Under the pieces are notes generated by a model. That model was given only the letters and a program-made list of their open reading frames with translations, did not search any database and had not been told where the DNA came from. 64,000 nucleotides of DNA. Source: SAR86 cluster bacterium (lineage in GTDB: Bacteria; Pseudomonadota; Gammaproteobacteria; Magnimaribacterales; Magnimaribacteraceae). This document shows positions 1 to 64,000 of the stretch, piece by piece. The translations under genes were made by a program, and so were the position numbers. Each line of letters opens with the position of its first letter. Positions within the stretch are counted from its first letter, which is position 1. The stretch is from positions 62,001 to 126,000 of the forward strand of contig CP097969.1 in NCBI GenBank assembly GCA_023703575.1, in the 5' to 3' direction.

Positions 1-1388
1 AGGATATCCCAAGGAGGTTTGAATCCTATGGATGGGAAGTTATACCGAATATCGACGGACATAATTTCGAAGAAATAGATCAGGCTATCATTAAAGCAAA
101 ATCTAATGATGAAAAGCCTACTCTGATATGTTGCAAGACGGTTATTGGAAAAGGATCGCCAAATATTTCAGGCACAGCGGCCGCACATGGAGCCATTTTA
201 GACCCTGATGAGATTGATTTAACTAGAAAAGAATTAAATTGGCTCAGTGATCCTTTTGATATACCAAAAGAAGTGTATGAGGACTGGGACGCAAGAAATG
301 CAGGAAATCAGAAAGAGGAAGACTGGAATAAAATATTTGAAGAATATGCTTCAGAAAATCCAGAATTATCTAGTGAATTAAAAAGGTTGATCGCAGGTGA
401 TTTACCAGATCGAATCGAGAATAGTATCTATACTTTCATTGAAGAAGTTCAAAAGGATCTACCCAAGATGGCAACAAGAGTTTCTTCTCAAAAAGTCTTG
501 AATATTCTGGGTCCTCTCATTCCAGAATTATTAGGCGGATCAGCAGACCTTACAGGCTCAAATAATACAAATTGGGATGGAACTAAAGAAATTAGAGCGA
601 ATGATTTTTCTGGAAACTATATTAACTATGGCGTCAGAGAGTTCGGAATGACCGGTATTATGAATGGTTTAGTTTTGCATGGTGGTATAAAAGCCTACGG
701 GGGAACTTTTTTAACATTCTTAGATTATGCTAGAAACGCAGTAAGAATGGCTGCTTTAATGAAGATACAGACAATACTTGTCTATTCTCATGATTCAATA
801 GGAGTTGGAGAAGATGGCCCTACCCATCAACCTATTGAACATTTAACAAGCTTAAGGACTACTCCTAATCTAGAGACATGGAGGCCTTGCGATACTTCTG
901 AAACAGCTATTTCTTGGCTAGCTGCTCTGGAAAATACTGATAAACCCACGGCACTAATACTGTCTAGACAAGGGCTTCCAAACTTCGAAAGAAGTAAAGA
1001 GCAAGTTGATTCTATTAAGAAAGGTGCCTACATAATTTGGGAGCCTGAAGTAGAACCTGAACTAATTTTCATCGCTACTGGTTCAGAAGTAGAGCTTGCA
1101 ATGTCAGTGGCCGAGGAAGTGAAAGACAGGACTTCAGTTAGAGTTGTTTCGATGCCCTGTACAGAAAGATTTGATTCTCAATCGGAAGATTACAAAGAAT
1201 CTATTCTTGGTAAAGGGATTAAAAGAGTTGCTATTGAGGCTTCACAATCTGACTGGTGGAGAAAATATGTTGGACTTGAAGGGGATGTTATAGGAATGGA
1301 TTCCTTCGGTGAATCAGCTCCAGGAAATATACTTTTTGAGCATTTTGGATTTACGAAAGAACAAATTATTTCAAAACTCGGTCTGTAG
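1..1388 (+). CDS. tkt: transketolase, C-terminal part (5' end outside window)
   Basis: This gene transfers two-carbon ketol units between sugar phosphates in the pentose phosphate pathway, using thiamine diphosphate. The frame is open from base 3 and reads RRFESYGWEV before the first ATG at 273, so the coding region enters from outside the window; about 200 N-terminal residues are missing. Visible motifs are AHGAILDP, SADLTGSNNT, REFGMTGIMNG (with the catalytic Glu of the pyrimidine domain), the His-containing EDGPTHQPIEHL and SRQGLPNF. The stop is followed after 2 bases by pgk, so the two are probably co-transcribed. Downstream pgk and fba give a sugar-phosphate operon like tkt-pgk-fba clusters in other proteobacteria, here without epd/gap. 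Confidence 0.96.
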   Translation, partial: DIPRRFESYGWEVIPNIDGHNFEEIDQAIIKAKSNDEKPTLICCKTVIGKGSPNISGTAAAHGAILDPDEIDLTRKELNWLSDPFDIPKEVYEDWDARNAGNQKEEDWNKIFEEYASENPELSSELKRLIAGDLPDRIENSIYTFIEEVQKDLPKMATRVSSQKVLNILGPLIPELLGGSADLTGSNNTNWDGTKEIRANDFSGNYINYGVREFGMTGIMNGLVLHGGIKAYGGTFLTFLDYARNAVRMAALMKIQTILVYSHDSIGVGEDGPTHQPIEHLTSLRTTPNLETWRPCDTSETAISWLAALENTDKPTALILSRQGLPNFERSKEQVDSIKKGAYIIWEPEVEPELIFIATGSEVELAMSVAEEVKDRTSVRVVSMPCTERFDSQSEDYKESILGKGIKRVAIEASQSDWWRKYVGLEGDVIGMDSFGESAPGNILFEHFGFTKEQIISKLGL

Positions 1389-1390
1389 AA

Positions 1391-2545
1391 ATGCAATATA
1401 AAAGTCTTAACGAGGTAGACTTAAGCAACAAGACTGTTTTATTACGATCAGATCTTAATACTCCCATTGAAAATGGTTTAGTTACTAATAATGAACGGAT
1501 CCTCAGATCACTACCGACCCTAAATTTTATTATTGATGCTGGTGCTAGATTAGTAATCATGAGTCATTTAGGCAGGCCAGAAGAGAATGACAAATTTCAA
1601 GAGGAATTTTCTCTATTACCGGTCGTTAATGAAATAGAGAACTTATTAAATAAAAAAATTATGTTTTATAACTTAGGTGAGTTCGAAAAATTAGATAAAA
1701 TCCCAAAAATTTCAGTTATTGAAAATACTCGATTTTGTATTGGTGAGAAGTCTAATGATATAGATTTATCAAAGAGATTGGCCGGACTAGGAGATTTAAT
1801 TGTAATGGATGCATTTGCCACTTCACATAGAGCTCATGCCTCTACTGCAGGTGTAATAACTTTTTCTAATGATGCATGTGCAGGTTTATTGTTAGATGAG
1901 GAATTAAATGCTTTATCGAGAGTAAAAGAAAACTCGAAAAATTCAGTAGCAATTCTTGGCGGTGCAAAAATATCTACTAAACTTACTCTTATAGATTCCC
2001 TATCTAAATCCATGGATAAGATTATCTTAGGAGGAGGAATAGCTAACACCCTCATAGCAGCAAAGGGCAATGAAGTTGGTAAGTCTTTAGTTGAAGAGTC
2101 GATGCTACCAGAAGCAGCAAAACTGTTAAAAAATCCTAAAATAATAGTTCCTCATCTCGTTATAGTTTCGGATAATCCTGACAACCCTGGCAGACTTACC
2201 TCTATAGATTCTATAGAAAAAAACGAAGCAATTTTTGATGTTTCACCTGAATCGTATGCGGATTTGGAGACAATTTTAATGAATGCGGGAACTATTCTGT
2301 GGAATGGCCCGCTTGGATTCTTTGAAAAGGAAAATTTTGATAAGGGTACAATAAAAATAGCTAAAATGATTTGTTCCTCAAAGGCCTTTTCAGTTGCCGG
2401 AGGAGGCGATACCATCGCTGCTGCACAAAAGGCTGGAGTCTTGGGCAAACTGGATTATGTTTCTACAGCAGGTGGGGCATTCTTAGAATTTATGGAAGGA
2501 AAAAAACTTCCTGGAGTTGAGGCTTTGATAAATAAAGTAAATTAA
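1391..2545 (+). CDS. pgk: phosphoglycerate kinase
   Basis: It interconverts 1,3-bisphosphoglycerate plus ADP and 3-phosphoglycerate plus ATP in cytosolic glycolysis and gluconeogenesis. The 384-residue product has normal family length (about 385-400). Seen motifs: LRSDLNTP near residue 19 (substrate-binding Asp and Asn), SHLGRP, RAHAST, GGAKISTK, LGGGIANT, LWNGPLGFFE, the nucleotide loop GGGDTIAAA, and the C-terminal STAGGAFLEFMEGKKLPG. The ATG lies 2 bases after the transketolase stop and 20 bases before the fba ATG, which supports a single transcript. Nothing in the sequence suggests loss of function. Confidence 0.97.
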   Translation: MQYKSLNEVDLSNKTVLLRSDLNTPIENGLVTNNERILRSLPTLNFIIDAGARLVIMSHLGRPEENDKFQEEFSLLPVVNEIENLLNKKIMFYNLGEFEKLDKIPKISVIENTRFCIGEKSNDIDLSKRLAGLGDLIVMDAFATSHRAHASTAGVITFSNDACAGLLLDEELNALSRVKENSKNSVAILGGAKISTKLTLIDSLSKSMDKIILGGGIANTLIAAKGNEVGKSLVEESMLPEAAKLLKNPKIIVPHLVIVSDNPDNPGRLTSIDSIEKNEAIFDVSPESYADLETILMNAGTILWNGPLGFFEKENFDKGTIKIAKMICSSKAFSVAGGGDTIAAAQKAGVLGKLDYVSTAGGAFLEFMEGKKLPGVEALINKVN

Positions 2546-2565
2546 ACTTATAAGTGGAGAGAAAA

Positions 2566-3576
2566 ATGAATTTTAGTAGTTTAAGTGAAATAGCAAGTTA
2601 CATAGTTTCAGATGGAAAAGGGATACTTGCTGCTGATGAAAGCAATCCTACGTGCACCAAACGATTTGATTCAATAGGAGTAGAGTCAACCGAGGATAAT
2701 AGAAGAGACTATAGAGAGTTACTTTTTAGATCTGAAGGCATGAAAGGAAACATAGGAGGAGTAATATTATTTGATGAGACTATACGTCAAAATGCCGCTG
2801 ATGGTACTTCATTGGTAGATATTATAACTAGCCAAGGTTCCATACCAGGTATCAAGGTTGATAAAGGTCTGCAACAAATAGGTGATACCGAGGAGAGTCT
2901 TACACAGGGATTAGAGGGTCTTGATGAAAGACTAAAAGAATACTATGAAATTGGTGCTAAGTTTACTAAGTGGAGAGCAGTTATTAGCATTGGAAAAGGC
3001 ATGCCCTCCTCTGAGGCTATTTCGGCTAATATGGAAGCTCTTGCTGAATATGCAAAAATTGTTCAAAACAATAATATGGTTCCAATGGTAGAGCCTGAAG
3101 TATTGATGGATGGAAACCATTCAATAGATGATTGTTTCGAGGCAACTTCCCGTTGCTTAGATACTCTATTTGCTTGCCTTTTGGATAAAGAAGTAGATAT
3201 AAAAGGAACTATTTTAAAACCTAATATGGTTACATCTGGATCTAATAATTCTGATAAGGCCAATGTTGAGAAGGTTGCACAAAAGACTATTGATTGTCTG
3301 AAGGCTTACGTACCTGATGACTTACCAGGCGTTACATTTTTATCAGGTGGACAGTCTGATATAGACGCCACCGCCCACTTGGATGCAATGAACAAGATCG
3401 GAGGATTTAATTGGAAACTAAGTTTCTCTTATGGGAGGGCACTTCAACAACCTGCACTAAAGGCCTGGATGGGTAAGAAAGAAAATGCAATTCTGGCTCA
3501 ACAGGCCCTATCTCACAGAGCGTTGATGAATAAGCTTGCTTCTGAAGGCAAGTGGGATATTTCTCTAGAAAACTAA
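2566..3576 (+). CDS. fba: fructose-bisphosphate aldolase, class I
   Basis: It cleaves fructose-1,6-bisphosphate to dihydroxyacetone phosphate and glyceraldehyde-3-phosphate through a lysine Schiff base. The 336-residue protein carries class I signatures: GILAADESNPTCTKRF near the start, KWRAVISIG, VEPEVLMDG, the Schiff-base region GTILKPNMV, FLSGGQS, and RALQQPALKAWMGK. A GTG at 2554 is in frame, but GGAG at 2556-2559 is well spaced for the ATG at 2566, so that start is chosen. Many gammaproteobacteria have a metal-dependent class II enzyme at this position behind pgk; here a class I, eukaryote-like aldolase sits there. dtd follows directly. Confidence 0.95.
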   Translation: MNFSSLSEIASYIVSDGKGILAADESNPTCTKRFDSIGVESTEDNRRDYRELLFRSEGMKGNIGGVILFDETIRQNAADGTSLVDIITSQGSIPGIKVDKGLQQIGDTEESLTQGLEGLDERLKEYYEIGAKFTKWRAVISIGKGMPSSEAISANMEALAEYAKIVQNNNMVPMVEPEVLMDGNHSIDDCFEATSRCLDTLFACLLDKEVDIKGTILKPNMVTSGSNNSDKANVEKVAQKTIDCLKAYVPDDLPGVTFLSGGQSDIDATAHLDAMNKIGGFNWKLSFSYGRALQQPALKAWMGKKENAILAQQALSHRALMNKLASEGKWDISLEN

Positions 3577-4014
3577 TTGAAACTTCTCATTCAAAGAGTT
3601 TCAACTGCATCAGTTGAAGTTGATAATCAAATTGTCAGTTCAATTCAGCAAGGAGTTATGGCACTTGTAGGTTTTGATAAACACGATAACACGGAGAGTT
3701 TAGTATCTATGGCCGATAAGCTATTAAATTTTAAAATCTTCAATGATCATAATGGAAAAATATCTAGAAGTATCTTAGAGACAAATCATCAGTTATTAGT
3801 TGTTCCTCAAGTAACTTTGTCTGTTGCAACAAATAAGGGAAGCAAACCTAGTTTTTCAAAAGCAGCAGACCCCAAAAGAAGCTTTCATTTCTTTCAAGAG
3901 TTTATTGACATAATAAGAAGAAAGAAAATTGAATGTGAGATAGGTAGCTTTGGTTCAGACATGTCAGTACGGTTAGTAAATGACGGACCAGTTACATTTT
4001 GGTTTGAAAATTAA
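3577..4014 (+). CDS. dtd: D-aminoacyl-tRNA deacylase
   Basis: DTD hydrolyses D-amino acids (and glycine mischarged on tRNA-Ala) from tRNA, a proofreading step. The 145-residue product has normal length and aligns end to end: MKLLIQRVSTASVEV, GVMALVGF, the RPSFS-like loop as KPSFSKAA, and the C-terminal cross-subunit motif NDGPVTFW with the Gly-Pro pair. The other active-site motif, usually SQFTL, reads PQVTL here, so the Ser is Pro and the Phe is Val while Gln and Thr-Leu remain. The start is an unusual TTG directly abutting the fba stop, implying translational coupling. The family call is firm; whether the altered motif changes activity is unknown. Confidence 0.9.
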   Translation: MKLLIQRVSTASVEVDNQIVSSIQQGVMALVGFDKHDNTESLVSMADKLLNFKIFNDHNGKISRSILETNHQLLVVPQVTLSVATNKGSKPSFSKAADPKRSFHFFQEFIDIIRRKKIECEIGSFGSDMSVRLVNDGPVTFWFEN

Positions 4015-4023
4015 TTCCAATTA

Positions 4024-5205
4024 TTAACTCATTCTATCAAGTACCCTCGGTAGAGCTCTAATGTATTGTTTTACATCTGCTATTTTGCCAGTACTTACTC
4101 GAGACCAATTTACATAGTCTTGATATATTCCTCTAATAAGCACTTTTTCCTTTTCCATTTCTTTTCTAAATTCTTCTGCGTTCAAAGATCCAAGATCTAC
4201 GTACATGAAATTGGTGCTTGTTGATAAGGGTTTCAGGCCATTTTCTTTAACAGCATCTTGCAGCATATCTCTCGCTTCGACGATTTTTTCCTTTGAGTAT
4301 TTTAAAAATTTCTCATCATTATATGAAGCTATAGCGGCAGCTACTCCCGCCTGATTTAAGGAGTAATCACCTAAACCGAAAGAGGATATCTTCTCTATCA
4401 TTTCCGGATCTGCAATCAAATAACCTACCCTCATTCCGGCAAGTCCGTAGATTTTAGAGAAAGTTCTTGCAACTACTACGTTGTAACCTTCTTTTATCAA
4501 AGGAATCATAGTATTTGCATCAGGATCATCTGTTAACTCGTTATAAGCCTCATCAATTAATACAATCGTTTTCTTTGATGCTTTTTTACAGAAAGACTTA
4601 AGTGCTTTTGGAGAGAGGGGAAGACCCGTAGGATTATTTGGATTCGTAACCTGAACCATCCCAGTAGTTGAAGTAATATTGTTATACATATTATCGAGGT
4701 CAATTGCTAAATCAGATGTTTTATCTAATCTTTTAATCCCATACTCACTATTCATACTCCCCATCTTTGATGTTGTGTCCCAAAAAAGGTCGGGACCTAA
4801 TATATGTCCTTCTTGAGTAACTTTTGTTGCTAGCCATTGTAAAGGTGCACTAGAACCGGAGCCTATGATTATATGCTCTGGTGTAACATTATTCCTTTCG
4901 GCGATCATCTCCTTAAGTCTTGGTACTTCTTGCACATAGTAAGAGCCCATTTTTATGGCCTCTTCCATAGCTCTCAGAGCTAACGGACTTGGACCATATG
5001 GATTCTCATTAGCATTCAATTTCGCTACTCCAAATGCAGGACCATAACTAATATTTGATGCATTACTGGGTACTATCCTTGGAATACTGCCTATTACACT
5101 ATTCGTTTTTGAACTCTGACCTATTACTGGTGAAGCTATAACTGAGCCAGCTGTAAATAAAGCTCCTTTCAATAATGTTCTTCTCGATATTGCATTATTT
5201 TTCAT
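4024..5205 (-). CDS. Tat-exported PLP-dependent aminotransferase, HisC-like
   Basis: This is a class I/II (fold type I) aminotransferase resembling histidinol-phosphate aminotransferase, but it starts with a twin-arginine signal: SRRTLLKG followed by a hydrophobic stretch and a small-residue cleavage region. Aminotransferase motifs are LNANENPYGPSP, NPNNPTGLPLS, LIDEAYNEL and the PLP-lysine region RTFSKIYGLAGMRVGY. The ATG at 5205 is chosen because an AGGAG box lies just upstream and it places the Arg pair correctly; the longer frame from 5250 would bury the signal. Tat export fits a protein that must bind PLP in the cytoplasm. The permease gene ends 11 bases upstream and the tatABC genes are nearby. 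The substrate is unknown; true HisC is cytoplasmic. Confidence 0.87.
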   Translation of the reverse strand: MKNNAISRRTLLKGALFTAGSVIASPVIGQSSKTNSVIGSIPRIVPSNASNISYGPAFGVAKLNANENPYGPSPLALRAMEEAIKMGSYYVQEVPRLKEMIAERNNVTPEHIIIGSGSSAPLQWLATKVTQEGHILGPDLFWDTTSKMGSMNSEYGIKRLDKTSDLAIDLDNMYNNITSTTGMVQVTNPNNPTGLPLSPKALKSFCKKASKKTIVLIDEAYNELTDDPDANTMIPLIKEGYNVVVARTFSKIYGLAGMRVGYLIADPEMIEKISSFGLGDYSLNQAGVAAAIASYNDEKFLKYSKEKIVEARDMLQDAVKENGLKPLSTSTNFMYVDLGSLNAEEFRKEMEKEKVLIRGIYQDYVNWSRVSTGKIADVKQYIRALPRVLDRMS

Positions 5206-5216
5206 ATTTTCTCCTG

Positions 5217-6062
5217 TTAAATTATTGACGAGGAAAGACTTGCTTTCCAAAACATTCCTGACGAGACAAAAAGCAAATAAAGACCAAAAAGTCTTTTTAA
5301 TTTATTCTCTTCAAGATTATGAGCCCATTCGACTCCTATCGGTGCAGTTAAAATAGACACTAGACTTATTATCAATACAGCTGGAATATTAATAAAGCCC
5401 AGTGACCCAAAAGGGAGGTCTGTTTTGTTGAAGCCTAAAACGAGAAAACCTAAAGCACCAACTAAACCAATGATTAAACCAACACCTGAAGCGGTTGCGA
5501 CTGCTTGATAAATTGGTCTTTTACAGATAGACATTGTTATTACGGTTATTGTACCGCCAGCAATTCCAAGTAGTGCAGAAAAACCTCCGAGGAATGAAAC
5601 TAGACCGGCACGGGCAAACCCAACAGGCATATCTCTTTGTTTCATAGCAGTTTGGTCCAATATTTTGGGGAAGAGGAAGTAGATTCCATAGAATAGTACT
5701 CCCCAAGCAAATATTAAATATAATTCTTCAGCTTGAGAGTATGAAGCAATAAAAATTCCAATAACAACACCTACAACGAGCCATGGTGCCCATTCCTTCA
5801 AAACTGAAAAATCAACGGCACCTTTTTTATTGTGAGATATAAGTGCTCTTGCTGATGAAAATATAATACAAGCAAGAGAAGTTCCTACAGCCACAAATAT
5901 TAGATTTTCAGATTCGATATCTAGTATCGTAAAAAGTAAGACAAGAGCAGGGACTACTGCAAATCCGCCGCCATTTCCAAAAAGGCCTGCTGTCAGCCCA
6001 GCCACGGCACCGGCAGTTATAAGTAAAACTATTAATCCAAAAATTTCCAAAGGTTGCTCCAA
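5217..6062 (-). CDS. TauE/SafE (DUF81) family membrane permease
   Basis: It is an integral inner-membrane protein of 281 residues with about eight hydrophobic segments. The TauE/SafE pattern of two repeated halves is visible: a Gly-rich GLTAGLFGNGGGFAVVPAL near the N-terminus and GFSALLGIAGGTITV in the second half. Members export or import sulfur-containing or organic anions such as sulfite or sulfoacetate; the substrate here cannot be read from sequence. The longest frame starts at a TTG (6062), and a second in-frame TTG lies at 6050, so the exact start is uncertain. The stop is 11 bases before the aminotransferase ATG, suggesting co-transcription and perhaps a shared substrate pathway. Confidence 0.85.
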   Translation of the reverse strand: MEQPLEIFGLIVLLITAGAVAGLTAGLFGNGGGFAVVPALVLLFTILDIESENLIFVAVGTSLACIIFSSARALISHNKKGAVDFSVLKEWAPWLVVGVVIGIFIASYSQAEELYLIFAWGVLFYGIYFLFPKILDQTAMKQRDMPVGFARAGLVSFLGGFSALLGIAGGTITVITMSICKRPIYQAVATASGVGLIIGLVGALGFLVLGFNKTDLPFGSLGFINIPAVLIISLVSILTAPIGVEWAHNLEENKLKRLFGLYLLFVSSGMFWKASLSSSII

Positions 6063-6121
6063 ACACGCTTATATTGATGCAATCTACATGCCATAAATCT
6101 TTCTCTATATGAATTATTTAG

Positions 6122-6154
6122 GGTCATAAGAGTACCTTCTCGAAAAGAATGACC
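6122..6154. repeat. inverted repeat between tatC and the permease gene
   Basis: GGTCAT at 6122-6127 is matched by ATGACC at 6149-6154. The hairpin would lie in the leader of the permease transcript or behind tatC. On the minus strand it is not followed by a T-run, so it is not a convincing intrinsic terminator for the tat operon; on the plus strand TTTTAT follows, but no plus-strand gene ends there. It may be an attenuating or stabilising structure. Confidence 0.3.
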
Positions 6155-6176
6155 TTTTATGAGGCTATTTTGCAAT

Positions 6177-6920
6177 CTATTCTCCTTCTTTTTTATCTTC
6201 TGTAACTGTTCTGCTTTCTAAAATTAATTTAGATATTAACAGGCCTAATTCAAAAAGAAGCCAAGCCGGCACTGCAAGCAAAGTTTGAGAAATTACATCT
6301 GGAGGAGTTATTAGCATTCCAACTACAAAGCATCCTACTATTATGTAAGGTCTTTTTTTAGATAAGCTTGCTGATGTAGATACGCCACTCCAAATTAAAA
6401 GAAATATTAAAATAGGGATTTCGAATGCAATCGCAAAAGCTAACATCATTCCTAGAACGAAACCTAGGTAACTATTAATATCTGTCATAACCAAAACACC
6501 TTCTGGAGCTGACGAAGTAAAGAAGCTAAAGACAATTGGTAAAATTAGAAAATAGGTAAAGACAATACCTAAATAGAAAAGTACGACACTTGAAAATAAC
6601 AAAGAGAAGCTCAGATTCTTTTCTTGTTTGTACAAAGCTGGCGCTATGAACCCCCATATTTGAGAAAAAAAATAAGGCATGGAAATCATCAGTGAAACAA
6701 ATAGAGTTAATTTTAGAGGCGCAAGGAATGGAGATGCTACTTCAGTTGCAATCATGGAAGAATTAGAAGGTAAGAATTTTTGTAAAGGCTCTGCCAAGAA
6801 CTGATAAATGTCATTAGAAAAATAAATGAGTAAAATAAAACAACTAGCTATAGCTGCTATCGACTTAACAAGTCTGACTCTTAGTTCTGTTAGATGATCA
6901 ACAAGAGAGGCTTCTTCCAT
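6177..6920 (-). CDS. tatC: Sec-independent protein translocase subunit TatC
   Basis: TatC is the polytopic core receptor of the twin-arginine translocase and binds the RR motif of folded substrates. The 247 residues match the family length, with six expected membrane spans. Motifs seen are the N-terminal SLVDHLTELRVRLVKS (conserved cytoplasmic Glu in HLxELR), FLAPLKLTL in the first periplasmic loop, GFIAPALYKQEK before span 3, and the Phe/Glu-rich FAIAFEIPI of span 4. It is the last gene of a hisE-tatA-tatB-tatC run with spacings of 4 bases or less. A twin-arginine substrate is encoded just downstream. Confidence 0.96.
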   Translation of the reverse strand: MEEASLVDHLTELRVRLVKSIAAIASCFILLIYFSNDIYQFLAEPLQKFLPSNSSMIATEVASPFLAPLKLTLFVSLMISMPYFFSQIWGFIAPALYKQEKNLSFSLLFSSVVLFYLGIVFTYFLILPIVFSFFTSSAPEGVLVMTDINSYLGFVLGMMLAFAIAFEIPILIFLLIWSGVSTSASLSKKRPYIIVGCFVVGMLITPPDVISQTLLAVPAWLLFELGLLISKLILESRTVTEDKKEGE

Positions 6921-6924
6921 AAGA

Positions 6925-7152
6925 TTATCTTTCTTTAAGATCTTCTAATATTTCTTTATTTTTTTCATCAAGGAGGGCTTCTTCTAGGTTAAGAGTCTTT
7001 GATACTTCTTCCTTAGCATCGTTAAATTGATCTTTTATCTTTCTTACTGTAACAAATATATATTTTAAGACTTCGGGCAATTTTTCTGGACCTATTAGAA
7101 TAATTCCAACAATGAAAATTATTAAAATTTCAAAAAAACCAACGTCGAACAT
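6925..7152 (-). CDS. tatB: Sec-independent protein translocase subunit TatB
   Basis: TatB partners TatC in the substrate receptor complex. The 75-residue protein begins [12 protein letters not shown], the TatB-type start with a Glu inside the single N-terminal membrane helix, followed by the GPEKLPEVLK hinge and a charged amphipathic and coiled-coil helix. It is much shorter than E. coli TatB (about 170 residues), lacking the long C-terminal tail, as is common in compact genomes. The ATG overlaps the tatA stop by one base (TAATG), indicating translational coupling, and tatC starts 4 bases after its stop. Confidence 0.93.
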   Translation of the reverse strand: MFDVGFFEILIIFIVGIILIGPEKLPEVLKYIFVTVRKIKDQFNDAKEEVSKTLNLEEALLDEKNKEILEDLKER

Positions 7153-7313
7153 TATTTTTTATCGTCTTCTTCATCAAGAGTTTTCCTAAAGCTTTTAATT
7201 GTGTTGGCTAAGTCCGAACCCAAATTTTTAATCCTTTTAGTGCCTCCAAATAGAAGTAACACGATTACCAAAATTATCAGTAATTGCCATATGCTAATTC
7301 CGCCTATACCCAT
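7152..7313 (-). CDS. tatA: Sec-independent protein translocase subunit TatA
   Basis: This 53-codon gene is easily missed by length filters. Its product begins [15 protein letters not shown], a TatA-type N-terminus with one membrane helix, then [17 protein letters not shown], the FGxxKIxxLGxDLG-like hinge and amphipathic helix, and a short acidic and basic tail ending in DEEDDKK. TatA multimers form the translocation pore. The Phe-Gly hinge and the small non-polar membrane start distinguish it from the adjacent TatB. Its stop overlaps the tatB ATG by one base, and its ATG directly abuts the hisE stop, so hisE-tatA-tatB-tatC reads as a single operon. Confidence 0.94.
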
Positions 7314-7658
7314 TTATTTCTCCTTGTTTTTCTTTCTGGAACTCTTTTCTTTATGCCCTGATGTGCCAAGCCTATTATTTAGTTCCTCTAGAACATCGTC
7401 TATATGAATACCTTCATTTAAAAGTAAGACCATAGTATGAAACCATAAATCTGCGGTTTCATGAATTATTTTTTTATTCTTGTCGACCGTCACGTCATTT
7501 GTTGCTTCTAGCAGTTCGAGTGCCTCTTCGAGCACCTTTTCGTTAATTTTTACCTTGCCTTGATCCAAAAGAGATTTTACATACGAGTCTTTAGATATTG
7601 AGCCAACCCTTTTCTCCATTAAATTGAAGAGCTTTTTGAGTAAGTCTTGTTCGGTCAT
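7314..7658 (-). CDS. hisE: phosphoribosyl-ATP pyrophosphatase
   Basis: HisE hydrolyses phosphoribosyl-ATP to phosphoribosyl-AMP and diphosphate, the second step of histidine synthesis. The product is 114 residues, close to the usual 100-110. The MazG-like helical motifs are present: GSISKDSYVKSLLDQGK, KVLEEALELLEA with its metal-binding glutamates, and HETADLWFHTMVLL with the Glu/Asp pair. A basic tail rich in Lys and Arg ends the protein. hisE next to tatABC is a known proteobacterial arrangement, often with hisI; hisI is not seen here. It starts one base after the ubiB stop region and runs straight into tatA. Confidence 0.93.
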   Translation of the reverse strand: MTEQDLLKKLFNLMEKRVGSISKDSYVKSLLDQGKVKINEKVLEEALELLEATNDVTVDKNKKIIHETADLWFHTMVLLLNEGIHIDDVLEELNNRLGTSGHKEKSSRKKNKEK

Positions 7659-7659
7659 T

Positions 7660-9213
7660 TTAGGTAGCTATAAATAAGAATAAACAAATGATTAAAACTA
7701 TCAGGATAATGCCATTATTTCTTCCTTGTATATAGATTTTTTGCATAAGCTGATTATGTCGTTCTTCATTTGCATTTTGATATTCTTCTAATTTTGAAAC
7801 CTGTTCTATAGCCGTATCTGCTATTTCAGGAAATTTCCTAGCTTTCTCAAACCAACTTAAGGAATTTCTTTTAGCCCACTCAGTTAATTTCTTAGGGTTA
7901 TACCTATCTGAAATCCAATTTTTTAAGAAAGGATTTGCTATAGACCAGAAATCTAAGGCTGGATAAAGTTGTTTACCTAAACCTTCAATATTCACTAATG
8001 TTTTCTGGAGAAGCATCAAGGATGGTTGCATCCTTAAATCAAATCTTCTGGCTGAATCAAATAAAAATAGAAGCATCTCACCAAAGTTTATTTTTTCCAT
8101 CGGCTGATCAAAAATAGGTTCACATGCTGCCCTTATAGTATTTTCTAGGTCACTTAATCTCGTATTTGGATTCACCCATTTTGATTCAATTAATATGTTT
8201 GCAACTTCTTTAAAATCTCTTCCTATAACAGCAACTAACATTCTACCTATTTGATATTGCTCTTCTTCGCTTAGTGAACCAACAATTGCGTAGTCAACCG
8301 CAACATATGCGGGGTCAGACGGATTTTTGGCGTCAATGAATATATTGCCAGGATGCATATCAGCGTGGAAGAAGTTATCAATAAATACTTGTTTTAGAAA
8401 GATCTCAACACCTCTTTCTGCTACTAATCTTAAATCTACACCAAGATCATTAAGGATCTCTATACGATCCACAGGAATACCCTCAATTTTTTCCATGACC
8501 AGTAAATTCTCAGTGCAATAATCAAGATACACTTCAGGCACATAAAGGAGATTATTGCCCTCAAAGTTTCTTCTGGTTTGTTTTATATTCGATGACTCTA
8601 ATCTCATATCAAGCTCTGCTAGAATTACAGCTTCGTATTCGTCCACTAATCTTGAAAGTTGCAATCTTTTCGCATCTTCAAATCGCCGCTCTGAAAATGC
8701 CGCAATTCTTTTCATAAGAGATACATCTGTTTGAATAGTTTTTTTTATTCCCGGTCTAACAACTTTAATCACAACTTCTTTGTTATTTTCTTTTAGTATT
8801 GCCGAATAAACCTGTGCTATTGATGCACCCGCTAAAGGTGTGGGGTTAAAGTCCTTAAAAATTGAAATAATTTCACAATTCATCTCTTTTTCAATAATCT
8901 CTATGGCCTGCTTATCAGAGAAGTGAGGCAGATCGTCTTGAAGGATTTTTAGACTCTTTGCAATTTCTCCTGGAACTACGTCTGGTCTTGTAGATAAAAG
9001 TTGACCAAACTTTATAAAGATAGGGCCTAATTCTTCTAATGCAAAGCGAAGTCTTTCTCCGGGCTCTTTTTTGGATTGATACAGACGCCAGGGAGATATA
9101 AAGAGAAGAAATGAAACGATTTTTGGTTTTGAGAATGTATCAACTTCCTTGTCTAGGCGAGCTTTTAGCAAAGTATGAATGATTTTAAAAAGTCTGAGAG
9201 AATCTCTAAACAT
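7660..9213 (-). CDS. ubiB: ubiquinone biosynthesis atypical kinase/ATPase UbiB
   Basis: UbiB is an ABC1/ADCK-type membrane-associated ATPase required for ubiquinone assembly. At 517 residues it is slightly shorter than E. coli UbiB (546). Family marks in order: the KxGQ motif in GPIFIKFGQLLSTRPD, GASIAQVYSA (the Ala-rich nucleotide loop), VVIKVVRPG with the catalytic Lys, HADMHPGNIFI, and VDYAIVG, where the usual DFG/DCG-like Gly is Ala. One or two hydrophobic C-terminal segments end the protein (IILIVLIICLFLFIAT). Its ATG overlaps the ubiE 3' end by 8 bases. The intervening ubiJ gene found in E. coli is absent. Confidence 0.95.
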   Translation of the reverse strand: MFRDSLRLFKIIHTLLKARLDKEVDTFSKPKIVSFLLFISPWRLYQSKKEPGERLRFALEELGPIFIKFGQLLSTRPDVVPGEIAKSLKILQDDLPHFSDKQAIEIIEKEMNCEIISIFKDFNPTPLAGASIAQVYSAILKENNKEVVIKVVRPGIKKTIQTDVSLMKRIAAFSERRFEDAKRLQLSRLVDEYEAVILAELDMRLESSNIKQTRRNFEGNNLLYVPEVYLDYCTENLLVMEKIEGIPVDRIEILNDLGVDLRLVAERGVEIFLKQVFIDNFFHADMHPGNIFIDAKNPSDPAYVAVDYAIVGSLSEEEQYQIGRMLVAVIGRDFKEVANILIESKWVNPNTRLSDLENTIRAACEPIFDQPMEKINFGEMLLFLFDSARRFDLRMQPSLMLLQKTLVNIEGLGKQLYPALDFWSIANPFLKNWISDRYNPKKLTEWAKRNSLSWFEKARKFPEIADTAIEQVSKLEEYQNANEERHNQLMQKIYIQGRNNGIILIVLIICLFLFIAT

Positions 9214-9970
9214 CCAACATTCCTTTTTGGCCAGAATGAATTGCCACTATCCCATTAGTTAAATTTTCATATCTACATTTTGAAAAACCTGTCTCTTCCA
9301 ACATTTTTTTTAATTCTTCTTGGGTAGGATGCATCCTTATTGATTCGGCTAGATATCTATAGCTTTCTTCAGTCTGTGCAATAATTTCTCCAATTTTTGG
9401 TATAACTTCGAAAGAGAAAAGATCGTATATTTCTCTAAAAACTTCATTTTGTGGTTTTGAGAATTCTAGGATAATTAGTTTCCCGCCTGGTTTTAATGCC
9501 TTGTAAATAGATCCAAGAGCAGTTTCTTTGTCAGTAACATTTCTAAGCCCAAATGCTATTGTGATTAGATCAAATGTATTGTCTTTAAATGGAAGAAATT
9601 GAGCATCTATTTGTGCAGGATGTACATCCTCTATCCCTTCATCAATTAATCGATTTCTTCCTTCATTTAGCATTGAAGCATTGATATCACTGAGAATTAA
9701 AGTGCCTTTCTCAGAAATCTTATCTCGCATAAGCTTAACCATATCTCCCGTGCCACCAGCAAGATCCAATACTACAAAGTGATCTTTGATCCCAGACGTC
9801 TCAATAGTTACTTTCTTCCAAAGTCTATGTATTCCAAAAGACATAAGATCATTCATAAGGTCATAGTTCTTTGAAACCGTATCAAAAACACTACCCACAA
9901 GATCTGCCTTCTTATCAGAATCAACTTCTTTAAAACCGAAGCTTGTTTTATTTTTACTCTTATCTTTCAT
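9206..9970 (-). CDS. ubiE: bifunctional demethylmenaquinone/2-methoxy-6-polyprenyl-1,4-benzoquinol methylase
   Basis: UbiE is the SAM-dependent C-methyltransferase of ubiquinone (and menaquinone) synthesis. Its 254 residues match the family (about 250). It shows FDTVSKNYDLMNDLMSFG with HRLWKK, the SAM-binding LDLAGGTGDM, the acidic loop end LSDINASML, and the signature AFGLRNVTDKETAL, followed by GGKLIILEFSKP. It is the first gene of the ubiE-ubiB-hisE-tatABC run on the minus strand and overlaps ubiB by 8 bases. The gap to the upstream lipoprotein gene is 31 bases, so that gene may belong to the same transcript. Confidence 0.96.
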   Translation of the reverse strand: MKDKSKNKTSFGFKEVDSDKKADLVGSVFDTVSKNYDLMNDLMSFGIHRLWKKVTIETSGIKDHFVVLDLAGGTGDMVKLMRDKISEKGTLILSDINASMLNEGRNRLIDEGIEDVHPAQIDAQFLPFKDNTFDLITIAFGLRNVTDKETALGSIYKALKPGGKLIILEFSKPQNEVFREIYDLFSFEVIPKIGEIIAQTEESYRYLAESIRMHPTQEELKKMLEETGFSKCRYENLTNGIVAIHSGQKGMLDV

Positions 9971-10001
9971 GAAATATTTGTGTATTTTAGCTCACGCTGA
10001 A

Positions 10002-10850
10002 CTAATTAACCTCTCTCCTAGACAATATTCGGTTTATAGACTTTATGTAAATATCTAGGCTTCTATTGAAATTTTCTATTTGTTTTTCATCGCTTGATTT
10101 AAAGACAAAACTAATGATTTCTTGAGCAAGTAATTCATTCTTATCAATCTTTTCTCTAAACTTTTCCTCTCCTAGTTCTTCTAGAGAATCTAGGTACGCC
10201 GACATTTTTGTTTCGTAATCGGGAGACTGATTATTTTTCAAAAGTTGAATAAACTCCTCTATCCATTCTTCTTGAAGATTAGACCATTCTTCTCTTACTT
10301 CGATGTGATTTTCCAATTTCAATTTTATTTTATCAATCTGATCATCTCTAAGTTTGATACCTACTCGATCAAATCCAGAAATATAGTTATCTATTAAGCT
10401 ATAACCATTCTCTGATCTCTCTTTTTCCCTTTTCTCTCTTAGCTCTCTGAAATGAGATCCTATTTCATCTATTTGTACTTCATTTATTTCCTTCGTAAAG
10501 CTAATTATGGGTAATTTGAAATAGAAATTTGATCTTCTAAAAATTCCCTCTGCATCCCTATAGATAGAAACAATTTCTTTCTCGGGATTTTGTAAATTTA
10601 TACTTTTTAATTTTTCTAGAATAACTTTTACTTTGCTGAGTTCATTTTCACTAAACCAATTTATAAATTCTGTTGATATAATTTCTATTTCTTCATCTTG
10701 CTCTCGTGAGAAATCAGCAAATTCCTTGAAATAATCAGCTAAATAGTTATCTAATCTCTCATAGACCCATGATCCTGCAATCGAGCATGAACTCATTGAG
10801 AAGATCGTCAGGAAAAGTAAACAATACTTGTAAATATTTCGAACCATCAC
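10002..10850 (-). CDS. predicted lipoprotein, DUF6279-like
   Basis: The 282-residue product has a lipoprotein signal: a basic start, a hydrophobic stretch and the lipobox SMSSC near residue 22. The mature part is almost wholly helical and highly charged, with YERLDNYLADYFKEF near the lipid anchor and frequent Trp and Glu (VREEWSNLQEEWIEEF). This resembles the proteobacterial lipoproteins grouped as DUF6279, whose function is unknown; the family match is from memory of its pattern and is moderate. No catalytic motif is visible. It lies 31 bases upstream of ubiE on the same strand and divergent from orn, so it could share the ubiE promoter. Confidence 0.72.
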   Translation of the reverse strand: MMVRNIYKYCLLFLTIFSMSSCSIAGSWVYERLDNYLADYFKEFADFSREQDEEIEIISTEFINWFSENELSKVKVILEKLKSINLQNPEKEIVSIYRDAEGIFRRSNFYFKLPIISFTKEINEVQIDEIGSHFRELREKREKERSENGYSLIDNYISGFDRVGIKLRDDQIDKIKLKLENHIEVREEWSNLQEEWIEEFIQLLKNNQSPDYETKMSAYLDSLEELGEEKFREKIDKNELLAQEIISFVFKSSDEKQIENFNRSLDIYIKSINRILSRREVN

Positions 10851-10889
10851 TAGGGGTTATTGTAAATTGCAGTTAAAATTCTGTGGGAA

Positions 10890-11441
10890 ATGACAGATAA
10901 AAAGAAATATCCTACCCTAGTTTGGCTAGATTTAGAAATGACGGGTTTAGACCCAGATTCGGAAAGAGTTATTGAAATTGCCACAGCGATTACTAGTCAT
11001 GACCTATCAGAAATAATTGAAGGACCAAACCTCGTGATCCAGCAACCAATGGAGTTCATTGACAATATGGATGACTGGAATACTAATCAGCATACAAAAT
11101 CTGGACTAGTTGAAAGCTTAAAAGTCACAAATATAACTATCGAAGAGGCACAGAAACAAACACTTGAATTTTTATCTATGCATGCCGAGAAAGGAAGATC
11201 GCCATTATGTGGCAACTCTATTTCTCATGATAGGCGTTTTTTAAGAAGATATATGCCAGAGCTAGATGCTTTTTTTCATTACAGAAACGTTGACGTTAGC
11301 TCAATAAAAGAACTCATTAAGAGATGGAATCCCGAGCTACTTGATGGTTTTAAGAAAAGTGGCGGACATCGAGCTATGGAAGATGTTCTTGAGTCCATTC
11401 AAGAGTTGAAGTTTTACCGAGATAAATTCTTTGTTCGATAA
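10890..11441 (+). CDS. orn: oligoribonuclease
   Basis: Orn degrades di- to short oligoribonucleotides (including pGpG) to mononucleotides and is generally essential in gammaproteobacteria. The 183-residue product has the complete DEDDh exonuclease set: WLDLEMTGLDP (Asp, Glu), CGNSISHDRRFLRRYMPEL (Asp) and HRAMEDVLESI (His and Asp). Length is normal (about 181). It is transcribed away from the lipoprotein-ubiE operon, and its stop is 2 bases from the convergent end of the DUF1820 gene. Confidence 0.97.
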   Translation: MTDKKKYPTLVWLDLEMTGLDPDSERVIEIATAITSHDLSEIIEGPNLVIQQPMEFIDNMDDWNTNQHTKSGLVESLKVTNITIEEAQKQTLEFLSMHAEKGRSPLCGNSISHDRRFLRRYMPELDAFFHYRNVDVSSIKELIKRWNPELLDGFKKSGGHRAMEDVLESIQELKFYRDKFFVR

Positions 11442-11443
11442 AT

Positions 11444-11770
11444 TTATTTATCAGGCCCTTGAAAAGCAGGATTGGAAATAGGCATAATTTTTGCTGAATC
11501 ACTCGAAGTTATTTTTGCTGTTCCCTTCTTATCCACTTCATCAATTCTCATTATACAATTTATAGGTATATAACTTCTTTGAACACCTTTGAATTCGTTT
11601 TTTAGTTTTTCTTCACTTGTATCCACAACTATTTGCGACTTTTGATCGAATATATATTCCTCGACTTCTATGAATCCATACATGTCACTTTGGTAAATGG
11701 CCTCAGCATAAACCTCATAGATTTCACCCAATTGAACAAATACTATTTTGTAGATTCCTTTTTTTGCCAT
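11444..11770 (-). CDS. DUF1820 family protein
   Basis: The 108-residue product has no signal peptide or membrane span. It matches the DUF1820 pattern seen in gammaproteobacteria: YKIVFVQLGEIYEVYAEA, YGFIEVEEYIFD, VVDTSEEKLKNEF, RSYIPINCIMRIDEV and KKGTAKI. The function is unknown; the small beta-rich sequence suggests an SH3-like or binding fold, but this is inference. It is convergent with orn and divergent from miaB, separated from the latter by 59 bases which must hold both promoters. Confidence 0.85.
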   Translation of the reverse strand: MAKKGIYKIVFVQLGEIYEVYAEAIYQSDMYGFIEVEEYIFDQKSQIVVDTSEEKLKNEFKGVQRSYIPINCIMRIDEVDKKGTAKITSSDSAKIMPISNPAFQGPDK

Positions 11771-11829
11771 TACAATCCCTGCCTTTTATAGATTTAAACT
11801 ATAGTACTCTTTAAAGTTATTAAATATAT

Positions 11830-13155
11830 ATGGCCAAGAAACTTTTTATCAAGACCCACGGATGTCAAATGAATGAATATGACTCCGCAAGGATGCAAGA
11901 TTTACTTGGTGATAGTCATGGATTTGAAACTACACAAAACGAGGACGAAGCAGACCTGATACTCTTAAATACCTGTTCAATTCGTGAAAAAGCACAAGAA
12001 AAAGTTTTTCATCAGTTAGGCAGATGGAAAAAATTAAAAGAAAAAAATCCCAATTTAAAAATAGGAGTTGGAGGTTGTGTAGCAAGCCAGGAAGGAGAGA
12101 ACATAATAAAGAGAGCGCCCCAAGTTGATTTAGTTTTCGGTCCTCAAACAATCCACAGAGTTCCAGATCTTTATAAAAATATCACCGAAGCTAAGCCTGC
12201 TTCTGTGGATATAGCCTTTCCAAGGACAGAAAAATTTGATTATTTTCCAGAACAGAAAATTGATGGACCAACCGCATTTGTTTCAATCATGGAAGGCTGC
12301 AATAAATATTGTTCATTTTGTGTAGTACCTCACACAAGAGGTCATGAAATAAGTAGACCTATAGATGACATCCTCAAAGAAATTAGAGGATTGTCCTTGC
12401 AAGGTGTCAAAGAGATAAACTTACTTGGCCAAAATGTAAATTCATATCGAGATTCAAAGCTAAAGACAAAAGGACTGGGATTAACAAATTTAATCAGAGC
12501 CTCAGCTAAAATAGAAGGAATTCAAAGAATTCAATTTACAACTTCTCATCCTTTTGAGTTTGGTCAAGATCTAATTGATATTTATCTAGAAGTGCCAGAG
12601 TTAATTAGTTATGTTCATCTGCCTGTCCAAAGTGGGTCAAACTCTATTCTAGAAAAGATGAGACGCAGACACACCAGAGACGAATACTTGGAGATTATTG
12701 AAAAATTAAAAACCGTAAGAGAAGGCATTAGCATATCTTCTGACTTCATAGTTGGATTTCCTGGAGAAACAGAAAACGACTTCTTGGACACTTTGGATCT
12801 CGTTGATCGGGTTGGTTACGATGAATCTTTTAGTTTTATTTATAGCCCACGGCCTAATACAACAGCAAAAGATTTGGAGGATGATGTGCCTCTTGAAGAG
12901 AAGAAGAACAGGCTTTCAGTTCTACAGCATAAATTAGAAAACTCAGCATTGAATATAAGTAGAAAAATGGTCGGTGAGACAAGAAAATGTCTCGTCACAG
13001 GAGTTTCTAAAAAGAATCCTGGAGAGTTTCAGGCTCGTACTGAAAATAATAAAGTGGTTATCTTTTCATGCTCAGATCAATCAATGATTGGTAAAATAGT
13101 CGATATAGAAATCGTAGAAGCAAAAAATAAATCTTTACGAGGTGTAGCTGCATAG
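11830..13155 (+). CDS. miaB: tRNA-2-methylthio-N6-dimethylallyladenosine synthase
   Basis: MiaB adds a methylthio group to i6A37 of tRNAs reading UNN codons. The 441 residues hold, in order, the N-terminal UPF0004 domain with its three cluster cysteines ([24 protein letters not shown]), the radical SAM motif [15 protein letters not shown] near residue 158, and a C-terminal TRAM domain. Length is as in other MiaB proteins. It heads a plus-strand run with phoH, ybeY, corC and lnt, the same order as in E. coli and Pseudomonas, which suggests a shared translation and envelope maintenance operon. Confidence 0.97.
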
Positions 13156-13172
13156 CTTTATCAAACTATTTA

Positions 13173-14117
13173 ATGAAATTTCACTTAGAGCCTGTAAATC
13201 ACGACAAAATAAGTGACTTATGTGGGCCTACTAATTCAATTCTTAAGCAAATAGAAGAAGAACTGGGAATAAAAATCTTAAACAGAGGTGCAAGCTTTAG
13301 AATCAAAGGAGAAACTTCAAACGCGCAGATAGCTAAAAACATCATTCTAAGAATTTATGATGATCTTGAAGAAAATAAAACTATTAGTTCAGAAGAAGTT
13401 CACTTATATTTAAGGAAAGGAATGAATGATTTAAAAAATATTAAAAAAGACACTTCGGCTAGACAGATAATTAAAACACCTAACCTGATAGTTGCAGCTA
13501 ATTATGGTAGCCAAGAGCATTATGTTGAGACCATTAGAAAAAAGGTATTAACTTTTGGTATAGGACCCGCTGGTACAGGAAAGACATTTTTAGCCGTTGC
13601 TCTAGCCGTGGAGCAATTTACAAGAGGAGAAGTTGAAAAGATTTTGTTAGTGCGTCCTGCAGTGGAGGCCGGAGAAAAGCTTGGTTTTTTACCGGGTGAC
13701 TTAAGCCAAAAAGTTGATCCTTACTTGAGACCTCTTTATGACGCGTTATTTCAGATGTTGGGCTACAAAGAAACTACTCAGCTAATAGAGCGGAATATAA
13801 TTGAAGTTGTACCTTTGGCTTTTATGAGAGGTAGAACATTAAATAATTCCTTTATTATTCTTGATGAAAGTCAAAACGCAACAGTAGAGCAAATGAAAAT
13901 GTTTCTTACAAGATTTGGTTTTGGTTCGAAAGTAGTTATCACGGGAGACATAACTCAAATAGACTTACCTAAAAACACACTCTCTGGTTTGGTCCATTCT
14001 TTAGAAGTATTAAAATCTGTCGATGATATTGGATTAGTAGAATTTGAATCAAAAGATGTTGTACGTCATGGTCTTGTTCAAAAAATTGTTGAGGCTTACG
14101 CTAAGTTTGCTAATTAA
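13173..14117 (+). CDS. ybeZ: PhoH-like ATPase (YbeZ)
   Basis: This is a PhoH-family P-loop ATPase probably acting with the endoribonuclease YbeY in RNA or ribosome quality control. The 314-residue product shows an N-terminal KH-like region, Walker A GPAGTGKTFLAVALA near residue 130, the signature RPAVEAGEKLGFLPGDL, Walker B FIILDESQNAT, and the sensor-like KVVITGDITQIDLP. Length is normal (about 320-350). It starts 17 bases after miaB and directly abuts ybeY, whose GTG follows its stop with no gap. Confidence 0.95.
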   Translation: MKFHLEPVNHDKISDLCGPTNSILKQIEEELGIKILNRGASFRIKGETSNAQIAKNIILRIYDDLEENKTISSEEVHLYLRKGMNDLKNIKKDTSARQIIKTPNLIVAANYGSQEHYVETIRKKVLTFGIGPAGTGKTFLAVALAVEQFTRGEVEKILLVRPAVEAGEKLGFLPGDLSQKVDPYLRPLYDALFQMLGYKETTQLIERNIIEVVPLAFMRGRTLNNSFIILDESQNATVEQMKMFLTRFGFGSKVVITGDITQIDLPKNTLSGLVHSLEVLKSVDDIGLVEFESKDVVRHGLVQKIVEAYAKFAN

Positions 14118-14585
14118 GTGATACCTTCCAGTTCCAATATTTTTATTTCTGGAGATCTTGAGGGACTGTCTTGCACCGAAGAGGATATATCAAGTTTAAT
14201 TCAACTTTTAATCGACACAGAACCAAGCTTAGAAAGTTTATTTTTAAAAAAATCCGTAAATATTAGATTCATATCCAAAACTGAGATCAAGGAATTGAAT
14301 TTTAGATTTCTTAATAAAGACAGGCCAACAAATGTTCTATCTTTCCCCACCCAAGAATCTAACCTCGATGATGAATTATTAGGAGATATTGCCATATGTC
14401 CTGAAATTATAAAAAGTGAAGCTATTGATCAAAATAAAGAAAACCAAAGTCATTTATCCCACATCATTCTTCACTCTTTACTTCATCTAACAGGACATGA
14501 TCACTCAGATGACGGCTCTGCTGAGATTATGGAAAATATTGAAGTAGAAGCTTTAAAAAAAATAGGTATTGCGAATCCCTATTGA
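14118..14585 (+). CDS. ybeY: endoribonuclease YbeY
   Basis: YbeY is a zinc-dependent endoribonuclease involved in 16S rRNA 3'-end maturation and ribosome quality control. The 155-residue product has the conserved substrate groove residues in FLNKDRPTNVLSFP and the zinc motif HIILHSLLHLTGHDH with three histidines. The start is GTG immediately after the phoH stop, implying translational coupling. Length is typical. Context with phoH and corC is the conserved miaB-ybeZYX-lnt order. Confidence 0.95.
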   Translation: MIPSSSNIFISGDLEGLSCTEEDISSLIQLLIDTEPSLESLFLKKSVNIRFISKTEIKELNFRFLNKDRPTNVLSFPTQESNLDDELLGDIAICPEIIKSEAIDQNKENQSHLSHIILHSLLHLTGHDHSDDGSAEIMENIEVEALKKIGIANPY

Positions 14586-14626
14586 AACAAATTAAGATGT
14601 GAGTGTGTTTATGAAGTGAGGCGTTG

Positions 14627-15496
14627 ATGAACGACGAACCCCCAAGTATTTTAGCTGAGTCTAGTGAGCTCGGCCTTAGGAAAAAAATAAAAGACAGAAT
14701 AAAAGAAATTTATCAAAATTTCTCCTATAAACCCCAGAATAAACAAGAACTTGCCGGATCCATAAGAGATTCAAGCGAGAGAGGTGTACTTGAGAAAGGT
14801 ACTTTGAATATGATCGAGGGAGCCCTTAGAGTCTCTACAGATCAAGTAAGGGACGTAATGATTCCCAGACCACAAGTAGTTTTTGTTGAAAGAAATGAGA
14901 AGCCGCAAGACTTCTTGCCTAGAGTTATTAAATCGAGTCACTCTAGATTTCCAGTTATAAACTCAGAAAATGACAAAATTGAAGGTATTTTATTAGCAAA
15001 AGACCTTCTTCCCTTCTTATCTTCTGAAGATTTAGATAACTTTGAACTTTCCAAGCTTATCAGACCTGCAATATTGATCCCTGAGAGCAAAAAATTGAAT
15101 ATATTACTTGATGAATTAAGAGCGGGAAGAAATCATATGGCCATTGTGCTTGACGAATATGGAGATATTACTGGAATTGTAACAATCGAAGATGTTTTAG
15201 AAGAAATTGTTGGTGAAATAGAAGACGAGCATGATAAAGACGCAGGAACTTTAATAAAAGAAATTGGTCAAGATGAATATCTTGTATCTGCACTCACTCC
15301 AATAGATGTTTTCAATGAAAATTTTGGTTCTTCTCTGAGTGACAAAGATTTTGATACTTTAGGCGGCATAGTGATGCATCATTTTGCGAGGTTTCCCAAG
15401 CCAAACGATGCTATCAATATAGAAGGTTGGCGGTTTATAATAAATTCACTGGAAAGAAGAAGGATCAAGAGAATTAAAGTCTCCAAAATAACTTAA
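14627..15496 (+). CDS. corC: CorC/YbeX-type CBS-domain protein
   Basis: The product (289 residues) belongs to the CorC/HlyC family, cytoplasmic CBS-pair proteins linked to magnesium and cobalt efflux and, in E. coli YbeX, to ribosome metabolism. Seen are DVMIPRPQVVFVERN at the start of the first CBS domain, HSRFPVIN, RNHMAIVLDEYGDITGIVTIEDVLEEIVGEIEDE of the second (quoted parts of one conserved block), and a C-terminal CorC_HlyC domain with DFDTLGGIVMHHF. A TTG at 14624 is in frame, but GAGG at 14618-14621 best suits the ATG at 14627. It lacks the N-terminal membrane domain of larger homologues, as expected for YbeX. Confidence 0.94.
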   Translation: MNDEPPSILAESSELGLRKKIKDRIKEIYQNFSYKPQNKQELAGSIRDSSERGVLEKGTLNMIEGALRVSTDQVRDVMIPRPQVVFVERNEKPQDFLPRVIKSSHSRFPVINSENDKIEGILLAKDLLPFLSSEDLDNFELSKLIRPAILIPESKKLNILLDELRAGRNHMAIVLDEYGDITGIVTIEDVLEEIVGEIEDEHDKDAGTLIKEIGQDEYLVSALTPIDVFNENFGSSLSDKDFDTLGGIVMHHFARFPKPNDAINIEGWRFIINSLERRRIKRIKVSKIT

Positions 15497-15537
15497 ATCT
15501 TCTTTCGCAAAAATTTCTCTGTATTAAAATATCGCTG

Positions 15538-17019
15538 ATGCTCAAGAAGAGATTTCTTGCCCTTATTTGTGGTGTAATTTTTTCATTTGGTTTTGCACCA
15601 TTTGACCTCTGGTTAATATCTGTTCTTTCAGTTGCAGTACTAGTTGGATTATTAAATAAATCTTCAAATAAAGAAGCATTCCTTCTCGGATATACATTTG
15701 GATTTGGTATGTGGTTATCTGGAATTTCCTGGTTGTATGTGAGTATTCACTATCATGGAAATATAGGAATTATAGGTTCATCTTTAATCATTCTTATTTT
15801 TATTTCTATCCTATCTTTATACTCAGGTTTTTTGTTTCTACTCAATAATGTGTTGGAATCATTAAGTCCAAAAAAAATAATTTTTCTCACTCTACCAATT
15901 GCATGGACTCTTTTGGAGTTCCTCAGATCCTACCTCTTCACAGGTTTTCCATGGTTGATTTCTGGCACAATGTTGGCAGATACCTTTATAGATGGTTACA
16001 CACCAATTATTGGTGCTCAAGGTAATAGTTTCTTTCTTATTCTTCTATCAGTTTTGGTTTATAAACTTTATGAAAATATAACAGAAAATAGATCTGCCCT
16101 ACTCCTTTCTACATTTTCGTTATTGATCCTCATGCCCTCTTATTTTCTTAAAACAGTTGAGTGGACTTCAGCTGAAAACAAGATTCAGGTAAGTCTTTAT
16201 CAACCAAATTTAACCTTAGAGGATAAGTGGAGTCAGTTTGGAATCATTAAATCTCAAGGAATGATTGAAAAATCTATAGAAGATGCAAATGATGGTGATC
16301 TTATAGTCTTTCCTGAGACAGCATTGATATTATCTGAAAAAGATAATCAACCTTTTATGAATCGCATTAAAAGCAAAAGTTCTGAAAAAAATATAACACT
16401 TATAACTGGGATACTTGAAAGAGAGGATAATTATAGAGTTAGAAACAGGTTGCAAACACTTGGTACTATGGAAGACGTCTACGACAAGGTTAAACTAGTA
16501 CCATTTGGCGAATTTATACCTCTAGAAAAGTATTTGGGAAGTTTTTTAGATATTATTGGCTTAAATTTAACAAATACATTACCTGGAGAAGCTGTTAGAT
16601 CAATAGAAACTGGAAAATTAAGGATTTCACCAAGTATTTGTTATGAAATAGCTTTTGACGAACACATAAGGAAAACTGCTAAAGATAGCAACATTTTGCT
16701 GACAGTGAGCAATGATACCTGGTTTGGTAAATCGATTGGCCCTATTCAGCATCTAGAAATAGCTCAAAATAGAGCTTTAGAACATAAAAAACCTTTAATT
16801 AGGGCTACAAACAGCGGAATTAGTGCTTATGTATCAAAAAATGGAGAAATTATTGAGAGTCAAACTTATTTTGAAGATAAAACTTTGACCAGAAATATAA
16901 CCCTCTATTCTGGACATACTTTTTACTCTAAGTATGGTAATTTACCTTTGTTAATATTTCTCATTTTATATGTGAGTTTTATGTCGTTTAAGAAACTTTT
17001 TAATACTAATATTAAATAA
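15538..17019 (+). CDS. lnt: apolipoprotein N-acyltransferase
   Basis: Lnt adds the third acyl chain to outer-membrane lipoproteins in the inner membrane. The 493-residue protein has about six N-terminal hydrophobic segments (to residue ~190), beginning with the typical FGFAPFDLWLISV, then a periplasmic nitrilase-type domain. The catalytic triad is visible: Glu in VFPETALIL, Lys in DKVKLVPFGEFIP, and Cys in SPSICYEIAF. One more hydrophobic span lies at the C-terminus. It follows corC by 41 bases as in E. coli. Two predicted lipoproteins in this window (L,D-transpeptidase and the DUF6279-like protein) would be substrates. Confidence 0.95.
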   Translation: MLKKRFLALICGVIFSFGFAPFDLWLISVLSVAVLVGLLNKSSNKEAFLLGYTFGFGMWLSGISWLYVSIHYHGNIGIIGSSLIILIFISILSLYSGFLFLLNNVLESLSPKKIIFLTLPIAWTLLEFLRSYLFTGFPWLISGTMLADTFIDGYTPIIGAQGNSFFLILLSVLVYKLYENITENRSALLLSTFSLLILMPSYFLKTVEWTSAENKIQVSLYQPNLTLEDKWSQFGIIKSQGMIEKSIEDANDGDLIVFPETALILSEKDNQPFMNRIKSKSSEKNITLITGILEREDNYRVRNRLQTLGTMEDVYDKVKLVPFGEFIPLEKYLGSFLDIIGLNLTNTLPGEAVRSIETGKLRISPSICYEIAFDEHIRKTAKDSNILLTVSNDTWFGKSIGPIQHLEIAQNRALEHKKPLIRATNSGISAYVSKNGEIIESQTYFEDKTLTRNITLYSGHTFYSKYGNLPLLIFLILYVSFMSFKKLFNTNIK

Positions 17020-17028
17020 AAAGAACAT

Positions 17029-17655
17029 ATGTCACGTTATATTGTAATAAATCCTATAAAAATAATCTTTCTGTTAATCATAGCAGCATCATGTTCAACA
17101 TTAGTGGAAGATAAAAACCTCAATAAAAACATAATCATGAAAAAAATACAATCCATAGACTCAAATTTTTCTAATTTAGACACCTTGCTATTTGTTGACA
17201 TTGATACACAATCTCTTCTACATATAAAAAAAGGTACAGTTTTTAAAAAATATAGCATCTCTTCCTCTTATTATGGTACAGGTAGTACAGAGAACAGTTT
17301 AAAAACTCCTCTTGGAAGACATGAAATCTATAAGAAGATAGGTGATGGTCTGCCGAATAACGCTATTCTAAAAGGACGGGTCTGGAATGGAGCGATTGCA
17401 GATATTATTACAGAGCCTATAGATACTGATTTTGACCACGTTACTTCTAGGATCTTATGGTTAGATGGTCTTGAGCTTGGAAAAAATAAAGGAGAAGGTA
17501 TAGATTCTAGAAATAGGTATATTTACATCCATGGAACAGCTGAAGAGGGATTAATAGGAAAACCTGCTTCTGATGGCTGCATAAGGATGTATAATGACGA
17601 TGTAATAGAGCTTTTTGATCTAGTTGATGAAAAGGCACAAGTCTGGATTTATTAG
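17029..17655 (+). CDS. L,D-transpeptidase (YkuD domain), predicted lipoprotein
   Basis: This 208-residue protein has an N-terminal hydrophobic signal ending in the possible lipobox IAASC, and a YkuD catalytic domain. The signature His-Gly and Cys are in YIHGTAEEG and SDGCIRM, and a Gly-rich KTPLGRHEIYKKIG segment precedes them. Such enzymes form 3-3 peptidoglycan crosslinks or anchor proteins to the wall. Family members with this compact form occur as L,D-transpeptidase proteins of unknown partner. The ATG is 9 bases after lnt and the next gene begins 10 bases after its stop, so it is part of the run. Confidence 0.88.
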   Translation: MSRYIVINPIKIIFLLIIAASCSTLVEDKNLNKNIIMKKIQSIDSNFSNLDTLLFVDIDTQSLLHIKKGTVFKKYSISSSYYGTGSTENSLKTPLGRHEIYKKIGDGLPNNAILKGRVWNGAIADIITEPIDTDFDHVTSRILWLDGLELGKNKGEGIDSRNRYIYIHGTAEEGLIGKPASDGCIRMYNDDVIELFDLVDEKAQVWIY

Positions 17656-17665
17656 ATATTTAACT

Positions 17666-18190
17666 ATGAAGAAATTTTTATTGTTCTCTCTCGTATTTTT
17701 TGGGTCTTATGCATTTTCATGTTCCAAAGTTTTGGATCATGAGATGAGGATTTTAGATTCGAACGAAACTTTGAATCTTTGCCAATATGAAAATAAAGTG
17801 GTTCTCGCTGTTAATGTTGCTAGTCGATGTGGTTTTACATATCAGTACGAAGCTCTTCAAAATCTATATACGAAGTATGGTAAGGATGAATTTGTAATAT
17901 TGGGATTTCCATCAAGAGATTTCATGTATCAAGAATACAGCGATGAGTCCAAAGTAAAAGAGTTTTGTAGTACAGAATATGGTGTTACCTTTCCAATGTT
18001 TGCAACATCCCCCGTTAAAGGAAAAAAAGCAAATTCTTTTTTCAAAACTTTAGCTGACATTACAGGACAAACTCCTGGTTGGAATTTTCACAAGTATCTT
18101 ATTTCAAAAGAAGGCGAAGTGTTAAGCTTTGATACTAAAGTAGAGCCTGATAGCCAGGAGCTAACATCTCAGATTTCTAAGCTCCTATAA
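17666..18190 (+). CDS. periplasmic glutathione peroxidase/thioredoxin-like peroxidase
   Basis: The 174-residue product has a signal peptide (MKKFLLFSLVFFGSYAFS) and a GSHPx domain: VNVASRCGFTYQYEALQ with the peroxidatic Cys, ILGFPSRDF at the place of the usual FPCNQF or FPSNDF loop, and GWNFHKYLISKEG with the catalytic Trp and Asn. The usual Gln of the catalytic tetrad and a resolving Cys in the NQF loop are missing, so peroxidase turnover may differ. A Cys in EFCSTEYGV could serve as a partner. The ATG at 17666 is chosen over an upstream in-frame ATG (17624) that lies within the L,D-transpeptidase gene and would spoil the signal peptide. Confidence 0.88.
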   Translation: MKKFLLFSLVFFGSYAFSCSKVLDHEMRILDSNETLNLCQYENKVVLAVNVASRCGFTYQYEALQNLYTKYGKDEFVILGFPSRDFMYQEYSDESKVKEFCSTEYGVTFPMFATSPVKGKKANSFFKTLADITGQTPGWNFHKYLISKEGEVLSFDTKVEPDSQELTSQISKLL

Positions 18191-18227
18191 ATAAAGTAAG
18201 TATTTACTATCACTTAAATATAAGATT

Positions 18228-18893
18228 CTACTGAATTATTTCGATAGAAGAATCTGTCGAGCAAATGATGACATCTGCCTTTCTGTTTGCAAATATTCCG
18301 TTCTCCACGACGCCAGGAATATTATTTAATTCGGCCTCTAGATCATAAGGTATGTCTATAGGCAAGTTATGGATATCTATTATTTTATTTCCATTATCTG
18401 AAATAAAACCATTTCTAAAAATAGGCTTCCCCCCCATTTTCATGAGCTCTCTTGAAATAGCACTTCTTGCAATCTCTATTACTTCAATTGGCAGAGGAAA
18501 TTTACCTAATAAATCTGTATATTTTGATTCGTCTACGATACAAACAAAGATGTCTGATGAATATGCAAGTATTTTTTCTCTTGTAAGAGCTCCACCACCC
18601 CCTTTTATCAATTCCTTTCTATCATTGTATTCATCTGCTCCATCAATATAAAAATCGATAGAGTGAACTTCATTTAGTGACAAGACTTCGTAAGAGCTAT
18701 CTATTAATTTTTCCGAAGCATCTGAGCTGCACACAACACCTTTTATGTGCAATCTGGCTTTATTTAGTTCTTCTATGAAGAAATTAGTTGTAGTTCCCGT
18801 TCCAATTCCAATAACTGAGTCTTTCTTTATATCTTTCTCGATAAAACTAAAAGCTTCCTTTGCTGATTTTTCCTTTTTTAGGTCTTGATTCAT
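18228..18893 (-). CDS. rpiA: ribose-5-phosphate isomerase A
   Basis: RpiA interconverts ribose-5-phosphate and ribulose-5-phosphate. The 221-residue product has the family signatures GIGTGTTTNFFIEEL, SSDASEKL, DGADEYNDRKELIKGGGGAL with TREKILA (phosphate and substrate loops with catalytic Asp, Glu and Lys), and the C-terminal GVVENGIFANRKADVIICS. It is divergent from ilvA across 78 bases, a classic gammaproteobacterial arrangement. It complements the transketolase at the left end of the window in the pentose phosphate pathway. Confidence 0.97.
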   Translation of the reverse strand: MNQDLKKEKSAKEAFSFIEKDIKKDSVIGIGTGTTTNFFIEELNKARLHIKGVVCSSDASEKLIDSSYEVLSLNEVHSIDFYIDGADEYNDRKELIKGGGGALTREKILAYSSDIFVCIVDESKYTDLLGKFPLPIEVIEIARSAISRELMKMGGKPIFRNGFISDNGNKIIDIHNLPIDIPYDLEAELNNIPGVVENGIFANRKADVIICSTDSSIEIIQ

Positions 18894-18930
18894 ATTATTG
18901 TAGATGTAATGAATATTATCACTGACTCAG

Positions 18931-18936
18931 TATAAT
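18931..18936 (+). promoter_or_regulatory. ilvA: possible -10 element upstream of ilvA
   Basis: A perfect TATAAT lies 35 bases upstream of the ilvA ATG in the rpiA-ilvA divergent region. No good -35 box sits at 16-18 bases upstream, so this is a weak call based on one hexamer and its position. The whole region is only 78 bases and must also start rpiA. Confidence 0.35.
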
Positions 18937-18971
18937 AGCCTCCTTTTATAAAGCTTATCAAAGCAAAATTA

Positions 18972-20504
18972 ATGAATTCTTCTAATTTAAAAAAGTATGT
19001 AGGTTTGATTGAGTCCTCAAACGTTTATGATGTGGCTCAAATTACTCCTGTAACAAAAGCAAATCAGCTCTCGAAGTTACTCAAAAATGAAGTTTTGCTT
19101 AAAAGAGAAGATCTTCAGCCTATTTTCTCTTTTAAAATCAGAGGAGCTTACAATAAATTATCAAAATTAAAGCAAAAAGGCATAAAAGGTCCCTTTATTG
19201 CAGCTTCAGCAGGAAATCATGCTCAAGGTGTTGCGTTTGGCGCTAAAAGCTTAGGATTAAAGGCATATATTGTCATGCCTATCACTACACCATCTATTAA
19301 AGTGAATTCAGTAAAAAACTACGGAGGTAAGGTTGTTTTGTATGGCGATAATTTCGACGAAGCTTTCCAACATGCGAAATTTCTAGCTAAAGAACAAGGA
19401 TATATCTTCATACATCCATACGATGATAAAGATGTAATTGCTGGCCAAGGTACCATAGGTAAAGAGTTGATCGAACAGGTAGATAGTGAGATTGATGCTA
19501 TTTTCGTCCCGGTTGGTGGCGGAGGACTGCTTGCCGGTCTTGGCACCTATGTTAAATCTGTCAGTCCTAAAACCAAGATTATAGGTGTTGAGCCAGAAGA
19601 TGCTGCTTGTTTGAAGTTAGCTCTAGATAATAATAAGAGATTATCTTTACCTGAGGTTGGTTTATTTGCAGATGGCGTTGCAGTTAAACAAATAGGAAAG
19701 GAAACATTTTCTTTAATAAGAGACTGGATCGATGATATTGTGACCATCACAGTAGATGAGATGTGCGCATCTGTTCAAGATACTTTTCAAGAGACAAGAA
19801 CAATCTCAGAGCCTGCGGGCGCTCTGGCTTTGGCAGGATTAAAAAAATATAGCCTTTCGAGAGGATTAAAGAATAAGACCCTAATTGCAATTAATTCTGG
19901 TTCAAATTTAAATTTTGATCGTTTGGGTCATATTGTAGAAAGAGTCCAATTTGGAGAGAGTAAAGAAGCACTCCTAAGTGTAAAGATACCAGAGGAGAAG
20001 GGGAGCTTCAGAAAATTTTGTAATCACCTGGGTAAAAGAAGTATTTCTGAATTTAATTACAGAGCAGAAGAAAGTGAAGAAGCTAATATATTTGTAGCAT
20101 GCAGATTTAATGATAAGGAAGGTAAATTAAAGTTGGTAAAACATTTAAAGTCTAAAGGGTTTTCACCTAAGGATCTTTCAGAGAATGAAGTTGCAAAACT
20201 TCATATAAAGCATATGGTAGGTGGAAGGGCACCAAAAGAAGTTTTCAGTAAGGGTGAATATATCTTTAGAGTTCAATTCCCTGAACGTCCAGGAGCTTTG
20301 ATAGATTTTTTGGATAAGTTGAGCGACAGATTCAATATAACATTATTCCATTATAGGAATCAGGGTGCAGCATATGGAAGAGTTCTAGTTGGCTTTGAGT
20401 CTAAGGAAAAGAATTATCCCAAATTATTAAAATATTTAAGTAATACCGGATTTAGATTTTGGGATGAAACACAAAATTCAGCCTACAAATCATTTTTAAA
20501 GTAG
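18972..20504 (+). CDS. ilvA: threonine ammonia-lyase, biosynthetic
   Basis: IlvA deaminates threonine to 2-oxobutanoate, the first step to isoleucine. The 510-residue protein has a PLP domain (to ~330) and two ACT-like regulatory regions. Seen are VLLKREDLQPIFSFKIRGAYNK with the PLP lysine, the phosphate-binding GGGGLLAGLG, and EPAGALALAG. The C-terminal half contains PEEKGSFRKFC and FRVQFPERPGALIDFLDKL, the two ACT-like motifs that bind isoleucine and valine for feedback control. This length marks the allosteric biosynthetic enzyme rather than the short catabolic TdcB type. Confidence 0.96.
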   Translation: MNSSNLKKYVGLIESSNVYDVAQITPVTKANQLSKLLKNEVLLKREDLQPIFSFKIRGAYNKLSKLKQKGIKGPFIAASAGNHAQGVAFGAKSLGLKAYIVMPITTPSIKVNSVKNYGGKVVLYGDNFDEAFQHAKFLAKEQGYIFIHPYDDKDVIAGQGTIGKELIEQVDSEIDAIFVPVGGGGLLAGLGTYVKSVSPKTKIIGVEPEDAACLKLALDNNKRLSLPEVGLFADGVAVKQIGKETFSLIRDWIDDIVTITVDEMCASVQDTFQETRTISEPAGALALAGLKKYSLSRGLKNKTLIAINSGSNLNFDRLGHIVERVQFGESKEALLSVKIPEEKGSFRKFCNHLGKRSISEFNYRAEESEEANIFVACRFNDKEGKLKLVKHLKSKGFSPKDLSENEVAKLHIKHMVGGRAPKEVFSKGEYIFRVQFPERPGALIDFLDKLSDRFNITLFHYRNQGAAYGRVLVGFESKEKNYPKLLKYLSNTGFRFWDETQNSAYKSFLK

Positions 20505-20507
20505 ATT

Positions 20508-21077
20508 TCATTTAAATTTGTATATTGTCTTTTCCGTGATACACATATGCGCTTTTATATCATGATCTTCAGGAAGGCAATTTTCAATTTTCTGGAATTC
20601 ATGCGCCAATATTATTAGTTCAATACTGGAAGAATCTATATCAGCTAACGAATAATCATAATAGCCTTTTCCCATGCCAATCCTATATCCTTTTTCGTCA
20701 AAACAAACGCAAGGGAGAAATATTATGTCTAGCTCATTTGGGTCAATTTCTGTATTCCCTATTGGTTCAGAAATCCCTAAATTGTTCTTTCTTAAACTAA
20801 GCTGACCATCTGTCTTAACGAATTTAAGCTTTTTAGAATTATCAATCATCTTGGGCAAATAGACTTCTGATCCAATGTCAGAAAGCATTAAAACTAGTTC
20901 ATGAGTTGGGAGTTCTTTGCCAATTGACCAATAGCAAGACACTTTTTTATTTGCGTATAATTCTGAATTATTTCTTACTATAGATAATAAATTGATTTCA
21001 GCATTATGGACTTCATCAAAAGTAATACCATTTCTCAGTTCGATATATTCTTTTCTCAAATAGGATTTTTTGGTCAT
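20508..21077 (-). CDS. ygfA: 5-formyltetrahydrofolate cyclo-ligase
   Basis: It converts 5-formyl-THF to 5,10-methenyl-THF using ATP. The 189-residue product has the start KSYLRKEYIELRNG, the ATP and folate regions CYWSIGKELPTHELV and NELDIIFLPCVCFDEKGYRIGMGKGYYD (parts of one block), including the hallmark GMGKGYYD. Length is usual. The gene lies directly downstream of the 6S RNA on the same strand, the conserved ssrS-ygfA arrangement of proteobacteria; its ATG is only a few bases beyond the predicted RNA 3' end, so it is probably expressed by readthrough of 6S RNA transcription. Confidence 0.93.
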   Translation of the reverse strand: MTKKSYLRKEYIELRNGITFDEVHNAEINLLSIVRNNSELYANKKVSCYWSIGKELPTHELVLMLSDIGSEVYLPKMIDNSKKLKFVKTDGQLSLRKNNLGISEPIGNTEIDPNELDIIFLPCVCFDEKGYRIGMGKGYYDYSLADIDSSSIELIILAHEFQKIENCLPEDHDIKAHMCITEKTIYKFK

Positions 21078-21082
21078 GGACA

Positions 21083-21259
21083 GTATTTCCCAGATTACCG
21101 TTGTTGATTACTGCCCTGAACCGTGAAGTTCAAGGCGGTGACTCCGTCAATTTATTAGGCTTCCCAATGTATGGGTATGCACAACAAAACCTTTCAGAAT
21201 CTCCTATTATTTTTTTATCGGCTCGAGAGTAGTAATAACTATCGAATAATCCAGGAAAC
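21083..21259 (-). ncRNA. ssrS: 6S RNA
   Basis: Read on the minus strand, the stretch between zapA and ygfA folds as a long 6S-type rod. The 5' arm TTTCCTGGATTA pairs with the 3' arm TAATCTGGGAAA. The conserved GAGCCGATA lies in the 5' half and the 3' half has GCCTTGAAC, a short loop and GGTTCAGGG, matching the E. coli 6S element CCTTGAACCAAGGGTTCAAGG. The predicted length is about 177 bases and the order zapA-ssrS-ygfA is the proteobacterial standard. 6S RNA binds the sigma-70 holoenzyme by mimicking an open promoter in stationary phase. The ends are estimates from the stem and the upstream -10 box. Confidence 0.88.
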
Positions 21260-21265
21260 TGAAAA

Positions 21266-21271
21266 ATTATA
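21266..21271 (-). promoter_or_regulatory. ssrS: -10 element of the 6S RNA promoter
   Basis: The minus strand reads TATAAT here, placing transcription start near 21259, exactly where the closing stem of the 6S RNA begins. No clear -35 hexamer was found at standard spacing, and the element overlaps the spacer next to the zapA stop. Confidence 0.55.
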
Positions 21272-21277
21272 ACTTAC

Positions 21278-21580
21278 TTACTGAGCTTTAAAAGATAAAC
21301 TTTTTAACTGTTTTTTAACCTCTAAGGTTAAATTATCAAGACCTTGATTAACGGATTCATCTTTACTCACATCAGACAAGTTTTTGAGGTATTCATTACT
21401 TATATTTAGTGCGGTTATAATTGCCGCTCTCTTCTCATCAAGACCAGATGATTCTTTTACCTCATTCAGTTTATTATCTAAAAATATTGCAGCTTTTTTT
21501 ACTTCTTCTGATTCTTCTGGAGGACAGGCTATTTTATAACTTGCTCCTAGAATTTTTACAGTTGTAGTTTCTTTACTCAT
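21278..21580 (-). CDS. zapA: cell division protein ZapA
   Basis: ZapA stabilises FtsZ filaments at the Z-ring. The 100-residue product matches the family in length and pattern: VKILGASYKIACPPEESEEV at the N-terminal beta domain, then KKAAIFLDNKLNEVKE and RAAIITALNISNEYLK of the helical dimer and coiled-coil region. It overlaps the upstream coiled-coil gene by one base (TAATG-type) and lies immediately upstream of the 6S RNA, as in other proteobacteria. Confidence 0.93.
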   Translation of the reverse strand: MSKETTTVKILGASYKIACPPEESEEVKKAAIFLDNKLNEVKESSGLDEKRAAIITALNISNEYLKNLSDVSKDESVNQGLDNLTLEVKKQLKSLSFKAQ

Positions 21581-21774
21581 TAGCTTTTGTAGGACTGAAT
21601 TATTTTCTTTATACCTTTCTTTGCTATATCTAGATTTTTTGAAAGCTTGTTATTCTCTTTTGATAACTCCAGATTCTTTTTAGATAGATGATCATTTACT
21701 TCTTTAAGTTGCTGACTAAGCTTAATAAGCTCGTTAACTTCTTTTTCTAAATTATCAAATTTATTTTCAGACAT
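21580..21774 (-). CDS. small coiled-coil protein, TIGR02449-like
   Basis: The 64-residue product is almost wholly a coiled coil with heptad-spaced Leu/Ile (FDNLEKEVNELIKLSQQLKE and following), rich in Lys, Glu and Asn. A short coiled-coil gene of the TIGR02449 type, similar to ZapB, is regularly found upstream of zapA in gammaproteobacteria. Position and length support that identity, but the sequence is low in complexity, so the family call is partly contextual. Its stop overlaps the zapA start by one base, implying coupled translation and a possible role with ZapA. Confidence 0.8.
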   Translation of the reverse strand: MSENKFDNLEKEVNELIKLSQQLKEVNDHLSKKNLELSKENNKLSKNLDIAKKGIKKIIQSYKS

Positions 21775-21854
21775 TTTCTAGTTTAAGTTTAACTTTGAAC
21801 GTAATTTCTTGCTACCATGTTTCTTCATAAAATTGTTTATTGCTTGTTAATGCC

Positions 21855-23159
21855 ATGAAAAATAACTTTTCTGAAAGAAGATCGAACCTAGCTCATAAAG
21901 TTTTGGATGATTCTGCAATTATCATTGCATCTGCCTCTGTAAAATCGAGAATCTCAGATACCGACTATGCTTACAGACAAGATAGCAATTTTTACTACTT
22001 ATCTGGTTATGAAGAACCTGAATCCTTGATCTTGATAAGACCTAATCATGATAATGAGAAATTTATTATCTTTTGTAGAGATAGAGATCCACTAAGAGAG
22101 CAATGGGATGGCTTTCGAACTGGACAAGAAGGAGCAATATCAGAATATGGAGCTGATGCGTCCTATAGTATTAATTCTGTAGATCAATTGATGCCTGAAC
22201 TTCTAAAGGGGTCTAAGAATATCTATTTCTCCATGAGTTCACCTTGTGGTATAGATTCTAAGATTAATCATTGGATTGAAGATATCAGAAAGAATATGAG
22301 AGCGGGGGCTGAACCTCCAGAAAATCTATTGTCATTAGATTCCATCCTGCATGAAATGAGACTTATCAAAGAAGATCATGAGTTGGATATCATGAAGCAT
22401 GCTGCCGATATAACTACGGAAGCTCATATCAGAGCTATGCAAGCAGTAACTCCAGGTATGTTTGAGTACCAATTAGAAGCTGAGTATCTGTATGCATTTA
22501 ATAAAAATGGTGCAAGATCTCCTGCTTATAATTCAATTGTTGGCGGAGGAAATAATTCTTGTATTTTGCATTATGTTGAAAATAATGCGGAATTGAAGGA
22601 CGGAGATTTAGTTCTTGTTGATGCCGGATGTGAGTATCAGTATTACGCCTCGGATGTAACAAGAACATTCCCTGTAAATGGAAAATTTTCTCCCGAGCAA
22701 AAAGAGATCTATACGATAGTACTTGAGGCACATAAACAGTCTATAGAGCAAGCTCAACCTGGTAACAAGTGGAATTTGATGCATGAAAAATCAGTAGAAG
22801 TTCTTGTTGAAGGACTTTTGTCTCTAGGTTTATTGAATGGTTCTAAAGAAGAAAATATTGAAAAAGGTCTTTATTCAAAATTCTATATGCATCGAATTGG
22901 TCACTGGCTTGGTATGGATGTTCATGATGTAGGTGCTTATAAAAAAGATGGCGACTGGAGAGAACTAGAAAAAGGGATGGTTATGACAATAGAACCCGGA
23001 ATTTATATTTTAGATTCTCTTGAAGATGTTGATGATAAGTGGAAGGGAATTGGTGTAAGGATAGAGGACAATATTGTAATTAATGATTCTGGCAATGAAT
23101 TTCTCACACCTGATGTTCCGAGGACTATTGAAGAAGTTGAACAAACTGTTCAAGGTTAA
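21855..23159 (+). CDS. pepP: Xaa-Pro aminopeptidase
   Basis: PepP removes N-terminal residues preceding proline. From the ATG at 21855 the protein has 434 residues, matching E. coli PepP (441). The N-terminal creatinase-like domain starts RRSNLAHKVLDDSA and contains YRQDSNFYYLSGYEEPE. The C-terminal pita-bread domain has all five metal ligands: Asp in DAGCEYQYYASDV (two), His in HRIGHWLGMDVHD, and Glu in MTIEPGIYI and GVRIEDNIVI. A TTG at 21840 is in frame but gives no better alignment and no ribosome site is evident for either. The gene is divergent from the zapA operon and followed without gap by ubiH. Confidence 0.95.
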   Translation: MKNNFSERRSNLAHKVLDDSAIIIASASVKSRISDTDYAYRQDSNFYYLSGYEEPESLILIRPNHDNEKFIIFCRDRDPLREQWDGFRTGQEGAISEYGADASYSINSVDQLMPELLKGSKNIYFSMSSPCGIDSKINHWIEDIRKNMRAGAEPPENLLSLDSILHEMRLIKEDHELDIMKHAADITTEAHIRAMQAVTPGMFEYQLEAEYLYAFNKNGARSPAYNSIVGGGNNSCILHYVENNAELKDGDLVLVDAGCEYQYYASDVTRTFPVNGKFSPEQKEIYTIVLEAHKQSIEQAQPGNKWNLMHEKSVEVLVEGLLSLGLLNGSKEENIEKGLYSKFYMHRIGHWLGMDVHDVGAYKKDGDWRELEKGMVMTIEPGIYILDSLEDVDDKWKGIGVRIEDNIVINDSGNEFLTPDVPRTIEEVEQTVQG

Positions 23160-24335
23160 GTGGACTATCAAGTATCTGTTGTAGGAGGAGGTATTTCTGG
23201 TGCCTTAGCGGCATTATATTTGGGTAAATCAAGGGTTAAGACTTGCTTAATTGATCGAGGAAAACCATCTCAAAGATTATCTAATCCATATATAGGAAAA
23301 ACTACTTCTCTAAATCTATCTTCAATAGCATCGCTTAGAGATGTTGGGATATGGGAGGATATTAAGAAAAATGCTCAAGAATTTAATGAAATATATGTTT
23401 GGGATGCAGAGGGCTCATCTTCTGTTCAATTTAATGCAGAGGAAATTTCAAGAAATGACCTTGGTGTCATAGTCCATAATAATATTATCCTTGAGTCAAT
23501 TTACAGCAAGTTAGAACAAATCTCCGAAGTCACACTAATTGAAGAAGAGTCTCTAAAAGAAATTAGTCAAGATCAGAATAAAATAGAATTAATATCTGAT
23601 TCAGGTTTAAGGATTGTTTCTGAACTTCTTATAGGAGCGGATGGTTCACTTTCAAAAGTTAGAGATTTTAGCAGGATACCTATAAGAACATGGAGCTATG
23701 AACAGCTTGCGATTGTATCCTCAGTAACTACAGAAGTTCCGCTAGATAAGACAGCTTTTCAAATATTTACTGATACAGGCCCGATTGCTTTGTTGCCATT
23801 AATGGTTGGAGAAAATGTTGCCTCATTAATCTGGTCTACTGACGAAGCTTATGGAAAGAAACTCCTCGAATTAGATAATGATGAATTATGTAAAGAATTA
23901 AGATTAAAAACAGAGGGCAAATTTGGTGATATTTCTTTTAATGAAACGATCAATTCATTCCCATTGCATCAACTACATGCTAAAAAATTCTATAAAGGTA
24001 GAGCGGTCTTGATAGGAGATTCAGCTCATACGATCCATCCCTTGGCAGGTCAGGGTTTAAATTTGGGGATTGCAGATGCACAAGAGATCACTGAATTAGT
24101 CATATCAGCTAATAGATCTGGCAAGATTTTATATGATGAGGAGATGCTTAGATCTTATAGCAGAAGAAGGGAAACTGAAAGTTATAAGATGATAGCTCTG
24201 ATGGAAGCCTTTAAGAGAGGTTTTGGATCTGAAAATCTCTTAGTAAAGCTGGGAAGAAGTTTTGCTTTTGATTTTGCTAATAAAACTAAGCCACTGAAAC
24301 AGCGTTTAATAAAGGAAGCTGCAGGAATTATTTAA
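23160..24335 (+). CDS. ubiH: UbiH/UbiF/VisC-family FAD-dependent ubiquinone hydroxylase
   Basis: This 391-residue flavoprotein monooxygenase belongs to the ubiquinone ring hydroxylase family. Seen are the Rossmann motif [18 protein letters not shown], the second FAD motif [15 protein letters not shown], and the conserved [24 protein letters not shown] followed by DAQEITELV. The pepP-ubiH order is conserved in gammaproteobacteria and supports ubiH, but ring-position specificity (C1, C5 or C6) cannot be decided from sequence and no second hydroxylase gene follows. The GTG start directly abuts the pepP stop. The 3' end overlaps the convergent rpmG gene by 8 bases. Confidence 0.88.
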
Positions 24336-24483
24336 TTTTTGCTTCTGTATAAATAACGTGTTTTCTGATGACTGGATCGAATTTTTTAATTTCCATTTTG
24401 TCAGGCATTGCAGACTTGTTCTTGTCAGTCGTATAAAAGTGGCCTGTACCAGCAGAGGATACTAATCTAATTTTTTCTCTCAT
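24328..24483 (-). CDS. rpmG: 50S ribosomal protein L33
   Basis: This 51-residue gene is short enough to be missed by length filters. The product reads [19 protein letters not shown] at its start and ends with the typical [13 protein letters not shown] block and EAKIK. It lacks zinc-binding cysteines, so it is the Cys-free form. It overlaps the rpmB stop by 4 bases (ATGA) and the 3' end of ubiH, on the other strand, by 8 bases. rpmB-rpmG pairing is standard in gammaproteobacteria. Confidence 0.97.
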
Positions 24484-24716
24484 ATTTTTTCTCCTCTAGC
24501 TCTTATCTTAGCAAGCACAGTATCAATACCATTTTTATCGATGGTTCTTAACCCATTTGCAGAAACTGTAAGGCTTATATATCTATTTTCAGATTCTACC
24601 CAAAACCTATGTTTGTGAAGGTTTGGTTGAAAAGTTCTCTTATTTCTATTTTTCGCAAACGAGACATTATTTCCCGCTTGAGGTCTTTTTCCTGTTACTT
24701 GGCAAACTTTAGACAT
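24480..24716 (-). CDS. rpmB: 50S ribosomal protein L28
   Basis: L28 is a component of the large ribosomal subunit. The 78-residue product has family length and the motifs [33 protein letters not shown], and the C-terminal [16 protein letters not shown] stretch [11 protein letters not shown] matches the conserved basic/hydrophobic tail. It is followed by rpmG with an ATGA overlap and is divergent from coaBC across 101 bases. Confidence 0.97.
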
Positions 24717-24764
24717 AATTTATTAAAAAATTCATTTATAGAGCCGCGTTTTATACCAGAAGCA

Positions 24765-24795
24765 TTGACAGCAAGCAAGAATAAGCCGCTATAAT
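24765..24795 (+). promoter_or_regulatory. coaBC: sigma-70-type promoter upstream of coaBC
   Basis: A perfect -35 hexamer TTGACA (24765-24770) and a perfect -10 hexamer TATAAT (24790-24795) are separated by 19 bases, slightly longer than the ideal 17. Transcription would start near 24802, about 16 bases before the TTG start of coaBC. The two exact consensus boxes and the position support the call; the spacing lowers confidence. Confidence 0.55.
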
Positions 24796-24817
24796 CTGTT
24801 TTATATAGAGATTAATA

Positions 24818-26029
24818 TTGAAATCATTAGCAAATAAAAATATTTTATTAGGCGTTACTGGTGGCATTGCTGCTTACAAATCTGCTGAAATTGTGAGGCA
24901 TCTTAAGAAGTCTGGCGCATCAGTTAGAGTTGTAATGACTAAGTCTGCTGAAGAATTTATAACTCCTCTCACTTTACAAGCCTTATCAGGAAATAGAGTG
25001 TCTACTGAACTACTAGATACTGAATCTGAAGCGGCTATGGGACACATTGAGTTAGCAAAGTGGGCAGATGGAATACTAATTGCACCTGCAACTGCAAATA
25101 CTATAGCTAGACTATCTTCCGGAAGGGGGGACGATCTCTTATCAACTGTTACACTTGCTTTTGATGGTCCAATATCTCTCGCCCCAGCCATGAACCAAGC
25201 GATGTGGAGAGATAATAGAACTCAAGATAATTTAAATAAATTAATTACCCAAGATTTTGGTATCTGTGGACCTGGTTCTGGTGAGCAAGCATGTGGAGAC
25301 ACTGGTCTTGGGCGAATGCTAGAACCACTAGAAATATTAGAGATATTTTCATCTTCTTTTGATAAGGGAGTCCTGTCTGGTAAAAATGTCCTTATTACGG
25401 CTGGGCCCACTCAAGAGCCAATTGATCCTGTGAGGTTTATCACAAATAGGAGTTCTGGAAAGATGGGATATAGTCTTGCTCATGCTGCAATTGAACAAGG
25501 TGCACAAGTTACTTTGATCAGCGGTCCAGTAAATATAGAGCCACCATCGAACTGTAATGTAATTGCAATTAACACTGCAAAAGAAATGTCGGATGCTGTG
25601 AAACATCATATCAAAGAGATGGATGTCTATATCGGAACAGCAGCTGTTTCGGATTATAGTCCTGCTGAAGTTAAAGATTCCAAAATAAAGAAAGCTGGAG
25701 ATAACTCATCAATGATATTGGAGTTAAAAGAAAACGAAGATATTTTAAAGTTTGTAAGCGAGTTAGAAGATAGACCATATGTTGTAGGTTTTGCAGCTGA
25801 AACAGACAAACTTATAGAAAATGCTGAGAATAAACTTAAACATAAAAAACTGGACCTGATTGTGGCCAATGATGTGTCAGATAAATCTATAGGATTTGAT
25901 TCAGAGGAGAATGAAGTTACTCTCATAACAAAAGAAGACAAGCAACTTCTCAAAAAACAAAATAAAAAAAAGATTTCAAAAAAAATAATAGAGTTCATAT
26001 CGGGGAGAATTAATGAGCAAAATAACTAA
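24818..26029 (+). CDS. coaBC: bifunctional phosphopantothenoylcysteine decarboxylase/phosphopantothenate-cysteine ligase
   Basis: CoaBC performs two consecutive steps of coenzyme A synthesis. The 403-residue protein has the flavin-dependent CoaC half (GVTGGIAAYKSAEIVRHL, the catalytic His in GHIELAKWAD, PAMNQAMW, and the Cys-bearing flap GEQACGDTGLGRM) and the CTP-using CoaB half (ITAGPTQEPIDPVRF, NRSSGKMGYSLA, and KKLDLIVAND). Length is usual. The start is TTG behind a good promoter. The 3' end overlaps the serine hydrolase gene by 17 bases; in many relatives dut follows here instead. Confidence 0.95.
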   Translation: MKSLANKNILLGVTGGIAAYKSAEIVRHLKKSGASVRVVMTKSAEEFITPLTLQALSGNRVSTELLDTESEAAMGHIELAKWADGILIAPATANTIARLSSGRGDDLLSTVTLAFDGPISLAPAMNQAMWRDNRTQDNLNKLITQDFGICGPGSGEQACGDTGLGRMLEPLEILEIFSSSFDKGVLSGKNVLITAGPTQEPIDPVRFITNRSSGKMGYSLAHAAIEQGAQVTLISGPVNIEPPSNCNVIAINTAKEMSDAVKHHIKEMDVYIGTAAVSDYSPAEVKDSKIKKAGDNSSMILELKENEDILKFVSELEDRPYVVGFAAETDKLIENAENKLKHKKLDLIVANDVSDKSIGFDSEENEVTLITKEDKQLLKKQNKKKISKKIIEFISGRINEQNN

Positions 26030-27290
26030 ACCAGAGAAGGTAGGATTCTCAAAAGAAAAACTAGAGCATATTGGAGAATCTATGCGTTCTCTTATTGAGG
26101 CTAAAAAAATTCCAGGCACTGTTACTTTGGTGGCTAGGAGAGGAGAGGTTGTTCATTTTGAAGCGAATGGCATGAGAGATATAGAGAGAAATTTACCTAT
26201 GGAAACTGACACAATCCATAGAATTTATTCTCAATCTAAACCCGTAACGGGAGCTGCTTTAATGATGCTTTTTGAAGAAGGAAAGTTTCTTATGACCGAT
26301 CCTATTGCTAAATATTTTCCAGAGTTCGGTGAAATGAAAGTTCATTTGAGTGGAGAGGGTGAAAATATGCAAACAGAAGCAGCATCTTCTCCTATAACTA
26401 TCCAGCAACTTGCCTCCCACACCTCGGGATTGTCTTATTCCTTTATGCCGGGTCCAGTAGGCTCAATGTATGTCTCAGAAGAAATGGAAAGAGGTCTCGG
26501 TAATGTGCCTAGTGCAGGTGGTATCTTTTTCACAAGCGGAACCAAGCCAGCTTTTAATAGCTTAAGAGAGTGGGTTAGGGCGTTAGCTGAACTTCCTCTC
26601 GTTGCTCAACCCGGAACTATCTGGAATTACAGTGTCGGGATGGATGTTATGGGTGCATTAATTGAAGAACTTTCTGGACAGTCATTTGGAGAATTTTTAG
26701 AGGAAAGAATTTTTGGTCCTCTTGGTATGGAGGATACAGGTTTTATGGTTCCCGAAGAAAAGCTTGAGAGGTTTGCAGCTAACTATGGCCCAGTTCCAGG
26801 AAATATGATGTTAATGGACGATCCAAAAGAGTCAGGTTACAGAACTCCTCCTCAACTTGAATCTGGTGGCGGAGGTCTAGTCAGTACAGTAGGAGATTAT
26901 CTAAAATTTGCACAGATGTTACTGAATAAAGGTGAGTACGAAGGTAAACGATACCTAGGTAAGAAGACTGTTGAATTTATGACGGCTAATCATATGGGAG
27001 ATGAGAGCGCAGATGAGGGTTTAACAAATTTATTCAATATGCTAGGAAATGCCTATAAAGTGAGAGGTATGGGGTTTGGTGTTACCGGATCGGTAGTCGT
27101 CAATCCTGCTCTAGCTGGTTTACCTGTTTCAGAGGGTGTTTATAGTTGGGGTGGTGCAGCAAGTACACATTTTTGGATAGACCACAAAGAAGATCTCATT
27201 GGCATTGTTCATACGCAACTATTACCCGATGGAACTTATCCCGTAAGAGAACTAATGCAACTAGCTACTTATCAAGCAATTATTGATTAA
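26013..27290 (+). CDS. serine hydrolase, beta-lactamase class C/ESTHER-type
   Basis: The 425-residue product belongs to the beta-lactamase family PF00144, which includes class C lactamases, D-amino peptidases and carboxylesterases. The nucleophile motif SxxK is SQSK in IYSQSKPVTGAAL, and a Tyr of the second motif lies in WNYSVGMDV (YSV rather than YxN). The Gly-rich block SGGGGLVSTVGDYLKF and a His near the end (STHFWIDHKED) follow. There is no signal peptide, so a cytoplasmic esterase-like role is more likely than antibiotic resistance. GGGGAG at 26001-26006 and the 17-base overlap with coaBC indicate co-translation. Substrate unknown. Confidence 0.85.
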   Translation: MSKITKPEKVGFSKEKLEHIGESMRSLIEAKKIPGTVTLVARRGEVVHFEANGMRDIERNLPMETDTIHRIYSQSKPVTGAALMMLFEEGKFLMTDPIAKYFPEFGEMKVHLSGEGENMQTEAASSPITIQQLASHTSGLSYSFMPGPVGSMYVSEEMERGLGNVPSAGGIFFTSGTKPAFNSLREWVRALAELPLVAQPGTIWNYSVGMDVMGALIEELSGQSFGEFLEERIFGPLGMEDTGFMVPEEKLERFAANYGPVPGNMMLMDDPKESGYRTPPQLESGGGGLVSTVGDYLKFAQMLLNKGEYEGKRYLGKKTVEFMTANHMGDESADEGLTNLFNMLGNAYKVRGMGFGVTGSVVVNPALAGLPVSEGVYSWGGAASTHFWIDHKEDLIGIVHTQLLPDGTYPVRELMQLATYQAIID

Positions 27291-27305
27291 AATTTATGTA
27301 TAAAA

Positions 27306-27326
27306 AAAGACGCTTTATGCGTCTTT
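27306..27326. terminator. bidirectional intrinsic terminator
   Basis: AAAGACGC (27306-27313) and GCGTCTTT (27319-27326) form an 8-bp stem around the loop TTTAT. T-runs follow on both strands (TATTT on plus; a seven-A run on plus gives TTTTTTT on minus). It lies between the convergent serine hydrolase and L31 genes and can serve both. Confidence 0.85.
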
Positions 27327-27341
27327 ATTTAAAAAGTTTAT

Positions 27342-27755
27342 TTATTTGTCTTCTGATGGATCTTCCTGATTAGGAGATTCTTCAACAGGGGTTTCTTCGC
27401 TTTGTGCTTCAACAACTGGTTCTTCAGTAACAACCTCTTCTTTAACAGCTTCCTCAACTACTGACTCTTCAACCGGTGCTTCATCCGCAACTGCTTCAGC
27501 TGCTGGAGTTTTAGTCTTGTTTCCAAAACGTTTTCTAAATTTATCAACCCTACCGCCGGTATCTACAAGTTTTTGTTTACCAGTATAAAAAGGATGTGAA
27601 GCAGACGAGATATCCAGAACACAATAAGGATATGTTTTTCCTTCATATTCTTTGGTCTGATCTGTGCTTAAAGTAGAACGAACAAGGTAATATTCATCAA
27701 CACTTGTGTCATGAAATAGTACTTCTCTATATTCTGGGTGAATGTCTTTTTTCAT
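27342..27755 (-). CDS. rpmE2: 50S ribosomal protein L31 type B with acidic C-terminal extension
   Basis: Residues 1 to about 80 form a type B (Cys-free) L31: [39 protein letters not shown], and [17 protein letters not shown] usual type B L31 ends there at 80-90 residues, but this one continues for about 55 residues of low-complexity sequence made of Glu, Val, Pro, Ala and Ser (such as [17 protein letters not shown]), ending in EDPSEDK. The tail is strongly acidic and contains no Lys/Arg cluster, unusual for a ribosomal protein. The gene is divergent from priA, as rpmE is in other gammaproteobacteria, and ends at a bidirectional terminator. Confidence 0.93.
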
Positions 27756-27853
27756 TTATAAATCTTGTAAATAAAAATATGGTGGAGCACTATAACAGAC
27801 AGGCAAAACAAGGCAAATGCATAATTTAAAAAACAATGACTGATAATTAGTTC

Positions 27854-30064
27854 ATGAGTTCAGATTTAGTTGAAGTTCTCATACCTATTCCTTTGATGGA
27901 GAAATTTTCGTACCTACCTCCAAAAAGTAATTCAAATTTACTAAGACAAGGTTCAAGAGTTTTGGTACCTTTTGGAAAAAGAACAATGGTTGGAGTCGTC
28001 TGGAGTTTTTCTGAAAGAGATAAATCTTCAAAAAGGAAATATAAATATATTAAAGAGATTCTTGATGAGGTTCCTTTGTTAGATTCTAATTCAATCAAAC
28101 TAGCCGAGTGGTCGTCACGTTATTATCATTATCCACTCGGAGAAATCATTTCTTATTTTTTTCCTCCCTCTTTAAGAAAAGGAAAAGAAGCAAAATTTAG
28201 AGAGAGTAAATATTTAGAATTAACTTCAAAAGGTTCTTTTTTGGAGGAAGAGACCCTCAAAAGAGCACCGAGTCAACAGAAACTTATTTCCATACTGAAA
28301 GACAAGAAAGAAATGACATTAAAATCTGCAAAGGCTTTTGGGATAAGTAATGCTGCAGTAAACGGTCTCATTGAGAAAGGATTTGTTAATAGGTTTTCAA
28401 GAGAGTTATCTCCTTATAAGAAATTAGAAAACAAAAAGTTATCTTCACCTAAACAACTTAACACGGAGCAACATAAAGCAGTCGATGCTGTTAAAAAAGC
28501 TAAGGATAAAAATATCACTTTTTTATTAGATGGAATTACAGGAAGTGGCAAGACTGAAGTTTACTTGCAAGCAATCCAGGGGATCATTAATGAAGGCAAA
28601 CAAGCATTAATACTCATCCCAGAAATAGGACTTGCCCCTCAAGCTGAAGAAAGATTTCGAGAATATTTCGGAGATAGAGTGATGTCTTTTCATTCTGCCA
28701 AAAACGAGCGTGAAAAAGTTGACGCATGGTTGGGAGCATCTAGAGGTTTGGTTGATATAATCATTGGTACTCGTTCGAGTGTATTTTTGCCAATGAAGAA
28801 CCTAGGCATCATCGTTATAGATGAAGAGCATGATCTATCATTCAAACAGATGGAGAAATTTCGTTACTCAGCAAGAGATATGGCTCTATATAGGGCTAAA
28901 ATCGAGAAGATACCGGTTGTACTGGCATCAGCAACACCATCTTTGGAGACCCTTAAAAACGTACAAGAAGAAAAGTACAAAGTATTGAAGTTGAATAAAA
29001 GGGCAACTGGAGCAAGCTTACCAACATTTCATGCTGTAGATTTAAAAGGCAAGGAGCTCCATGAAGGCCTAAGTAAAGAGCTTTTAGAGTCCACTCAAAC
29101 TGAACTTGATAAGGGTAATCAAGTATTAATATTTTTGAATAGAAGAGGTTACGCACCTTCAATGATTTGTAAGGTTTGTGGCTGGATTTCAAATTGCGAT
29201 AGATGTGATGCACTTATGACAGTTCATAAGAACCCACTTAAATTACAGTGTCACCACTGTGAAGCGCAGAGACCTTATCCCACTAAGTGCCCATCATGTG
29301 AATCTGATGATTTCCTTACATATGGTTTCGGTACTGAAAGAGTAGAGGAGTTTCTAAGAGGTCACTTTCCCAATACAAAGACTCTAAGAATAGACAGTGA
29401 CTCAACACGAAAGAAAGAGAGTCTTAATGAATATTTTGATGAAATTAAAAAAGGAGAACCTATGATATTGCTGGGTACACAACTTCTGGCAAAAGGTCAT
29501 CATTTTCCCAATGTAACTTTAGTCGGAATAATCGATGCGGACTCAGGTTTATTTAGCGCAGACTTCAGAGGTAGTGAAAGAGTTGCCCAGCTCATGACAC
29601 AAGTCGCTGGTAGGGCAGGAAGAGATAAAAAACCGGGAAGAGTAATTTTGCAATCTTATTGCCTTGATCATCCTCAAATAGAGGAAATTATCACTGGTAG
29701 TTATGAAAAGTTTGCAAAAAAATTACTAGAAGAAAGAAAAAGTTATAAGATCCCTCCATTTTCATTTCAAGCTAAAATTTTTGCAGAATCACCAAAAAGC
29801 CTAGTCAGTAGAGATTTCATTTTAAATTTATTGAATCAATCAAAAATAGAGAAACATATAAGTTCGAACGTTCGCATCGTAGGTCCTTTGCCATCAATCA
29901 TGGAGAAAAAATCTGGTGTTTATAGGTGGGAGTTGAGTATTTTTTCAAGCAGCAGATCAAATTTACATAAATTTTTGGATATTATGCAGTCTAGGCTTTA
30001 CGAACCTAAATTAACAAAGAAAGTTAGGTGGTCTATTGATATAGATCCGCTCTCATCAATTTAA
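27854..30064 (+). CDS. priA: primosomal replication restart helicase PriA
   Basis: PriA recognises collapsed replication forks and reloads the replisome. The 736-residue protein has the N-terminal DNA-binding domain (starting EVLIPIPLMEKFSYLPP), Walker A GITGSGKTEVYLQ, the helicase box IDEEHDLSFKQ, and SATPSLET. Eight cysteines form the two zinc sites (CKVCGWISNCDRC and CHHCEAQRPYPTKCPSC). The later helicase motifs include LGTQLLAKGHHFPNVTLV and TQVAGRAGR. Length is typical (about 730). The gene ends by overlapping the convergent SDR gene by 9 bases. Confidence 0.97.
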   Translation: MSSDLVEVLIPIPLMEKFSYLPPKSNSNLLRQGSRVLVPFGKRTMVGVVWSFSERDKSSKRKYKYIKEILDEVPLLDSNSIKLAEWSSRYYHYPLGEIISYFFPPSLRKGKEAKFRESKYLELTSKGSFLEEETLKRAPSQQKLISILKDKKEMTLKSAKAFGISNAAVNGLIEKGFVNRFSRELSPYKKLENKKLSSPKQLNTEQHKAVDAVKKAKDKNITFLLDGITGSGKTEVYLQAIQGIINEGKQALILIPEIGLAPQAEERFREYFGDRVMSFHSAKNEREKVDAWLGASRGLVDIIIGTRSSVFLPMKNLGIIVIDEEHDLSFKQMEKFRYSARDMALYRAKIEKIPVVLASATPSLETLKNVQEEKYKVLKLNKRATGASLPTFHAVDLKGKELHEGLSKELLESTQTELDKGNQVLIFLNRRGYAPSMICKVCGWISNCDRCDALMTVHKNPLKLQCHHCEAQRPYPTKCPSCESDDFLTYGFGTERVEEFLRGHFPNTKTLRIDSDSTRKKESLNEYFDEIKKGEPMILLGTQLLAKGHHFPNVTLVGIIDADSGLFSADFRGSERVAQLMTQVAGRAGRDKKPGRVILQSYCLDHPQIEEIITGSYEKFAKKLLEERKSYKIPPFSFQAKIFAESPKSLVSRDFILNLLNQSKIEKHISSNVRIVGPLPSIMEKKSGVYRWELSIFSSSRSNLHKFLDIMQSRLYEPKLTKKVRWSIDIDPLSSI

Positions 30065-30916
30065 TCTTAATCCCGTAATTTCTTCGCTTATTTCCCAAAG
30101 CCTGGCGGCTTGCTTCGGATCTTTTGCTGCTGCTGAAACTTTTTCTATTTTACAGTCAACGAAATATTCTCCGGTTGTATCTTTGACTTCAGAAGAGCAG
30201 CATAAGTAGATCGAAGTTTCTGCTCCTTTATCTGTTTTTCTTGCAAAAGGCCTCGCTAAGAACATGAGAAAAGGCCATAGACCCTGATTATTATTTGATC
30301 CTATACCTGTGCTTACAAAGCCTGGATGCAAGCAATTAACCGTTACACCAAAACTTGAAAGCTTTTCAGAGAGAGATTTTGTAAATAATATATTTGCAAG
30401 CTTGGATTGCCCATAAACTTGCATGGGTCTGAAGGTTTTTTCTGACTGTAAATCTTCAAAATTCATATCTTTGACGAATTGATGAGCACCAGATGCAACA
30501 TTTATAACTCTAGATCCGTTTGTGTTCTTAAGCTTTTCAGCCAATAACAGAGTAAAGGTAAAGTATGCTAGATGATTTACTGAAAAAACTTCCTCAAGGC
30601 CATCAATGGTTTCATTTCTTTCTCTATTCATTATGCCGGCGTTATTGAGCAGAATATCTAGAGGTTTCTCCATAGACAAAAATACCTCTGCCGCTTGTTT
30701 GACATCTGCTTGGGAAGATAGATCAGCTACTATCATGGTTGCCTCCCTTCCGGATTCCTTATGAAGTTGCTCTTTTAAACGGTCACCTTTTTCTGGGTTT
30801 CTAGCAATAAATATTATTTCGGCTCCCATCTTATTAAGTTCTTTTGCTGACTCTTCGCCGATTCCATTTGTTGCACCAGTTATTAAACAAACTTTATTTT
30901 CTAGGTTTTCATTCAT
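30056..30916 (-). CDS. short-chain dehydrogenase/reductase, retinol dehydrogenase-like
   Basis: The product (286 residues from the ATG at 30916) is a classical SDR: the cofactor motif TGATNGIGEESAKEL, the stabilising NNAG in LLNNAGIMNRERN, a Ser in VINVASGAH, and the catalytic YGQSKLANILF (YxxxK). The pattern resembles retinol dehydrogenase or WWOX-like SDRs using NADP (the Arg in IARNPEK fits). An ATG at 30922 is possible, but the AAAGG upstream is better placed for 30916. It overlaps the priA 3' end by 9 bases and is divergent from the methyltransferase. The substrate cannot be told; SAR86-type genomes have many SDR genes. Confidence 0.85.
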   Translation of the reverse strand: MNENLENKVCLITGATNGIGEESAKELNKMGAEIIFIARNPEKGDRLKEQLHKESGREATMIVADLSSQADVKQAAEVFLSMEKPLDILLNNAGIMNRERNETIDGLEEVFSVNHLAYFTFTLLLAEKLKNTNGSRVINVASGAHQFVKDMNFEDLQSEKTFRPMQVYGQSKLANILFTKSLSEKLSSFGVTVNCLHPGFVSTGIGSNNNQGLWPFLMFLARPFARKTDKGAETSIYLCCSSEVKDTTGEYFVDCKIEKVSAAAKDPKQAARLWEISEEITGLRLN

Positions 30917-30956
30917 TGTCATTGCCTTTAATTCTTCAACGTATTAGATTAGTTCT

Positions 30957-31577
30957 ATGAGTTTATATGAAAAATATGTGCTGCCAAAATTTCTAAATTG
31001 TGCCTGCGGATCTAAACCGGTTTCTTACCAAAGAAAAAAAGTTGTTCCTCATGCCGAGGGGAAGGTCTTAGAGATAGGAATTGGGTCTGGTCTCAATTTA
31101 CCTTTTTATGATAAATCTAAAATTGAAGAAATATGGGGGTTAGATCCCTCTGAAGAACTCAGTAAAATGGCGAAAGAAGTTGCTATACAAGAAGGGATAG
31201 ATGTTAAATTTGTTTCTTCAGGTGCGGAAGAAATGCCATTACCAGATAACTATTTTGATACCGTATTAGTTACTTACACGATGTGCACTATTCCAGAAGT
31301 ACATAGAGCCAATACTGAAATCAAAAGAGTGCTTAAGAATGAAGGCAAAATGATTTTTTGTGAACATGGCGAAGCTCCAGATGAGAATATAAAGAAGTGG
31401 CAAAAAAGAATTAATCCATTCTGGGGACTAATTGCGGGTGGTTGTAATATCGATCGAAAGATTCCAGATCTAATACAAGAATCAGGCTTTGACATAATTG
31501 AGATGGAGGAGATGTATATCCCAAGTACTCCTAAGATTGCTGGATATAATTATTGGGGATATGCAGAAAGCAAATAA
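30957..31577 (+). CDS. class I SAM-dependent methyltransferase, METTL7/UbiE-like
   Basis: The 206-residue product has the Rossmann methyltransferase motif I VLEIGIGSGLNLPFY, an acidic second strand end in WGLDPSEEL, and the post-I region EEMPLPDNYFDTVLVTYTMCTI. The pattern and a C-terminal IAGYNYWGYA match the METTL7-like (PF08241 type) small-molecule or lipid methyltransferases. The acceptor is unknown. The stop overlaps the next gene's ATG by one base (TAATG), so it is translated with the EF-hand esterase, which may suggest a shared lipid or ester substrate. Confidence 0.83.
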   Translation: MSLYEKYVLPKFLNCACGSKPVSYQRKKVVPHAEGKVLEIGIGSGLNLPFYDKSKIEEIWGLDPSEELSKMAKEVAIQEGIDVKFVSSGAEEMPLPDNYFDTVLVTYTMCTIPEVHRANTEIKRVLKNEGKMIFCEHGEAPDENIKKWQKRINPFWGLIAGGCNIDRKIPDLIQESGFDIIEMEEMYIPSTPKIAGYNYWGYAESK

Positions 31578-32644
31578 TGAGATTAGGGTGGATACTTGTA
31601 AGTATTTTCTTTTTAGTCGTCTTAATCCAATCAAAAAATATATTAACCTTTGTTGGTATTGAGCTAGGTGTTTATTTTTCATTCAAAGAGCAAGATAAGA
31701 ACTCAAATGGATCTATAGAACGAGAAGAATGGGCTAAGGGGATATTTTCTCTAGTTGACTCTAATCGTAATAACTCAATTAGTAAGAGTGAACTCAGAGA
31801 TTTTATAAGTGATTACTCTAGAGAGTTTTCTTGGGTAAATGAAGTTAATGAGAAGTTTGATTTACCGGAAAAATTAAAAAAAGGCACTTTTAGAAGCGCT
31901 TCAATGAGTACTCCTGTCGGTTATTACATTTATATTCCCGATGAGTACTTTGAAGATTCTAAAAGAAGATTTAGATCGGTCTATTATCTGCATGGTGGTA
32001 GACCAGGAAACGAGGCTAGATCGGTATTTATCTCAAATTATTTGGAAGTTTTAATGTCCAAAAATACCATCGATCCTGCTTTATATGTCTTTGTAAACGG
32101 AGGAGAATTAAGCCATTACAACTCAATAGAAAAGAATTCTTTTGGAGAGGATATTTTTATTAATGAACTTATTCCTCATATTGATAAAAATTATAGAACT
32201 ATCTCTGAAAGGAACGCGCGCGGTCTTGAAGGTTTTTCCCAAGGAGGAAGGGGAGCTACTCGTTATATGTTCAAGTATCCAGAACTTTTTGGTACCGTTG
32301 CAGCTGGAGGCGCTTCTTATATGATGGAAAAGCTAATTCAAGGAAATAATGGTATTGAAGATGATCCACGAGATAACGATGAAGCAATTTATTACGTTGG
32401 AGAAGGGAATGATGCTTGGTCTCTTGCAAAGGCACATAAACATTCTGGGAAAAGTACGCCTAAACTTCTACTTTGGTCAGGAAAAGATGATATGAATTTT
32501 AAAAGCATAGAGGAATATAGTGCATATCTGGATAAATTACTCTTAGAACACAATTTTTTGGCCATCGAAGGAATAGATCATAATCCTTTCTTATTTTATG
32601 AAAAGGCAGGGGAAGAATTAATGCGATTTCATCAGGAGAATTAA
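31577..32644 (+). CDS. exported or membrane-anchored EF-hand and esterase fusion
   Basis: From the ATG at 31577 (overlapping the previous stop as TAATG) the 355-residue protein has a hydrophobic N-terminus (ILVSIFFLVVLI), then two EF-hand calcium loops (DKNSNGSIEREEW and DSNRNNSISKSEL; Asp, Asn, Ser and Glu at the ligand positions), and an esterase D/PF00756-like alpha/beta hydrolase domain. The oxyanion region is YYLHGGRPG and the nucleophile elbow is GFSQGG (Ser in GxSxG); Asp in WSGKDDM and His in IDHNPFLFYE are likely catalytic partners. A calcium-dependent secreted or periplasmic esterase is inferred. It is followed without gap by a second exported esterase. Confidence 0.85.
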   Translation: MRLGWILVSIFFLVVLIQSKNILTFVGIELGVYFSFKEQDKNSNGSIEREEWAKGIFSLVDSNRNNSISKSELRDFISDYSREFSWVNEVNEKFDLPEKLKKGTFRSASMSTPVGYYIYIPDEYFEDSKRRFRSVYYLHGGRPGNEARSVFISNYLEVLMSKNTIDPALYVFVNGGELSHYNSIEKNSFGEDIFINELIPHIDKNYRTISERNARGLEGFSQGGRGATRYMFKYPELFGTVAAGGASYMMEKLIQGNNGIEDDPRDNDEAIYYVGEGNDAWSLAKAHKHSGKSTPKLLLWSGKDDMNFKSIEEYSAYLDKLLLEHNFLAIEGIDHNPFLFYEKAGEELMRFHQEN

Positions 32645-33559
32645 ATGAAAATCAAATTTTTATTATTAGTGATGCTGTGCTCATTAAATATGATGAGTGA
32701 GCATAGGACATTGATTCATGGCGGATTAGAGAGAGACTATATTATCCATGTTCCCTCAAATATAAATCAAGATTCTCCACTAGTAATTGTCATACATGGG
32801 TATACAAGTAGTGCTGAAACTATTATGACTTATTCTGGCATGAACGATGTAGCAAACAGGGAGGGTTTCATTGCTGTTTATCCTCAAGGAACAGTTGGTA
32901 GTGATGGTAATACATTTTTTAATGTAGGCTATGATTTTCACTCTGACTCAACTGTAGATGATGTCTCCTATATTAGATATCTAGTTAATTCCCTTTCAAA
33001 AGAATTCAATCTTAAAAGGCAAAAGGCTTTTGCAACAGGAATGTCTAACGGAGGTGATATGGCATACTTATTGGCCTGCACATCTTCTGATTTATTTGAA
33101 GCTGTAGCTTCAGTCACGGGAGTCATCATGAAACAAACAATGGATAACTGTAAGATGAACAATCCAGTGCCGATATTTGATATTCATGGCACGGCTGATG
33201 ACATTTCTTTTTTTGATGGTGATATAAATAATGTCAGTGGTTGGGGTGCATATTATGGCTTACCAGAAACCATAAACTTTTTTGTTGAAAAATATCAATT
33301 GGATCAGAAATCTGAAGAATTAATATTAAGTGAGGATGACGGAGCAGCCAATAATGTGTTTTTTGAAAGATATTGGACTGAAGGTGTTGAAACTGAAATA
33401 TGGATGTACAAGATAGAAGGTGGTGGACACATTTGGCCAGGAGCAGGATTAAAACTATCTTGGTGGAGTAATCCAATTCTCCGGTATTATTTCGGTTCTG
33501 GAGAAAACGAGATAATTGCTTCAGAGGCGGTATGGAAGTTTTTTAGGAAATATCTTTAA
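32645..33559 (+). CDS. exported PHB depolymerase/feruloyl esterase-family hydrolase
   Basis: The 304-residue protein has a signal peptide (MKIKFLLLVMLCSL, cleavage near residue 18) and an esterase PHB depolymerase (LpqC-like) fold. Seen are VIVIHGYTSSAETIM, the nucleophile motif ATGMSNGGDMAYLLAC (G-x-S-x-G as GMSNG), Asp and His candidates in DIHGTADD and GGGHIWPG. Such enzymes cleave polyhydroxyalkanoate oligomers, feruloyl or acetyl esters; the substrate is open. The gene abuts the EF-hand esterase with no gap and ends with a 4-base overlap with the convergent Anbu gene. Confidence 0.87.
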   Translation: MKIKFLLLVMLCSLNMMSEHRTLIHGGLERDYIIHVPSNINQDSPLVIVIHGYTSSAETIMTYSGMNDVANREGFIAVYPQGTVGSDGNTFFNVGYDFHSDSTVDDVSYIRYLVNSLSKEFNLKRQKAFATGMSNGGDMAYLLACTSSDLFEAVASVTGVIMKQTMDNCKMNNPVPIFDIHGTADDISFFDGDINNVSGWGAYYGLPETINFFVEKYQLDQKSEELILSEDDGAANNVFFERYWTEGVETEIWMYKIEGGGHIWPGAGLKLSWWSNPILRYYFGSGENEIIASEAVWKFFRKYL

Positions 33560-34299
33560 TTTGTTTGATCCTCTTCTTCCCATTCAAACTTAGGTAGTGT
33601 GTGAATAGCATCTGAAAGTTTTTGAGCCCATGTATCTGACATTTCTTTAAAATAGGGTGACTTGAGTTTATACCTTCCTTGATAGTCTAGATGTATTTGA
33701 TCTTTTTTATAAACCACAAAATCTATTGGTGGCCCTACCGTAAGGTCACTCCTCATAGTTGAATCGAGGGAAAGAAGGGCGACTCTAGCTGAATCTCCAA
33801 TAGGAGTATTCTTGTTGATCATCCTATCTAGGATTGGTTTTCCATACTTTGTCTCGCCTATTTGAAGATAGGGTTGTTCATTGGAGACATAAATGAAATT
33901 CCCTTCAGGATAAATTAGCAATAAATTAGGCTCTTGATCTTTAATTTGACCTCCTAAAATAAAAAATGATCCCATCAAAGAGGATTGATTCTGCACTTCC
34001 AAAGATTGGTTAGAACTAGAAACGCTAAGTCTTCCAATATACTGAGCGGCAGCCTCAATATCCTCACATAAATTCAGATTGATCTCAGGATTATCTGAAT
34101 TGAGATCCTTTTCGAGTTGATGATAAACCGCTTGCGAAGTTGCAAGATTTCCTGCTGTGAGTATTACAAAGGCCCTGTCACCTACATTGTAGGTAAACAT
34201 TTTTGAATAGGTATTTACATTATCCAAACCTGCATTAGTTCTGGAATCGGAAGCAAATACCAATCCTTCATTTACTTTTATTGCTAGACAGTAAGACAT
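33556..34299 (-). CDS. Anbu-type (proteasome-like) peptidase
   Basis: The 247-residue product is an Ntn-hydrolase of the Anbu or bacterial proteasome-homologue family, acting as a multimeric peptidase. Anbu proteins normally begin MTYC with Thr as the N-terminal nucleophile; here the sequence begins MSYCLAIKVNEGLVFASDSRT, so Ser takes that place after Met removal. Asp17 and Lys32 counting from that Ser are present (ASDSRTNAG, YSKM). The ATG at 34299 is chosen since it matches the family start and the sigma-54-type element overlaps the alternative ATG at 34320. It is divergent from the ATP-grasp and alpha-E genes, the partners that usually accompany Anbu. The family is firm; the activity with Ser is inferred. 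Confidence 0.93.
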   Translation of the reverse strand: MSYCLAIKVNEGLVFASDSRTNAGLDNVNTYSKMFTYNVGDRAFVILTAGNLATSQAVYHQLEKDLNSDNPEINLNLCEDIEAAAQYIGRLSVSSSNQSLEVQNQSSLMGSFFILGGQIKDQEPNLLLIYPEGNFIYVSNEQPYLQIGETKYGKPILDRMINKNTPIGDSARVALLSLDSTMRSDLTVGPPIDFVVYKKDQIHLDYQGRYKLKSPYFKEMSDTWAQKLSDAIHTLPKFEWEEEDQTN

Positions 34300-34319
34300 A
34301 TAATTTCTCAAAAAAAGCA

Positions 34320-34335
34320 TGCAATACTTATGCCA
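34320..34335 (-). promoter_or_regulatory. sigma-54-type promoter element for the Anbu gene
   Basis: The minus strand reads TGGCATAAGTATTGCA, with the GG and GC dinucleotides 10 bases apart as in the -24/-12 sigma-54 consensus TGGCAC-N5-TTGCA. Transcription would start near 34309, 10 bases before the Anbu ATG (34299). This also excludes the upstream ATG at 34320, which lies inside the element. Confidence 0.7.
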
Positions 34336-34440
34336 TTTTAATCTTTTTAGAATTTCATGTCATTTTTTGTATTTAGAGTCTAATAAAAGGGGTTTACAAA
34401 ATTCCCTTTAAATTCTTCGACCCTTTTCAAACTGCAAATA

Positions 34441-34455
34441 GCACCTAAAAAGTGC
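34441..34455. promoter_or_regulatory. NtrC-like palindromic operator
   Basis: GCAC at 34441-34444 and GTGC at 34452-34455 are separated by 7 bases, the half-site spacing of the NtrC consensus TGCACC-N5-GGTGCA (written GCAC-N7-GTGC). The box sits between two divergent sigma-54-type elements, about 63 bases upstream of the predicted ATP-grasp start and 139 bases from the Anbu start. NtrC (or another sigma-54 activator) is a likely binder; the second half is imperfect beyond GTGC. Confidence 0.5.
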
Positions 34456-34484
34456 ATTATTTACGATAAAGAACCAAAATGTTT

Positions 34485-34501
34485 TGGCTTACTTGTTGCA
34501 T
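34485..34501 (+). promoter_or_regulatory. sigma-54-type promoter element for the ATP-grasp/alpha-E operon
   Basis: TTGGCTTACTTGTTGCAT contains GG (34486-34487) and GC (34498-34499) exactly 10 bases apart, matching the sigma-54 -24/-12 pattern with TTGCA at -12. Predicted transcription start is near 34511, immediately before the GTG start codon at 34512, which would give a nearly leaderless mRNA. Confidence 0.62.
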
Positions 34502-34511
34502 GTATTAATGC

Positions 34512-35960
34512 GTGGCTATTTCATGGAAAAACTATCCAACTTCACCCTTTTTTGATGAATACTTAAATACATCGCAAAGGTTCAGAACTCATACAAAGAA
34601 AATAGGTAAATTTCTTGGATCACTGAGTCCAAATGACTTAAATGAAATAAATAATGCCACCGAGTCAGCTATCAAATCTATGGGAATTTCCTTTCGCATT
34701 TATTCTGAGGAGTATGTAGAAGGACAAGACAGGTCTTGGCCATTAGATTTCATCCCAAGAATTATCAGAAAAAAAGAATGGGATAAAGTGGAGAAAGGTT
34801 TAGAGCAAAGAGTAAAAGCTTTAAATCTCTTTATAGAAGATTGCTACAACGATCAGAAATTTCTAAAAGAAAGCGACATGGATGAATCTCTCATAACTGA
34901 ATCTCCTGCATTTAAAGAATACTGTATGGGAATGAAACTGAAACACAGTTCATGGTCTAGTATCTGCGGTTCTGATCTGATCAAAGATAAGGACGGAATT
35001 TTCTATGTATTAGAAGATAACCTCAGAGTACCATCAGGGGTAAGTTACATGCTCGAGAATAGAACCGTTATGAAAAGAGTTTTTCCAGATCTTTTTCAAC
35101 ATTATGGAGTAATGCCGGTTGGTGCTTATCCAACAAAGCTCTATGAGACACTTGTATCTCTGAGTTACTCAAGAAGCCGTCAACCAGAAATGGTTCTCCT
35201 TACTCCTGGCATTTACAACTCAGCATATTATGAACACTCATATCTTGCTCAGCAAATGGGTATAGATCTGGTACAAGGAACAGATTTGGTAGTTTTAAAA
35301 GATAACTTCGTTTACAAAAAAACTATAGAAGGTTTAGTAAGGGTTGATGTCATATATAGGAGAATTGATGATGACTTTTTAGATCCCTCGAGAGGCAATA
35401 AAGATTCTGTATTGGGCGTTGAAGGCTTAATTGAATCATGGAGAAAAAAACATGTTTCCATAATAAATGCGCCAGGCTGTGGAATAGCTGACGATAAAGC
35501 AGTTTACTCTTTCGTGCCTGAGATGATCAAATTTTATTTGAAGGAAGAACCAATTATAGAAAACCTTAAAACTTATTTAATGAGTGATAAAGAAAGTTTT
35601 GAATTAATAAAAGATAGATTTAAGGAATTTGTAATCAAACCTGTAGCCGAGTCTGGTGGTTATGGTATAGTCATTGGGAAGAGCGCTTCCAAAAAGGAAA
35701 AAGAAGAGACACTGAAGTTAATAAGAAAAGATCCACGCAATTACATTGCACAACCGCTTGCGCTGTTATCTACCACCCCAACTTATGATAAAGGTTCAAT
35801 AGAGCCCAGACATTTAGATTTAAGACCATTTATTTTAACTGGTGAAAAAAGTTATGTGACGGTAGGCGGGTTGACTCGGGTGGCTTTAAAAAAAGGCTCT
35901 ACTGTGGTCAATTCTTCTCAAGGAGGCGGTAGTAAGGATACATGGATAGTAGATAAATAA
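34512..35960 (+). CDS. circularly permuted ATP-grasp protein (DUF404/DUF407 type)
   Basis: The 482-residue product matches the circularly permuted ATP-grasp family (PF04174/PF14403), peptide ligase-like enzymes found next to alpha-E and Anbu genes. Seen are FFDEYLNTSQRFR at the N-terminus, DLIKDKDGIFYVLEDNLRVPSGVSYML (parts of one conserved block), AYYEHSYLAQQMGIDLVQG, VDVIYRRIDDDFLDP, and the ATP-binding KPVAESGGYGIVIG followed by the downstream LRPFILTGEKSYVTVGGLTRVAL. An in-frame ATG close to the start is absent, so GTG at 34512 is chosen. Amide-bond formation in an unknown metabolite or protein modification is the family's proposed role. The alpha-E gene follows after 2 bases. Confidence 0.92.
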   Translation: MAISWKNYPTSPFFDEYLNTSQRFRTHTKKIGKFLGSLSPNDLNEINNATESAIKSMGISFRIYSEEYVEGQDRSWPLDFIPRIIRKKEWDKVEKGLEQRVKALNLFIEDCYNDQKFLKESDMDESLITESPAFKEYCMGMKLKHSSWSSICGSDLIKDKDGIFYVLEDNLRVPSGVSYMLENRTVMKRVFPDLFQHYGVMPVGAYPTKLYETLVSLSYSRSRQPEMVLLTPGIYNSAYYEHSYLAQQMGIDLVQGTDLVVLKDNFVYKKTIEGLVRVDVIYRRIDDDFLDPSRGNKDSVLGVEGLIESWRKKHVSIINAPGCGIADDKAVYSFVPEMIKFYLKEEPIIENLKTYLMSDKESFELIKDRFKEFVIKPVAESGGYGIVIGKSASKKEKEETLKLIRKDPRNYIAQPLALLSTTPTYDKGSIEPRHLDLRPFILTGEKSYVTVGGLTRVALKKGSTVVNSSQGGGSKDTWIVDK

Positions 35961-35962
35961 TT

Positions 35963-36880
35963 ATGTTAAGTAGAGACGCAGAACACTTATATTGGCTTTC
36001 TAGGTATGTTGAAAGAGTTGAAAATACAGCTAGATTGATAAATGTTAATTCTGAGCTGATGTTGGATTTTCCCGGTGACAAAACACTTGGATGGCAATCT
36101 ATAATTGAGACACTTGATAATGTTGATATTTACCAAAGAAGGTATATGACTTTTAAAGAAGCTAATGTAATAAATTTCCTATGTTATGAAGAAGCAAATC
36201 CTAACTCAATTAAAAATTCTCTTATCAAAGCGGCATATAACGTCAAAGAAACAAGAGACTATCTTCCCCAATCTGCAACAGAGCAAGTTAATAATCTTTT
36301 AAATGAATTTAACCGAGGTACTTTGAAAGCAAGAAGAGGACAGCCAAAAGATTTGTATAAACTTATTGAAGGATCTCAAAGATTTTTCGGCATAATCAAT
36401 GATAATTTTTCTACTGGATTAGTTTTTGAGTTCATCAGGTTAGGAAGGTATATTGAACGTGTAGATATGATCTCCAGAACTCTTGATACATTATGCGTCT
36501 CAAAGAAAAATTCTCAGACACATGACTTCTCAACTCTTGAATGGGCAAGCATGCTAAGAAATCTCTCTGCCCAAGGTGCTTATAGAGAAGAGGCAAAAGG
36601 TGAAATTGAAAGAGGCAGTGTTCTCAGATTCCTCTTTAAAAATAGAGGGTTCCCTAGATCATTGAATACCTGTCTTAGAGAGATAGACAAATGCGTCGCT
36701 GTGTTACCAAATAATAGTTTATTGAAAGAAGAAGTTTATAAAGTTATAGAACGAATTATGTCATCAAGAGTTGAGAGTTATGACGACGATAAGCTCCATA
36801 CCTTCTTGGACAACCTTCAAGGTAAGATTTCTAATCTTGACCAAAGAATTCATAAAAGCTGGTTTCACCTGCATGCTTAA
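35963..36880 (+). CDS. alpha-E domain protein (DUF403)
   Basis: The 305-residue product is a helix-rich alpha-E (PF04168) protein. It opens with the signature MLSRDAEHLYWLSRYVERVENTARL, where its YWLSRYVERVENT part is the family hallmark, and continues with regularly spaced Arg and Glu such as FIRLGRYIERVDMISRTLD. Comparative genomics in the literature links alpha-E with circularly permuted ATP-grasp, transglutaminase-like and Anbu proteins in a peptide-tagging or amide synthesis system. The gene starts 2 bases after the ATP-grasp stop, confirming co-translation. No transglutaminase gene follows, and the next gene is convergent 1 base away. Confidence 0.92.
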   Translation: MLSRDAEHLYWLSRYVERVENTARLINVNSELMLDFPGDKTLGWQSIIETLDNVDIYQRRYMTFKEANVINFLCYEEANPNSIKNSLIKAAYNVKETRDYLPQSATEQVNNLLNEFNRGTLKARRGQPKDLYKLIEGSQRFFGIINDNFSTGLVFEFIRLGRYIERVDMISRTLDTLCVSKKNSQTHDFSTLEWASMLRNLSAQGAYREEAKGEIERGSVLRFLFKNRGFPRSLNTCLREIDKCVAVLPNNSLLKEEVYKVIERIMSSRVESYDDDKLHTFLDNLQGKISNLDQRIHKSWFHLHA

Positions 36881-36881
36881 T

Positions 36882-37820
36882 CTAAGCAGTTAAAGACACT
36901 AAAATTTCTCTATTCTTTACTCCTGAAAATGGTTTCCTACCATGCATCACCCTATGATTATCAATCAACAAGATATCCTTTTCCTTCCAATTTCTTAGAA
37001 GAGTTAATGACTCTGCTAAGCTAGAAATCATTTGAAGACTTGAGTTGCAAATTTCTTCACCATTACCGAACCTTACGGGCGAAATATCATTATCTTTATT
37101 TTTTTTCCATCCTAAAGATGCCGCTAGAACTTGATTAAAGAATGATTTCTCTCCATTTTTAAGTTCTTTTATAGCTTTTAAAGTTTTTGTCGTAACCGAT
37201 AAGTTATCTTCTTCAAGCCAATGCCAAGAATACCCAAGTTCTTTTAATTTGAGCTCGGCCTCTTCCTTAAAGCTAACACCTAGAGTTTTTTGCCAACTCC
37301 TTCCTTGTCCTGAGACTAATTCGTCTCCATTCGACATGATAGAATTATAAATAACCCCATTTTTTTCAAATTTGGATATTAAATTTGCATCTACTTTTAG
37401 AAGCTCGGCATAAAGATAATCAGACCTACATAAAGGAGTTTCTCCTCCATACTGAGAAGCAGATCTGCAAAAAAAGAATATATATTTAGGATATCGGGGA
37501 GTCTGTGCCATTTCGTGGTGGAGAAATATTTCAATCTCACTCGGCGCTTCATTTGCTGTAAAAACTTTATCAGTTTTATTTATTCTAACTGCATTCGATA
37601 GAGATTCTTCATAAGTAAACGTATCGTATTTGAAAGCAGAAACAAAGAGATCAAAATCCTCAGCACTTTTTACTGGAAGGTCACTAAAGAGAACTGCTCC
37701 ATATTCATCAAGTTGAGATTCAATAGAAACCTTATTTTCATGAATCCATTTCTCAGTAGAAGACATTGTTATCAATTTTGTATCTTCTTGTATTTCTTTT
37801 AAGAAATCTTTTTTATTCAT
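36882..37820 (-). CDS. TauD/TfdA-like 2-oxoglutarate/Fe(II) dioxygenase
   Basis: The 312-residue product (ATG at 37820) is a TauD/TfdA-superfamily non-haem iron oxygenase. Iron ligands are visible as the H-x-E pair in FLHHEMAQTPRYPK (His-x-Glu rather than His-x-Asp) and the distal His in IDNHRVMHGRKPF, with the 2OG-binding Arg in HGRKPF or NREILVS nearby. The N-terminal half has FSDLPVKSAEDFDLFV. SyrP-like and taurine dioxygenase-like enzymes have this shape; substrate unknown. It starts within the 3' end of the aldo/keto reductase gene (8-base overlap), so the two are coupled. A longer start at 37853 is possible but would extend the overlap. Confidence 0.83.
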   Translation of the reverse strand: MNKKDFLKEIQEDTKLITMSSTEKWIHENKVSIESQLDEYGAVLFSDLPVKSAEDFDLFVSAFKYDTFTYEESLSNAVRINKTDKVFTANEAPSEIEIFLHHEMAQTPRYPKYIFFFCRSASQYGGETPLCRSDYLYAELLKVDANLISKFEKNGVIYNSIMSNGDELVSGQGRSWQKTLGVSFKEEAELKLKELGYSWHWLEEDNLSVTTKTLKAIKELKNGEKSFFNQVLAASLGWKKNKDNDISPVRFGNGEEICNSSLQMISSLAESLTLLRNWKEKDILLIDNHRVMHGRKPFSGVKNREILVSLTA

Positions 37821-38781
37821 AAATTGGAAAGAAAGTATTGAAAGCATCCTCACAAAATATGCCTGGATCGTTATATCTTTTATTTACATTGAGGGCTGAT
37901 ATTTTATCTATGATGGATTGTTGTAGTTTTACACTGGAAGCAGCTAAATTTTCTTTCATACGTATTTCATTAGTGCTTTTAACTACAATGGAAGTACCCC
38001 TATTCAAGCCCCATCCCAAAATTAACTGAGCTGGCGTTATACCGATATCTTTAGAAATAGACTGAACAATTTTATTCTTTAAAATTGATTCACTTTCTTC
38101 AGCGCCACCCAGTTCCTCATAGGATATAGATCCTAAAGGAGAAAAAGCTGTAACTTCTAACCCGTAGTCTTTAGCTAATCGTATAAGTTTTTCTTGAGTA
38201 AGATATGGATGAGATTCTATTTGGAGAATTTCTGGTTTAGTTTCACAGTAGTTCATAAGATCATGCAGTAAACCGGAAGAGTAATTACAAACACCTATAT
38301 GCTTGGTCAAATTATCTTCTTTTAATGATTCCATGGCGTGCCAAGTTTCAGATAGTGGAACTCTAGATGAAATCATTTTAGGCTCATGGCTATCAGGATC
38401 ATTGAACCATTCGGGTGGATATCTATTCTCGAAAGGTACAAACTTCAAAGAAATAGGAAAATGAATCATATACAGATCAAGATAATCTAATTGAAGATCT
38501 TGCAGCGTTTTTTCTAGAGCCGGTTGAACATGATCGGGATGGTGATAGGTATTCCATAGCTTAGATGTTATCCATAGCTCTTCTCTCGTACACAAACCTT
38601 TTTCTAAAGCCGCCTTAATTCCTTGGCCGACCTCCTTTTCATTACCATAGTCAGAAGCTGAATCTAAGTGCCTGTAACCTAATTCTATTGCTTTAAAAAC
38701 TGTATTAGAACATACATCTTTTGGGACTTTCCAAAGCCCAAAGCCCACTTGTGGCATGTCTTTTATTGATCTGTATTTCAT
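37813..38781 (-). CDS. aldo/keto reductase
   Basis: The 322-residue NADPH-dependent reductase has the AKR catalytic tetrad: Asp and Tyr in LDSASDYGNE, Lys in ITSKLWNTYHHPD, and His in YMIHFPISL. The cofactor-end RMKENLAAS with Lys-Ser (VVKSTNEIR) is also present. The C-terminal loop ending FCEDAFNTFFPIYE resembles eukaryotic AKR1/AKR2 (aldose and xylose reductase) rather than typical bacterial YafB-type proteins. It is second in a minus-strand operon Gfo/Idh-AKR-dioxygenase, with a 3-base gap before and an 8-base overlap after. A sugar or polyol pathway is plausible. Confidence 0.9.
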   Translation of the reverse strand: MKYRSIKDMPQVGFGLWKVPKDVCSNTVFKAIELGYRHLDSASDYGNEKEVGQGIKAALEKGLCTREELWITSKLWNTYHHPDHVQPALEKTLQDLQLDYLDLYMIHFPISLKFVPFENRYPPEWFNDPDSHEPKMISSRVPLSETWHAMESLKEDNLTKHIGVCNYSSGLLHDLMNYCETKPEILQIESHPYLTQEKLIRLAKDYGLEVTAFSPLGSISYEELGGAEESESILKNKIVQSISKDIGITPAQLILGWGLNRGTSIVVKSTNEIRMKENLAASSVKLQQSIIDKISALNVNKRYNDPGIFCEDAFNTFFPIYE

Positions 38782-38784
38782 ATT

Positions 38785-39846
38785 TTAATTTAAGAAATCT
38801 TCCAAGAAAACGGGACTACCTGTTTGAATGGATTCTTGCGCAGCTAAGCCAAGAATAATCGAATCAAGACCATTTTGGCAATCTACAAGTGGTTTCTTTT
38901 TATTTTTAATACAATCTATTAACTCCAAATGTTCGATATAACTAGCACCATGATGAAAACCTACTTCTTTCACTCTAGGATCATCTTTAACTAATATAGT
39001 CTCAAGTGAATAATTTTTCCTATTGGTCAATAATAGTTCATTGCCAGGAATATATGTTTCTAACTTACCTTTATCCCCCGTAAGTACAATCTCTTGTTCA
39101 TATTTTCCCGCTTCTGCAAACATACACAAATCAAGCATAGCTCTTTGTCCATCCTGATAGTCTATGATCACAAAAGAATTATCAATTATGTCCGGAGTTT
39201 TTCCATCATATTTTTCATCCAAATGGTTTACATCCTGACCTCCAGAAGCATAAACTTTTATAGGTTTACTCGGGACTATTAGATTCATCAAATCAAAGAA
39301 ATGACAACATTTTTCAACTAGTGTCCCACCAGTATTTTCATTAAAACGATTCCAATTACCTACTTTTTTTAGAAATGGAAATCTATGCTCTCTAATTGAT
39401 AGCATTCTTATGTCACCTATCTTTTCGATATGATTAATCAAAGATTGAATAGGCGCCATAAATCTGTATTCAAGGCCAATCCAAACCAAACCCTCATGTT
39501 TTTTACTTTTCCTCAGAACTTCTAAGCCGTCTGGAAGGTTTGTGCACATGGGTTTTTCAAGTAATACATGTTTATCTGTTTTGAACAGCTCTCTCATAAC
39601 TTCAATATGAGTAAAGTTTGGACTAGCGATCACAATGACATCAATATTTTTTTGAACCAAGAGCTCTTTATAGTCTTCATATAACCGAATTTTGAATTTA
39701 TCTCCACAAGCCCTACGGGCCCATATCCTAGATTCCTCATTAGGATCGGCAATTGCAACTATTCTTACATCAGGTATTTTTTTGAGATTACGGATGTGTT
39801 CGCAACCCATCATCCCAGTGCCTATGATTCCATAATTTAATTTCAT
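38785..39846 (-). CDS. Gfo/Idh/MocA-family NAD(P)-dependent oxidoreductase
   Basis: The 353-residue protein starts with the Rossmann motif YGIIGTGMMGCEHIRNL and contains the family's catalytic-site EKPMCTN in VLLEKPMCTNLPDG. It then shows EYRFMAPIQ, GGTLVEKCCHFFDLMNLIV, and a C-terminal HLELIDCIKNKKKPLVDCQNGL. Members oxidise inositol or sugar derivatives. It is the first gene of the operon with an aldo/keto reductase and an oxygenase, and divergent from the flavoprotein gene across 95 bases. Substrate cannot be assigned from the sequence. Confidence 0.9.
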   Translation of the reverse strand: MKLNYGIIGTGMMGCEHIRNLKKIPDVRIVAIADPNEESRIWARRACGDKFKIRLYEDYKELLVQKNIDVIVIASPNFTHIEVMRELFKTDKHVLLEKPMCTNLPDGLEVLRKSKKHEGLVWIGLEYRFMAPIQSLINHIEKIGDIRMLSIREHRFPFLKKVGNWNRFNENTGGTLVEKCCHFFDLMNLIVPSKPIKVYASGGQDVNHLDEKYDGKTPDIIDNSFVIIDYQDGQRAMLDLCMFAEAGKYEQEIVLTGDKGKLETYIPGNELLLTNRKNYSLETILVKDDPRVKEVGFHHGASYIEHLELIDCIKNKKKPLVDCQNGLDSIILGLAAQESIQTGSPVFLEDFLN

Positions 39847-39941
39847 AAATATTCGATTCTTCTAAACATTTCTACATTAGGTATCTATACTGAGTGCGCC
39901 TCAACCTTAACAGTAAATATAATAAATATCTTTAGTAAATA

Positions 39942-41036
39942 TTGAGCAAATTAGAAAAATTTGAAGTTGATTGTTTGGTCATAGGAGGAGGAGTCTCCGG
40001 AATAGCTATCGCAAGAGAGCTTTCTTCAAGATTTGAAGATATTTTCCTCATTGAACGGAATCTTCACATAGCACAAGAAACCTCTAGCAGAAACTCCGAA
40101 GTTATACATGCTGGTATGTATTATGATCATGGTTCGCTCAAATCAAAACTCTGCTTGAAAGGTAAAGAATTACTATATAAATATTTGCAGGAGAGGAAGA
40201 TTGAGTTCAATCGTTGTGGAAAATATATCTTATCTTCAAATGATGAGGAATCAGAAACCTTAAACAGTATTTATGAGAATGGCCTGATTTGTGGGGTAAA
40301 TGATTTAACTTATGATAATTCTTTAAAGTCTAAATATCCTTTCTTAAATTACAAAGAAGCTATATTTTCTCCTTCCACCGGAATTTTTGATAGTCATTCC
40401 TTCATTCATTCTTTAAGTAGAGATTTTCAGAGCTTGGGTGGGAATATACTGCTAGGCAATGAAACATTAAATGTGGAGCAATCTTCCAAAGGCTATGAAG
40501 TTTACATACAGGATAAAAATACAGAAAACCAATTTGTTGTTATTACTAATATTCTTGTAAATTCTGCAGGACTTAATGCGGTTCACATTGCGAATCTTGT
40601 TAATGAAGGAAACACTTATCAAGAAGAATTTGTAAAAGGTGAATATTATATTTATCAAGGTAAAGAAAAATTAGAGAATCTGATTTATCCAACTCCATCT
40701 GAAAATAGTTTAGGCCTTCACGCAACAATAGACCTTGGCAAAGGTATCAGATTCGGGCCTTCTGCATATGTGGTGGATGAGATTGACTATAATCTCTCTT
40801 CACATCGAAAATCTAGTTTTCTTGAGGCGGTTCAGTCTTATTGGCCCAGCATCCAGGCTGAAGATCTTACTCCTGGTTACTCTGGGATAAGACCTAAACT
40901 CAAGGGAATAAAAGACTTTATTATAGATTCCGGCACAGTAAATGATAACCAGTATGTAAATGTTCTTGGTTACGCTTCTCCTGGCTTAACCTCTTCTCTA
41001 GCGTTGGGAATTGAAGTATCAAACTTAATAGAATAG
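39942..41036 (+). CDS. FAD-dependent oxidoreductase, L-2-hydroxyglutarate oxidase-like
   Basis: This 364-residue DAO-family flavoprotein has an N-terminal dinucleotide fold, DCLVIGGGVSGIAIARELS, then the L2HGDH/LhgO-type signature ETSSRNSEVIHAGMYYDHGSLKSKLC, and the C-terminal FAD motif in GYSGIRPKLKG and GYASPGLTSSLALG. L-2-hydroxyglutarate dehydrogenase or GlcD-like hydroxy-acid oxidase activity is inferred, but related 2-hydroxyacid or amino-acid oxidases have similar motifs. The TTG start is based on the frame beginning; no clear ribosome site was seen. Divergent from the Gfo/Idh-AKR operon, it may act on a common substrate. Confidence 0.85.
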   Translation: MSKLEKFEVDCLVIGGGVSGIAIARELSSRFEDIFLIERNLHIAQETSSRNSEVIHAGMYYDHGSLKSKLCLKGKELLYKYLQERKIEFNRCGKYILSSNDEESETLNSIYENGLICGVNDLTYDNSLKSKYPFLNYKEAIFSPSTGIFDSHSFIHSLSRDFQSLGGNILLGNETLNVEQSSKGYEVYIQDKNTENQFVVITNILVNSAGLNAVHIANLVNEGNTYQEEFVKGEYYIYQGKEKLENLIYPTPSENSLGLHATIDLGKGIRFGPSAYVVDEIDYNLSSHRKSSFLEAVQSYWPSIQAEDLTPGYSGIRPKLKGIKDFIIDSGTVNDNQYVNVLGYASPGLTSSLALGIEVSNLIE

Positions 41037-41039
41037 TTG

Positions 41040-41912
41040 TCATCTAAGGCCATTACCAAGTTTTGTATTAGACCATAGGATTTCGTTATCCCTAGCGCTC
41101 ACAAATTGATAATTAGCACTATTATTATTTACTATCATTTTTAGATACCCCGGAGTCTCTATATTGAATTTACCCGAGTCTACTTCAGCGGGCGAGCCAC
41201 CAGGAAGAGCGCCAGTAGCACTTATGAGTTGAAGAGTGTTTTTATGATCACCTTCATCTGCTAATACATGATTATGGCCTGTGATATAAATATCAAAAGT
41301 TCCAAAGACATAGTTTTCTAGAAACATTGCTAACTGCGGATTGGCCCTGTCTCTATCACCTGAACTAAATAAAGGGTGATGAGCTACTGCGATAGAAAAG
41401 TCACACATTTCTTGCAGTTTATCTACTTCATCTAGCAACCATCTAATCTGACTGCCTCTTTTATAAAAATAATATAGCTTGTCGAAAATAGTCGTATCCA
41501 GAACAAAAAAACATGTTCTTCCAAATTTTTTGGTATAGAAATTACTAGGATGATTAATAGATGGATAATTCTTTGCAACTTGAAGATATACACTTGGATC
41601 ACCCTTATAATCATGGTTACCGACTGCTAAGTAAAAGGGAATTTCAGTTTCTAGAAATGGTTTGAAGGGCGTTAAAAAACTTTCTTGTAGTTCTGGATCA
41701 TCTAATGATTGGACTCCAAGCTGTGTTATGTCGCCTAGATGCCAGACCATGGAACAATCAGAATTTGCCAGAGCTTTTACAACCATTTTTTGAGTTGGAT
41801 TTACTTCCCCAGCATCTCCTACAAAACAGTAGATATTCTCTTCTGAAAGTATAGATTTACTTACTATCATTAGAATTACCAATAAGATTATTTTCAAAGA
41901 TTTCCCGTTCAT
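41040..41912 (-). CDS. exported metallophosphoesterase, purple-acid-phosphatase-like
   Basis: The 290-residue protein has a signal peptide (ILLVILMIVSKSILS, cleavage near residue 23) and a calcineurin-like phosphoesterase fold. Metal ligand blocks seen are CFVGDAGE, WHLGDITQLG, AVGNHDYKGDP, VAHHPLFSSGDRD and YITGHNHVLA, the five standard motifs with Asp, Asn and His. Such exported enzymes often scavenge phosphate from organic esters. Its start overlaps the tsaE stop by 4 bases and it is the last gene of an nnrDE-tsaE-phosphoesterase run on the minus strand. It ends 3 bases from the convergent flavoprotein stop. Confidence 0.88.
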   Translation of the reverse strand: MNGKSLKIILLVILMIVSKSILSEENIYCFVGDAGEVNPTQKMVVKALANSDCSMVWHLGDITQLGVQSLDDPELQESFLTPFKPFLETEIPFYLAVGNHDYKGDPSVYLQVAKNYPSINHPSNFYTKKFGRTCFFVLDTTIFDKLYYFYKRGSQIRWLLDEVDKLQEMCDFSIAVAHHPLFSSGDRDRANPQLAMFLENYVFGTFDIYITGHNHVLADEGDHKNTLQLISATGALPGGSPAEVDSGKFNIETPGYLKMIVNNNSANYQFVSARDNEILWSNTKLGNGLR

Positions 41913-42352
41913 GATATCAATAACTCTCTTCTATCATCTTTTCCATTCTCTTTATATGAAATTTGAACATTAAAATCGGCAGAGGGAAGAGTTCCTTTAC
42001 CATTTTTAGGCCACTCAAAGATTGAGACTGATTTAAGCTCTTTAAGGTATTCTTCTATGCCAATTTCTTCTAGTTCTATCGGTTCAGAGATTCTATAAAG
42101 ATCAAAATGAAAAACTCTATATTTATCTGTTTCGTGTATTTCAACAATATTGTAGGTAGGACTTTTAACCAACTCTTTATAGTTAAAGCCTTTAAGAATT
42201 CCTTTGGTGAAAGTGGTTTTACCTGCTCCCAGTTCGCCTTCTAAAAATATAATTATTGATCTATCAGTTTTAATTTTACTAATTTCTTGTGCTAGCTCCT
42301 CTCCGGCTGCGATGGTTTCATTCTCATTTGAGGTAACCTTAACTCTAGTCAT
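41909..42352 (-). CDS. tsaE: tRNA threonylcarbamoyladenosine biosynthesis protein TsaE
   Basis: TsaE is an ATPase needed for t6A37 modification with TsaB, C and D. The 147-residue product has family length and the Walker A in FLEGELGAGKTTFTKGIL, then SPTYNIVEIHE and the HFDLYRISEPIELEEIGIEEYL block. The Trp of VSIFEWPKNGKG is also typical. It is coupled to nnrDE (8-base overlap), a very conserved order. In relatives an amidase gene often follows; here a metallophosphoesterase does. Confidence 0.95.
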   Translation of the reverse strand: MTRVKVTSNENETIAAGEELAQEISKIKTDRSIIIFLEGELGAGKTTFTKGILKGFNYKELVKSPTYNIVEIHETDKYRVFHFDLYRISEPIELEEIGIEEYLKELKSVSIFEWPKNGKGTLPSADFNVQISYKENGKDDRRELLIS

Positions 42353-43859
42353 ATTTCAGTAAATATCTTAACTCTTCAATAACATCACTTGGCGTCAGTC
42401 CAACTTCACCCAAATCAAATGAAGCTTGATCAGCTGCTTTGGCATGCAAGTCTACGCCTACTTCACAGGCTTCCTTTGGTGCTAGTCCTTGGGCTAACAT
42501 TCCTGCAATGATACCCGTTAAGACGTCACCCATACCTCCTGATGCCATTCCTGGATTACCAGCATTGCAGACTCCCCATTGCTGAATCCCATTTTTTTTG
42601 TGACATATGACAGTTCCTGATCCTTTCAATACGACGGTTGCATCGAATTTTTTTTGAATCTTTGCTGAATAAGCAAATCTATCTGATTCAATAGTTTCTA
42701 CATTTGTATTCAATAATGTAGCAGCCTCTCCAGGATGAGGGGTTAAGACCAAATGCCTCGGTAATTTACTAGATAGTTTTAATTTGGGTAAAAGATTTAG
42801 TGCATCGGCATCCATAATGACTACAACATCTCTTTTTTCAGCTTCCCAAAAAACTCTTTGTATCATTTGTTCTGACCAAGCTGTCTGCCCGAGACCTGGA
42901 CCTATTGCAATTACAGTTGGTTTAATTAGATGCTCTTCTAAATCTTGTCCAGAATCTACTCCTTTCACCATCACTTCAGGGCATGAAACTAAGCTTGCAT
43001 TAACATGTTCAGGCCTTGTAACTAAACTGGTTAATCCTGCACCTGAATAAACTGCTGCTTTTGAAGCGAGTAGACCAGCTCCACCCAAACCTCTATCCCC
43101 GCCTACTACAAGAACATGCCCAAAATTTCCTTTATGGGCATCTTGTTCTCTGTAAACCACCTTATCTAAATTTTCTTCAAAATTAATGATGGAACTTGTA
43201 GAAGTGACTTTAGAAAATAATTGTTTTGGTATTTCTAGATCAGAGTACATTACTTCTCCTGACACTTTTTTCCCAATTGAGGTAAAGCAACCTCTTTTTT
43301 GAGCAACAAAAGTTATAGTGATGTCTGCATAGACACAAATATCCTCTACATCCCCTGTATCTGGATCAACACCAGATGCTATATCTAGAGATACAACTGG
43401 CAATTTGGTACCCAATCTATTCAAGGCCAATATGGAGTCCTTAATATTCTTTCTTAGATTACCTTTTATGCCAGTTCCAATCAGCGCGTCTACTATGACC
43501 GCTTTCCTAGAAACTTTTAACTTTTCAATAGAATTGATAGAGATAATTCTGGCCTTGGACGCCTTCATTTTTTTAAATGCTTTGCTGGAAACTCCCTTAA
43601 TTTCTTTAGAAGGACAACAAGTAACTATAGTCACATTCAGGCCAAACTCTTTTGCTAAGCTTCCTAAAAGAAAACCATCTCCAGAGTTTTTTCCTTTTGC
43701 GCAAAAGATAACCAATTCTTCTAGTGGTCCGAACTCCTTTAAAATTACATCTAATGCAAATTCAGCAGCCCTTTGCATAAGTGAATAACCTGATATTTCT
43801 TTTTCTTTTATTGCAAGATTATCAATTTTTTTTGTTTCTTTGGCGGTATAAAGTTTCAT
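42345..43859 (-). CDS. nnr: bifunctional NAD(P)H-hydrate repair enzyme (epimerase/ADP-dependent dehydratase)
   Basis: It repairs hydrated NAD(P)H. The 504-residue protein combines an N-terminal YjeF epimerase domain (residues about 1-215, with CAKGKNSGDGFLLG, VDALIGTGIKG and DIASGVDPDTG) and a C-terminal ribokinase-like ADP-dependent dehydratase domain (VLVVGGDRGLGGAGLLAS, AIGPGLGQ, DADALNLL, LTPHPGEAATLL, and GNPGMASGGMGDVLTGIIAG). Length is usual for the fused form. tsaE begins 8 bases before its stop. It is divergent from the CrtC-like gene across 107 bases. Confidence 0.95.
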   Translation of the reverse strand: MKLYTAKETKKIDNLAIKEKEISGYSLMQRAAEFALDVILKEFGPLEELVIFCAKGKNSGDGFLLGSLAKEFGLNVTIVTCCPSKEIKGVSSKAFKKMKASKARIISINSIEKLKVSRKAVIVDALIGTGIKGNLRKNIKDSILALNRLGTKLPVVSLDIASGVDPDTGDVEDICVYADITITFVAQKRGCFTSIGKKVSGEVMYSDLEIPKQLFSKVTSTSSIINFEENLDKVVYREQDAHKGNFGHVLVVGGDRGLGGAGLLASKAAVYSGAGLTSLVTRPEHVNASLVSCPEVMVKGVDSGQDLEEHLIKPTVIAIGPGLGQTAWSEQMIQRVFWEAEKRDVVVIMDADALNLLPKLKLSSKLPRHLVLTPHPGEAATLLNTNVETIESDRFAYSAKIQKKFDATVVLKGSGTVICHKKNGIQQWGVCNAGNPGMASGGMGDVLTGIIAGMLAQGLAPKEACEVGVDLHAKAADQASFDLGEVGLTPSDVIEELRYLLKYD

Positions 43860-43966
43860 TCCTAGATTAATTCTTATTTTTTAATTATAACTCTAAGACA
43901 TACTTTCCTTCAGCGATTGTAAAAGAAGATATAAACTAGATAATAGATAACAAGGATATAAAAGAT

Positions 43967-44980
43967 ATGAGTGATATTGAAATTAAACTTGAACCACAGG
44001 ATGAGTTTAATCATCAACCCGATGAAGCCTCCAATTACAACGAAAGTATGTACTTCAATGTGTTTGACCACAATAAGAAAATGGGTGGCTGGTTTAGATT
44101 GGGCAATAGACCTAATGAGGGATATGCAGAGATGACTTGTTGTATATATCTTCCTGATGGAAGAATTGGTTTCATGTTTGGTAGGCCTGAAATAACAACA
44201 AATGAATTTTTTGACGCGGGAGGCATGAAGTTTGAGGTAATTAATCCCTTCAAGTCATTAAAAGTTCAATACAAAGGGAAGATATTACTATTAGACAATC
44301 CTAAAGATATGTTAAACCCTAGCAAAGCATTTAAAGAGAATCCAAGAGTTGAATGTGAAGCTGATATAAATATCAGCGGCATATCCCCTATGTTTGGAGG
44401 ACAGGCAGTAAGAAAAGACGGGAGGCCTTTAGAAAGAGATCCTGAAAAAAGTTTTTCAAAAGCCCACTATGAACAACATACGTCTGGAAAAGGTGTTGTT
44501 AAAATAAACGGTGAAGAATGGACTATCGATGGCCTAGGGCTTAGAGATAAAAGCTGGGGTCCAAGATATTGGCAAGCAATTGAATGGTACAGATGGTTAA
44601 CGATTAATATAAATGACGAGATAGGGTTTATGTTTAGTATTGTTCACCAGAGCGAAGATTCTGAAAGAAGAGGAGGGATTGTTCTGAAAGATGGCAAATA
44701 TGAGATTGTTAAGGATTGCAAAATAGAGACTGAATATGATGATGATCATTTTCAAAAGACTTTTACGGCTTGGGCAGAAACTGATGAAAGTGAATATGAG
44801 GTTGAAGGTAAAGTTATTTCTTTGATTCCCCTCAGAAACAGAAGAAATACTCCTGCAGGAGATAGCCTTGTCACAAGAATTACTGAAGGAATGACTCAGT
44901 ACACATACAAAGGTATTGTTGGCTATGGTATGTCTGAATATTTAGATCAAGTAATTGATGGTAAGCCTATTGGACCATGA
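43967..44980 (+). CDS. CrtC/AttH-like (DUF7064/DUF7065-type) protein of unknown function
   Basis: The 337-residue product has no signal peptide or membrane span. It is beta-rich and contains paired Trp/Arg motifs such as KMGGWFRLGNRPNEGYAE, CCIYLPDGRIGFMFGRP, and the second-half block GLGLRDKSWGPRYW plus EWYRWLTI. This pattern resembles two-domain lipocalin-like proteins related to carotenoid hydratase CrtC and AttH (now DUF7064 and DUF7065), seen in marine and mycobacterial genomes beside redox enzymes. No function is known. It overlaps the following luciferase-like oxidoreductase by 4 bases (ATGA), so the pair is probably functional together. AAGGA upstream supports the ATG. Confidence 0.72.
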   Translation: MSDIEIKLEPQDEFNHQPDEASNYNESMYFNVFDHNKKMGGWFRLGNRPNEGYAEMTCCIYLPDGRIGFMFGRPEITTNEFFDAGGMKFEVINPFKSLKVQYKGKILLLDNPKDMLNPSKAFKENPRVECEADINISGISPMFGGQAVRKDGRPLERDPEKSFSKAHYEQHTSGKGVVKINGEEWTIDGLGLRDKSWGPRYWQAIEWYRWLTININDEIGFMFSIVHQSEDSERRGGIVLKDGKYEIVKDCKIETEYDDDHFQKTFTAWAETDESEYEVEGKVISLIPLRNRRNTPAGDSLVTRITEGMTQYTYKGIVGYGMSEYLDQVIDGKPIGP

Positions 44981-45963
44981 AGATAAGTGTAGTTGACCAA
45001 TCTCCTATTTTTTCTAATTCAAGTGCAGATCAAGCAATCAAAGATACTAGAGAGTTAGCTAAATATTGTGATTCTTTGGGATTGAACCGATTTTGGTTAG
45101 CTGAGCATCATGGGTCTTCTTCATTTGCTGGATGCTCACCTGAGATATTAATACCTAGTCTGGCATCAGAAACAGAATCGATTCGCATAGGCTCAGGAGG
45201 GGTTATGCTTATGCACTATAGTCCCTACAAAGTAGCAGAAAATTTTAGACTCTTAGAATCATTATTTCCAAATAGGATTGATTTGGGTCTTGGCAGGGCC
45301 CCAGGAAGTGATGCTTATCAGGCTGGTGCGCTTGCTTATGGCTCAAAGACGACTGGACCAGAATTTTTTCCAACAAAGATGAATGATTTAAAGTCCTTTC
45401 TAGAGGGAAGTGTTTCATCTACAAAATCTTTTGAGTCAGTTAATGTTACTCCGGGGCTAGGTGAATTACCCGAAGTTTGGCTATTGGTATCCTCAAGACA
45501 GGGAGCAGAATATGCCGCCCATTTTGGTTTACCTATGGCACTGGCATATTTTATTGATCCTTCATGCATAGACCTCGCAGATGTTTATCGAGATAACTTT
45601 CAGCCATCCATTTTTGCAGATAAACCAAAAATAAGTGTGGGCGTATTTTCTATCTGTGCTGACACAGATAAGGAAGCAGAAGAATTATCTTTAAGTGCAG
45701 CTGCATGGAGACTTAATTCTCAAAAAGGGATTTTTGGAGCATTCCCAACTTTGGAAGAAGCAAAGGACTCTATTAATGGCGATCTTGCGAGAACAAATGA
45801 TAATAGAACTTTTGTAGGTACCGCACAGACTATAAGAGAGAAGCTTCAACCAATTTTGAACAAAGTTGAACCTGAAGAGCTAAAAATCATCACTATATGT
45901 GAACCCTTTTCTGCCAGAGTGAGATCCTATGATCTAATTAAACAATCATTTGCTCTTAACTAA
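44977..45963 (+). CDS. LLM-class flavin-dependent oxidoreductase (MsnO8 type)
   Basis: The 328-residue protein is a bacterial luciferase-like monooxygenase of the single-component type. It starts ISVVDQSPIFSNSSADQA and contains the conserved LGLNRFWLAEHHGSSSFAG, SIRIGSGGVMLMHYSPYKVAE, and NRIDLGLGRAPGSDAYQ. This pattern is the LLM class, group 1 (MsnO8-like), using FMN or F420; substrate unknown. The ATGA overlap with the upstream CrtC-like gene suggests a two-protein unit. It is followed after 19 bases by the MFS gene copy. Confidence 0.9.
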   Translation: MKISVVDQSPIFSNSSADQAIKDTRELAKYCDSLGLNRFWLAEHHGSSSFAGCSPEILIPSLASETESIRIGSGGVMLMHYSPYKVAENFRLLESLFPNRIDLGLGRAPGSDAYQAGALAYGSKTTGPEFFPTKMNDLKSFLEGSVSSTKSFESVNVTPGLGELPEVWLLVSSRQGAEYAAHFGLPMALAYFIDPSCIDLADVYRDNFQPSIFADKPKISVGVFSICADTDKEAEELSLSAAAWRLNSQKGIFGAFPTLEEAKDSINGDLARTNDNRTFVGTAQTIREKLQPILNKVEPEELKIITICEPFSARVRSYDLIKQSFALN

Positions 45964-45976
45964 CTCAATAAATTTA

Positions 45977-47025
45977 ATATAAATGGAACTATTTAAATCT
46001 CGTCTTTTGAGTGAAGGCAGTATTTGGCATATAGGGAGTCTTAGCGCAGTCTATTTATCTCAAGGACTCTCTGGAGGCACTTTATTTGCCTTAACAACAT
46101 ATCTTGTATCTATCGGTGCTTCCGTAAAAGATATCTCATTATTGTTATCTATAACAATGGTTCCGTGGACACTAAAAGTATTTCTTGGGCCAATTATTGA
46201 TTCATTTACTTTAAGTAGATTCGGTAGAAGAAGATTTTGGATATTGATCAGTCAGGTTGCAATGATGTTAGCTGTCTCACCTTTAATCTTTATTGAGGTG
46301 ACGCAAGTTAACTTCATCCTTATAAGTTTATTGACGCTTCACAACACGTTTGTAGCAATATCAGATATTGCTATAGATGCCCTTGCTGCAGATAGTTTGC
46401 GTAAAGATCAAATGGCTAATGCAAATGGTTTCATGTGGGGGAGCAAGACCTTAGGTAGAGGTTTTGGGATGGCTTTGGCCACTTCTATTTTTTATGGGTA
46501 TGGAGTTAACGAAGGATTCTTAGTCTTGATTTTATTGATGTCCTTAGCTTTCCTATTTCCGATTTTTTCAAAGGAGCTTTCCCATAAGGCTGGGCAGCAA
46601 GAGCAGTCCTATAAAGATCGACTTACACTTAATGAATTACTTAAAGGAGTTAACCAAAGCTTATTAAATAGAAGTGCATTTGCAGCAATAACATTTATGC
46701 TTTTCTCAAACATCGGATATGGAATATTTGATGTAATTTACAACGAATTCTATATTAAAGTTCTGGGTTGGACTGGAGAGGATATAGGCTCTTTGCGGCC
46801 CTATGGCATGTGGTTAGGAGGATTGATAGGTTTATCTGCAGGTTTATTAACTATCTATATTTCAAAAAGATTTCTTCTACTATTTTTTATTACCGGACAA
46901 GCTTTTATCTTTCTCGCGGTAAGTAGTTTTAGCACTGAGACTTCTGATCTGATTTCATCAATAGCTATCATAGGTGTAGATGCAGTTGACGCAGGATGGT
47001 CAGTTCTAATATTTTCTATTTTAAT
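45977..47025 (+). repeat. tandem duplication, first 1,049-bp unit
   Basis: This segment is repeated directly as 47026-48074 with only three substitutions: C/T at 46510/47559, C/T at 46933/47982 and A/G at 46934/47983. The unit runs from 6 bases before the MFS start codon to codon 348. The junction at 47025/47026 carries short AT-rich similarity (TTTAAT) to the unit's start, consistent with slippage or short-homology recombination. Confidence 0.97.
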
Positions 47026-47059
47026 ATATAAATGGAACTATTTAAATCTCGTCTTTTGA
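45983..47059 (+). pseudogene. MFS transporter, truncated first copy of a tandem duplication
   Basis: The first copy encodes the same first 347 residues as the downstream gene, with one amino-acid difference (Thr for Ala near residue 318, STE versus SAE). It then enters the second repeat unit out of frame and ends after YKWNYLNLVF at residue 358. It lacks the last 64 residues, equal to about two membrane spans of a 12-span transporter. It could still be translated, since its start and leader are those of the original gene, but a functional MFS fold is doubtful. Its stop lies 28 bases beyond the start of the intact copy. Confidence 0.85.
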
Positions 47060-48074
47060 GTGAAGGCAGTATTTGGCATATAGGGAGTCTTAGCGCAGTC
47101 TATTTATCTCAAGGACTCTCTGGAGGCACTTTATTTGCCTTAACAACATATCTTGTATCTATCGGTGCTTCCGTAAAAGATATCTCATTATTGTTATCTA
47201 TAACAATGGTTCCGTGGACACTAAAAGTATTTCTTGGGCCAATTATTGATTCATTTACTTTAAGTAGATTCGGTAGAAGAAGATTTTGGATATTGATCAG
47301 TCAGGTTGCAATGATGTTAGCTGTCTCACCTTTAATCTTTATTGAGGTGACGCAAGTTAACTTCATCCTTATAAGTTTATTGACGCTTCACAACACGTTT
47401 GTAGCAATATCAGATATTGCTATAGATGCCCTTGCTGCAGATAGTTTGCGTAAAGATCAAATGGCTAATGCAAATGGTTTCATGTGGGGGAGCAAGACCT
47501 TAGGTAGAGGTTTTGGGATGGCTTTGGCCACTTCTATTTTTTATGGGTATGGAGTTAATGAAGGATTCTTAGTCTTGATTTTATTGATGTCCTTAGCTTT
47601 CCTATTTCCGATTTTTTCAAAGGAGCTTTCCCATAAGGCTGGGCAGCAAGAGCAGTCCTATAAAGATCGACTTACACTTAATGAATTACTTAAAGGAGTT
47701 AACCAAAGCTTATTAAATAGAAGTGCATTTGCAGCAATAACATTTATGCTTTTCTCAAACATCGGATATGGAATATTTGATGTAATTTACAACGAATTCT
47801 ATATTAAAGTTCTGGGTTGGACTGGAGAGGATATAGGCTCTTTGCGGCCCTATGGCATGTGGTTAGGAGGATTGATAGGTTTATCTGCAGGTTTATTAAC
47901 TATCTATATTTCAAAAAGATTTCTTCTACTATTTTTTATTACCGGACAAGCTTTTATCTTTCTCGCGGTAAGTAGTTTTAGTGCTGAGACTTCTGATCTG
48001 ATTTCATCAATAGCTATCATAGGTGTAGATGCAGTTGACGCAGGATGGTCAGTTCTAATATTTTCTATTTTAAT
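47026..48074 (+). repeat. tandem duplication, second 1,049-bp unit
   Basis: This is the second unit of the direct duplication beginning at 45977; it continues into the unique 3' end of the MFS gene at 48075. Unit phase (1,049 = 3n+2) shifts the frame at the junction, which explains the premature end of the first copy. Confidence 0.97.
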
Positions 48075-48267
48075 GGCACTTTGTACTTCAAATACCAGCG
48101 CGACTAACTTTGGGATTTTTATGGGTTTTGGGAATATATCCATGTTGATAGGAAACAACATCGCTCCCCTAATTTTAGGTTCAGGAGATTATAGCTTTGC
48201 TTTTATAATTGCTGCTTTAACGCTAATTCCTTGTTGGCTTTGTGGTTACTATTTAACTAAGACTTAA
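47032..48267 (+). CDS. MFS transporter, AmpG/PAT-like, intact copy
   Basis: The 411-residue protein has about 12 hydrophobic segments and the MFS loop 2-3 signature in FTLSRFGRRRFWIL. The start EGSIWHIGSLSAVYLSQGLSGG and SMVPWTLKVFLGPIIDSF-like region (TMVPWTLKVFLGPIID) resemble the AmpG/acetyl-CoA transporter-like branch, which carries muropeptides or acyl derivatives; the substrate is unknown. The only leader it has is 6 bases of shared sequence preceded by the end of the first copy, so translation probably depends on coupling to that ORF, whose stop is at 47057-47059. It ends with a 4-base overlap with the convergent MMPL gene. Confidence 0.9.
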   Translation: MELFKSRLLSEGSIWHIGSLSAVYLSQGLSGGTLFALTTYLVSIGASVKDISLLLSITMVPWTLKVFLGPIIDSFTLSRFGRRRFWILISQVAMMLAVSPLIFIEVTQVNFILISLLTLHNTFVAISDIAIDALAADSLRKDQMANANGFMWGSKTLGRGFGMALATSIFYGYGVNEGFLVLILLMSLAFLFPIFSKELSHKAGQQEQSYKDRLTLNELLKGVNQSLLNRSAFAAITFMLFSNIGYGIFDVIYNEFYIKVLGWTGEDIGSLRPYGMWLGGLIGLSAGLLTIYISKRFLLLFFITGQAFIFLAVSSFSAETSDLISSIAIIGVDAVDAGWSVLIFSILMALCTSNTSATNFGIFMGFGNISMLIGNNIAPLILGSGDYSFAFIIAALTLIPCWLCGYYLTKT

Positions 48268-50558
48268 TCAAATTTTCTTTTATCAAATCTTACAAGTAGA
48301 TTTGGGAATAGAAAGAAATCAATAATTAGCGCGAAAACAAAAGCGAGTATAGAAAACTGGGCAAAATTATGCACTGGAAGAAAGCTTACAAGATGCAGAA
48401 CTGAGAAGCCTAGAGCTAGAATGACTGTCATAGCTATTAAAGCAAAGCCAACCGCCTCAAAGGCATATAGCACTGCATCTTCTGGACTCTTATTCAGTTC
48501 TTGCCTTGCTAAATCATATTTACTGAGAAGGTGTACTGTGAAGTCAACGATGATACCCAAAGTAGAACCCATTCCAACTGCGACCATGAAATCTATTTGA
48601 CCGTCTATGATTGCCCAGATACCGAAAGCACTCGCAATTGGAAGGATATTAGGAAAAGATGAAAGAAATCCAAAATAAGCTGATCTAAAGAAAAATCCTA
48701 TTACAGTTATGATTAAGGCCATACCTATAGTCACACCAATCAATAAAGAGTTCACTACGGCTTCCATCAAGTAGACAAAAATAACTCTGAATCCAGCAGG
48801 CTTTGAAATCGTGCTTTCAAGATTGTTATCCTTAAGATATGTAGAAACCTTTTTATCAAATACAAGATATTCTTTAGAGGTCATTTCTCTTAATGTTGCA
48901 GCTATCCTAGTAGAGCCTCTATCTTGGCTTATCGAGGTATTAAGATCCAGCCCCATAGGAAGAGACATTTCATAGAAGAAGAGGTATTGAGAGGATAACT
49001 CTTGATCTTCAGGTATAACTTTCATCTCTAAATCATCTCCATGCATGCTTTTGTTGAGTGATTTCATTGTTCTTGCTAGAGATGTAACATGAGTAACTTC
49101 ATTTTGTTTCTCTAGCCACATGGAAAAATTATCAAGGCTTTCAAGAAATTCTGGATTTGAAACACTGCCATTATCAGACGTAGCCTTGAAACTAATGGGG
49201 AAGCTTGCTCCAAGCTTTTTATCTAGCCATAAAACATCGGGTCCAAAGCTAGTGTATTTCTCTGAATACATTTGAGTAGGATTCATATCTAACTTATTCA
49301 TAGGAATTAATAAAATCATTAGTAAGCTAGACAAAGGAATTATCAAAAGAAAAGCCTTTTTATTTGACAGACTAAAAATTGCAATCTTTCTAGACAAGTT
49401 AACTTGTTGTTGAGTTGATTTCGGAATTTTTACGTTTAAAAATGATATGAGAGGAGCGATAAAAAAGATTGTGTAAAAGAATGCAAATAAAACACCAATA
49501 GAAATGCCATTACCGAGATCCCTTAAAGGCTCCACATCAAGAGCATTGAATGACAAAAATCCAATACAAGTAGTAACTGTAGTCAGAAAAAGAGGTTGAA
49601 GATTCAATTCTAAACTTTTTATCATTGAGTTTTTACTAGTTTCTCCTCTGTTGCGTTCCTGAAAATAGATCGCAAAAAGATGAATGCAGTCAGCTAGTGC
49701 AAGGGTAATAATTAAAACTGGGTAAGTAATTACCATTTGATTAAGCGCATTACCCAAAAGACCGACTGAACCGAAGGTTGATCCAATTGTGAGGATGATG
49801 ACTCCAAAGGTCGAAAAAACTGCAGCAAGACTCCTTAGTACAAATAATATAGACAAGAAAATAACTAAAAACATTAGACTCATGACCGGTGGTATTTCTG
49901 CCTCAAGCATTTTTGGATCCATATATTCCTGATAAGGATTGCCTAATATTCTTATGTCTAGTTCAGGATTTTCTTTCTTAGCCTTATCAAGATATTCCAG
50001 AACATAATCAATAGTCACTTCTAGGTTTGCCTCCTTATTGGGCTGAGGGGGATCTATAACTAGGTTTATGATTGAAGTCCTCTTATCTTTAGAGATTACC
50101 GAGCCATATATAGCTTCCTCGCCTTCTACTAATAAGGATTTTTCCTTTATTTCCTGATCGGTTAGAAGAAGAGCATTTTCAATGAAAGGCTCTACTAATA
50201 AATCATCATCAACTGATCGAACATAAGAAAAGTTTGTAAGGCTATCGACCCTCACTGAAAATGGAGTCGTCCATGACAATTCAGTAAGTTTTTCTATTAC
50301 ATTTAAAGTTTCTTTCTTGAAAATTGTCTCTTTCCCTCCACTTATCGCGATAATTAAACTATCAGTTGGAAGAAACGTATCATCTATATCTTCCTTTAAC
50401 TCGGTAGCAGGATGTCCTTTCGGGAAAAATGTTTCTAAATCAGGATTGAATGTTAATTTAGATAGACCCTGAGATAATCCTAAGAATAATGCGATGCAAA
50501 GAACTATTGATAATTTCCTATATTCGATTATCAATCTAGCTAACACCTTTTTATTCAT
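48264..50558 (-). CDS. MMPL/RND-family exporter (COG1033)
   Basis: The 764-residue protein is an RND-superfamily member of the MMPL type with two repeats, each having a large periplasmic loop and a cluster of five to six spans. Seen are an N-terminal span, LTFNPDLETFFPKGHPA (loop start, typical), the GD-like motif in ITLALADCIHLFAIYFQE with the charged residues of span 4, and in the second half GSTLGIIVDFTVHLLSKYDLAR with Asp in the span. Family members export lipids or hydrophobic compounds. It is the third gene of a run LolA-like, barrel, MMPL with 5-base and 0-base spacings, suggesting a transenvelope lipid path. Confidence 0.9.
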   Translation of the reverse strand: MNKKVLARLIIEYRKLSIVLCIALFLGLSQGLSKLTFNPDLETFFPKGHPATELKEDIDDTFLPTDSLIIAISGGKETIFKKETLNVIEKLTELSWTTPFSVRVDSLTNFSYVRSVDDDLLVEPFIENALLLTDQEIKEKSLLVEGEEAIYGSVISKDKRTSIINLVIDPPQPNKEANLEVTIDYVLEYLDKAKKENPELDIRILGNPYQEYMDPKMLEAEIPPVMSLMFLVIFLSILFVLRSLAAVFSTFGVIILTIGSTFGSVGLLGNALNQMVITYPVLIITLALADCIHLFAIYFQERNRGETSKNSMIKSLELNLQPLFLTTVTTCIGFLSFNALDVEPLRDLGNGISIGVLFAFFYTIFFIAPLISFLNVKIPKSTQQQVNLSRKIAIFSLSNKKAFLLIIPLSSLLMILLIPMNKLDMNPTQMYSEKYTSFGPDVLWLDKKLGASFPISFKATSDNGSVSNPEFLESLDNFSMWLEKQNEVTHVTSLARTMKSLNKSMHGDDLEMKVIPEDQELSSQYLFFYEMSLPMGLDLNTSISQDRGSTRIAATLREMTSKEYLVFDKKVSTYLKDNNLESTISKPAGFRVIFVYLMEAVVNSLLIGVTIGMALIITVIGFFFRSAYFGFLSSFPNILPIASAFGIWAIIDGQIDFMVAVGMGSTLGIIVDFTVHLLSKYDLARQELNKSPEDAVLYAFEAVGFALIAMTVILALGFSVLHLVSFLPVHNFAQFSILAFVFALIIDFFLFPNLLVRFDKRKFD

Positions 50559-50563
50559 ACCTA

Positions 50564-51730
50564 TTAATCACCCATGTAATATATAAGTTCAAATCTCAAG
50601 AAATCGTCCTCTTTATAAGCCTGAAAAAGTTTGAATTCTTCATTATCCTCATTTGTATCATCGAAATAAAATCCTTCAATAGATATGGAACAACATATGC
50701 CCAACCTTCTAGATGCTTCCAATAGAAATCCTAGTTCTTCGGATTTTTCATCATAGATTATCCCCGATAATATTTGAGTATCGGATGTATCATTAATTGT
50801 AAGTCTTGTACCTATTACTGCTGGCGAGCTTGGGAGTCGATCATCATGATTTGCCTCTACAATCCATCCTAGATCAAGTCTAGAACCAAAAATACCCACT
50901 TGCGTGTACTCAAAACCATATGTTGCAGCTGTAAATCTATCCTCCTGACCGGACCTAGAGATAATTTCTGATTTAATAGCAAAGCTTCCCAATAAATATT
51001 GGAATTCAAATCCCGTTTGATCAATCACCTCATAAAGAGGAACTAACTCTTTCAGATTTTCATTCGTTAGAATAAACCTAGGTTCTCTTGAAGTTCCAGA
51101 GAAGTGAGAAATTGCTACTTCCAGTTGATCAAAATAATTGCTCCACCTAAAGGCAAAATCCATTCTTTTATTTTTTGCAGCGGATAAGTAATGAGGTCTA
51201 TCAGTATCAACGATCATCGGCTGTCTGAGTCTTCCGTCATAACCTGAGAAAGTCCTTTCCCGAAAACCAAGCAAAGCATAGAAATCTATTAGGCCCCAAT
51301 TTTCTTCGAATGACACCTTAACCATAGGTTGACCGAGTTTATCCTCGCCATCTAAACTTTCAACAGCATCAGTTTGATTGATTATATCTACTCTATGAGT
51401 TGTTTCTGTTACACCCCAAAATTCTTTACTTACCCCATATTTGATTTCTTTATCTTCTAGAATGTTTATTAGGTATAGCTCTTGTATGTCGACTAAGTTT
51501 CTCTCGGTGTCTATATTGTCTTTCCTTAACTTTGGTTTAAAGTGGAAAATGGAATCTTCGTTCTCATGAAATATTTCAGGTGATAATGTGAATGAGGAAT
51601 GATTTTTTTCTTGTCCTTGAAGGCCAGAATTAAAGAAATATCTATTATCAAAAGAGTACTCTCCAATAATCTCTGCGTGAAGGGCAGGGCATAGGAAAGC
51701 AATAAATACTCCGAGAAATTTATAAGACAT
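50564..51730 (-). CDS. predicted outer-membrane beta-barrel protein
   Basis: The 388-residue product has a signal peptide (FLGVFIAFLCPALHA, then EIIGEYSF) and no transmembrane helices. The mature sequence has alternating polar and hydrophobic strands rich in Tyr, Phe, Asn and Asp (such as RWSNYFDQLEVAISHFSG, FGSRLDLGWIVEAN), ending in FELIYYMGD, in the style of a porin-like barrel. I do not recognise a named family with confidence. Position between a LolA-like gene and an MMPL exporter, with no gap to the former, suggests it is the outer-membrane partner. The C-terminus lacks the usual final Phe, so barrel assembly by the normal signal is unproven. Confidence 0.65.
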   Translation of the reverse strand: MSYKFLGVFIAFLCPALHAEIIGEYSFDNRYFFNSGLQGQEKNHSSFTLSPEIFHENEDSIFHFKPKLRKDNIDTERNLVDIQELYLINILEDKEIKYGVSKEFWGVTETTHRVDIINQTDAVESLDGEDKLGQPMVKVSFEENWGLIDFYALLGFRERTFSGYDGRLRQPMIVDTDRPHYLSAAKNKRMDFAFRWSNYFDQLEVAISHFSGTSREPRFILTNENLKELVPLYEVIDQTGFEFQYLLGSFAIKSEIISRSGQEDRFTAATYGFEYTQVGIFGSRLDLGWIVEANHDDRLPSSPAVIGTRLTINDTSDTQILSGIIYDEKSEELGFLLEASRRLGICCSISIEGFYFDDTNEDNEEFKLFQAYKEDDFLRFELIYYMGD

Positions 51731-52519
51731 TTATCTAGATCTTTTAAGACTATTTTGAGTGAAATCTCTATCTGTAAAGCCATTATTAAGCTTCACATTT
51801 TCAAATAAAAGGATAGAACTTTTTCCATTTTGATGGTTAATCATTTCCACTTTATGCGGTTGCCAAAAGAAACCTTCATATAATTTATATTCTTCAAATT
51901 TTTGTGTTTTCAGATGAAAAGATTTTCGATCAAAAAGATGTATCTTGTGAACTAGATAATTTTCTTGATCAATCCATACCAGCTGTTTTGTATATCCTGA
52001 ATAAGGATCTAGTGGTGTTCTTTCAATAACAAAGCATTTGAGGTTTAAATAATCCTCTTCTCCAATGAATTTATATTCGTATTTTTCCACCTCCTGGAAA
52101 GAGAAATCTTCAAAGGAGAACTCACTTCCTAAAAATGGGCCAGATTTATTTTTTGAGGCGATCCTCTTTACTCTTTTTAATGCAGGCAAATAAAGCCATT
52201 GATCGTCTGATTTAACCTTGTGTGCATAAGACAAAATTGCAACTCCTTTAACATCTCTGGGACTTTCAAATATTGCTATTGATTTATCTCCATCTCCTGG
52301 AACTTCTAATCTTTTGAACCTTAATTTTCTTGTGACTACATCACCTTTTCTATTGATTAAGTTCATGGTCATATCTGATGAACTATCTATAAATCCACTA
52401 TTATTTTGGTCACTGAGTATAGCAATTTCTAAGGCATCATTAGCATAGGTAGGATTAGAAACGGAGAGGACTATTGCGGAGAATATAAAAATTTTTTTTC
52501 CAAGATTTACTAAAGACAT
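51731..52519 (-). CDS. LolA-like (PF17131) outer-membrane lipoprotein-sorting protein
   Basis: The 262-residue exported protein has a signal peptide (IFSAIVLSVSNPTYA) and the LolA_like fold, distinct from true LolA. Seen are the conserved MTMNLINRKGDVVTRKLRFK, SPRDVKGVAILSY, QWLYLPALKRVKRIASKNKSGPFLGSEFSFEDF (as parts), and LVWIDQENYLVHKI. Such genes are very often next to MMPL/RND exporters and a barrel gene; a lipid chaperone role in the periplasm is inferred. The barrel gene starts with no gap after it. mmsB of the valine operon ends 20 bases upstream, so the whole run may be one transcript. Confidence 0.88.
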   Translation of the reverse strand: MSLVNLGKKIFIFSAIVLSVSNPTYANDALEIAILSDQNNSGFIDSSSDMTMNLINRKGDVVTRKLRFKRLEVPGDGDKSIAIFESPRDVKGVAILSYAHKVKSDDQWLYLPALKRVKRIASKNKSGPFLGSEFSFEDFSFQEVEKYEYKFIGEEDYLNLKCFVIERTPLDPYSGYTKQLVWIDQENYLVHKIHLFDRKSFHLKTQKFEEYKLYEGFFWQPHKVEMINHQNGKSSILLFENVKLNNGFTDRDFTQNSLKRSR

Positions 52520-52539
52520 TACTTTCCTTTTATATGTTA

Positions 52540-53418
52540 CTAAAGATACTTTTTTTGAATGCTTGAGAAATCTAGTGTACCAAATCCTTCATCCATCATC
52601 TCCTCATAAAGCTGCATAGCAAGTTTGCCCATAGGGGTAGTTGATTTTGATCCCAGAGCTAATTCTGATGCTAATTTAAGATCCTTAAGCATTAAGGAAT
52701 TTAAGAATCCACCTGAATAATTCTCACTAGAAGGAGCTGTCTCCATGACTCCTGGATAGGGATTATATTTTTCCAGAGACCAATTTCCTCCTGAACTATT
52801 CTTCATGATTTCAGAAAGAACTACTGGATCTAATCCATTATTAACGCCTAAAGCGATAGTTTCGGCAGTGCCACACATATGGACAGCCAACAACATATTA
52901 TTACAGAGCTTGGCAATCTGGCCAGAACCTGATTCACCTGCATAAAATATTTTATCTCCCATGATTTTAAAAAGACTTAAACCTTTCTCTAGATCGGCCT
53001 GGCTTCCACCTACAATAAATGTAAGATTTCCCAATTCAGCTCCCTTCACACCCCCCGACACTGGAGCATCAAGCATTGAAATACCATAATTTTTTGCTAT
53101 CGTGGAAATTTTCTTACTTATTTCAGGACTGATAGTGGATGATTCAATAATAAGTGTTCGCTTATTAATAACTTCAAGCAAATTATCCTCTAAAAATATT
53201 TTTTCTACTGAACTACCGTTTGGTAGCATTGTAATGAGAGCATCTATATCTTCTAAAACACTTTTAGAGTCTTGTTTAATCGACATTCCTAAATTTTCAG
53301 CTTGTTTAAGGGCTTTTTCGGATAAGTCAAATGCATTAACCTCGATTCCTGTCTTTGAAATATTATTAGCCATTGGCAGGCCCATATTCCCTAAACCTAT
53401 AAAACCTATTTTTTTCAT
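52540..53418 (-). CDS. mmsB: 3-hydroxyisobutyrate dehydrogenase
   Basis: MmsB oxidises 3-hydroxyisobutyrate to methylmalonate semialdehyde with NAD. The 292-residue protein has the family marks IGFIGLGNMGLPMANNI (cofactor binding), MLDAPVSGGVKGAELG, TFIVGG, and KLCNNMLLAVHM with the catalytic Lys. It is the last enzyme of the valine-degradation run mmsA-acd-ech-hibch-mmsB, with a 1-base gap after the hydrolase gene. Related tartronate-semialdehyde reductases are possible, but context decides. Confidence 0.93.
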   Translation of the reverse strand: MKKIGFIGLGNMGLPMANNISKTGIEVNAFDLSEKALKQAENLGMSIKQDSKSVLEDIDALITMLPNGSSVEKIFLEDNLLEVINKRTLIIESSTISPEISKKISTIAKNYGISMLDAPVSGGVKGAELGNLTFIVGGSQADLEKGLSLFKIMGDKIFYAGESGSGQIAKLCNNMLLAVHMCGTAETIALGVNNGLDPVVLSEIMKNSSGGNWSLEKYNPYPGVMETAPSSENYSGGFLNSLMLKDLKLASELALGSKSTTPMGKLAMQLYEEMMDEGFGTLDFSSIQKKYL

Positions 53419-53419
53419 T

Positions 53420-54532
53420 TCAGAGATCCTCCAAAGGATTTTTATCCCAGGCTACATCAGTATGCCTATCAAGCCATTCTGACGGCACGTTTGATATTGA
53501 ATCATATTTCCATTTAGCTTTATTATCTTTATCTATTATGAGTGCTCGGATACCTTCCTTAAAGTCACCTATCCTAGTTATTTGAATTGCCATATTAAGT
53601 TCAAATTGAAATACTTTTTTTAGATCTAAATGTGATGAATTCTGACACTGCAACCAAATCAGATGTGCAGATGTAGGGCTCCCTCTCTTCAATGAATCTT
53701 TACCTTTCAAATACCATTCATCATTACTTTGATTCGACATAATATTCTTAGCAACTTCATGAAGATTTGAAGCATTAGTAAGTGACTGAATATTGCTTAA
53801 TTCGTCTTTGAGCTTGCTCTTCGGAAAATTATTTAATTTATTTGTGTAATCAGCTTGGTGAACAATTGAATTCAATATTTTTAAGTTATCCTTTTTCATG
53901 TCTTTCCACTCGATTTCTTGGATCTCTTGAAAAAATTTTTCTAAATCTTCTGAGCTTAATGAACAATCTGTCAAATTACAAAAAAGGGTATCAGCAGCAT
54001 TCAATTGAGTTGAAGTTAGCATGATATAAAGACCCAATCCTTCTGGTAAATCTTTTATTACAGATGTAAATCCTACATCTGGAAATAAACCAACACCAAT
54101 TTCTGGCATTGCAAATTTTGTTCTTTCTGTAGAAATCTTAAAACTACTTCCAAACATCAGGCCCGCGCCACCACCCATTACAATACCGTCTATGATGGAA
54201 ATTATAGTTTTGGGAAAATTATGAAGCTTATAATCTAGTCTATATTCAGACTCAAAAAACGTTTCTGCAAAAATTGGACCGTCGGCAGAACACATTGATT
54301 CATATAATGCTCTGATGTCACCTCCAGCACAAAAGGCCTTATCCCCTGAACCGTCCATTATGATCAATTTTATTTGGGGATCAGCTTCCCATTTGTCTAA
54401 TAGTTTTGATATCTCATTGACCATATTTAATGTTAATGAGTTTAATGTTTCGGGAGAGTTGAGAGTTATATAGCCAATTTTAGTATCATTCCGACACTTT
54501 AAAATCTCAACCAATAATTCATCATCAGGCAT
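53420..54532 (-). CDS. 3-hydroxyisobutyryl-CoA hydrolase
   Basis: This crotonase-fold hydrolase removes CoA from 3-hydroxyisobutyryl-CoA, the committing step in valine catabolism. At 370 residues it has the HIBCH length rather than a hydratase's 260. Seen are KAFCAGGDIRALYES, the GGGAGLMFGSSFKI oxyanion loop, and FAMPEIGVGLFPDVG with the Glu and Asp of the catalytic pair. The C-terminal helical extension with FELNMAIQITRIGDFKEGIRALIIDK is typical. Its start overlaps the enoyl-CoA hydratase gene by 8 bases, showing coupling, and mmsB follows after 1 base. Confidence 0.93.
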   Translation of the reverse strand: MPDDELLVEILKCRNDTKIGYITLNSPETLNSLTLNMVNEISKLLDKWEADPQIKLIIMDGSGDKAFCAGGDIRALYESMCSADGPIFAETFFESEYRLDYKLHNFPKTIISIIDGIVMGGGAGLMFGSSFKISTERTKFAMPEIGVGLFPDVGFTSVIKDLPEGLGLYIMLTSTQLNAADTLFCNLTDCSLSSEDLEKFFQEIQEIEWKDMKKDNLKILNSIVHQADYTNKLNNFPKSKLKDELSNIQSLTNASNLHEVAKNIMSNQSNDEWYLKGKDSLKRGSPTSAHLIWLQCQNSSHLDLKKVFQFELNMAIQITRIGDFKEGIRALIIDKDNKAKWKYDSISNVPSEWLDRHTDVAWDKNPLEDL

Positions 54533-55295
54533 TTTGCCAATTTGGTTTTCTTTTATCTAAGAATGCATCTACACCTTCTTTTTGATCTTTTGTATCAAAT
54601 AAATTTACAAAAGGTTTAAGTTCTTCTTGATAAGGTTCGCTTGAAAGACGTGCTTTATGAATTAGCTCCTTGCATTTTGCAATGCTACTAGGACTTTGGT
54701 TTGCAACGGAAGTGGCAATAGATAAAGCGGCTTCTAAAGACTTTCCATCTTCAACCTTTTCTTCAATTAAGCCTATTTTAAGGGCTTTATCAGGTCTAAT
54801 TTGTTCACCAGTTAAAATAATTCTTTTAGCCCAGCCTTCACCGACTAATCTTGGAAGTACTTGAGTCCCACCTCCGCAAGGCAGTAAACCTACCTTAGGT
54901 TCAGGTAGAGCAAGAACTGCTTTTTCTTCAGCGACTCTAATATCACAAGCTAATGCACACTCAAGTCCTCCTCCCATAGCAAATCCATTGATAGCAGCTA
55001 TAGATACACCTCTAAAATTACTGAGTGAATTGAAGGCTCTTGAAAAGGCATTGCTCATTTCTTTGGCTGCATCTTTTCCTCCTTCTTGGAAAACTTTAAG
55101 GTCAGCTCCAGCAGAAAAGAATTTTTCGCCTTTTCCAGTTATAACTAAAGAAAAGATCTCATTATCTTGGTTGAGATGCTCAATAATTTCTTCTAATCCT
55201 GCCAAGCTCTCAAGATCCCATGTATTAGCACTAGGATTATTTATAGTAACCTTGGCAATGTTATCTATTTTTTCGAGTAATAATTTTTCAGACAT
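54525..55295 (-). CDS. enoyl-CoA hydratase/isomerase
   Basis: The 256-residue crotonase-family protein hydrates enoyl-CoAs; in this context methacrylyl-CoA to 3-hydroxyisobutyryl-CoA. The oxyanion-hole loops are KFFSAGADLKVF and NGFAMGGGLECALACDIR, and the catalytic Glu region reads ALPEPKVGLLPCGGGTQVLPR, which keeps one of the two Glu positions. It ends in KRKPNWQNA, a typical hydratase end. It overlaps the hydrolase gene by 8 bases and starts 5 bases after the acyl-CoA dehydrogenase stop. Confidence 0.93.
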   Translation of the reverse strand: MSEKLLLEKIDNIAKVTINNPSANTWDLESLAGLEEIIEHLNQDNEIFSLVITGKGEKFFSAGADLKVFQEGGKDAAKEMSNAFSRAFNSLSNFRGVSIAAINGFAMGGGLECALACDIRVAEEKAVLALPEPKVGLLPCGGGTQVLPRLVGEGWAKRIILTGEQIRPDKALKIGLIEEKVEDGKSLEAALSIATSVANQSPSSIAKCKELIHKARLSSEPYQEELKPFVNLFDTKDQKEGVDAFLDKRKPNWQNA

Positions 55296-55300
55296 AATTT

Positions 55301-56461
55301 TTATTGGATTATTGAGGCTGCATTTTCCATTATCATTCTTCGCCCAATTATCATTTTCATAATTTCGTTAGTACCTTCTAATATTTGATGGACCCTTACA
55401 TCTCTTACATATCTTTCTAAAGGATATTCTTGAATATATCCGTAACCTCCAAATATTTGAAGAGCTTCATTGCAAACATTAAAGCCTACATCAGTAGCAA
55501 ATCTTTTTGCCATTGCAGAATAGATGGTTGCTTCAGAATCATTTTTATCAAGTTTTGATGCTGCAAGTCTTGTTATTGTTCTGGCTGCAATAAGTTCAGT
55601 TACCATATCAGCAATCTTGAATTGCATCGTCTGGAATTCAGATATCTTTTTACCAAATTGTTCTCTTTGATTCATATAGTTTTGGGCTTCTTCTAATGCA
55701 GATTGAGCTGTTCCTATAGAGCAGGTTGCTATATTTATTCGGCCTCCATCTAATCCTTGCATGGCGATTTTGAAACCTTTTCCTTCTTCTCCTACTAAAT
55801 TCTCTTTAGAAACTTTCACATCAGTCAAAGATACCAATCTTGTTGGTTGATTTTTCCAACCCATTTTAGGCTCATTTTTTCCATACTCTATGCCTGGTAA
55901 ATCCGCTGGAATTAGAAAACATGAAATACCTTTCGCACCTGAATCACCTGTTCTGGCCATTAATACAAGACAATCTGTAGCTCCAGATCCTGATATGAAA
56001 GCCTTTGAACCATTTAGAATGAAATTATCACCATCTTTTTTAGCTGTAGTGCGCAAAGACGCAGAATCTGAACCTGAACCAGGTTCAGTCAAACAATAAG
56101 AGGCAAGCTTCTCACCCGAGCTGAGTTGAGGAAACCATTCTGTTTTTAATTCTTCCGAACCAAATTTGCTGATCATCCAAATCGCCATATTATGAATTGT
56201 CATAAAAGCTGTAGTGCTTGTGCAGCCCTGGGCTAGCTGCTCAAAAACTATAGAGGCATCAAGTCTACCTAAACCCATTCCTCCTAGATTAGTATCAACA
56301 TAGAGTGATAAGAAACCTAACTCTCCAGCTTTCTTAAGAGTTTCTTTAGGAAAAAAAGCTTCTTTATCCCATTCAGCGGCATTAGGTTTCAATTCTTTAT
56401 CAGAAAAGCTTTTTGCTAAGTCCCTGTAATGTTTTTGATCAGAATTTAAATCGAAATCCAT
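55301..56461 (-). CDS. acyl-CoA dehydrogenase, isobutyryl-CoA dehydrogenase-like
   Basis: The 386-residue flavoenzyme introduces the double bond into branched acyl-CoA. Signatures seen are YCLTEPGSGSDSASLRTTA (first PS00072-type region), FISGSGATDCLVLMART, and the C-terminal block ALQIFGGYGYIQEYPLERYVRDVRV (parts) followed by ILEGTNEIMKMIIGR with the catalytic Glu. The Trp-region LGFLSLYVDTNLGGMGL is also typical. Operon position after mmsA and before a hydratase makes isobutyryl-CoA the best substrate guess, but short branched chain acyl-CoA specificity cannot be read from sequence. Confidence 0.92.
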   Translation of the reverse strand: MDFDLNSDQKHYRDLAKSFSDKELKPNAAEWDKEAFFPKETLKKAGELGFLSLYVDTNLGGMGLGRLDASIVFEQLAQGCTSTTAFMTIHNMAIWMISKFGSEELKTEWFPQLSSGEKLASYCLTEPGSGSDSASLRTTAKKDGDNFILNGSKAFISGSGATDCLVLMARTGDSGAKGISCFLIPADLPGIEYGKNEPKMGWKNQPTRLVSLTDVKVSKENLVGEEGKGFKIAMQGLDGGRINIATCSIGTAQSALEEAQNYMNQREQFGKKISEFQTMQFKIADMVTELIAARTITRLAASKLDKNDSEATIYSAMAKRFATDVGFNVCNEALQIFGGYGYIQEYPLERYVRDVRVHQILEGTNEIMKMIIGRRMIMENAASIIQ

Positions 56462-56464
56462 GAA

Positions 56465-57955
56465 CTACTCCAGATTGATGGTTAGGTTTTTTGTGCTTTC
56501 TTCATCTTCTTCAAACCACCTTTCAGTCACAGTCTTGGTCTCTGTGTAAAACCTAACTGCCTGTTTGCCATAGGCATGAAGATCTCCATAAAATGATTGT
56601 TTCCAACCAGTAAATGAAAAGAAAGGTAGTGGAACTGGTATAGGTACATTTATACCTACTTGACCAACTTCAATTTCATGTCTGAATTTTCTTGCAGACC
56701 TGCCAGAGGCTGTAAATATAGAAGTTCCATTACCATATGGATTTGCATTAATTAATTCTATTGCTTCCTCTAAAGTATTAACTTCAATGCAAAGTAAAAC
56801 AGGCCCAAATATCTCTGTTTTATATATTTCAGATTCAGTTTTTACACCAGAAAATAGGGTAGTACCAATCCAGTTCCCATCTGGAAATCCTTCAACCTCA
56901 CATTTGCTTCCATCTATTAGGCATTTTGCTTCGCTTTTTCCTTTTTCTATCAAACCAATAATCTTTTCTTTAGCTTGAGCGCTAATAACAGGCCCAAAAC
57001 CAGATTCTTCAGAGTCCCATGGGCCTGGTTTCACCATTGCCATTTCGTTCTTCAGGTCTTCTATCCATTCCTTCGAAGAACCCACGAAAACAGCAACACT
57101 GATCGCCATACATCTTTGACCAGCTGCTCCAACTGAAGATCCTACCAAACTGTCAATAGTTTTATTTTTATTTGCATCTGGCAATACAACCATATGATTC
57201 TTAGCCCCAGCGAAAGATTGAACTCTTTTCAGATGTTCAGTTCCTGTTTTATAAATATATTGGCCGACGGGAACTGATCCAACAAATGAAATAGCTCTTA
57301 TATCAGGATGTCTAATAAGCTGGTCTACTTGATCTTTACCACCATGGATTACCTGTAGGAGATTTGGAGGAGCTCCAGCCTCTGTAAAAAGCTCTGCAAG
57401 TTTATTGGAGGTCATAGGATCCTGCTCAGAAGGCTTCAGGATAAAAGTGTTGCCACAGGCTATCGCCATCGGAAACATCCACAAAGGTATCATGGCAGGA
57501 AAATTGAATGGAGTAATGCCTAAACAAACCCCCAGAGACTGAGTATAACTATAAGAATCTATTTCTCTTGCAACATTTTCAACAGTTTCGCCCATCAATA
57601 AAGGGGTAATATTCGCCGCTTGCTCAACAACCTCTATACCTCTCCATACATCTCCTTTAGCATCTTCAAAAGTTTTTCCATTCTCTTTGCTAAGAATTTG
57701 AGCTATTTCATCTTGATTAATTTTAAGAAGATCTTGATATTTCATCATGACTCTAGATCTTTCTGGAGGAGGAGTTTCTCTCCAAGAGAAAAAAGCTTCT
57801 TTAGCAGAACTTATGGCACTCTCGATTTCTTCATCAGTAGTGCATGGAGCCTCACAAAGAACTTCTTGTGTGGCAGGGTTTAGAACTTCAATCCATTTTT
57901 TTGTAGTACTCTTAACTGAGCTACCGCCTATAAAGAGATTCAATTTTTCAGTCAT
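56465..57955 (-). CDS. mmsA: methylmalonate-semialdehyde dehydrogenase (acylating)
   Basis: MmsA converts methylmalonate semialdehyde to propionyl-CoA with CoA and NAD. The 496-residue ALDH-family protein shows [32 protein letters not shown], the family hallmark [15 protein letters not shown], the catalytic Cys in [14 protein letters not shown], and EIFGPVL. The CoA-dependent MmsA subfamily is recognised by GAKNHM and the absence of the usual catalytic Glu motif. It starts the valine operon; the next gene follows 3 bases after its stop. It is divergent from a truncated nitronate monooxygenase relative. Confidence 0.95.
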
Positions 57956-57997
57956 AAAGTATTTCTTCTTAATTTATCTGAAGTATCTTACTATCTT

Positions 57998-58831
57998 TCT
58001 ACACCTGAAGATTTAGTCAAAGAGATAGACAGGACTAGAGAAATGACTGACAAGCCATTTGGGGTAAACCTCACTGTACTGCCGACTATCAATCCTCCTC
58101 CTTATGAAGAATATGCGCAAGCTATTGTTGGATCAGGGGTAAAGATCGTTGAAACTGCGGGACGCAGTCCAGAACCCTTTATGGAATTATTTAAAGAGTA
58201 TGACGTAAAAGTTATTCATAAATGCACTTCTGTTAGACATGCTTTAAAAGCTCAATCTGTAGGTGTAAGTGCAATAACAATTGATGGTTTTGAGTGTGCC
58301 GGTCATCCTGGCGAAGATGATATTCCTTCCTTGGTTCTATTACCACAAGCAGCAGAAGCATTAGATGTACCTGTAGCGGGGTGCGGAGGATTTAGCGATG
58401 CCAAAAGTATGGTTGCGGCATTAGCTCTAGGCGGAGAGGCAATAGTCATGGGAACTAGATTTATGGCTACTAAGGAAGCTGGTATACATCAAAATGTTAA
58501 AGAGAAAATGACAGAGGCAGATGAACTCTCAACAAATCTAATGTTTAGAACTATGCACAATACAGCAAGAGTTTTTAAAAATTCGATATCTGATCAAGTA
58601 GTTGAGATAGAGTCTACAGGTTCTGCCACCTTTGAAGATGTTAAGGACCTTGTCGCAGGACAAAGGGGAAGGGTCGTTTTTGAAGAGGGAGATTTAGAAC
58701 ATGGCATATGGTCGGCAGGCATCTCAGTTGCAAGAGTTAAAGACGTACCAACTTGTAAAGAAATGGTTGAAAGGTTAGTCTCAGAAGCAGAGGAGATCAT
58801 AGACGGAAGACTGCAGTCAGTAAAAGCTTAA
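57998..58831 (+). pseudogene. NAD(P)H-dependent flavin oxidoreductase/nitronate monooxygenase, 5'-truncated
   Basis: The annotatable start is the ATG at 58043 (262 residues), but the family start is missing. The open frame upstream of the ATG reads TPEDLVKEIDRTREMTDKPFG, the segment that in complete relatives follows the N-terminal FMN-binding strand and QGGM loop (about 50-60 residues). No ATG, GTG or TTG lies in that frame before the divergent mmsA start at 57955. The rest is well kept: DGFECAGHPGEDD with the catalytic-type His, VAGCGGFSDAKSMVAAL and IVMGTRFMATKEA. It may still be translated as a shortened protein, since a DUF1330 gene follows after 10 bases. Extent of the relic is given from 57998. 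Confidence 0.75.
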
Positions 58832-58841
58832 GGAGATATCA

Positions 58842-59159
58842 ATGGAAGATGTGAAAGTATATATGGTTGTAAACCTTGAAATTGAAGATAAAGATACTTA
58901 TCTCAAATATGAAAAAGGTTTTTTCCCTATCTTAAAAAAACATGGCGGTGAGTTTCTAACATTTGACGATTCATTTAGGCATTTGGAGGGACCAGAACCT
59001 CTTTCTGGAGGTCGAGTAATAATATTTTCTTTTCCATCTGAAGCTGCAGCAGACGGATGGTACAATGATCCCGAATATCAGGAACTGTCAAAGTTTAGAA
59101 AAGAAGGCGCTCCATTACGCTCTTTGAGTCTCATCAAAGGTTTACCTCCAAGGTCCTGA
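58842..59159 (+). CDS. DUF1330 family protein
   Basis: The 105-residue product matches the DUF1330 ferredoxin-like alpha/beta fold: YMVVNLEIEDKDTYLKYEKGF, LKKHGGEFLTFDD, VIIFSFPSEAAADGWYNDPEYQ (parts), and the final LIKGL. Members of the dimeric alpha/beta barrel group are of unknown function, often near flavin or monooxygenase genes, as here. The ATG has AAGGAGAT 10 bases upstream, a strong ribosome site. It starts 10 bases after the nitronate monooxygenase relative. Confidence 0.9.
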   Translation: MEDVKVYMVVNLEIEDKDTYLKYEKGFFPILKKHGGEFLTFDDSFRHLEGPEPLSGGRVIIFSFPSEAAADGWYNDPEYQELSKFRKEGAPLRSLSLIKGLPPRS

Positions 59160-59160
59160 T

Positions 59161-59346
59161 TTATTCAAAAAAAGTGAAGTAAATTAGAAGAAGAAGCATC
59201 ACATCAACAAACATTAGTACACTGATTGACGTGCAGCCATAAGATATTTCTTCTTTGTGCAATGATTTATGTATTGAAAAGGATAAGTATAAAAAAACAA
59301 GAAGGAAAAAAATCTTTATCACCGAATCAAACCCATTTTTTTGCAA
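59161..59346 (-). CDS. possible small membrane protein (61 residues)
   Basis: The frame starts at a TTG (59346) preceded by AAGGA, and encodes two hydrophobic helices (IFFLLVFLYLSFSI and VLMFVDVMLLLLIYF). It overlaps the 3' end of the alpha/beta hydrolase by 20 bases and ends 2 bases from the convergent DUF1330 stop. No family is recognised. Fit to the space between the two genes and the ribosome site support it; the short length and alternate start argue caution. Confidence 0.4.
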   Translation of the reverse strand: MQKNGFDSVIKIFFLLVFLYLSFSIHKSLHKEEISYGCTSISVLMFVDVMLLLLIYFTFFE

Positions 59347-60202
59347 TATCCTTAATGGCTTTTGCCAAATCTAAAGGCTGGTCCAATAAAACATGATGTG
59401 CAGCCTTTTCTATCGCCAACATTGGAGTGCCTTCAGGAACATTCTCTCTCATAAAACTTAGAATTTCGTCGGTCATCATATTGCTTTCGGTTCCGTAAAT
59501 AATTCCCAGATTACATTTCAACTCAAAAGCTTGATTCTTTGTCATATGTGAAAAGCCTAATTTATCAAAAATTGTGTCATCAAATTTCCATTGGTATCCA
59601 TTTTCCACTTCTCTGATAGACCATTCGGCTATATATTTAACCAAAAATTCATTTTCACATTCCTGCTCCGGGGTCAGTCTAAATCTCTCTAAAATAGCAT
59701 CTCTCGTTGGATAGGTTTTTATTCTTCTTATAGGCCCACTTCTAACATGAGTTGAATAGTCATAGGTTGGTGGTCTGATGGGTGAATCTATCATTATTAT
59801 TCCCCCAAGCTCTTTGTCAGATATAGTACCAGCAAAAGCACTCATAAAACCCCCCATGCTGTGCCCACAAATAATGGGATCAGATATCTCAAAAAAGCCA
59901 CTATCTTCAGCTACTGATAAGATTTCTTTTGCATAAAGTTGAGCTGAATAGTCTTCTCTATGATCACTATCACCCATTCCGGACATATCTATTGCACTAA
60001 TTTGAAAATCTTCCAACAATAAAGGGGCTATAAAGTCCCACCAGTGAGAATGACTTCCACTGCCATGAACTAGGACCATGCCAGGTTTAGTTGCATCACC
60101 CCAATGTTGATAGTGAACATTTCCATCATCAACATTTATACTCCTTTGTTTCTTTGGTATTGACAAAGCTTCTTTAAACCATTCAGGATGAGAATTCACC
60201 AT
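59327..60202 (-). CDS. alpha/beta-fold hydrolase
   Basis: The 291-residue protein has the canonical fold: oxyanion strand GMVLVHGSGSHSHWWDF, nucleophile elbow ICGHSMGGFMSAF (Ser in GHSMG), and the catalytic His in EKAAHHVLLDQPLD, with a likely acid Asp in MIDSPIRPP or TESNMMTDE. There is no signal peptide. SAR86-like genomes carry many such hydrolases of unknown substrate. Its 3' end overlaps the putative small membrane ORF by 20 bases. It is divergent from the NUDIX gene across 86 bases. Confidence 0.9.
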   Translation of the reverse strand: MVNSHPEWFKEALSIPKKQRSINVDDGNVHYQHWGDATKPGMVLVHGSGSHSHWWDFIAPLLLEDFQISAIDMSGMGDSDHREDYSAQLYAKEILSVAEDSGFFEISDPIICGHSMGGFMSAFAGTISDKELGGIIMIDSPIRPPTYDYSTHVRSGPIRRIKTYPTRDAILERFRLTPEQECENEFLVKYIAEWSIREVENGYQWKFDDTIFDKLGFSHMTKNQAFELKCNLGIIYGTESNMMTDEILSFMRENVPEGTPMLAIEKAAHHVLLDQPLDLAKAIKDIAKKWV

Positions 60203-60288
60203 TTAGACATTCCTTTGAAATAAATTTATAGTTAATTAAGTTTTTGAAGATGCTAGTCTATTATAATCTTAGACAATAAGGACGATTT

Positions 60289-61137
60289 ATGAAAAATCCA
60301 CTACAAGGTGCAAATACTCAGATGGCAGACCCGAATGAAGAACCGACTGTCCCTCAGGCTGCTGCAACAGTTTTATTGGTTAGAGATTCCAAAGATGAAG
60401 GAATAGAGGTCTTTTTAGTTGAAAGGGCATCTAAAGCAAATTTTGGAGGTGCATTTGTTTTTCCTGGTGGAAAAGTAGATCCAGAAGATGGCTTAGATAA
60501 TATGGAGGAAATAACAACCGGCTCATCTGATCAGTACCTTTCTAATATTCTAGGCGAAGAAAAAGGAGGTCTAGCATACTGGGTGGCCTGTATCAGGGAA
60601 TGTTTTGAGGAAGCGGGAATATTAATTGCTTTTAGGGAAGATGGCTCTACATTTGACCCCTCAGATTCTGATGAAAGGCAAAGATTTATGGAGTATAGAA
60701 ATAGACTAAATGCTGGAGAGGCTGTACTAGAAGAGATGTGTAAGAATGAAAAACTAACCCTTGCTACTGAAAGACTTGCTTATTTGGCCCATTGGATAAC
60801 TCCTAAAATAGAAAAGAGAAGATATACAACTCGTTTCTTTGTAGCTATTGCACCTCAAGGTCAAGAGGGCCTTCATGATGGTTCGGAGAGTGTAAATAGT
60901 TTGTGGATTAAACCTGAAGATGCCCTGCAACAACAAAAAGACGGAAAACTTTTATTAATAATGCCTACTATTAAAAATCTCGAGAGTATATGTGGTTACT
61001 CAAATGTTGAATCACTCCTGGAGGATAAATCCTCAATAGACCCATCAACAATTCCTACAATTGAACCTAAGTTTTTTATGGAAGATGGAAAAATGGTAGG
61101 ACTTCTTCCTGGAGATAAAGGTTACGAGGACCATTGA
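60289..61137 (+). CDS. NUDIX hydrolase, NUDT19/acyl-CoA-diphosphatase-like
   Basis: The 282-residue protein carries a NUDIX domain near its start: AATVLLVRDSKDEGIEV, FVFPGGKVDPEDGL and the box end ACIRECFEEAGILIAF. The long insertion between the GG and REcFEEAG parts and the later WITPKIEKRRYTTRFFVA match the NUDT7/NUDT19-type coenzyme A or acyl-CoA diphosphatases, though general NUDIX roles are possible. An AAGGA is 9 bases upstream of the ATG and a TATAAT (60262-60267) lies 22 bases upstream. The MBL-fold gene overlaps its end by 4 bases (ATGA). Confidence 0.88.
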   Translation: MKNPLQGANTQMADPNEEPTVPQAAATVLLVRDSKDEGIEVFLVERASKANFGGAFVFPGGKVDPEDGLDNMEEITTGSSDQYLSNILGEEKGGLAYWVACIRECFEEAGILIAFREDGSTFDPSDSDERQRFMEYRNRLNAGEAVLEEMCKNEKLTLATERLAYLAHWITPKIEKRRYTTRFFVAIAPQGQEGLHDGSESVNSLWIKPEDALQQQKDGKLLLIMPTIKNLESICGYSNVESLLEDKSSIDPSTIPTIEPKFFMEDGKMVGLLPGDKGYEDH

Positions 61138-61964
61138 TGGAAGCTGAAAAAGTTGTACAAATCTCCCCATTAATAAGAAGGATTACGGCTGGCAATGGAA
61201 GTGTTTTTACTGGACCTGGTACAAATACCTACTTAGTAGGCAATGAAGAAGTAACAGTTATCGATCCCGGACCTGCTATGCAGGATCATATCGATGCCAT
61301 TTTAGCTGCCTCTAAAAATATCAAACAAATACTAGTGACTCATACACATCCAGATCATTCTCCTGGGGTTCGTTTACTTAAAAACAAGTTAGGCATTCCA
61401 GCTTATGGCATGCTTACGAGCTCTACAAAAAATCAAGATACAACTTTTAGCCCAGAAAGACTTTTAGAAGATGGGGAGTTGCTTGAAGAGAATGAATTTT
61501 CATTAGAAGTGGTTCATACGCCTGGTCATGCCTCTAATCATCTCTGTTTTATTCTGAAGGAAGAGAAATTTATTTTTACAGGAGATCATATTATGAGTGG
61601 CTCTACTGTAGTTATAGGACCGCCAGATGGAAACATGAATCAGTATATAAATTCATTAGAAAAACTTAAGGACTACGATATTGAAAAGATAGCACCTGGT
61701 CATGGTGATATCTTAGAAAACCCTCATGAAGTAGCTGACTGGATAATTAGCCATAGATTAGAAAGAGAGAAGAAGGTATTTTCGGCTCTCAAAGAGGCTT
61801 CTCGAGGAACGCCCGAATCTTTGGTAGAAAGGGTTTATGATGATGTAGATTCTTCTTTATTTCCTATCGCAAAAGCTTCGCTTTTGGCCCATCTAATAAA
61901 ACTTGAAGAAGATAAGGTTATTGCAAAAGAAGGCGAAGAGTATATTTGGGAAGAACTTAATTAA
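61134..61964 (+). CDS. MBL-fold metallo-hydrolase, LACTB2-like
   Basis: The 276-residue protein has the full metallo-beta-lactamase fold motif set: VTHTHPDHSPGVRLL (HxHxDH), the next His in VVHTPGHASNHLCF, Asp in FTGDHIMSGSTVV, and a distal His in IAPGHGDILENP. The GPGTNTYLVGNEEVTVIDPGPA start and a C-terminal winged-helix-like domain are as in human LACTB2 and bacterial relatives. Adjacent NUDIX and MBL-fold genes overlapping by 4 bases are a recurrent pair, perhaps for CoA or acyl-CoA turnover or RNA processing. The stop overlaps the convergent msrA stop by 8 bases. Confidence 0.9.
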   Translation: MMEAEKVVQISPLIRRITAGNGSVFTGPGTNTYLVGNEEVTVIDPGPAMQDHIDAILAASKNIKQILVTHTHPDHSPGVRLLKNKLGIPAYGMLTSSTKNQDTTFSPERLLEDGELLEENEFSLEVVHTPGHASNHLCFILKEEKFIFTGDHIMSGSTVVIGPPDGNMNQYINSLEKLKDYDIEKIAPGHGDILENPHEVADWIISHRLEREKKVFSALKEASRGTPESLVERVYDDVDSSLFPIAKASLLAHLIKLEEDKVIAKEGEEYIWEELN

Positions 61965-62598
61965 TTTTTACCCCTGTGCCGGCTAGAGCACAATAACCAT
62001 CAGGATTTTTAGCTAGATATTGCTGATGATAATGTTCCGCATAATAAAAGATACCAGCTTCCTTAACTTCAGTCGTAATTGAGCCAAATCCGTTTAAATT
62101 TAATTGAGATTGATATTTTTGTTTTGTCTCAGCAATGATTTCTTTCTCATCATCTGAGGAGTAATAAATACCCGATCTATATTGGGTACCCATATCATTA
62201 CCTTGTCTCATGCCTTGAGTAGGATCATGATCTTCCCAAAATGTTTTTAGTAATGATCCATAACTTACAATTGTAGGATCATAAACAACAAGAACAACTT
62301 CATTATGTCCTGTAAAACCGGTACAAACTTCTTTATAAGATGGATTTTTTGTATATCCACCAGCATATCCTGCTGCAGTAGAATAGACGCCATCTAATTC
62401 CCAAAACCTTCTCTCAACTCCCCAAAAACATCCCATTCCAAATATGGCTTGTTTTAGGTGATCTGGAAAAGGACCTTTTAATGGCGTTCCCTTTACAAAG
62501 TGGTGCTCTGGAACTTCAACTTCCTCTTCTCTGCCAATCAAAGCTTCAGATTCAAGAGGTAGGATGCTTTTTTTGTTCAGTAAATCTATTAACGACAT
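61957..62598 (-). CDS. msrA: peptide methionine sulfoxide reductase MsrA
   Basis: MsrA reduces methionine-S-sulfoxide in proteins and free methionine. The 213-residue protein has an N-terminal extension (LLNKKSILPLESEALIG) as in E. coli-type MsrA and the signature AIFGMGCFWGVERRFWEL with the catalytic Cys. It continues with STAAGYAGGYTKNPSYKEV, TGHNEVVLVVYDP, FWEDHDPTQGMRQGNDMGTQYRS (parts), and the terminal resolving region QQYLAKNPDGYCAL. It is coupled to acs by a one-base overlap (TAATG). Confidence 0.95.
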   Translation of the reverse strand: MSLIDLLNKKSILPLESEALIGREEEVEVPEHHFVKGTPLKGPFPDHLKQAIFGMGCFWGVERRFWELDGVYSTAAGYAGGYTKNPSYKEVCTGFTGHNEVVLVVYDPTIVSYGSLLKTFWEDHDPTQGMRQGNDMGTQYRSGIYYSSDDEKEIIAETKQKYQSQLNLNGFGSITTEVKEAGIFYYAEHYHQQYLAKNPDGYCALAGTGVKIN

Positions 62599-64000
62599 TA
62601 TTTATTCTCTCTATTTGAAATGAGTTCATCAACTACAGATGGATCTGCTAAAGTTGTGGTATCACCTAAGTTATCAATTTCGTTGGTGGCAATTTTTCTC
62701 AATATTCTTCTCATAATCTTACCAGATCTTGTCTTTGGTAATCCAGGAGCCCATTGAATAATATCTGGTTTAGCAATAGGTCCTATTTCTTTTGCAACCA
62801 GTTGAACTAAATCATATTTGAGGTCTTCTTCTGGCAAAATACCAGACATCAAAGTTACGTAGCAATAGATACCTTGTCCCTTAATATCATGTTCATAACC
62901 AACTACTGCCGCTTCAGCTACATCTTTATGAAGAACTAAAGCGCTTTCAACTTCTGCTGTCCCTAATCTATGGCCAGATACGTTAAGTACGTCATCTACT
63001 CTTCCAGTTATCCAATAATATCCATCTGAATCCCTTCTCGCTCCATCGCCAGTTGTGTAGTACCCAGGATACATTGAGTAGTAAGTATCTATGCATCTTT
63101 GATGGTCACCATATACCGTTCTGATTTGAGAGGGCCAGCTAGATTTAATGACAAGATTTCCAGAACCCTCGCCTATAATTTCTTTTCCACTTTCGTCAAG
63201 AAGAGCTGGCTCAATTCCAAGAAAAGGTTTTGTGGCACTTCCTGGCTTCATAGAAGTAAATCCTGCTACAGGGGTAATCATCATGGCTCCAGTTTCAGTC
63301 TGCCACCAAGTATCGACTATTGGACAAGAAGAATCTCCAACAACTTTGAAATACCATTCCCAAGCTTCAGGATTTATAGGTTCTCCCACCGTCCCTAAGA
63401 TTCTTAGTGAATCTCTGCTCGATGATTTAACAAATTCATCACCTTGTGCCATAAGAGCTCTTAGAGCAGTTGGTGCTGTATAAAAAATATTTACTTTGTG
63501 TTTATCAATAACTTCCCAAAATCTTGAAGGCGAGGGAAAAGTGGGTATTCCTTCAAAGATTAATGATGTTGCACCATTTGCTAGAGGTCCATAAACAATA
63601 TAAGAATGCCCAGTAACCCAGCCAACATCAGCAGTACACCAATATATCTCATCATCTTTATAGTCGAATACCAGCTTGTGAGACATGGCAGCTTGAAGAA
63701 GATATCCACCTGTAGTGTGTAAAACTCCCTTTGGCTTACCTGTTGATCCAGATGTATAGAGAATAAATAGGGGATCTTCGGAGTCCATTATTTCTGGTTC
63801 GCAATTGGAAGGAACGTCTTTTGAAATTTCTTCAAATCTAACATCACAGTTCTCATTCCATGAAATCTCTGCTCCTGTTCTGGTGACGACTAGAACAGTG
63901 TGGACATTTGGACATCCTTGAAGAGCCTCGTCGACGTTCTGTTTAAGAGGAACTTTTTTCCCTCCTCTCAAGCCCTCATCAGCAGTGATAACAGTCTGGC
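62598..64000 (-). CDS. acs: acetyl-CoA synthetase, C-terminal part (5' end outside window)
   Basis: Acs activates acetate to acetyl-CoA through acetyl-AMP. The frame remains open to the window edge, where the start of the visible part reads [14 protein letters not shown], so a TTG at 63971 is an internal Leu, not a start. Motifs seen are [17 protein letters not shown] (A3), [12 protein letters not shown] (A5), [20 protein letters not shown] (A7), [20 protein letters not shown] (A8) and the regulatory acetylation site in [12 protein letters not shown] (Lys). About 465 of an expected 650 residues are in the window. msrA starts at its stop (TAATG). Confidence 0.96.

Follow-up and report, generated by a model that had tools for sequence, protein, structure and literature searches.

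Probable recent partial tandem duplication of an MFS transporter gene in a SAR86 genome

The locus described here belongs to a SAR86 genome assembled as one contig (1,591,815 bp, 1.59 Mb), and all positions refer to the window, the whole stretch of 64,000 nucleotides that was analysed. It displays two head-to-tail tandem units of 1,049 bp each on the plus strand (45977–47025 and 47026–48074), which run through two overlapping open reading frames for an MFS transporter. ORF1 (45983–47059, plus strand) encodes a truncated 358 aa protein made of 347 native residues, with the substitution A318T, and an 11-residue novel tail, while ORF2 (47032–48267, plus strand) encodes the full-length transporter of 411 aa. 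ORF1 lacks the C-terminal 64 residues of the native protein, and with them one or more strongly hydrophobic segments. The duplicated piece spans from 6 bp before the transporter ATG to the second base of codon 348, and because its length equals 3 x 349 + 2 the two ORFs share 28 nt that are read in different frames; the ORF coordinates thus agree with the preliminary description, according to which a unit of 3n+2 shifts the frame, ends the first copy after 358 codons and leaves the second at full length. Upstream, a gene for an MsnO8-family luciferase-like monooxygenase (44977–45963, plus strand) stops 19 bp before the first transporter ATG (ATG1), so that this gene and the transporter are probably cotranscribed. 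Downstream, a convergent gene for an MMPL/RND-type exporter (48264–50558, minus strand) forms the start of a divergent allele block.

Both ORFs score above the gathering cut-off of MFS_1 (PF07690, 33.4 bits), ORF2 with 67.2 bits and ORF1 with 62.4 bits, and the nearest profiles of ORF2 are AmpG, BT1 and acetyl-CoA transporter. The best NCBIfam profile for ORF2, TIGR00901 (AmpG), matches nearly the whole protein (E = 1e-24), a likeness to the muropeptide MFS transporters of the AmpG family; however, the 87 bits obtained compare with a curated cut-off of 350. Since the best curated matches, AmpG and RhtX/FptX, both lie far under their own cut-offs, the transporter was assigned neither to the AmpG family nor to a substrate.

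Direct comparison of the units gave three mismatches (46510/47559, C/T; 46933/47982, C/T; 46934/47983, A/G), and confirmed the coordinates, the unit length and the three differences previously reported. Chance cannot yield a 1,049-bp repeat at 99.7% identity. Identity is lost sharply at both repeat ends when the unit flanks are compared, and a repeat search of the window recovered the same 1,049-bp spacing. The duplication junction (47012–47036, plus strand) reads ATTTTAAT followed directly by ATATAAATGG, the two meeting at 47025/47026. The locus therefore shows what marks a recent tandem duplication, namely a pair of nearly identical units in head-to-tail order and a novel junction between them. 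In a sampled census of 784 kb (49%) of this genome, consisting of the window and 36 other 20-kb stretches, no other near-identical tandem repeat longer than 100 bp was found, which leaves no sign there of a general tendency of the assembly to produce false tandem repeats; in 380 kb of readable sequence from two further SAR86 genomes, each a single contig, the only repeats were likewise shorter than 100 bp.

A single copy of the gene, with the same luciferase-like gene upstream, is present in all 12 same-genus genomes in which a contig spans it. These are mostly single-cell or metagenome assemblies, largely built from short reads, which can collapse such repeats, so that the single copies seen in them are good, if imperfect, evidence; the contig of AG-461-M22 stops inside the gene, 473 bp into the repeat unit, where copy number is unreadable and the genome uninformative. 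A 104-bp query across the junction has a full-length match only in this genome among 19 genus members, and in the other members its halves match apart from each other, one at each end of a single gene. The same duplication was not found in these relatives. The earlier proposal of a recent tandem duplication in one lineage, and its suggestion that related genomes be checked for a single copy, are both upheld by these comparisons.

The nearest strains, AG-899-B14 and AG-461-L06, both match the second unit at each of the three mismatched positions, which places all changes on the first. Judged by these bases, copy 2 is the ancestral, full-length gene, and the truncated copy 1 bears every copy-specific, derived substitution (two synonymous and A318T). 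The count of three substitutions in copy 1 versus none in copy 2 is not significant (two-sided sign test, 0.25) and is weakened further if the adjacent pair 46933–46934 is one event; it hints at relaxed constraint on copy 1. The two nearest strains also differ from each other at 14 sites within the unit, and the two copies agree at every one of them (12 with the AG-899-B14 base, 2 with the AG-461-L06 base). This points to one parental allele for both copies and rules out an origin from two alleles, one copy per nearby haplotype. Copy 1 differs from copy 2 by 0.29%, and copy 2 differs from the nearest strain by 0.29% as well; the duplication would thus be recent, yet older than the last few generations unless the copies were homogenised later. 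We consider these observations best explained by a single, recent, lineage-specific partial tandem duplication, with a truncated copy 1 and an intact copy 2, and give this reading a probability of about 0.75.

The junction is known from one assembly, and a sequencing or assembly artefact has to be weighed, either as a chimeric or misassembled join or as two population variants of the locus strung together. That every relative examined has a single copy would fit such an origin, and errors in the consensus, or variation among strains, could account for the three private differences. However, the repeat ends are sharp, while strung-together variants would normally bring flanking sequence with them, and the agreement of the copies at the 14 strain-polymorphic sites argues against two known haplotypes. 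The isolation of the case within 49% of a one-contig assembly speaks against a systematic fault, although not against a single one. Altogether, an artefact appears unlikely, and the duplication is probably physically real.

How the duplication arose can be approached from its ends. The parental sequences are AATTTAATATAAATGG at the start and ATTTTAATGGCAC at the end, and the join is ATTTTAATATATAAATGG. The word TTTAAT occurs just before the gene start and again at codons 346–348, so that it is common to both parental breakpoints with a 2-bp offset, while strict breakpoint homology is 0 bp. A 6-bp word shared at a nearly equal offset was found for 1.7% of random position pairs, which lends modest support to a microhomology join. 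A join at TTTAAT predicts one AT fewer than seen, so the event must have added an AT unless it proceeded without homology; the need for this extra AT counts against the microhomology model. The junction thus fits either a join at the common TTTAAT that gained an AT or a join without microhomology. In the scenario that we favour, the 1,049-bp piece would have been copied once head to tail, probably by replication slippage or template switching between the short matching sequences, with one AT gained at the join. Without the extra AT, the stop codon TAA of ORF1 would stand directly before the ATG of copy 2 (ATG2), while with it translation of ORF1 would continue for 10 further residues.

Duplications are common in bacteria, and about 10–20% of the cells in a Salmonella culture carry a spontaneous one (PMC3411829). 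The tandem duplications formed at short homologies in Salmonella resemble the present one in the direct repeat, the novel junction and the single copy in relatives; in contrast, those counted as real had at least 11 bp of junction homology, compared with at most 6 bp and an AT gain in SAR86, and they were seen as rare reads rather than in an assembled genome (PMC3411829).

As a result, copy 1, shortened at its 3' end, would retain the native leader, and copy 2 would still encode the transporter at full length. The preliminary description spoke of a duplication that splits the gene, which is misleading: copy 2 is intact and has the ancestral bases, so no function need be lost by the cell. It was right that copy 1 keeps the original leader and start and that copy 2 has only 6 bases of that leader, the unit beginning 6 bp before the ATG, and it went on to propose that copy 2 relies on translational coupling. 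Coupling is possible, with the ORF1 stop 25 nt past ATG2, but it is not required. The native start also lacks a Shine-Dalgarno motif (upstream sequence ACTCAATAAATTTAATATAA, compared with TTTTCTATTTTAATATATAA upstream of copy 2), an SD-like motif precedes only 15 of the 54 long ORFs of the window against a background of 16%, the 20-base stretches preceding ATG1 and ATG2 are equally rich in A/T, and the predicted folding of the two start regions is about equally weak. Copy 2 is probably still translated.

The protein encoded by ORF1 is probably non-functional. It could nevertheless be imagined that selection keeps the duplication, with the truncated protein regulating or partnering the full-length transporter, or through extra gene dose. 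ORF1 is indeed open up to the junction and across it, and the 0.29% divergence places the event before the last few generations, barring homogenisation. Against this, ORF1 has lost a C-terminal stretch with at least one strongly hydrophobic segment, all substitutions fall on the truncated copy, one of them changing an amino acid, and the duplication occurs in one genome only. We regard selective maintenance as extremely improbable, and the narrower proposal of a new, selected two-gene arrangement, in which copy 1 is expressed, retained and regulates or partners the transporter, as even less probable. On general grounds, the preliminary description expects such short near-identical tandem repeats to be unstable and usually lost in streamlined genomes. 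RecA was found in this genome, so recombination between the two units should be able to delete one of them. The partial duplication is most likely neutral and transient; its truncated copy probably drifts without any use, open to deletion by recombination, and would eventually be lost.

The duplication adjoins the divergent allele block, which extends from 48267 to about 54600 of the window and contains genes for the MMPL exporter, a LolA-like protein, a dehydrogenase and an enoyl-CoA hydratase-like protein. Within the block, identity is mostly 66–78% to AG-899-B14 and AG-920-D21 and about 97–100% to AG-461-L06; beyond 54600, identity to AG-920-D21 is back up to 96–100%. The block looks like a segment replaced through recombination. 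The duplication could accordingly be viewed as a by-product of the recombination that imported this block at the end of the gene, where identity to AG-899-B14 falls from about 99% to about 70% and identity to AG-461-L06 rises from 94–98% upstream to about 99%. However, the two copies trace back to one allele, and the gene is single both in AG-461-L06, which shares this downstream block, and in AG-899-B14, which carries the other block. Such a coupled origin therefore seems highly improbable.

Genes for mismatch repair were also searched for. MutS (PF00488) was found in none of 81 SAR86 genomes (this genome and 80 relatives; 37 of the 81 have a completeness of 90% or more), while in a sample of 56 genomes spread over the class it was present in 49; of the seven negatives, two are SAR86. 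MutL did not exceed the cut-off in any of the 81 SAR86 genomes, its weak matches covering short stretches, and a search of this genome for NucS was negative. From these profile searches, DNA mismatch repair appears to have been lost across the SAR86 order. Loss of mismatch repair would be expected to favour slippage and recombination between divergent alleles, and a tie to the present duplication is speculation. A published study states that several of the marker genes missing from SAR86 are connected with DNA recombination and repair (PMC11582366).

The duplication itself is an ordinary, recent mutation. It cleanly illustrates how a duplication arises and begins to drift in a marine genome that is both abundant and reduced; automated annotation will count two transporter genes at this locus, of which probably one functions. 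That MutS and MutL were not detected may be the more useful outcome, being relevant to the mutation rate in SAR86 and, there, to slippage and to recombination between divergent alleles.
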